Virus record (IMG/VR): IMGVR_UViG_3300035034_000103
Location: 1-26,409 of that record
Direction: 5' to 3' (one strand)
DNA: 26,409 nucleotides
Source: a virus
How positions within the stretch are numbered: the first letter of the stretch is position 1; each line of letters starts with the position of its first letter. This document shows, one piece after another, positions 1-26,409 of the stretch. The translations under genes and the position numbers were made by a program. The notes under the pieces were generated by a model that was not told where the DNA came from, ran no database searches, and saw only the letters and a program-made list of their open reading frames with translations.

Positions 1-1542
1 AACCGGTGTCAACAGGACGTTGAGATCCAGTGCATGGTGTACGAAGCCTTGATGCAAGAGAAGGGTAACCACCCTTGGACTAAGGCTATCAAGGTAGAGC
101 ATGAGTCAGCACGTATCATGACCGAGCAACGCCTCAATGGGGTGTACGTAGATAAGGAGCACGGTGATGCATGCGTCGCAGACCTTGAACAACGAGTCAA
201 CACAGCAACAGAACAACTTCTTAAACTCTCTCCCGTCCGACCAAGCCAGTTTGGTGTTGAAGTCACAGAGCCCTTTACTACAAAAGGATTTCTCAAGAAA
301 CTCTGCTCTGACTGGTGTGACAGGGATTGTGGAGTTGATCTGCCTCTCGCTCCTGACTCTATTTGCGCTCCCTTTTGTCGTGTGCAGTGGAATCCTCTCA
401 ATCTTAACTCCCACCAACAACTCCACACGTGGCTTCTGAGCCTAGGGTGGCAGCCTACACAATGGAACTTCAAGAAGGTAACAGAGAATGAATCGAATGA
501 TCCCTCCTCTCCGTATTACGGACAACGGTCTAAGCAGTTGGCCACTGATGTATCGGGGAGTCCCATACGAACCTCACCTAAGATCACAGAAGACTCCTTC
601 GACACCATCCCCGGAGATGTTGGCCAAGTCATTAAGGAACGCTTTAGATGTGTTAAGCGACTTGGCCTATTCACTGGAGTTAGAGCTGCAGTTCGAGACG
701 ATGGGCGAGTCCCGGCTCAAGTCAATCCGCTTGGAACTAACACCAACCGAATGACCCACAGTATAGTGGCTAACATCCCCAAGGCTTTGAAGGACAAGAA
801 GACTGGGGAGTTGCTCACTGACCTACCCGCACTACACTCATGCTTTTATGGTGTTCAGTGTCGACAGATGTTCTCTTCCCCGGAAGGACGTGTCTTGGTA
901 GGTCATGATGCTAGCGGCCTAGAGCTTCGTATGCTAGCCCACTATATGAATGATGACGTATACACACGGACACTACTCAATGATGACATTCATATCTACA
1001 ATCAAAACATGGCGGGACTACCTGACCGTGACGCTGCGAAGACTTTTATCTATGCCCTTAACTATGGTGCGGGTAATGACAAGTTGGGTAGCATTGTGGG
1101 AGGTGGCGCTGATGATGGGGCAACTATCAAAGCAAAGTTCCTCCGTGAGCTACCAGTCTTGGACCGGCTTATCAAGCATGTTAAGAGAGCAAGTCGTAAG
1201 GGATGGCTCAAAGGATTGGACGGTCGTCAGATTCCCATGCGGGTCTACGATGGCCGAGTTCAAGAACACAAAGCTCTTAATACTCTTCTTCAATCCGCAG
1301 GTGCCATCGTAATGACACACTCCCGTGTGCTGCTTGATCAGTGGGTGAAGGAAGAAGGTCTTGATGTTATCAAAGTGATCGACTATCACGATGAAGCACA
1401 GGCTGAAGTTCATCCCAAAGATGTTGATAGATATCGGGAACTTGCTGAACTCTCCATTGTCAAAGCAGGAGAGCTACTTAAACTTAACCTCCCTCTGGCT
1501 GCTGAGTCTAAGGTGGGTAAGGATTGGTCGGAGACTCACTGA
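1..1542 (+). CDS. DNA polymerase, family A (T7 gp5-like), 5'-truncated by window edge
   Basis: Replicative polymerase that copies the phage genome. The frame is open to base 1, so the gene starts outside the window; the ATG at 34 is internal. The first codons read CQQD, matching the last exonuclease motif of T7 gp5, so most of the proofreading domain is missing. Numbering from Met at 34: motif A HDASGLELRML (291-301, metal ligand D292), motif B RDAAKTFIYALNYG (332-345) and motif C HDE (452-454). The Tyr of FIYA sits at the position equivalent to T7 Tyr526. Residues about 66-122 form an insertion in the thumb, where T7 polymerase carries its thioredoxin-binding loop. That this insert binds a processivity factor is an inference. 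The stop overlaps the next start as TGATG. Confidence 0.95.
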   Translation, partial: NRCQQDVEIQCMVYEALMQEKGNHPWTKAIKVEHESARIMTEQRLNGVYVDKEHGDACVADLEQRVNTATEQLLKLSPVRPSQFGVEVTEPFTTKGFLKKLCSDWCDRDCGVDLPLAPDSICAPFCRVQWNPLNLNSHQQLHTWLLSLGWQPTQWNFKKVTENESNDPSSPYYGQRSKQLATDVSGSPIRTSPKITEDSFDTIPGDVGQVIKERFRCVKRLGLFTGVRAAVRDDGRVPAQVNPLGTNTNRMTHSIVANIPKALKDKKTGELLTDLPALHSCFYGVQCRQMFSSPEGRVLVGHDASGLELRMLAHYMNDDVYTRTLLNDDIHIYNQNMAGLPDRDAAKTFIYALNYGAGNDKLGSIVGGGADDGATIKAKFLRELPVLDRLIKHVKRASRKGWLKGLDGRQIPMRVYDGRVQEHKALNTLLQSAGAIVMTHSRVLLDQWVKEEGLDVIKVIDYHDEAQAEVHPKDVDRYRELAELSIVKAGELLKLNLPLAAESKVGKDWSETH

Positions 1543-1697
1543 TGTCTAACGAAACATACTACCGATGTGATGCATGCGGTAAGGACATCTTCAACGATAC
1601 TAACGTAGAGTACACTGGTGTAGGGGTCATGGTAGTTATCTGCAATGACTGCTCTGATCAGTACTACCTTAAGCTGGCGAGGGCTGAGCATGATTGA
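1542..1697 (+). CDS. Small zinc-ribbon protein (51 aa)
   Basis: A 51-residue protein with two CxxC knuckles, C9-x2-C12 and C34-x2-C37, separated by 21 residues: the spacing of a zinc ribbon. Its ATG overlaps the polymerase stop (TGATG), so it is probably translationally coupled to it. No enzymatic residues are recognised. Zinc ribbons of this size usually bind nucleic acid or protein, but the role here is unknown. It is the first of three such mini zinc proteins in the replication arm. Confidence 0.7.
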   Translation: MSNETYYRCDACGKDIFNDTNVEYTGVGVMVVICNDCSDQYYLKLARAEHD

Positions 1698-1935
1698 GAG
1701 TAAGCAGCAGCTATACCGCAGATACATGGAAGAGATCAGCGACTGGCTTAGTGATTACAGTGTGAGCAATCCTAGCCTAATTGATATTGAGTTTGAATAT
1801 AGAAAGGATCTAGCTGTCACACTGATTGATGCACTCATGGAAGATGATCTGATTGACCTCCCTTCTACTACAGAAGATGATGATGAGCACTACAACACTC
1901 CACTTTTTGGACATGACTACGATAAAGGTAATTAA
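1690..1935 (+). CDS. Acidic hypothetical protein (81 aa)
   Basis: Not recognised. The start is placed at ATG 1690, which overlaps the previous gene by 8 nt and is preceded by a GCGAGGG Shine-Dalgarno-like sequence; a longer frame opening at 1645 lies wholly inside the zinc-ribbon gene and lacks such a site. The product starts with MIESKQQ and becomes strongly acidic towards its end, with TTEDDDEH near residue 65. There is no membrane segment. It sits directly before the putative ssDNA-binding protein, which suggests a replication-related or host-takeover role, but this is inference only. Confidence 0.6.
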   Translation: MIESKQQLYRRYMEEISDWLSDYSVSNPSLIDIEFEYRKDLAVTLIDALMEDDLIDLPSTTEDDDEHYNTPLFGHDYDKGN

Positions 1936-1937
1936 AC

Positions 1938-2549
1938 ATGGCACTTCAAGCACGAAGCACAGGCGGCAGCAAGACAGAACAAGCACCGGTAGGGACTCAC
2001 ATGGCACGACTAGCGGGTCTGGTGGATATGGGTCATCAGCCAGGATATGTGTGGCAAGGAAAGGAAGTAGAAAGTAAGTTCAAGATCCTCTTCATCTACG
2101 AGCTGGTAGATACTGAGATGGAAGATGGGCGTCCCTTCTGGGTAGATGAGTCAGTCAACGTATCTGACTTTGAACCTAAGCAGAAAGGTAAGGTATCCAG
2201 CACCATGATGAAACGGGTGCGTACACTGGACGGCTATGACGGTGACTCTAAGAATGGTAAGGAGCTGGTAGGTCTGATTGGCAAGACCTGCATGGTTGAG
2301 GTGTATCACAAGGACAACGGTTACGCAGCTATCGACAAGGTGTCTGGTGTACCGAAGGGAATCCAAGTATCTGAATTGAAGAACACTCCTATTATCTTTA
2401 GTATGGATGATGACAATGCAGAAACCTTCCTTAAGTTCCCTGAGTTCCGTCAAAATGCTATCAAGCGTGCCCTTGACTTTGAAGGCTCAGCCATCCAACA
2501 AGCTCTTATGGCCGGAGGACACGACACGTCTTCACAGCCAGACGTCTAA
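1938..2549 (+). CDS. Putative single-stranded DNA-binding protein, OB-fold type (203 aa)
   Basis: The protein resembles a family common next to polymerase and exonuclease genes in T7-like and other phages. Visible family-like features are an APVGTHMARLAGLVDMG start, YVWQGKEVESKFKILFIYEL, EDGRPFWVDESV, then KTCMVEVYHKDNGYAAIDKVS followed by PKG. The alternating beta pattern fits an OB fold. By position it takes the place of T7 gp2.5, which coats single strands and contacts the polymerase. The strongly acidic C-terminal tail typical of gp2.5 is not obvious (it ends SSQPDV), so the function is a family and context inference. It begins 2 nt after the preceding gene. Confidence 0.6.
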   Translation: MALQARSTGGSKTEQAPVGTHMARLAGLVDMGHQPGYVWQGKEVESKFKILFIYELVDTEMEDGRPFWVDESVNVSDFEPKQKGKVSSTMMKRVRTLDGYDGDSKNGKELVGLIGKTCMVEVYHKDNGYAAIDKVSGVPKGIQVSELKNTPIIFSMDDDNAETFLKFPEFRQNAIKRALDFEGSAIQQALMAGGHDTSSQPDV

Positions 2550-2647
2550 CACTGGCAAGGACCTAGCTGAGCAGTACGTGTGGGAGAGGACGCACATTGC
2601 TGATCCTCTCTCCTACCTAGGGACGAAGCCTGATATCGAGGTGCGGT

Positions 2648-2806
2648 ATGAAACTAACTGAAGGACTTAAACTGTTCCACTGCTCGTCTTGTTATCGGGA
2701 GTGGAGTGAACCTTACTACGGCGTGATTGATCCTACTGCTCAAGACTGTCCAGGCTGTGGTAAGCTGTGTGCTCCTACCTTCTACGAGAGTGGGAGCGGC
2801 TCATGA
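2648..2806 (+). CDS. Small zinc-ribbon protein (52 aa)
   Basis: A 52-residue protein with C12-x2-C15 and C34-x2-C37 (CSSC and CPGC) around a central WSEPYYG segment, again a zinc ribbon. A GAGG sequence lies 6 nt before the ATG. About 100 bases after the previous stop (2550-2647) carry no convincing gene. The spacing between cysteine pairs resembles that of the 51-aa protein at 1542, although the sequences differ. Function unknown; a nucleic-acid or host RNA polymerase contact would be typical for such phage miniproteins, but this is inference. Confidence 0.6.
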   Translation: MKLTEGLKLFHCSSCYREWSEPYYGVIDPTAQDCPGCGKLCAPTFYESGSGS

Positions 2807-2881
2807 GACGTCAATGGCGGGATTATCCTAAGTATCGAGGCACTGCCACATGGTGATCTACCTCAGAGAGTGGGGTGTTGA

Positions 2882-3670
2882 ATGAAAGCTCTAATTGATG
2901 GAGATATCCTCCGCTATGAAATCGGGTGTGCCACTGACGATGAAGGACGCCCCCTGAGTTGGCCTCTAGTCAAGGCTAGGGTAGACGGAAAGATTAAGTC
3001 TATCGCTGAGAAGGCGGGTGCTGACTCCCATGTAGTACATATGTCAGGTAGGGAGAACTTCCGTAAGGACATTGCGACTATCCGCCCTTACAAGGGCAAC
3101 CGGAATGCCGAGAAACCACACTGGCATGATGAGATTGAGAAGTATCTTAAGTCAGGACTGAACCATGATGTGTTCATTGCCGAAGGTATGGAAGCTGATG
3201 ACTCGATGGGTATTGAGCAGTGTACTTCTGATGAAGAGACTATCATCTGTTCACGGGATAAAGACCTGAAGATGATCCCTGGATGGCACTGCCAATGGGG
3301 TACCTCTAACTCAGAAGCTAAGGGTCCTTGGTTCGTCAGTGAAGAGGAGGGAATTAAGTTCTTCTTCACACAGCTCCTCACAGGCGATTCTACGGACAAT
3401 ATCCCTGGACTGTACATGGTAGGTCCAACTAATGCCAAACGCTTCTTAGACGGCATTACAGAGCCTCTCAGGCTATACTCTGCAGTACAACAGCAGTATG
3501 AGAAAAGGTTCGGTAGTTATTGGCCTATGTTTATGTATGAGAATGCTGAACTTCTCTGGATTAAACGTGAGTTAGGAGATCCTAAGTTCCCTGGGCATGA
3601 GGCGCAGGACATTCTTGATGAGTTCCAACATCAACTAGAAGAGGAGGAGGTAATCCTAGATGTCTGGTGA
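2882..3670 (+). CDS. 5'-3' exonuclease, FEN family (T7 gp6-like)
   Basis: Metal-dependent 5'-3' exonuclease of the FEN/PIN-like fold, used in T7-type phages for primer removal, host DNA breakdown and recombination. At 262 aa it is close to T7 gp6. Motifs in order: IDGD (5-8), RPYKGNR (68-74, helical arch), EGMEADDS (101-108), SRDKDLKM (124-131), TGDSTDNIPG (167-176) and VGPTNAKRFL (180-189, helix-3-turn-helix DNA clamp). The acidic metal ligands D6, D8, E104, D106, D107, D126, D128, D169 and D172 all appear to be present. Two very short frames lie just upstream (2803-2881). The 3' end overlaps the next gene. Confidence 0.93.
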   Translation: MKALIDGDILRYEIGCATDDEGRPLSWPLVKARVDGKIKSIAEKAGADSHVVHMSGRENFRKDIATIRPYKGNRNAEKPHWHDEIEKYLKSGLNHDVFIAEGMEADDSMGIEQCTSDEETIICSRDKDLKMIPGWHCQWGTSNSEAKGPWFVSEEEGIKFFFTQLLTGDSTDNIPGLYMVGPTNAKRFLDGITEPLRLYSAVQQQYEKRFGSYWPMFMYENAELLWIKRELGDPKFPGHEAQDILDEFQHQLEEEEVILDVW

Positions 3671-3851
3671 TGATAAGATAATTAACTTCCCAACCACTGA
3701 TGAGTCTGATGTCATCTGGCAGTGTACCGATAAGGAACTTGACCCTGAAGGGTGTGGTTGTATTACCTTCTACATCCTAGAGAAGCACTATGAGTGTACT
3801 AAGTGCGGTAAAGAGTTTACATTTGATGACGTACATGGGAGTATTGACTGA
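3660..3851 (+). CDS. Small cysteine-rich (zinc-ribbon-like) protein (63 aa)
   Basis: A 63-residue protein with Cys at 22, 32, 34, 46 and 49. The last pair, in YECTKCGKEFTFDD, is a typical zinc-ribbon knuckle, and a CGC or C22/C32 pair could supply the other ligands. It overlaps the exonuclease 3' end by 11 nt and abuts the following start as TGATG, so it is part of the same tightly coupled transcript. A GAGGAGG stretch inside the end of the exonuclease gene provides a strong ribosome binding site about 8 nt upstream. Function unknown. Confidence 0.7.
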   Translation: MSGDDKIINFPTTDESDVIWQCTDKELDPEGCGCITFYILEKHYECTKCGKEFTFDDVHGSID

Positions 3852-4078
3852 TGTCGACATTTAGTATCCTATTCAAAGGACACAGTGAAGAAGGATCATT
3901 CGAATTGAATGCAGACTTCTCTGAGTGGTACTACTCACTCACTGAATGGCAACAAGAGTACACTCAGAAGTCTATTGAAGATTGTGGTGTAGGGGATACC
4001 CTATTCCTGGCGGGACACAAGATGTACCTAGTTGCATTTGAAGATGACCTTCCGGTGTTCAGTCCTATGAGGCACTAG
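3851..4078 (+). CDS. Hypothetical protein (75 aa)
   Basis: Not recognised. A soluble 75-residue protein with an aromatic central segment (FSEWYYSLTEWQQEY) and an acidic C-terminal part. There are no cysteine pairs, membrane segments or catalytic motifs. It starts on the stop of the previous gene (TGATG), and its TAG is followed after one base by the endonuclease I start, so it is very likely translated as part of the replication operon. Confidence 0.6.
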   Translation: MSTFSILFKGHSEEGSFELNADFSEWYYSLTEWQQEYTQKSIEDCGVGDTLFLAGHKMYLVAFEDDLPVFSPMRH

Positions 4079-4079
4079 T

Positions 4080-4504
4080 ATGGTAAAGAGGAAGCACAAA
4101 TCTACATGGAGGTCAGGGCTAGAGGAGAGTGTCGCTAAGGATCTGGATAAGAAAAAGATTTACTACGAGTATGAACCTTCTGATGGTAAGATTGTCTATA
4201 AAGTACCAGCAAAAGAAGTACTTACACGCCAGATTTCTACGTGACTACTAAATCAGGCAAGACACTCATAATCGAGAGCAAAGGGATATGGGATTACGAT
4301 GACAGATTTAAACATCTCCTTATCAAACAACAATATCCGGACCTCGATATACGTTTCGTCTTCCAACGCTCTAAGTCCAAGATTAGAAAAGGAAGTAAGA
4401 CGACGTATGCTGACATTTGCAGGGGAGATGGACGAGGCCCTTTCAAAGGAATCACTTGGCCCTATGCAGATAAAAACATCCCGAGAGAATGGTTAGAGGA
4501 ATAA
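4080..4504 (+). CDS. Endonuclease I (T7 gp3-like Holliday-junction resolvase), split by a -1 frameshift
   Basis: Homologue of T7 endonuclease I, which cuts branched DNA and breaks down host DNA. The first part (4080-4244, ATG to TGA, 54 codons) holds RSGLE and YYEYE. The second is read in the -1 frame up to TAA at 4504 and holds TYTPDF, IIESKG, DDRFKHLLIKQQYPDLDIR and REWLEE. Together they supply equivalents of all T7 catalytic residues: E20 (here E15), E35 (E30), D55 (TPDF), E65 and K67 (ESKG). The frames join at GCA AAA GAA (4209-4217): slipping back one base gives VPAKRSTYTPDF, the same spacing as T7 IPASNHTYTPDF. Starting instead at GTG 4241, which overlaps the TGA, would lose the TPDF aspartate. 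Programmed frameshift, mutation and sequence error remain open. Confidence 0.85.
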
Positions 4505-4508
4505 CTGA

Positions 4509-4850
4509 ATGAACACCGTTGATACCCCCCTGTACGAAGTATTTTTTGTTGAAGCTGCCGGTCACCTAGTAGATATCCGGACTGTAGTGCTAGTTACTCG
4601 GCCTCAAGAAGCAACTGAGGACGTCTTCTCTGAGACTGGATTCACTGTAGTATTTAAAGATCGCGGAGAAGTGTTCCTTGAGTTCGCTACTCTCGATGAG
4701 GCTCAAGAAGTACATAATGAGCTGCTCTACAAGATCAAGTCTCTGTACCTGCCCTTCAAGAATACCGAAGAAGATGAGAAAGTAGTCAACATCACGGAAG
4801 TAAAGAAAGAAACAGAAGATACTAACGAACCTACCCCTGAGGATAAGTAA
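4509..4850 (+). CDS. Hypothetical protein (113 aa)
   Basis: Not recognised. It has a compact alternating beta-type start (PLYEVFFVEAAGHLVDIRTVVLV), a middle region with FKDRGEVFLEFATLDEAQEV, and a highly charged, probably disordered tail rich in Glu, Lys and Thr. It follows the endonuclease I stop by 4 nt, with GAGGAATAA as a plausible ribosome site. The same charged tail style is seen in the next gene, which may mean the two proteins act together or simply that they share composition. Confidence 0.6.
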   Translation: MNTVDTPLYEVFFVEAAGHLVDIRTVVLVTRPQEATEDVFSETGFTVVFKDRGEVFLEFATLDEAQEVHNELLYKIKSLYLPFKNTEEDEKVVNITEVKKETEDTNEPTPEDK

Positions 4851-4851
4851 G

Positions 4852-5121
4852 ATGAATCAAGAAAAAGATATCTACGCTAAAGAAGAACTTGAGAAATTCC
4901 TGCCCGTCTACATGGCACACCTTGATGTAGGTGAGGATGAGAAAGCTCTTGAGTTCCTGAAGACTAACTTCTCTGATCGTCAGGTAGACATGCTGCGGTT
5001 CGCTAGTCTGGTAGCTGAGACACTGGAAGCACGTAGCAAAGATAAGTCTAAGGATCTGGTTGAAGATACTGAAGAAGACAAGGAAGCAGAGACTACTGAT
5101 GAATCAGGACGAACTGCTTGA
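4852..5121 (+). CDS. Acidic hypothetical protein (89 aa)
   Basis: Not recognised. A mostly helical-looking protein (IYAKEELEKFLPVYMAHLD and a middle segment with DRQVDMLRFASLVAETLEA) ending in a very acidic tail with EDTEEDKEAET. It starts 1 nt after the preceding stop, with GAGGATAAG about 9 nt upstream as ribosome site. Small acidic phage proteins of this sort are sometimes DNA mimics or inhibitors of host enzymes, but nothing here proves that. Confidence 0.6.
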   Translation: MNQEKDIYAKEELEKFLPVYMAHLDVGEDEKALEFLKTNFSDRQVDMLRFASLVAETLEARSKDKSKDLVEDTEEDKEAETTDESGRTA

Positions 5122-5206
5122 CATCATGATTGCATGGAACACTCGTAACCATTTGGGTGTGAATGTAAACTATCTATGGGAACTCGTAGAAGAGATCTCA
5201 GAATAG
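5099..5206 (+). CDS. Possible small protein (35 aa), last gene of the + strand arm
   Basis: A short frame beginning MNQDELLDIMIAWNTRNHLG and ending at TAG 5206. It overlaps the previous gene by 23 nt. The sequence looks amphipathic and protein-like, and overlaps are usual in this arm, but the ribosome site (GGAAG, about 15 nt upstream) is weak and I recognise no family. It is the last possible gene before the terminator region. Confidence 0.4.
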   Translation: MNQDELLDIMIAWNTRNHLGVNVNYLWELVEEISE

Positions 5207-5213
5207 TAGTATA

Positions 5214-5282
5214 GCAGGGACAGGTATCTACATAATACGTAGAGTAAGTGAACCGCACTGAAGGTGATCCACTTGTCCCTGC
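5214..5282. other. Structured non-coding element between the convergent arms
   Basis: A 9-bp perfect inverted repeat, GCAGGGACA (5214-5222) and TGTCCCTGC (5274-5282), extendable to 12 bp with one G-U pair, closes about 45 nt. The inside can fold into a hairpin TCTAC/GTAGA around ATAATAC and a second helix AAGTG/CACTT, giving a three-way-junction-like shape. It lacks a T-loop and anticodon arm, so it is not a tRNA. It lies after the last + strand gene and before the terminator. It could be an RNA 3'-end stabiliser, a processing site or a small RNA; none is shown. Confidence 0.45.
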
Positions 5283-5292
5283 CCTTAAACGC

Positions 5293-5347
5293 AAAAAGCC
5301 CCAGCCGGCTACTCAGAATTAACTGGGTAACTGACTGGGGCTTTTTT
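5293..5347. terminator. Bidirectional intrinsic terminator
   Basis: AAAAAGCCCCAG (5293-5304) pairs with CTGGGGCTTTTTT (5335-5347). The stem is GC-rich, with a run of T on the 3' side for either strand. The 30-nt loop can form an inner helix, CTCAG with CTGGG. It lies in the short gap between the last + strand gene and the last - strand gene, so it can end both transcripts and prevent collision of the two arms. Confidence 0.88.
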
Positions 5348-5370
5348 ACGTCTATAGAAAAGTAAATTGT

Positions 5371-5832
5371 TTAGGTCAACTGTCTCTCACCGAAGTAGAA
5401 GCCAGTTATAGCGCTCATCATGTGAGTGTGGAAGGGAGTGATAACAAACCCTTTATCAAAGATAACCCACTTCGTCAAGTCAACATCAGAAGTGAAGGGC
5501 CATAGACCCGGCTCTAACTGCGTATACCCGAAAGTAATTGGTATATAAGGTAGAGGGAAATCAGCAAACAGATAAGAATACATAGACACGTAAGGAGAAA
5601 GAAACGGAAGAAGGATAACACAAAACACCACAGTGAGTGCGATAATCCTCCGAGTAATCTTAAACCCCTTGTCATCATGCTCCCTTGCCGTCTGCTGTAC
5701 CTTAGCTCTTGCATTCAGTGCTAATAGCTGTGCTTCTTTATGCTGAGAATTCTTCTTAATCTTCATCATGATGATGGTTTTGATACCACCAAGGAGAGCA
5801 CTACCTAAGAATGTGAATAACTCTAATGGCAT
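5371..5832 (-). CDS. Small membrane protein (153 aa), holin candidate
   Basis: Two hydrophobic segments are clear: about residues 5-25 (FLGSALLGGIKTIIMM), and about 62-90 with IIALTVVFCVILLPFLSPYV. A basic, polar stretch lies between them, and a C-terminal part ending HMMSAITGFYFGERQLT could form a third, weaker membrane segment. GAGGT lies 9 nt before the ATG. It is the last gene of the late transcript, next to another membrane protein and the transglycosylase gene. Holin or another lysis role is an inference from size, topology and position. Confidence 0.6.
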   Translation of the reverse strand: MPLELFTFLGSALLGGIKTIIMMKIKKNSQHKEAQLLALNARAKVQQTAREHDDKGFKITRRIIALTVVFCVILLPFLSPYVSMYSYLFADFPLPYIPITFGYTQLEPGLWPFTSDVDLTKWVIFDKGFVITPFHTHMMSAITGFYFGERQLT

Positions 5833-5843
5833 ACTAAACTACC

Positions 5844-6137
5844 TCATTGGTGTGGATATATCCAGAATTGTAACCAAGCTTGCTTAGCTTCCTGCCAATT
5901 AAAAGCTATCAATGCACCTACACACACAGCAATTGTACGAATGAAGAAGGTAAAGTGCTTGTACATATTGAGCTGATTCTCGATAGCTTCTAACTTATGA
6001 GTTATCAGCCCCTGAAACCTCTCCTCATGCTCTATATGCTGGGAGAACCTAGCATCCAGTGCCTCTACCTTCCCATTAAGATACCCTAGCTGAGCGTCAT
6101 TAGAGCGCCTGTCAGGCATATTACAATTGTCTGACAT
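5844..6137 (-). CDS. Small protein with coiled coil and one membrane segment (97 aa), lysis candidate
   Basis: The N-terminal half is hydrophilic and heptad-like (YLNGKVEALDARFSQHIEHE and the following helix). It is followed by one hydrophobic segment around residues 63-80 (FTFFIRTIAVCVGALIAF) and a short aromatic tail. This arrangement occurs in small phage membrane proteins annotated as holins, spanin-like proteins or unknowns. AAGGAA lies 9 nt upstream of the ATG. It sits 11 nt before the 153-aa membrane gene, so the two probably act together. No specific family is claimed. Confidence 0.55.
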   Translation of the reverse strand: MSDNCNMPDRRSNDAQLGYLNGKVEALDARFSQHIEHEERFQGLITHKLEAIENQLNMYKHFTFFIRTIAVCVGALIAFNWQEAKQAWLQFWIYPHQ

Positions 6138-6159
6138 ACTATTTCCTTAATACTTGTAG

Positions 6160-8514
6160 TTACTGCGTAAGCTCAGCTTGAGCTGCCTCAAACCTATTCC
6201 TCCACTCCTCTACCCACTTACTTACAGGTGTCGTAGTGTTGTTACGGAATGGTTTCCACCCCTCAGTGGGGGGCTGGTTATCCATCATGTTACTCTGACG
6301 CGAAGAAGACAGCTCTTCGATCTGCTTATCCTGATTCCTCAAGATCTCCATACCACCAGTGTTTCCCTGTTGCCAGAGGATGTAAACATTAGCTCCACTA
6401 GGCTCCAGTCCTGCCCTCTGTAGCCGGGGAGTCACAGATTGAGTGTGTTCCTTGAATACTTGGATAGCTTGGTTAGGATCTAGAGGATCAATACCTTCCT
6501 CTTGGGCCCGTGATGGGATCAACTGTAGTATCCCTGCTGCACCTGAACCTTGGTTGACAGCAGAGGCATTACCACCACTCTCCAACTGGATAGCTGCAAG
6601 GATATCACTGTTTACTTCTTCAGTTACGCCTTGACGACGTAGTACTTCTGGGACTTGTGCCTGCGCGGGATCAGGCCGTTGGATATTACGGGTAGCAATA
6701 CCCCCAACAGTCTCAGCTGCACCAGTGAATGCATCAATCTCAATGCCAGTAGCGGGGTCAGTGACCTCACCAGCCTGAGTGAATGTATCCAGCAGATCCT
6801 GCTGAGTGATAACTCCCGCGTCTACAAGTTTCCCGGCGTAGTTGGCAAAGGCTCTTGTGTACTTAACCAAGACATCATTAGGCTCCCTGCCAGGGCTGTT
6901 AACAGGATGGAGTGTGAGAGCCTCTTCCCTAATCTGCGGAACACCGATACCACCGTCCGGAGTAATCGGGAGGAAGAACATTGTCTTCTTCTCGTGATAT
7001 CCTTTAATCTCCTGAGCATGCTCAGTAAACTTCTTAAGATGGAGGTCTCTCCACTCACCTTCCTTGCTTTGTGTACGTGCTTGTGCCAGACCTGCATCAA
7101 ATGTCCTTGATAGTGTAGCAATCTTGTCACCATTGCCTCGTGGATCATTAGGCTTAGGCTTAAGAGTTGCGCTATGAATATCGACAACTTCATCTACTTC
7201 CTCCGGAGTACGTGCTCGCCGTTTAGAAGCCACCAGTGCCAGTGACTGAGATACGGCAGGGTTAACATCACCGATCTCTACCAACTGATCCATAGAGATC
7301 TGACCAGAGATCCAAGATTGAATCTTACTGAACTCAATAGACTGAAGCTGTTCGGCACTACGTTCGAGAGGGTCAGTTTGAGCTGCCAGCTCCCACACTT
7401 TCATGTTAGCTGACTCAGGATCGAACAGGGAGAACACTACATCAGAGGACATAGCACTGTTAGAGCCATCAGCACCTGTCATAGCTTGCATAGCACGGAC
7501 AGTAACCGGCATGTTAAGCTTCATGTACATATTCAGGGTCTTATCTGCCCGATCGAATACTTGCTGTTGATTGAAGTATTCAGGGATAGACTTATCACCT
7601 GTGATCATGCCGGTATAGCTATCACGGATAGCCAGCACATTCTCTTTCTTCTTGTTCAGCTCATCCCGACGGGCAGCTGTGAATCGACCAGTAGCCTTAA
7701 GCTCCTGCTCCTGATTCTTGATCACATCAAGGATACCGAGAGCATTCTGCTGAGCAGCAGACACAATATCAATTGCATCTTGCTCAGTGAACATAGCTCC
7801 TCGCGCAACACGAGAGAACTTAGCAGTGGTAGCTTGCTCCAACTTGTGCTTCATAGCAAAGGTCAGGTCAGAGATAGTAGCATTAAGGTTACCTACTACT
7901 GCTGTGAACTTAGCCTCGTTAGCTACATACTCAGCGGCCTGATCTACTGTCCAGCCGTTGCTGCCATAGGTAGCATCCATGTGAGTACGGAGGGCAGCCA
8001 ACTGAGGATTTTCAGCAGGTGCTTCCTTCAAGGACTGTGACCGCAGGAACAACTCCTCAATGTCAGAAGAGATACCCAGGTTCTCAGCACGGGACAGCAT
8101 AGATCGACGGAGCGTGTTCATCCGTGTGGAGAACCCTCCCTCACTCAGGATGCCAGTACGTCGTGCTTGCTTAAGGAAGTCTTGCTCCTTCTGCAATGCC
8201 TTGAGTGTCTGTCTCTCATCATCAGTGATCTCACCGTCGCTAGAGATGTCAGTTAAAAGTTGACTAGCGTGTTGCTCAGTGTTGAGTGCAGATTGACGCT
8301 CTTCGAGGAGATCATTGATCCCCCCGACAGCACCGCCTATAGCTTGATCTGTCCGTACCTCACGGCCACGGGCAGCTGCACCAGTAAGCAGGTTACCTGC
8401 CACCTTAACAGCATTCTCAAGGCCACCCAGGCGAATAACATCGCTAGTGTCCCCAGCAACTGCTGCTCTACCGCCGCCAGCACTAGGTACTGGAGTATCT
8501 TGTACAAATGCCAT
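6160..8514 (-). CDS. Internal virion protein (784 aa) with C-terminal lytic transglycosylase domain
   Basis: Probable ejection-complex protein that opens peptidoglycan during DNA entry. Residues about 1-600 are mostly helical, Ala/Gln/Glu-rich and without recognised domains, as in T7 gp15/gp16-type proteins. At about 636-725 a soluble-lytic-transglycosylase-like domain is visible: AAIQLESGGNASAVN (catalytic Glu about 645), GSGAAGILQLIPSRA and ANVYILWQQGNTGG. In T7 this domain lies at the N-terminus of gp16; here it is at the C-terminus of the smaller protein. GAGGAAT precedes the ATG, 2 nt after the 1664-aa gene. Assignment of the domain is firm; the equivalence to gp15 is by position. Confidence 0.85.
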   Translation of the reverse strand: MAFVQDTPVPSAGGGRAAVAGDTSDVIRLGGLENAVKVAGNLLTGAAARGREVRTDQAIGGAVGGINDLLEERQSALNTEQHASQLLTDISSDGEITDDERQTLKALQKEQDFLKQARRTGILSEGGFSTRMNTLRRSMLSRAENLGISSDIEELFLRSQSLKEAPAENPQLAALRTHMDATYGSNGWTVDQAAEYVANEAKFTAVVGNLNATISDLTFAMKHKLEQATTAKFSRVARGAMFTEQDAIDIVSAAQQNALGILDVIKNQEQELKATGRFTAARRDELNKKKENVLAIRDSYTGMITGDKSIPEYFNQQQVFDRADKTLNMYMKLNMPVTVRAMQAMTGADGSNSAMSSDVVFSLFDPESANMKVWELAAQTDPLERSAEQLQSIEFSKIQSWISGQISMDQLVEIGDVNPAVSQSLALVASKRRARTPEEVDEVVDIHSATLKPKPNDPRGNGDKIATLSRTFDAGLAQARTQSKEGEWRDLHLKKFTEHAQEIKGYHEKKTMFFLPITPDGGIGVPQIREEALTLHPVNSPGREPNDVLVKYTRAFANYAGKLVDAGVITQQDLLDTFTQAGEVTDPATGIEIDAFTGAAETVGGIATRNIQRPDPAQAQVPEVLRRQGVTEEVNSDILAAIQLESGGNASAVNQGSGAAGILQLIPSRAQEEGIDPLDPNQAIQVFKEHTQSVTPRLQRAGLEPSGANVYILWQQGNTGGMEILRNQDKQIEELSSSRQSNMMDNQPPTEGWKPFRNNTTTPVSKWVEEWRNRFEAAQAELTQ

Positions 8515-8516
8515 TA

Positions 8517-11500
8517 TTATTCCTCAGTAATACTTGATGTAGCCGGATGCAGTGAGTACCTACCACCGGACAAGATATAATCACGGGTGTAAGACTTAGC
8601 TTGACGGTCGAAATCGTCATCACCAGTCAGACCCTTGTTAAGTCTGTTAAGAATATCCCGACGTTCAGGACCTGTCTTACCGGCAAGGAGCCAGGACTGC
8701 ATCATCTTCAGTCGCTTAACATTACCGTCCATCATAAACTGCTGGTGTACCTTCTTAAGGTCAGACATCAGAGCTCTCTGTTCAGTACTGTTACTACGGC
8801 TATAGTCTTTCAAGGCCCAGTATGAAGTCTCGATGTCAGTCTCGAAGCCTAGGGCACGAGCTGCCTGAGTCTGGATGTTGGTCTCATCGAACCGGTTAGG
8901 ACCGATGAGTACATTACCTTGACGGCTCAGTACACCAACATCATGCAACCAGATAGCCTTCCGTGCGTTACTCCAGGTGGAGCTGATAGCAGCAACATCA
9001 TCCAGTACTTGCAATGACTCTGCACCAAACGTCTCGAGAGAAGGGTCAGCCTTCAGTGCTGCTGCTGCATGCACAAATGACTTACCGATATCACCCAGTC
9101 GCATCACCATGGAGGCTGAAGGACCGGCGAACAGTCTAGCTGCGTCTACACCAGAAGATCCAGTAGATATGAAGTCATAGATACCTTCAGCTACCCCAGC
9201 TACGTTGTTCTGCGAGGTGCCTGTGATAAGACTAAGGTCCTTGGAGAAGTTATTCTCCATACCTACCATCGTAGACAGCACACCTACCAGACCTTCGTTG
9301 ACCATCTCTTCAACCCAAGGGTTTTCTTCTTGGATCTGTTGAGGTGTCTTGCCAGCCTTGTCTGCCATAGCAGCATAGATGCTCTGAGACATCGGAACAC
9401 CTACCGCACCGTACATAGCCAGCTGTCCACCAAGTACACGAGCAGCCTCTCCCTGAGTCCACCGAGCGCCGGGGCGCTTCAACAGGCTAGGGATAAGAGC
9501 TTCATAGAACTTAGCGAATACCTGTGTGTACTGAAGAGGGATACCCATCCAGTTCTGCTGCCACACAGCTGCGTTAGCAGACTGCATGTTCATAGACAAA
9601 CGAAGGTGCTCGTCAAACAGCTCACGGGGGCCAGCAGTAGGTCCTAATCGACGACGTGCAATGTTGAAGGAAATCAGACGTGACATAAGCTCGCCTTCTG
9701 TGAAGAAGAACCGCCCCCCTTCAGCAATCTTCCTAAGGTTAGACATGGTTGTCCCACCTACAGACACTACGTTAGCATCATAATCAGCAGTACGCTTGAT
9801 AGAGTCATACAGACCTGTCTGGTCGAACATCTCTACCATGGATCTCAACTCCTCTTCAGGAGTCTTGGTGATCTTAGCCATAGTCTTGATCAAACCGGGC
9901 CAGTTACGCTTAGCACCAACGATGATAGCTCGCATCGCGAGTGCATCCTTCAGTGCGAATGGAGCATTCTTAGGGTCTATAGCTGATGCGATAGCTGCGT
10001 TCTGTACCTGGACCACCAGCTGACGGGCATTGAACATACCTAGCTGTGCGTTGAAGGTGAGACCTTTAAGCTGTTGTACAGGGTCCTTCTCGATCATACC
10101 ACGTACAGCATCCCTTGCTAGCTGTCGTGCTTTACTAGGATCTTTTCCTGCATACAGAGAATCAGCCCATGACTGCATCATTCCTTGAAACACACGCTCG
10201 TCTCCGGTGTTAACTCGGAGTTGGTTCATGATGTAGTCACGAGCGTCTTCCATCATTGCTTTCTTAGCAGGGCTCAGGTCGATATCTGACATGAAGTCAC
10301 GCTTATCAGTCAGGCCGATACGTCCTTCATTACGGGCCAGTGCATCAACAGAGTTAGTCCACCGCTGCATGATAGTAGAACGATACTCATTCATCGGCAT
10401 GATGGTTGAGATGTTAGCCATGTACCGCTGCACTGCAGTACCTGTGTCGACACGGTCAGGACGGTATACGCCATCATCACTACGTACCATCAACAGGTTA
10501 TCTTTACGCCGACCAGTGTACAGTCCACCGTACTCGTCAGAGTCGATGATCAGTTTCTCTAGGTCAGACATCTCACGGTCAGTCTTAGCAGCGATACGTT
10601 CGTTGGAGAGTGTAGTACGCAGCTCCCTTGCAAACTTCTCAGCATCAGCCTTAGTCTCAGTAGCGAACAGCGTCTGAACATTAGACGGATCAGAGTAGTC
10701 CTTAACGAAGCTGTAACCAGGCTTATAGATGCGAGGTACATACCCAGGCTTATAGTTCAGTACTTGCTTAGGCAGTGCATTAATACGTACACCATATCCA
10801 TCAGCCACTAGGCCGAACTTAATTACAGGACCGTCAGCACCGGTACGATGAGGATTCAGGAGTTCAACGATCTTATATCCAGAATCCTTCCATTCGTCGA
10901 TGGTCTTACGGATGTCACGCATGGGAGCATAAGCCTTATCGCCAGTAGCTACACCATTAGGCATCCAGATCATTTCTTGGTCAGTCAGATCAGCACCACG
11001 GAAGTTATCCCGAGGCTTAGCGATGAAGTCAGTCAGCTCACCATCAGCATTGGTGTACTGCATGCTCTTGAATCCCATGAAGTCCAAGTTCTTACGGACC
11101 ATGTGATCACGGAGAGTGTGCAGCTCATCCAGTACGAATCGCTTCTTGTAGTAAGCACGGATAACTTCAGAGTCTTGTGCCTTGATACTCAGCTTAGTCT
11201 CAACCAAACCATTCTCAAGCTCACCGATAGTGAACACACGACCTTGCTCATCACCAGTTAGTAACAGTGCATCGAGTTCAGCACGCTGCTGGGAAGTGAA
11301 CCCCTTGGTGATATTAGCGTCCAGCTTCTGCAGCTGTTGACCGATACGTGCAGCTTGGTCACCGGCAAAGGTAAGATCACCTACGAATCCACCCAATCTC
11401 TTGAATCGGAAGTCAGGGGACCAGATACCACTCATACGCTTAGCAACACGAGTGAACTGTGCTTCGTCAGCGATACCCTCGAAGTGTCCAGTATCACTGA

Positions 11501-13511
11501 GTGAGTACTCGTAGGTCAGAGAGTTATCTTTACCACTGCGGTTATACTTGACTGTGAATCCAGTGTTACCCTTCATCTCAAGTACTTCAACAGAGCGGAT
11601 AGCATCGTCAGCTTCTTCAGCTTCTTTCTTGATACGATCTATTACACGTTGCTGTACAGCCTTACGCTCGCCAGCAAGCAGTGCTTCAGGTGCAATCTCT
11701 TCCATCTCTGAGGCTAGACGCCAGATTGGAGTACCAAGACTAGAGTGAAGATCATCAATGAATTCATCAGACAGCCCCAGTGAGGTACGGTCTTGAGAGA
11801 TGCGAGCTGCTACACCAGCAACCTCAGACTTAGTCAGTACTTCTGCTACATCTGCAGTGCTAGATCGAGCCACATCATCAGCTACCGCTGTACGGCTCTC
11901 TACTGCCTTAGGAAGGCGTTGTTGAGCTGCCACTAGGCGCTGCTGCTCTCTACTAATAGCTTCGCGTATAGACTTAGCCAGAGAGTTAGGTTGGATACCT
12001 GCACGCAGCTTAACCAGTTCAGCACTGATGTCATCAATATTACGGTGTTTAGTCAGACGAGACTCAACGTTCTGAACACGAGTAGTGAGTGCCTTAGCAT
12101 TACTTACTTGAATGTCCAGCTCTTGCTGAATAACTTTCTTCTTGACAGGATCACGAGTCTGCTTGATGGTACGATCAAGTGCAGTGATCATCTGACGTGC
12201 ACGAGCCAGCTCACGAGGAAGTTCCTCAGAGGCTTTCTCTAGTGTACGCAGTGCCTTACGCTCTACGCCCTTACGAGCTTCCTTCAGATCAGCAATGAGC
12301 TGTCCGATATCCCGCTCAACAGAGTTCTTGTGCATCCGTGCCATCATATCAGAGATAGAGTCGAGTGATGCATTGAAGATAGATAGTTCAGAGTTACGGA
12401 AGGGAGAGGCAGTCATGGCTGAATCACTGCGGGACATACCAAGTACATCACCAGCATCAATACTCAGTCCAGAGTAGGTAGCAGCCTCAGCTGCAGCCTC
12501 GTCATTATCCAGTTGGGACATTTGATGAGGTACACTACGCTCTTTCTGTGCTTCATTGACAGCCCGCATGGCAGGATCTTTCAACTTCTTAGGCTGTACC
12601 CGTCTATTGCCAAGGGCCTTACCTAGGCTGATAAGCTCACTACCAAACAGTGCAATATCTGCAGCTGCAAAGACATCTCCGACCTCCATTAAGTACACTT
12701 CACCGACATAGTCACGTGAGAACAGTGTATTAACTACAGCAGGGATAACAGAGAAGTTATCATCAAATGCTTCTACCAGCTGGGGCAGGAGTGCATCAGT
12801 GAACACTACCTTCTGCATCTCAGGGTCCATGACTTGGAATTCTTGCACCAGTTGGAGGAATCCTTCACGATCAGCGAATTCTCCCTTGCCCATCAGGTCA
12901 GCAATATCATTAAAGTCATCAGGAGCCAGTGCTTGGGTAGTCCAATCCCAGATAGTCTCGGCCATACCACGTTCTTCAGCCAGCTGAGCTACCAAATCAG
13001 CAGCATAACGGTGCGAAGCGAACTTACGCTTACGAAGATCAGTGACAGAGTCAGAAGCGTACATCTCAGCTACTGTTTTCTGCACTGCATCAGGGTCTAG
13101 AAGCTCATCAAGCTCTGCCTGAGCCATATCACCCATGTTAGTCATGATCTGCATGACAGTTTCTTGGGTCTGAGGGTCATCAGACAGCACATTATCCCGA
13201 ATAAACTGACCTAACTGCTGCTCACGCTTCTGTTTGAAGGTGATAGCCTCTTGTTCTTTCAGTTCTTGGGGGTCACCCCCGCCCATGATCTCTGATTGAG
13301 AGCTAGCATAGGCATCTTGGAAGCTTTGTTCAGTGTTAGTACGGCGAAGAAGGGCTAGTTCGGTAGCCTGACGACGGTTCTCCGTCTCAGACCTTACCTG
13401 CTCCCTCATGATATCAAAGATTCCACCTTCACCGGGTGTATATTCTTCTGCTTCGCCATAAAGAGAGAGGTCAACCTCATTAGGGTCGATTACTTGTACA
13501 GGACCTGCCAT
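8517..13511 (-). CDS. Giant internal virion / ejection protein (1664 aa, T7 gp16-like)
   Basis: The largest gene of the window. The N-terminal third is charged and helical with long heptad-like stretches (about residues 395-560), the middle is mixed, and the C-terminal third has several amphipathic or hydrophobic helices (about 1170-1450, for example GGQLAMYGAVGVPMSQSIYA). Size, lack of signal peptide and position between a gp14-like and a transglycosylase gene suit the large inner-core protein that forms the periplasmic DNA channel in T7-like phages. No transglycosylase motif is seen in it. A GGAGGT ribosome site precedes the ATG. It is longer than T7 gp16 (1318 aa); other enzymatic domains cannot be excluded by eye. 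Confidence 0.75.
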   Translation of the reverse strand: MAGPVQVIDPNEVDLSLYGEAEEYTPGEGGIFDIMREQVRSETENRRQATELALLRRTNTEQSFQDAYASSQSEIMGGGDPQELKEQEAITFKQKREQQLGQFIRDNVLSDDPQTQETVMQIMTNMGDMAQAELDELLDPDAVQKTVAEMYASDSVTDLRKRKFASHRYAADLVAQLAEERGMAETIWDWTTQALAPDDFNDIADLMGKGEFADREGFLQLVQEFQVMDPEMQKVVFTDALLPQLVEAFDDNFSVIPAVVNTLFSRDYVGEVYLMEVGDVFAAADIALFGSELISLGKALGNRRVQPKKLKDPAMRAVNEAQKERSVPHQMSQLDNDEAAAEAATYSGLSIDAGDVLGMSRSDSAMTASPFRNSELSIFNASLDSISDMMARMHKNSVERDIGQLIADLKEARKGVERKALRTLEKASEELPRELARARQMITALDRTIKQTRDPVKKKVIQQELDIQVSNAKALTTRVQNVESRLTKHRNIDDISAELVKLRAGIQPNSLAKSIREAISREQQRLVAAQQRLPKAVESRTAVADDVARSSTADVAEVLTKSEVAGVAARISQDRTSLGLSDEFIDDLHSSLGTPIWRLASEMEEIAPEALLAGERKAVQQRVIDRIKKEAEEADDAIRSVEVLEMKGNTGFTVKYNRSGKDNSLTYEYSLSDTGHFEGIADEAQFTRVAKRMSGIWSPDFRFKRLGGFVGDLTFAGDQAARIGQQLQKLDANITKGFTSQQRAELDALLLTGDEQGRVFTIGELENGLVETKLSIKAQDSEVIRAYYKKRFVLDELHTLRDHMVRKNLDFMGFKSMQYTNADGELTDFIAKPRDNFRGADLTDQEMIWMPNGVATGDKAYAPMRDIRKTIDEWKDSGYKIVELLNPHRTGADGPVIKFGLVADGYGVRINALPKQVLNYKPGYVPRIYKPGYSFVKDYSDPSNVQTLFATETKADAEKFARELRTTLSNERIAAKTDREMSDLEKLIIDSDEYGGLYTGRRKDNLLMVRSDDGVYRPDRVDTGTAVQRYMANISTIMPMNEYRSTIMQRWTNSVDALARNEGRIGLTDKRDFMSDIDLSPAKKAMMEDARDYIMNQLRVNTGDERVFQGMMQSWADSLYAGKDPSKARQLARDAVRGMIEKDPVQQLKGLTFNAQLGMFNARQLVVQVQNAAIASAIDPKNAPFALKDALAMRAIIVGAKRNWPGLIKTMAKITKTPEEELRSMVEMFDQTGLYDSIKRTADYDANVVSVGGTTMSNLRKIAEGGRFFFTEGELMSRLISFNIARRRLGPTAGPRELFDEHLRLSMNMQSANAAVWQQNWMGIPLQYTQVFAKFYEALIPSLLKRPGARWTQGEAARVLGGQLAMYGAVGVPMSQSIYAAMADKAGKTPQQIQEENPWVEEMVNEGLVGVLSTMVGMENNFSKDLSLITGTSQNNVAGVAEGIYDFISTGSSGVDAARLFAGPSASMVMRLGDIGKSFVHAAAALKADPSLETFGAESLQVLDDVAAISSTWSNARKAIWLHDVGVLSRQGNVLIGPNRFDETNIQTQAARALGFETDIETSYWALKDYSRSNSTEQRALMSDLKKVHQQFMMDGNVKRLKMMQSWLLAGKTGPERRDILNRLNKGLTGDDDFDRQAKSYTRDYILSGGRYSLHPATSSITEE

Positions 13512-13516
13512 GTAAT

Positions 13517-14011
13517 TTACCTCCCAAAGACTTTAGCAGAGAACTTATCGAACTCTGGAGTCTGCTTAAAAATATTAAAACCTGTTTGAGCACCAGTGAA
13601 TGCTAGACTGGAGACTGCTCCGAAGGTCTGTGATGCTGCTGAACTCTGCTGTGCCTGATCAAGGAAGGACATCTTCTCTGTAGAGAGGCTAGACATCTGA
13701 TCCAAGAAGTTAAGGTTACTTGCGAAGTTAGTATTCAGGGCACCTTGGATACCCGCCAAAGAGGAACTGCCCATAGAACCGCGTGCAACGCCCTGTGACA
13801 GGTTTTCTGCTGCAGCCATACGTCTGGACCGGATAACCTCACGTCGCTGTCTGGCGGCTTGTAGGGACTCCTGACGACGGGCTACTGCTGCAGCCCTAGA
13901 CTGTGCCCGTGAAGCATCCTGTGCTGCATCAGCACTGTCCAGTGCTGCCTTGGTACCAAGGATAGTCCCCCCGATACTAGCAATAGCAGAAGCTGTACTT
14001 AAAAAACTCAT
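13517..14011 (-). CDS. Internal virion protein, T7 gp14-like (164 aa)
   Basis: An Ala/Ser/Gln/Arg-rich protein with a hydrophobic N-terminal helix (STASAIASIGGTILGTKAAL), a long polar helix rich in Arg/Gln (about 30-70), a repeat-like middle with SLAGIQGALNTNFASN, and a hydrophobic end. This composition is typical of the small inner-core proteins (gp14 class) of T7-like phages, which insert in the outer membrane during infection. GAGGAAT stands before its ATG. The assignment rests on composition, length and place in the tail-to-core gene order. Confidence 0.65.
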   Translation of the reverse strand: MSFLSTASAIASIGGTILGTKAALDSADAAQDASRAQSRAAAVARRQESLQAARQRREVIRSRRMAAAENLSQGVARGSMGSSSLAGIQGALNTNFASNLNFLDQMSSLSTEKMSFLDQAQQSSAASQTFGAVSSLAFTGAQTGFNIFKQTPEFDKFSAKVFGR

Positions 14012-14023
14012 TTATTATTCCTC

Positions 14024-14839
14024 TTAGAGACCAATACCGCCACCTAGTCCTACTCCGCCAGCTTCTCCAGGTCCCCCGACATCACCTTGTCCAGAGCCAG
14101 TGTCACCTTGTCCAGAGCCAGTGTCACCAATGCTGTCACCGAAGCCTTCATCATCGAAGGAAGAGATACCGCCAACAGGAGAGAAGTTACTATTACTTAC
14201 CTGACCAAATGAATCGTCTGCCCATCCGAATTTACTAAGTCCAAAGGCTGAAGTATCAGCGGGAGAGAAGTTACTATTACTTACCTGACCAAATGAATCT
14301 ACTGACAGTCCTTCACTAGCTAGATCGTTAACACTCATAGCTCCGAAGTTAGTACCACGGTACTCTCTACCAGAGATGCCAGTAAGTGATGCACCTTGCT
14401 TACTAAGAGTATTGCCTGAAGCTGCTAGGCCTGCTATCCCTTGGAATGCTAGACCTGCGACGGGACTAGCGAGAGGTCCTGCGAGAAGACCGAAGCCTAG
14501 GCCGGCAAGCTCACGTACTCCTAGTACACCTAGATTAGTAGAGAATGCGACATCCAAAGCACCCAGGACACCTAGCCCACTAAGGGGGCTTCGTCCTGTA
14601 CGGCCTGTGGTATCCCCTGCACTCTCCTCGAATCCTCCCTCACCCATAGCAGCTTGACTCGTGTCAGTGCGGGGAGTAGAGGGAGTAGGGGCATTAGGAG
14701 CTGCCGTACGCTGGAAAGAAGTTAAGATAGTTCTACGTGCAGCTTGACGACGGTTACGTGCAGCTTCAATACTGATGCGTGGTGTGTTCTGTCTGATAAT
14801 GTCTTGTCTATCAGGACTGTGAAAAATTGTATGTGCCAT
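14024..14839 (-). CDS. Gly/Ser-rich repeat protein, probable virion component (271 aa)
   Basis: Not recognised as a family. The N-terminus is basic and helical (IEAARNRRQAARRTILTSF). The middle, about residues 85-150, is hydrophobic and Gly/Ala/Leu-rich. The C-terminal half holds two exact copies of SFGQVSNSNFSP and two copies of GDTGSGQ, and ends in a Gly-rich tail (GGVGLGGGIGL). The gene starts at the tail tubular B stop and lies before the gp14-like gene, so a virion or ejection role is likely. The repeats suggest expansion by recombination or slippage. Confidence 0.6.
   Translation of the reverse strand: MAHTIFHSPDRQDIIRQNTPRISIEAARNRRQAARRTILTSFQRTAAPNAPTPSTPRTDTSQAAMGEGGFEESAGDTTGRTGRSPLSGLGVLGALDVAFSTNLGVLGVRELAGLGFGLLAGPLASPVAGLAFQGIAGLAASGNTLSKQGASLTGISGREYRGTNFGAMSVNDLASEGLSVDSFGQVSNSNFSPADTSAFGLSKFGWADDSFGQVSNSNFSPVGGISSFDDEGFGDSIGDTGSGQGDTGSGQGDVGGPGEAGGVGLGGGIGL
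14082..14123. repeat. 21-bp perfect tandem duplication
   Basis: TCACCTTGTCCAGAGCCAGTG occurs twice head to tail (14082-14102 and 14103-14123). It keeps the frame and encodes the duplicated GDTGSGQ in the C-terminal tail of the 271-aa protein. Copy-number variation between related phages would be expected. Confidence 0.9.
14178..14299. repeat. 38-bp perfect direct repeat, two copies
   Basis: The copies are at 14178-14215 and 14262-14299 and are identical over 38 bases; their starts are 84 bases apart, a whole number of codons. Both lie in the 271-aa virion-like gene and encode the repeated SFGQVSNSNFSP segment. Confidence 0.9.
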
Positions 14840-17052
14840 TAGACCACCGTATTCCCTTCAGCTACCATACCCCAGCCGTACAGGTACAGATCCTTGCCCG
14901 GAGATGTAGAAAACTTAAGTGATAGTGCACGACCCACACCACGAAGCTTAGTCTTACTAGTGATTACAGATTGACCGTAGTCATATGGATCTTCTATGCC
15001 AGTAGGGATGTAATATCTCTGCAGTCTGTAAGCTTCAAAGGTATTCCCGAACTTACCAGAGGCAGCTGAATCAGCGAAGTCCCACCGGGCCTGTACATTA
15101 CAGGAACTCGGGTTCTCAGGCTGGAGATCACCGCTGCCATCAAGGAAGAAACCAGTCTCAGTACGCAACAGGTGTGCTGTCAAGTACCGAACGCCCTTCT
15201 CTCGTTGGGTATCCCCAAAGAGCTCATCACCAGTAACCATAAACGCTGCTGCGTCTACACCAGTACCATCAAAGGTCGCCCAGTCTAGGAAGTCAGCATC
15301 ACGATAGGAGCTGAGGGTCCATGCCGTAACCCCATTCGGTACTGTTGTGAGGTACTTGGTAGTGCTATTACCTCTAGCCCTTACTTCAGCAGTTCTAGTC
15401 ACATCTACTGCACTAGCCTGTACTACATCAGCACCAACAACCACGAGTTCTGTGTTATCCACGTTAAGGAATCCAGATGTCTCTACAAAGCCTGACACGT
15501 AAGGACCGCCAGCTACTTGAGCAATCTCAAGAATAGAGAAAGCACCAAGTACAAAATCAAGGATCAACTCCTTATTAAAGCCATGTACTCGAAATGCCCC
15601 ATCGTATGAGTCAGAGTCATTATAAATCCAACGAGCTTGGCGAGATGCAGAGTCAAAGGTTCCTTTAGCGAATACCTTGGACACTGATGGGATCTCATTG
15701 TATCGGGTCTGGATAGTACGCTCTGTAATGTTCTGTGCTACCAGCCGACCAGACCGTGGGTCAGGAGTCAACTGATAGATGCCACCCGTAGCCCAGTACA
15801 CTACGTTGCCATCTACTGCTACTACAGAATCACCACTAGTAGCACCTACATCAGTAATCTTACGTACGCTGAAGTCTAGGGCAGAGAAGCCAGCGTCAGA
15901 GCCTGTGATCATCCATACTCCATTCTCTGCAAAGACGATGAGTACAGTCTCGAGTGCTAGAATCTTAAGGATACCGGCAGCTTCAGGGATCTGGATAGTA
16001 CCTCCATCACTGGATACCAGCTCAGCATTAAACTCTGCAGTGGGGTCACCTTCTTGGAAACACCATCCGAGTTTCTTCTTATTGTCTACGATCTGACTGT
16101 AAAGAATAGTACCGCTGAATGATGGAGAGTTGTCATCAAAACCTTCAATATTGCTGCGGATGCCTGAGTAGAATACACGACCAGCAAATGATGCTACAGT
16201 AGAGATGTTACCTAACTCACGGTCTTGAGGTAGTCCGGTTAGTCCCGCTGCTGAAGACCGCTCACTACCACGGTTGAATGCCTCAATGATGAAGCGACCT
16301 TTAGCTGCTAATGTAGTCCCCAAATCTTGCTTAACTAGCAAGGCTGGATCGAATACATCTGAGCTGTCCTTACCAAGTACCCAGATGTCTGCATTAGACG
16401 GATACTTACCCTGACTAGTGAAGAACGTACTGATCTTGTCGTTATCCCAGCCCTGGTTCTTGAGGTTATACTCGTGCGCAGCTGATAGTGTAGCAGGACG
16501 TTCTATTGTAGTCCGCCCATCATCAATACCCCAGATGTCCCGAACCTCAATGTTCAGGTCTACCTTAGTGATAGTGTCTGTAGTCTGATTGTACTCAAGG
16601 TACACGGGATTATTTATACCCTCACCTACAATAACCAACACCCCGTTGACAGGAGCATACTGGAACTCAGAAGGTACTAGATCGGTAACCACTACAGGGT
16701 TACCACCATTAAGTAGGTTAGCTGAGGGATTGTCTGTGTCTAGATCACAAAACCACAGTTTATCGTTAGTCTGGATAACACCAATGGTCAGTCTTGCATC
16801 ATTGCCTACATTCTCCCACCGATAAGATGACAGGAAGGAAGAGTCAATTACAGCATCTGAATACCCAGTGCTGTTTAGTTGATAGCTAGTCTCATAGTTC
16901 ATGCCTAAGCGACGCTGACGAGATCCATCCTTATTAAGAATAAAGTTAAGCTCGTCTTTACTTGCATTCTCAGGGAATGTCAGAGGACCAGCTTCTGTAA
17001 CTAGTCCTCGAATGAACGTATTACGTTCTACACTAGTTGATGTCCTCGCCAT
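14839..17052 (-). CDS. Tail tubular protein B (T7 gp12-like, tail nozzle), 737 aa
   Basis: Forms the distal tail tube in T7-type virions. The start (TSVERNTFIRGLVTEAGPL followed by PENASKDELNFILNKDGSRQRRLG) is characteristic of this family. Further along are beta-propeller-like blocks, such as VLIVFAENGVWMITGSDAG and VVYWATGGIYQLT, as expected for the nozzle fold. The length is close to T7 gp12 (794 aa). Its ATG overlaps the 81-aa gene by 20 nt, and an AAAGG ribosome site lies within that gene. The ORF ends where the 271-aa gene starts. Confidence 0.92.
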   Translation of the reverse strand: MARTSTSVERNTFIRGLVTEAGPLTFPENASKDELNFILNKDGSRQRRLGMNYETSYQLNSTGYSDAVIDSSFLSSYRWENVGNDARLTIGVIQTNDKLWFCDLDTDNPSANLLNGGNPVVVTDLVPSEFQYAPVNGVLVIVGEGINNPVYLEYNQTTDTITKVDLNIEVRDIWGIDDGRTTIERPATLSAAHEYNLKNQGWDNDKISTFFTSQGKYPSNADIWVLGKDSSDVFDPALLVKQDLGTTLAAKGRFIIEAFNRGSERSSAAGLTGLPQDRELGNISTVASFAGRVFYSGIRSNIEGFDDNSPSFSGTILYSQIVDNKKKLGWCFQEGDPTAEFNAELVSSDGGTIQIPEAAGILKILALETVLIVFAENGVWMITGSDAGFSALDFSVRKITDVGATSGDSVVAVDGNVVYWATGGIYQLTPDPRSGRLVAQNITERTIQTRYNEIPSVSKVFAKGTFDSASRQARWIYNDSDSYDGAFRVHGFNKELILDFVLGAFSILEIAQVAGGPYVSGFVETSGFLNVDNTELVVVGADVVQASAVDVTRTAEVRARGNSTTKYLTTVPNGVTAWTLSSYRDADFLDWATFDGTGVDAAAFMVTGDELFGDTQREKGVRYLTAHLLRTETGFFLDGSGDLQPENPSSCNVQARWDFADSAASGKFGNTFEAYRLQRYYIPTGIEDPYDYGQSVITSKTKLRGVGRALSLKFSTSPGKDLYLYGWGMVAEGNTVV

Positions 17053-17278
17053 TAAAAATTACCTTTCTATTTTTAAATCTTTTACATGGAGGCTTGCTTA
17101 GCTCATATGCATCTAGAGCTGCTTGGGCATCTCCTACTGAAGTCCATAATCCTCGGAGGTTCTTGGGGACATCCCCACCTCCAATGACATAAGCTTCGTA
17201 GCAGTTACCTCTTATTTTCAGCCCTAAAGGTTTGCTTTCCGCTCTGCCTGCCGTAGTCCGGGAATCGGATTCCACCAT
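17033..17278 (-). CDS. Small conserved-looking phage protein overlapping both tail genes (81 aa)
   Basis: The ATG at 17278 has GGAGAG just upstream and lies inside the 3' end of tail tubular A, overlapping it by 74 nt. The non-overlapping part reads as real protein: GNCYEAYVIGGGDVPKNLRG and DAQAALDAYE resemble a short module seen near tail genes in T7-like phages. It ends with a 20-nt overlap of tail tubular B. The first 20 or so residues are low-complexity, so the conserved domain begins near residue 20. Function unknown; a tail-assembly role is suggested by position. Confidence 0.65.
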   Translation of the reverse strand: MVESDSRTTAGRAESKPLGLKIRGNCYEAYVIGGGDVPKNLRGLWTSVGDAQAALDAYELSKPPCKRFKNRKVIFNGEDIN

Positions 17279-17990
17279 TAACTCTCCATGCTTTACGACT
17301 CAGCCAGTTCTTCTGGCGATTAGCTTGTTGCTCTGACTTCTGATCCGGCATCTGCTTAAGGCGAAGGAAGCAAGCTGACTTGGCATCTGCCAACAGTGCA
17401 GGGAATGCTTCTGACGGAAGGTCAGGTACGAGAGTATCTACCATATTCCAGGTAGGTTCTTTGTACACTAGTGCCTGTGTCTTACTGGACTGTAGGATTG
17501 AATCAACTCCTGAGTCGTAAGAGTTAAACACCAAGTAATCATCATCAAAGGATGTAAAGAACTTAGGACTTTCGTCATTCTTAATATTGAATACTACACC
17601 GCTGTAGTCAGTGATCTGATCTACATTGCCACCGTCGGTGTGGTACAGGTTAGTCTTATGCAAGAACTCATCAGGATAGAGGAACTCAATATGCTCAAAC
17701 TTATCACGAGTATCAGAGGACTTACGACGATTATATGTAACCCACTCCATCTCCTTGATAAGTACAGGGAGTCTCATATGTGTAGGTTTCGTACTGTCAA
17801 CTGATGACTCTAGTGCTGTTAGCTGACGAAGATGAGGCCAGTTCTTATTTCCGATATGATCGTAGTAAGTGCTCTTAAGGATCTGAGCTACTTGAAGTGA
17901 ATCAGGAGTATCGGAGATGCTATTGACAACGTCAGAGTTCATGTCACTGAGAATGTCTTGAGTCATATCTAACAATGTTAGCTTAGGCAT
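17205..17990 (-). CDS. Tail tubular protein A (T7 gp11-like, tail gatekeeper), 261 aa
   Basis: Head-to-tail adaptor that forms a ring under the portal. The N-terminal region (TLLDMTQDILSDMNSDVV, SISDTPDSLQVAQILKSTYY, then NWPHLRQLTAL) is the family signature. The central part (LPVLIKEMEWVTYNRR, EHIEFLYPDEFL) and the late KSACFLRLKQMPDQKSEQQ helix also match. It is longer than T7 gp11 (196 aa) but in the range of relatives. It lies between the 194-aa virion-like gene and tail tubular B, the usual order. Confidence 0.9.
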   Translation of the reverse strand: MPKLTLLDMTQDILSDMNSDVVNSISDTPDSLQVAQILKSTYYDHIGNKNWPHLRQLTALESSVDSTKPTHMRLPVLIKEMEWVTYNRRKSSDTRDKFEHIEFLYPDEFLHKTNLYHTDGGNVDQITDYSGVVFNIKNDESPKFFTSFDDDYLVFNSYDSGVDSILQSSKTQALVYKEPTWNMVDTLVPDLPSEAFPALLADAKSACFLRLKQMPDQKSEQQANRQKNWLSRKAWRVNGGIRFPDYGRQSGKQTFRAENKR

Positions 17991-17991
17991 A

Positions 17992-18576
17992 TTATACTCC
18001 TGGCATACCCATCATGAACAAGTAGTTAGTGACCAACGATACAGCAGATCCCCCACCAGTATTATGTACAGCAACTGCTAGCTTGTCGTTAGTGCTCATC
18101 ATAATGTCTGCATGCATAGCAGTTGATGTGGGGGTAGCTAGAATTTCAAACACTACGTAGCTGTGAGGAATAGTAGACCAGGTACCAGCAGAGTCATCGT
18201 AGTGCTGTATAGAAGCTGTACACTCAGCAGAGGAACCTGTGGACCGCTGTGCTGAGAGGGTAGCTGCAATATGGAAGTGACGCGACAGTGTCCCAGTATA
18301 CTGAAGACTGCTGTCAGAGTTAGCCTGTACTTCTATGAGGCCATTACCAGCAGCCCCGCCGGTGAGGATATCTGAAACTCTTACAGCTCCTGCTCCAGAA
18401 CCTGTAATGACAATAGGTGATGAGCGATCGTCTTGCCATACAGACCCCATAGCGATAGGCTGCCAAATTCCAGAGCCTGCTCCGTCAGCAATATATATGG
18501 TGCGAGGGTTAGCTGATGCGATACCCTTCGGCTCGTGGAGATCGGGATCTGTGATTATGTTATGTTCAATAGCCAT
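17992..18576 (-). CDS. Probable virion protein (194 aa), beta-rich
   Basis: The N-terminus is polar (AIEHNIITDPDLHEPKGIA), followed by Gly/Ser-rich stretches and a predicted beta-sandwich-like C-terminal half (YTGTLSRHFHIAATLSAQRS, SYVVFEILATPTST, NDKLAVAVHNTGGGSAVSL). Such proteins next to capsid and tail genes often are head fibres or decoration proteins. I do not recognise a specific family. It is the first gene after the intrinsic terminator, has a GGAG ribosome site, and ends 2 nt before tail tubular A. Confidence 0.55.
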   Translation of the reverse strand: MAIEHNIITDPDLHEPKGIASANPRTIYIADGAGSGIWQPIAMGSVWQDDRSSPIVITGSGAGAVRVSDILTGGAAGNGLIEVQANSDSSLQYTGTLSRHFHIAATLSAQRSTGSSAECTASIQHYDDSAGTWSTIPHSYVVFEILATPTSTAMHADIMMSTNDKLAVAVHNTGGGSAVSLVTNYLFMMGMPGV

Positions 18577-18600
18577 TAATAATCTCCTAGGCTAGAAAGT

Positions 18601-18626
18601 AAAAAGGGGGCCGAAGCCCCCTAATC
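18601..18626 (-). terminator. Intrinsic terminator with UUCG tetraloop after the capsid genes
   Basis: On the - strand GGGGGC, the UUCG loop and GCCCCC are followed by five T. It lies just after the stop of the 160-aa gene and before the 194-aa gene. Partial termination here would give more MCP and decoration transcript than tail transcript. On the + strand the hairpin is followed by CTAATC, so it is directional. Confidence 0.88.
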
Positions 18627-18635
18627 ACAAGTTAC

Positions 18636-19118
18636 TTAGATCTTGATGTAGCGAATAACAATCTTCGCACGACCAGCCTCAGTAACAGTCGGGGAAGTCC
18701 CGTCCATTTCTACAGCAATGGTAGTATCAGCGGCCAGCGGGCTAGCAAAGGTGCCAGCACCGGTAGCGTTATATACTTCACCGACTGCTTCAGCCTGAGC
18801 TTCAGACAGTTCCAGTGCGTAGTTAGTACCCGCAGTACCAGAGGTACCTACATTGATAGTGGGGGTAGTGCCGCCAAGTACAAATGCTTCGGTAACTTCA
18901 ACGTAAGCTTCCAGGAACTTAGCACCAGCAGGGATAACCTTGTTGGTGTCGAAAGCCTTAGCAGTGTTGTTCAGGTCTTCACCGTTGAAGTAGACGATAG
19001 CTTCATGAACAGCACCCGCACCGTGGAGTTCACCCCCGGCCAGAACACCCTCTTGAGTTTCGCGAGGACCGAAGGCGTTGTTAACGCCCAGGCCAGCAGT
19101 ATTTTCGATAGTAGACAT
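18636..19118 (-). CDS. Probable capsid decoration / head protein (160 aa)
   Basis: A small protein of beta character, rich in Gly, Ala, Thr and Glu (PTINVGTSGTAGTNYALEL, ADTTIAVEMDGTSPTV) and ending AKIVIRYIKI. It is the first gene after MCP and is enclosed by the strong terminator, so it should be produced at capsid-like levels. It uses the same biased, GC-richer codons as MCP, a sign of high expression. Decoration or head-stabilising protein is an inference from place, size and codon use; no catalytic motif is seen. Confidence 0.6.
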   Translation of the reverse strand: MSTIENTAGLGVNNAFGPRETQEGVLAGGELHGAGAVHEAIVYFNGEDLNNTAKAFDTNKVIPAGAKFLEAYVEVTEAFVLGGTTPTINVGTSGTAGTNYALELSEAQAEAVGEVYNATGAGTFASPLAADTTIAVEMDGTSPTVTEAGRAKIVIRYIKI

Positions 19119-19131
19119 TAATTAGCTCCTA

Positions 19132-19998
19132 TTAAGCAGTTGCGGTAGCGTCGGTTACGACAACGCCCAGAGTATCGAGACGCTGAACGCCCATGCCCCA
19201 ACGAGCGGTCTGAACGAATTCGTCACGACGCTTGGAGATGTTACGGTCAGACTCAACACGCGGGGGCTGACGCCATGCCATCATGCCGGGCTTGGTGTTA
19301 TCATCAGCGATAGACATGAAGATATTAGCAACGCCATCATTAGTGACGCTATCAGTACCGTCAACGCTAGTAGCAGCCGCCAGGGTGGGCAGACGATTAG
19401 AAGTCCAGATCTGCCAGCCGTGCAGGCTAGTAACGAACTGGTGCTCACGGTCGAAGCCGTCTTTAACCAGTTGCTCGCTCAGGCCACCCAGAGCACCACC
19501 AGTGTTCAGGTAGGTAGTCAGAGTAGAAGCCTTGCTGAAGGTAGCGGCTACAACGGGATCGACGATAGCAACACGGCCCATCATGGGGACGTTAGCTTTG
19601 TCGAAAGCAAGACGCATGTTGATCAGGTCGGCTTCAGACATAGTCTCGTTAGTACCGGTACCGAGTACACGGTGAGAGAAACCGTTGATGGTGTTAGGAT
19701 CGGCAGCAGTTTGACCGTCTTCCAGAACCTCGAGGAAACGAGTCTCGAAATGCTCTTGGATAGCACGGGTAGCTTCCTGACCACGCATAGCGGTCAGTTG
19801 CTCGATCTGAGCACCGTCTTGACGCATCTGATCAGTTACGTACCAGCCGTCACCAACGTGGTCGGTGATGGACAGGGTAACAGAGCCAGTCTCAATCGGG
19901 TTGTAGGTGATGTCTTCGTTCTCGGAGACGTCCTGGATGGTAACGGTACCGATGGTCTTGATGTTCAGAGTAGTACCTGAACCAAAGTCGGTTACATT
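19132..19998 (-). CDS. Major capsid protein, exon 2 (288 of 324 codons)
   Basis: Forms the icosahedral head shell. This exon begins NVTDFGSGTTLNIKTIGTVT and runs through SITDHVGDGWYVTDQMRQDG, EDGQTAADPNTINGFSHRVLG and WQIWTSNRLPTLA to VVVTDATATA, typical of HK97-fold capsid proteins of podoviruses. A frame-only reading starts at ATG 20001, but that ATG spans the intron end, has no ribosome site and leaves the protein without its N-terminal arm. Joining exon 1 (20972-20865) gives FYR-NVTDFG, a continuous 324-aa product of normal length. GC and codon choice are higher here (31/60 in bases 19561-19620) than in the intron (22/60 in 20521-20580). Confidence 0.93.
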   Translation of the reverse strand, partial: NVTDFGSGTTLNIKTIGTVTIQDVSENEDITYNPIETGSVTLSITDHVGDGWYVTDQMRQDGAQIEQLTAMRGQEATRAIQEHFETRFLEVLEDGQTAADPNTINGFSHRVLGTGTNETMSEADLINMRLAFDKANVPMMGRVAIVDPVVAATFSKASTLTTYLNTGGALGGLSEQLVKDGFDREHQFVTSLHGWQIWTSNRLPTLAAATSVDGTDSVTNDGVANIFMSIADDNTKPGMMAWRQPPRVESDRNISKRRDEFVQTARWGMGVQRLDTLGVVVTDATATA

Positions 19999-20029
19999 CA
20001 TACAAGCATATAGCTTGGTAGACTATAAC

Positions 20030-20782
20030 TTAGCCCGTAGGCTTTTCCTCAGTTAGTCGTTGCGAGTGGTAATGAAGAAACTGTTCTATCTTCCAAGTCT
20101 TAAGTCTTGAATGACGGTGCATATCTCTTAGGAAGCTAATAGCGAATTGCTTATTAGTTCTTCCTAATGGATGCTTCCATCTAATCCAATCTTCTTGGAA
20201 ATAGACATGACCTCCATACTGTTTGTGTAGGAGATCTGTAACTATCCTGTCGTCTATATGGCTAACAGTCGATACGTTGTAAGTACCACTGCTCTTCTTC
20301 ATCATATAACACCCATCACCGTCGATATATCCAGCGACGTATGCTTTAGGTAACCATGATTTAGTTTTGACAGGACCAACATCTTTTCTAGAAGACTTAA
20401 CAAACTCCTTGAGTTTATCTATCTCTTCTGAAGATAGTTGTTTGCCTCTTAGCTCTTTCCATACAGTAAACAGCCGATCTAGATGTTTACCTTTTATTAC
20501 TAAGTACTTAAGTAACCTAGGTACAGTCTTTTCTAATGTAGTTCTCTTACTAACCAAGACCTTGATACTCTTAACGCCTTTAGCATTAAGCGGTCTTGTA
20601 TGTACTGATGGGGTAACACCCAGTTCAGCACACAACCAATTAGTAAATTTCATATCCTTATCTATTCCTGTGCTCAGGTCTAGGGATATTGTGAGGTATA
20701 CACGGTTATCTGTATAGTTTAGGAAAAAGCTGCCGTCTGCATCTAGCAAACCGGCAAGGTATTTAATATCAGTTTCTTTCAA
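20030..20782 (-). CDS. LAGLIDADG homing endonuclease inside the intron (250 aa)
   Basis: Probably cuts intronless capsid genes near the exon junction so that repair copies the intron. Two motifs are present, LAGLLDADG (9-17) and VAGYIDGDG (149-157), each with the catalytic Asp (16 and 156), so it is a monomeric two-motif enzyme. The start is TTG 20782, with GGGGG six bases upstream. The frame is not that of capsid exon 1. The last codons, ending RLTEEKPTG, are also the R, P3 and P8 segments of the ribozyme, and the TAA stop lies in J8/7 and S. It is AT-richer than the capsid gene. A maturase role is possible, as for some LAGLIDADG proteins, but cannot be seen. Confidence 0.92.
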   Translation of the reverse strand: MKETDIKYLAGLLDADGSFFLNYTDNRVYLTISLDLSTGIDKDMKFTNWLCAELGVTPSVHTRPLNAKGVKSIKVLVSKRTTLEKTVPRLLKYLVIKGKHLDRLFTVWKELRGKQLSSEEIDKLKEFVKSSRKDVGPVKTKSWLPKAYVAGYIDGDGCYMMKKSSGTYNVSTVSHIDDRIVTDLLHKQYGGHVYFQEDWIRWKHPLGRTNKQFAISFLRDMHRHSRLKTWKIEQFLHYHSQRLTEEKPTG

Positions 20783-20783
20783 G

Positions 20784-20803
20784 ATCTACCCCCAGGGTAA
20801 GAT
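20784..20803 (-). promoter_or_regulatory. Hairpin covering the ribosome site of the homing endonuclease
   Basis: In the - strand RNA AUCUUACCC pairs with GGGUAGAU (one bulged U, loop UGG), burying most of the GGGGG ribosome site just before the TTG start. It may belong to the P6 region of the intron. Folding of the ribozyme would then limit endonuclease translation; this is inferred from the pairing only. Confidence 0.5.
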
Positions 20804-20864
20804 ACCTTCTCTCTGGTTAGCGTTAGCCTCCCAGTTATTTAGAGGAAAGACCGCAATGTTATTT

Positions 20865-20972
20865 ACGGTAGAAGTTAGTCGGCAGCAGGCCGTCATGTAG
20901 ATTTTCCAGAATGAACTGGGAATACTGCTGAGCTTCAATGAAAGCAGTATTAGTAGTAGTAGTAATTGCCAT
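20865..20972 (-). CDS. Major capsid protein, exon 1 (36 codons)
   Basis: The frame starts at ATG 20972, with GAGGG about 8 nt upstream, five bases after the scaffold stop. It encodes MAITTTTNTAFIEAQQYSQF then ILENLHDGLLPTNFYR, the N-terminal arm of the capsid protein. Unspliced, it meets a stop one codon into the intron (AAA TAA), so splicing is needed for any full-length product. It contains a short ACTACTACTACT run. By itself it is too short for usual gene finders and is easily missed. Confidence 0.92.
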
Positions 20973-20977
20973 TACAA

Positions 20978-21736
20978 TTAACCCTCAGTGGTTACTTTAG
21001 ACGCGGAAGCGCGCCATTTATGCAAAAGTTCAGAATCAGACGAGCGGTAACGTGCCATCGGATCTTCAGCAGGCTTCTGCTGTTGAGCGAAAGCTGCTGT
21101 GTTCACGCTGGACTTATACGTTCCGCTATTAGAATCTTGTTTGGCCACACCAAAATAATGGAGCACAGCTTTGGGAGAGGTGGCTGACAAACCGTTAAAG
21201 GTTTCCAGATCCAGACCAAGCTCCGCAGCTTTAGCTTTATATTTTTCTTCGGCTTTATCACCAAACTGTTCCTTAAGAGTTGATGATACAGAATTAATAT
21301 TCTGTTCCATCTGCACCCGCTTCTCTCGCTCGGTCAATTGAGCTTCGAGTAGTTGTGCAATCTTAGTCTCATCAAGCTCTTGCTTACTCGAGGGTTGCTC
21401 TTTCGCAGCTTGTGTGGACTCAACACGCTCCATAATGTCATCTACCTTCTTGGCTTGTTTCAATTGCTCTTCCATCTCCCTGACTTTCTCGGTCAGGCTT
21501 TTGATATGGTCTTGAGCATGTGGAATACTGCTGATGGCATCAGACACAGTAGCGTATTTTTGACGCCCATCCTCAGTCCGGATCGTATCTAGCATGGTGG
21601 CATAGGGATCGGGGGCCTGGGTGGGCTCAGCAGGTTTAGCATCGTCTTGCTGTGTAGACGGTTCAGCTGCAGGGGTTTCCTGTTTAGGTGCTGCAGGCTT
21701 ACCATCTTCGGGGTTACCGAAAATTGTATCAGCCAT
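20978..21736 (-). CDS. Scaffolding / capsid assembly protein (252 aa)
   Basis: Assembles the prohead together with MCP and leaves before packaging. The N-terminus is Pro/Ala/Gln-rich and probably disordered (about 1-45). The middle (about 78-155) is a long charged coiled coil (KVREMEEQLKQAKKVDDIME, QLLEAQLTEREKRVQ). The C-terminus is basic and helical (SELLHKWRASASKV), as needed for capsid binding. Position between portal and MCP, composition and length all match T7 gp9-type scaffolds. Confidence 0.85.
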   Translation of the reverse strand: MADTIFGNPEDGKPAAPKQETPAAEPSTQQDDAKPAEPTQAPDPYATMLDTIRTEDGRQKYATVSDAISSIPHAQDHIKSLTEKVREMEEQLKQAKKVDDIMERVESTQAAKEQPSSKQELDETKIAQLLEAQLTEREKRVQMEQNINSVSSTLKEQFGDKAEEKYKAKAAELGLDLETFNGLSATSPKAVLHYFGVAKQDSNSGTYKSSVNTAAFAQQQKPAEDPMARYRSSDSELLHKWRASASKVTTEG

Positions 21737-21737
21737 A

Positions 21738-21992
21738 TTACTTTCCTTTTAGGTTTACGAGATCAATTACCTTACGTAAGGTTCTTATTTTACCGAGGCG
21801 ATCTGCTTGCCTCTCAGACCACGCTGGAGAGTCGTAACCCTCCTCAGTGGACATATCCCTAACAGTGGCCTCTAAGTCCTCTTGTAGGACCTCTGAGAGC
21901 CTCTCAAGGGCATCATTGCAGGAGAACAAGTACAGTCGGAACTTCTCCTTCTCCTGCTTAGATTTCAAGTGTGAAGTCCATTTAGTATTCAT
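21738..21992 (-). CDS. Hypothetical protein between portal and scaffold (84 aa)
   Basis: Not recognised. A charged helical protein (KSKQEKEKFRLYLFSCNDAL, RQADRLGKIRTLRKVIDLV). Its ATG overlaps the portal stop as ATGA, implying translational coupling with the portal. It ends one base before the scaffold start. Short proteins of this kind between portal and scaffold occur in other T7-like phages; an assembly role is likely but unproven. Confidence 0.65.
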   Translation of the reverse strand: MNTKWTSHLKSKQEKEKFRLYLFSCNDALERLSEVLQEDLEATVRDMSTEEGYDSPAWSERQADRLGKIRTLRKVIDLVNLKGK

Positions 21993-23746
21993 ACTGCAGG
22001 AACTCCACCTCCCTCAATGGGAGTTGCTTGTTCGACTGCCATATCCTCAGCCATCTGATTAACCAGACGCTGGGCCTCAGCCTTCTCGAACAGTGATACG
22101 TTATCAGACACAAGTTCAAAGCGCTTGAGCTGGAAGCTATCTTCAACAATCTTGGCCAGTGCCTTGTCACTGAAGTGACGTTCAATCTTCGGCCACACGT
22201 TAGAGTTAGCAATCCCAGATAGATTCTGGATAAGCTGAGCACGAGCAGCGAAATGACGAGCACCGATGGGGCGGAGGTGACCTTTAGCAGTGATGTCTTC
22301 TTTAGTGATGTTGATGAAGTTAGCTACACCAATATCATTATCCATCACACGTACTACGTCAGCACCGTTCATCTTACGACGCGCCAGTTCAAGCATGTTG
22401 TTCAAGCACTTCTCAAGGAGTTCAATCTCAAACTGAGTAATCTTCTCTTGGAAGATACGCCCAGCTGCATTCTCAAGAGCTTGGACTTCAAACGCTGTCT
22501 TCTCACCAGGAGTACGGATACCCATGGCCTGACGAGGAGCACCAGCAAACTCTTCCATCAGTTGGAGGATTTGAGCAATCTCAATGTTCGCGGTAAGCGC
22601 TTGAGCCGGAGGAGCAAGAGGCTGTACATCACCTCCCTCACCAATATGTATTTCAGCGAAAGGTGCCCATTCGAATTCATCTACATCACCGATGATCTTA
22701 AGGGGAGGTGCTGCAATCAGATCGAAGATATCAGCCTTGAGGTTCTCTAGGTGATCCAATCGATACTGAAGACCTACCAAGTTATCAAGAGGCCCCATAC
22801 CGTAGAGGTTATCAGGACGCATACGCCAACCGACGTGGGCCATATAACCGTTACGCTTCCAAGCAGGAATAGATTCTTTACGGATCACATGCTGGCGGTC
22901 AATGATAGTGATCACATGATCGTCTAACATCTCACCAGTATCAGGATCGTGCATAGTCCCTTGGAACTCAAGGATCTCTACATAACCAGAACCATAGTAC
23001 TCATGCAGGCTACCGAATCCGTCAAGAGCAAAGCCTTCAGCCTTGCGGAAGTCATCCACTGTAAAGGTAGATGCATCAGAACGAATCTTAGCTGCCTTAT
23101 CCAAGATCTCTTGGAAGTGCGGATTAGTCTTAGCTTCCTTGCGAATCTCACCGAAGTGCCGGATAGATCGGACGATCTTCCAAGACTCTTCGAAGGTGGA
23201 TGCTGTAGGATCAAAGATCACATCCAGAGGAGAGATACGAACTAGTCGAGGACCTACGTATCCGGGGATTACTTCTCCGTCCTCTGCATCTACCTTTGAC
23301 TCATCTGCCCACTCTACAGTAGCGAAGGCATTACCGTAATCAATGTAGTCGTACAGTAGTTGAGAAGTAGTAGTACGGAAAGGAGAGATACGAGTCTTGT
23401 TAGACATGTAAGCTTGGATAGCTTCCCGCTTCTCTTGGAGCTCATCATCCAGTGTGTAGCCTTCCCAGCGTAGCCACTCATCATTCGGGAAGAGAGCACT
23501 AAGATAGTTAGCGTGCAGGTTATCCCGGATCTGTGCTAGCTTAGGAAGTGTAGTCTTATTCTTCCATGGTAGTGCAGCGTTTGAGGTAGTCGAGGTGTCA
23601 GTAGCGAAGATGTAGTTCCGACGCTCTCGAACCTCAGCTAACCATCCGTGACGCTGGGAGTTGAATGAGTCCCACCGTTCTGCGATTACTTTGGCAAGTC
23701 CTTCTTGCTTAAGAAGGTCCTTGACTTCAAGAGTTCTAATACTCAT
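21989..23746 (-). CDS. Portal / head-to-tail connector protein (585 aa, T7 gp8-like)
   Basis: Makes the dodecameric ring at the packaging vertex. The start (LAKVIAERWDSFNSQRHGWL) and the segment with PWKNKTTLPKLAQIRDNLHA, NDEWLRWEGYTLD, are typical of podoviral portals, as are PLDNLVGLQYRLDHLENLKA and the C-terminal helical part with FAGAPRQAMGIRTPGEKTAF. Length and gene order after the large terminase match. Its ATG overlaps the terminase stop (ATGA). Confidence 0.93.
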   Translation of the reverse strand: MSIRTLEVKDLLKQEGLAKVIAERWDSFNSQRHGWLAEVRERRNYIFATDTSTTSNAALPWKNKTTLPKLAQIRDNLHANYLSALFPNDEWLRWEGYTLDDELQEKREAIQAYMSNKTRISPFRTTTSQLLYDYIDYGNAFATVEWADESKVDAEDGEVIPGYVGPRLVRISPLDVIFDPTASTFEESWKIVRSIRHFGEIRKEAKTNPHFQEILDKAAKIRSDASTFTVDDFRKAEGFALDGFGSLHEYYGSGYVEILEFQGTMHDPDTGEMLDDHVITIIDRQHVIRKESIPAWKRNGYMAHVGWRMRPDNLYGMGPLDNLVGLQYRLDHLENLKADIFDLIAAPPLKIIGDVDEFEWAPFAEIHIGEGGDVQPLAPPAQALTANIEIAQILQLMEEFAGAPRQAMGIRTPGEKTAFEVQALENAAGRIFQEKITQFEIELLEKCLNNMLELARRKMNGADVVRVMDNDIGVANFINITKEDITAKGHLRPIGARHFAARAQLIQNLSGIANSNVWPKIERHFSDKALAKIVEDSFQLKRFELVSDNVSLFEKAEAQRLVNQMAEDMAVEQATPIEGGGVPAV

Positions 23747-25290
23747 CTAAACGAAACTCCTCCCCACCGTGAGTTATAAATAACATTATTCTTCTTCCTA
23801 GGAGCCCTTGTCGCTGCCCTTGGGGCTCTAGCGATCTCGACTGCTGATGCCAACGCATCTTTAATGTCGTCATGAGGAGGTCTTGCTAACACTAACTCTT
23901 CCTCAAGTACGCCAGTATAACCCCCACGTAAGTGGAAGATTGTCTGGTTGTCATATCTCGGTTCTAGTGCAGCGGCTATGCGCTCTTGCTTAGTACCCGT
24001 ATGACGTGTAGGCTTATGCTCATCAATAGATAAGCGCATACCTTCTTGTCTAATTCGATCCTTAAGATCTCTAGCGATCATTCCCTGTGCGGCGTTTACT
24101 TCGGCTCGAAGCTTAGTGAAATTCCATTTCTCGTGTAACGACACTACATGATCGAATATCCCAGAGATCTTATCAGATCGAAACCGGTCGATATCAAGGA
24201 TATAGATATAACCTTCAGGATCTACACCGATAACTACAATGGCGGTATAGTCAGCTTTCTTGCTGATGGTGAAGGCAAAGTCAATAGAGGCATATACGTT
24301 TAGAGGTGAATCTCTAAAGTGCCAGCGACCTTCTTTAAATCTGATATGCTTAACATCATAATATTGGAATTTGTCTCTAGTGAGACGATCAGAACTAGGA
24401 TCGTTAGGGTCATTATAATACTGTGCAAAGAACTGTGTACGGTCTGTATACAGCTGCTTGATACGTTCTAGTTCCTTCCTGTTGAACCCGAAGGACTTAC
24501 CATCAGGTCTAACCTCTCGTGGCCAGAGGAACAGTCCTTCGTCCTCGACCACATGCTCTTTGATTTCCCACAGTAGTTCTTCTCCAACGATCTCATCGTT
24601 ATCATCGAACACTACCATCTTCTGATCCTTCCACACTTGGTACTGATCGGCCGGGTGGTAGCGTGTACCACAAGCTTTGATCATACCACCAGTGTTCAGG
24701 ATAGAAGCCATCTGGGACATGGCTGCTGAGCACTTACGACGTCCTTCTTCTGTGTAAGCATTGTCAGGAACTACTACGTCATCCGCTATAATAACATCAG
24801 CGTGAAGACCTGTAGTATTCGTCGTAAGGCCAGCAGATATAATGGTGGGCTCACGAACACCCTCTTCCTTACGTTTTGGATGGTCAAGTGATATTGCGGT
24901 ATTGGACCATCTTTCCCGCTTGCCCTCGTCAGGGTTTACCATCTCCGGCCAATACTTCCTGTACTTCTTGCATGTCAAGATATTCTTGATAGCGTACAGT
25001 TGTTGCTCAGCCAGAGTTGACGTTGCCGAAATGTATAGGATAGTTGTCTCTGGGTTCTTCGTGATCCACCATGCACACCATACCGCGATACAGTGTGACT
25101 TCATATGGGCACGTGGTAGAAGTAGTAACTGGTTAGGTGACTCAGTATGCTGCAACCAACGGAAGACATCTTTATGAAGCTCTCCGTATAACCGGTTAGG
25201 TCCTACTAGAGTTGCGAAGGAATACAGATCTTGCTCTGCAGCATTCCTGATTACCCTTCTGGTCTCCTCGTCGTTAGTTTTACTAGCCAT
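23743..25290 (-). CDS. Terminase large subunit (515 aa)
   Basis: Packaging motor ATPase and nuclease. The N-terminal ATPase has an atypical Walker A PRAHMKS (59-65), as in other podoviral terminases, a coupling-like ILYISATST (84-92) and Walker B DVIIADD (165-171). The C-terminal RNase H-like nuclease begins with ASIDFAFTISKKADYTAI (about 330-350) and has a later acidic DDIKDA near residue 480. The C-terminus is basic (RAPRAATRAPRKKN). It lies 3 nt after the small subunit. Confidence in the family is high. Confidence 0.95.
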   Translation of the reverse strand: MASKTNDEETRRVIRNAAEQDLYSFATLVGPNRLYGELHKDVFRWLQHTESPNQLLLLPRAHMKSHCIAVWCAWWITKNPETTILYISATSTLAEQQLYAIKNILTCKKYRKYWPEMVNPDEGKRERWSNTAISLDHPKRKEEGVREPTIISAGLTTNTTGLHADVIIADDVVVPDNAYTEEGRRKCSAAMSQMASILNTGGMIKACGTRYHPADQYQVWKDQKMVVFDDNDEIVGEELLWEIKEHVVEDEGLFLWPREVRPDGKSFGFNRKELERIKQLYTDRTQFFAQYYNDPNDPSSDRLTRDKFQYYDVKHIRFKEGRWHFRDSPLNVYASIDFAFTISKKADYTAIVVIGVDPEGYIYILDIDRFRSDKISGIFDHVVSLHEKWNFTKLRAEVNAAQGMIARDLKDRIRQEGMRLSIDEHKPTRHTGTKQERIAAALEPRYDNQTIFHLRGGYTGVLEEELVLARPPHDDIKDALASAVEIARAPRAATRAPRKKNNVIYNSRWGGVSFR

Positions 25291-25293
25291 AGT

Positions 25294-25803
25294 TTACTTC
25301 ACCAGTTGAAGCCGTTTAAAATCATCATCGAGTTCGGACTGAACCCCAGCAGCAATGCGTGCTTCACGAGCTACGTCTTGTTTGCTAGGCCGTCCTTTAG
25401 TTTGCTTATTGCCTTCGTAGATAGTACGCTGTGCAGGTACGTTACCTTTAGCAGCAGACTTCTTAAGTTGCTTGAAGGCTTCAGCCTTATCTCGAATCTC
25501 TTTCTCTTCTCTCCAAAAGTCTAAGCCTTCCCACTGCTGGTTAGGCAATCCCTTGGTGAATGGCTTACACCTCAACAGGCGTTTCCAGTGTTGCCAAGAA
25601 CCTACCAACTGCATGGCTGCATCGTACTCTGACTCTGCTTCCATATAGATACGCTTAGCAGAAGGAAGACCATTACGATCTTCCTCATGCATAGTGTACA
25701 TCGGAGGCTGATCCTTATGAGAGATGGTATTGAACTCCCTGAATAGGTTTGTGCGATATGCACCTCGGGAGTCTTTCATCTGTGAAAGATCAGGTTGTTC
25801 CAT
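25294..25803 (-). CDS. Terminase small subunit-like DNA packaging protein (169 aa)
   Basis: Directly precedes the large terminase. Segments LPSAKRIYMEAESEYDAAMQ, then VGSWQHWKRLL, FWREEKEIRDKAEAFKQLKK and TKGRPSKQDVAREARIAAG match a family commonly annotated as small terminase or packaging accessory in phages. The basic GRPSK region could be a DNA-contact linker. The family assignment is from memory of the motif set and gene position. A ribosome site is weak (AAGGA, about 14 nt upstream). Confidence 0.75.
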   Translation of the reverse strand: MEQPDLSQMKDSRGAYRTNLFREFNTISHKDQPPMYTMHEEDRNGLPSAKRIYMEAESEYDAAMQLVGSWQHWKRLLRCKPFTKGLPNQQWEGLDFWREEKEIRDKAEAFKQLKKSAAKGNVPAQRTIYEGNKQTKGRPSKQDVAREARIAAGVQSELDDDFKRLQLVK

Positions 25804-25824
25804 CTTAGTTATCCGTGTCCTTGG

Positions 25825-25956
25825 TTATATTTCAGCTTCCCACCATACGGGGATGGCAGCTCCACCAAGCAACGTACCGTTAAAGTCAATCGAATCGAAA
25901 CCACATCCGCAATGGCAGGCCAGCTCATAGCGGCTTATGTTTTTTGTTAGCTTCAT
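25825..25956 (-). CDS. Short protein resembling the N-terminus of a peptidase M15-type endolysin (43 aa), possible remnant
   Basis: A strong ribosome site (AGGAGG, 4 nt before ATG) opens a 43-codon frame starting MKLTKNISRYELACHCGCGF. This looks like the N-terminal signature of M15_3-type D-Ala-D-Ala peptidases (SxxEFxCxCGCG). The catalytic H/D/H part, which would follow about 60-80 residues later, is absent; after DSIDF the chain ends GTLLGGAAIPVWWEAEI. It lies between the tailspike and the small terminase, a usual spot for lysis genes. It may be a deletion remnant or a small zinc-binding protein in its own right. Confidence 0.5.
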   Translation of the reverse strand: MKLTKNISRYELACHCGCGFDSIDFNGTLLGGAAIPVWWEAEI

Positions 25957-26020
25957 CTATCCTCCTGCGTGCAGGCGATCACCACGCGGCTCTACGCTAC
26001 ATCCTTCTCTGCGATGATTA

Positions 26021-26409
26021 CTACGTGACACTACCGAAAAAATTGAAAACAGCGGGCGAGTTAGCAATCGCTGCGCCAGCAACAGAAGCATTCGCAACAA
26101 CATCAATGACGACCGTGTTAGTAGTCTCTATTACATCAACAACCCTCTTAACCCCAGCCACCCCTGCAATTGTAATGTAGACACCTATCTGGAAATCGCC
26201 TAGAGTGCTTACAACCACGTTTGCTGATCCAGATGTTGTCGTAGCGGTGATAGAATTAAGTTGGGTGGACTGAGTTCCGCCTGTGGTGCAGATAACCCCC
26301 TCACTTCCGCCAGATACAGGGTTATGGTTATACAGCGCATCCCCTATGTCCCAAGACCCCTGCGCTGGGACGCTAGCGATTACAGCACCGCTGAGGATGC
26401 AATTTTCAA
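26021..26409 (-). CDS. C-terminal end of a tailspike or tail fibre protein, cut by the right window edge
   Basis: The frame stays open to the last codon of the window (from 26407), so only the last ~128 residues are seen. The segment GSWDIGDALYNHNPVSGGSE followed by GVICTTGGTQST is the short module often found in phage tailspikes and fibres behind the receptor-binding or depolymerase domain. The remainder is beta-rich (VVVSTLGDFQIGVYITIAGV, RVVDVIETTNTVVIDVV). The enzymatic or receptor-binding part lies outside the window. It ends 64 nt before the 43-aa gene. Confidence 0.75.
   Translation of the reverse strand, partial: ENCILSGAVIASVPAQGSWDIGDALYNHNPVSGGSEGVICTTGGTQSTQLNSITATTTSGSANVVVSTLGDFQIGVYITIAGVAGVKRVVDVIETTNTVVIDVVANASVAGAAIANSPAVFNFFGSVT

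Follow-up and report, generated by a model that had tools for sequence, protein, structure and literature searches.

Results

The window analysed here, meaning the whole 26,409-nucleotide stretch of the viral record IMGVR_UViG_3300035034_000103, is a linear fragment of 26.4 kb. Read along the minus strand it carries a terminase gene, a portal gene, a gene in the scaffold position and a major capsid protein (MCP) gene that an insert divides into two exons (Table 1). The reading frame of exon 1 runs into AAA TAA, the first two codons of the insert, and stops there. The frame of exon 2 has a single possible start, an ATG formed by the three 3'-terminal bases of the insert (20001-19999), and this is not preceded by a Shine-Dalgarno sequence. 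When position 20865 is joined to 19998, TAC CGT meets AAT GTA and a stop-free MCP of 324 residues results. The spliced protein aligned without a gap over the junction to the MCPs of three intronless relatives: L006 (88% identity over residues 1 to 324), phage GX1 (85% over residues 1 to 317) and L007 (81% over residues 1 to 322). Empty sites were exact in the intronless relatives of both the window and Pseudomonas phage HHBS10_2, described below. An earlier note, made from the sequence of the window, had placed an intron at 20864-19999, had read the 36 codons behind a ribosome site as the missing N-terminal arm of the capsid protein, had found no ribosome site for the downstream frame and had proposed alignment with intronless homologues as a check. 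Each of these points was confirmed, and the boundaries proved exact to the base. An intein was also considered for the insert and ruled out by the in-frame stops that begin immediately within it.

The window MCP matched phrog_267 (1.3e-43). It is 85% identical to the MCP of GX1, a member of the Zobellviridae, and its gene follows the order terminase, portal, scaffold position, MCP. Judged by homology over the whole protein and by gene order, the MCP is of the Zobellviridae type and the window phage is Zobellviridae-like.

Table 1. Features of the split capsid gene and its intron in the window.
Feature	Position	Strand	Remarks
Upstream neighbour of MCP, scaffold-protein position	20978-21736	-	phrog_7931, unnamed
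Ribosome site of MCP exon 1, GAGGG	20982-20986	-	
MCP exon 1	20865-20972	-	36 codons, MAITTTTNTAFIEAQQYSQFILENLHDGLLPTNFYR; ATG at 20972; matches residues 1-36 of intronless MCPs
Group I intron	19999-20864	-	866 nt; U precedes the 5' splice site, G is the 3' end; after codon 36 of MCP
ACAUU	20855-20859	-	P10 with exon 2 start AAUGU (19998-19994)
Internal guide sequence GCGGU	20850-20854	-	P1 with exon 1 end ACCGU (20869-20865); U.G pair at the splice site
P3 5' strand UUUCCUC	20842-20848	-	7 of 7 pairs covary; 96.9% of cells paired, 42 sequences
P4 5' strand CUGG	20831-20834	-	covariation alignment
P5 hairpin GGC-UAAC-GCU	20819-20828	-	by inspection
P4 3' strand CCAG	20813-20816	-	covariation alignment
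P6 5' strand GAG and P6a GGUA	20803-20811	-	P6: 3 of 3 pairs covary, 100% paired; P6a by eye
LAGLIDADG homing endonuclease ORF	20030-20782	-	TTG start, 250 aa, in the P6 loop
P6a/P6 3' strands UACC-A-CUC	20064-20071	-	P6 by covariation; P6a by eye
P7 5' strand (R) GACUA	20054-20058	-	invariant except the last pair, an A-U/G-C switch in 11 sequences
P3 3' strand GAGGAAA	20044-20050	-	covariation alignment
P8 hairpin AGCC-UACG-GGCU	20032-20043	-	by inspection
P7 3' strand (S) UAGUC	20021-20025	-	covariation alignment
P9 hairpin CAAGC-UAUAU-GCUUG	20003-20017	-	by inspection
MCP exon 2	19132-19998	-	288 codons and stop

An Rfam search, another check that the earlier note had proposed, gave no hit to the model Intron_gpI (RF00028) and only chance matches with the window, the intron alone or the HHBS10_2 intron. 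The model probably misses the window intron because of the approximately 700 nt of ORF inside P6. A match to this model aids detection and does not itself define group I introns, the defining helices of which are P3, P4, P6 and P7. Since no match was obtained, the assignment to group I was tested independently, by covariation among 42 related cores trimmed of their loops. Across these cores P3, P4, P6 and P7 were paired in 98.7% of cells compared with 69.7% after shuffling. Double changes numbered 239 (70.5 in the shuffles) and the covariation score was 0.758 (0.186 in the shuffles); when the partner column was slid, pairing fell to 40% or less. P3 paired with its own partner strand in 96.9% of cells and with the strands of other sequences in 51%. 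All five P7 pairs were formed in the 42 sequences, giving the P3/P7 pseudoknot core with its R and S strands. Pairing in the P4-P6 domain (P4 99.4% and P6 100% of cells, with double changes present) is slightly favoured by the location of these strands partly through complementarity, which was not used to locate P3 and P7.

The sequences of P1 and P10 varied with the insertion site. With the same freedom of spacing granted to own and foreign exons, the guide formed 5.3 bp with the exon it belongs to, against 2.4 bp with exons from other sites, and P10 scored 3.1 and 0.8, respectively; none of 5000 permutations of the sites equalled the observed P1 (with its U.G pair) and P10 pairing. A terminal G was present at every mapped junction, although a G was required in the mapping; in HHBS10_2 the junction is made exact by the empty site. 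Every element of the fold listed in the earlier note (P1 with U.G, P10, P3, P7 with R and S, P8, P9 and the terminal G) was recovered. The comparative sequence evidence, namely core helices and P1/P10 that covary in homologous introns together with exact empty sites, is decisive for the group I identity of the window insert.

The earlier note did not include the 250-residue LAGLIDADG ORF, the 3' part of which overlaps P6', the P7 5' strand, P3' and P8. The ORF possesses two intact motifs, LAGLLDADG and AGYIDGDG, and matches Pfam LAGLIDADG_1 (PF00961) at 2.1e-9. The acidic residues D14, D16, D154 and D156 of the motifs are invariant across 11 endonuclease sequences. A profile of the family matched the PDB structures of I-MsoI, I-OnuI and I-AniI. 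In the three endonuclease pairs with unsaturated dS, a set outside which the window's own saturated pairs fall, the dN/dS of the ORF was 0.06-0.13; on these sequences, the family is under purifying selection.

A DNA search retrieved a cultured relative, Pseudomonas phage HHBS10_2 (PQ287653.1), in which a homologous intron of 885 nt (L003:2290-3174) interrupts the same MCP gene. The two introns share a homologous group I core and a LAGLIDADG ORF (41.6% identity between the ORFs). They differ in guide, in P10 and in site, that of HHBS10_2 being the codon-14 site in window numbering rather than the position after codon 36. The phages O4, IME180 and PA11, which are 96-98.6% identical to HHBS10_2 over the flanks, possess an uninterrupted GAGAGT^GAACAA, and DMTU_1 (94% identical over the flanks) is uninterrupted too; HHBS10_2 stands alone with its intron among its intronless Paundecimvirus relatives. 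For the window itself the nearest intronless flanks are approximately 80% identical in nucleotides, and there is no near-identical pair with and without the intron.

The protein encoded by exon 2 of HHBS10_2 is 100% identical in amino acids to the O4 MCP, and the split copy is the only MCP locus in the complete genome. Exon 1 there comprises just 13-14 codons, and a TAG stop codon lies directly before exon 2, so a second half translated separately from the junction is impossible in this phage. HHBS10_2 has been isolated and its virions imaged as those of a podovirus, in a paper that makes no mention of an intron (PMC12141865). Since HHBS10_2 makes virions though its only MCP copy is split, there is strong support at the level of the family for the view that phages with such introns need splicing to produce capsid protein; this would extend to the window phage by analogy, with the proviso that an intact MCP copy could lie beyond the ends of the linear fragment. 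In the HHBS10_2 record (L003:2290-3174 and 3163-3837) the LAGLIDADG intron ORF is labelled 'HNH endonuclease', no MCP is annotated and a hypothetical minus-strand gene is placed across MCP exon 2.

Searching IMG/VR with a single endonuclease sequence gave no match, while an alignment of two ORFs recovered 9 loci and one of 11 ORFs recovered 80. No member of the endonuclease family was found in plasmids, and bacterial and archaeal genomes yielded one weak match of 31 residues and nothing else; this therefore looks like a phage family. Junctions were mapped in 24 introns of window-type MCPs by matching exons to homologues, requiring a T before the intron and a G at its end. The 24 fell at eight sites, after nucleotides 42, 49, 108, 146, 251, 255, 262 and 269 of the window MCP, the window's own site at 108 being shared with L022, L023 and L031. 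Neighbouring sites were exactly 7 nt apart three times (42/49 and 255/262/269), and 251 and 255 were 4 nt apart. The 7-nt spacing may be due to chance or to the geometry of the endonuclease or ribozyme. One locus, L058 (approximately 2840-3727), apparently holds an intron in the part of the MCP gene that encodes the C terminus, at about codon 298 in window numbering; all other sites fall within the first 28% of the gene. An AlphaFold model of an intronless MCP had a mean pLDDT of 45 and was unusable for siting the insertions on the fold.

Conservation of the MCP at the insertion sites was 0.83 versus 0.71, a value as high being reached in 22 of 10,000 random draws. In the endonuclease tree, some internal supports of which are only moderate, the codon-14 intron fell among codon-16 introns, site 85 lay inside the 87 clade, and 87 and 89 were mixed. 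These nested changes indicate that positions change over short distances. An intron was present in one of 116 phage records with a window-type MCP (counting single-piece matches over most of the protein) and in none of the first 10 IMG/VR homologues of the window MCP. The earlier note's impression that such introns are uncommon in podovirus capsid genes is only partly right: they are rare per genome, but the intron family recurs in capsid genes. Taken together, the conserved sites, low dN/dS, rarity and tree fit a homing element predicted to cut conserved capsid sequence.

The host gene played no part in the endonuclease searches. They provided 63 downstream exons, of which 59 belonged to MCP genes (26 window-type, 13 more distant phrog_267 and 20 phrog_3437) and 4 to the terminase large subunit (TerL). 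A core-DNA pattern blind to the ORF returned 66 loci, and at least 30 of the 48 new downstream ORFs encoded MCPs, namely 24 phrog_1357 major head proteins, at least 5 window-type MCPs and 1 phrog_3437 protein; 1 other of the 48 was a terminase. Both approaches started from the capsid intron, and the core pattern was built from the same ribozymes. As seen by searches seeded in this way, most members of the ribozyme lineage reside in capsid genes, and their recurrence at many positions in phage shell genes is suggestive of mobile introns that have made the shell gene their habitat.

A second group I set with a related core (L107, L112, L113, L116 and others) was observed in the phrog_1357 MCP family; some of these introns seem to carry an opposite-strand LAGLIDADG-like ORF, as in mycobacteriophage LittleE. 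The terminase gene of Pseudoalteromonas phage J2-1 (L016:700-830 and near 1135-2075) contains an intron of the same family as the window's, immediately preceded on its upstream side by another P7/P9 stretch of group I-like character.

Discussion

We consider it about 95% probable that the insert is a self-splicing group I ribozyme that joins Arg36 to Asn37, with a presumed capacity for homing and for shifts of site accompanied by re-tuning of the guide. Fold, P1/P10, terminal G, empty site and ORF are drawn from sequence and covariation, and P5, P8 and P9 from inspection. In the infected cell, guanosine-initiated splicing in two steps would excise the intron from the capsid mRNA. When related phages co-infect, the endonuclease would cut those of their MCP genes that lack the intron, and repair of the cut gene would then copy the intron in. 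By this route the lineage would repeatedly enter conserved 5' stretches of MCP genes, and may sometimes shift by a few bases within what is possibly one endonuclease target, the guide being re-tuned to the new exon.

A more ambitious proposal, to which we give somewhat less than even odds, is that these introns form a clade specialised on phage MCP genes. Such a clade would recognise conserved stretches of coding sequence in more than one MCP family. Within a single endonuclease target it would move from one position to a nearby one, often by 7 bases, with its guide re-tuned, and it may aid the phage by cutting the capsid genes of rivals that infect the same cell. The concentration in capsids might instead reflect descent and sampling, that is, one old entry into an MCP gene followed by inheritance and a search seeded with MCPs. 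The searches did start from an intron in an MCP gene, and in the tree closely related endonucleases often have the same site. Descent and sampling accord poorly with eight sites in one MCP family and with changes of site nested in endonuclease clades (14 in 16, 85 in 87, 87 mixed with 89), as they do with the presence of introns in several MCP families and TerL and with their sparse occurrence, exemplified by HHBS10_2. The ORF-blind search also returned mostly MCPs, albeit with a pattern taken from the same ribozymes. On balance we regard descent and sampling as an unlikely explanation, though one of real weight.

Insertion of an endonuclease could, alternatively, have left the MCP gene in pieces, its two halves being translated separately and co-assembling, with exon 2 read from the ATG at the intron end. 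That ATG is in frame with exon 2, and three other introns at site 36 end in an in-frame TTG. It nevertheless lacks a ribosome site, the short exon 1 and the TAG of HHBS10_2 speak against such an arrangement, and other insertion sites lie in phase 1 or 2. Covariation of the ribozyme and retargeting of P1/P10 would also go unexplained, and we judge a gene in pieces to be very improbable. Less credible still is that the intron has decayed and no longer splices, in a phage lineage that is itself defective. In favour of decay, the window is a fragment known only from its sequence; against it, every core helix is paired, the guide and P10 match perfectly, both catalytic motifs stand in an uninterrupted ORF, and the dN/dS of related ORFs is low, as given above.

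The MCP is among the most abundant late products of a phage, so an intron in its gene leaves little room for inefficient splicing. The eight sites with their matching guides constitute a natural series for the old question of the route by which a group I intron arrives at a new site, the candidates being reverse splicing and repair led by the endonuclease. The cultured pair of HHBS10_2 with its intron and O4/PA11-type phages with the empty site (up to 98.6% identical) makes the question directly testable. Furthermore, annotation overlooks or mislabels the MCP gene where such introns are present, as in HHBS10_2.

Phage group I introns that occupy several sites per gene or encode homing endonucleases include those of Twort orf142 and of the SPO1/Bastille-type DNA polymerase genes; these reside in other genes and involve other endonuclease families than the window intron. 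I-OnuI, I-AniI and I-MsoI, which resemble the window endonuclease in the profile match over the LAGLIDADG motifs, are organellar intron enzymes, and we know of no relation between their targets and the capsid sites. A close parallel is mycobacteriophage LittleE, the MCP gene of which contains an intron, probably of group I although its authors left the type unclear, with splicing demonstrated by RT-PCR and N-terminal protein sequence (PMC3706429). As described, it resembles the window in having an intron in the major capsid gene and a LAGLIDADG-like ORF; it differs in that the ORF lies on the opposite strand and in its MCP and host (PMC3706429). Lactococcus phage Tuc2009, as described where it is cited in that paper, likewise has an intron in a capsid subunit gene (PMC3706429). 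Capsid-gene introns with proven splicing are already known from LittleE and Tuc2009, and the window case alone is not new. The open-access full-text literature held no description of a multi-site, capsid-concentrated lineage of LAGLIDADG introns; what is new relative to the literature searched is the concentration of one intron lineage in capsid genes and its eight sites with matching guides.
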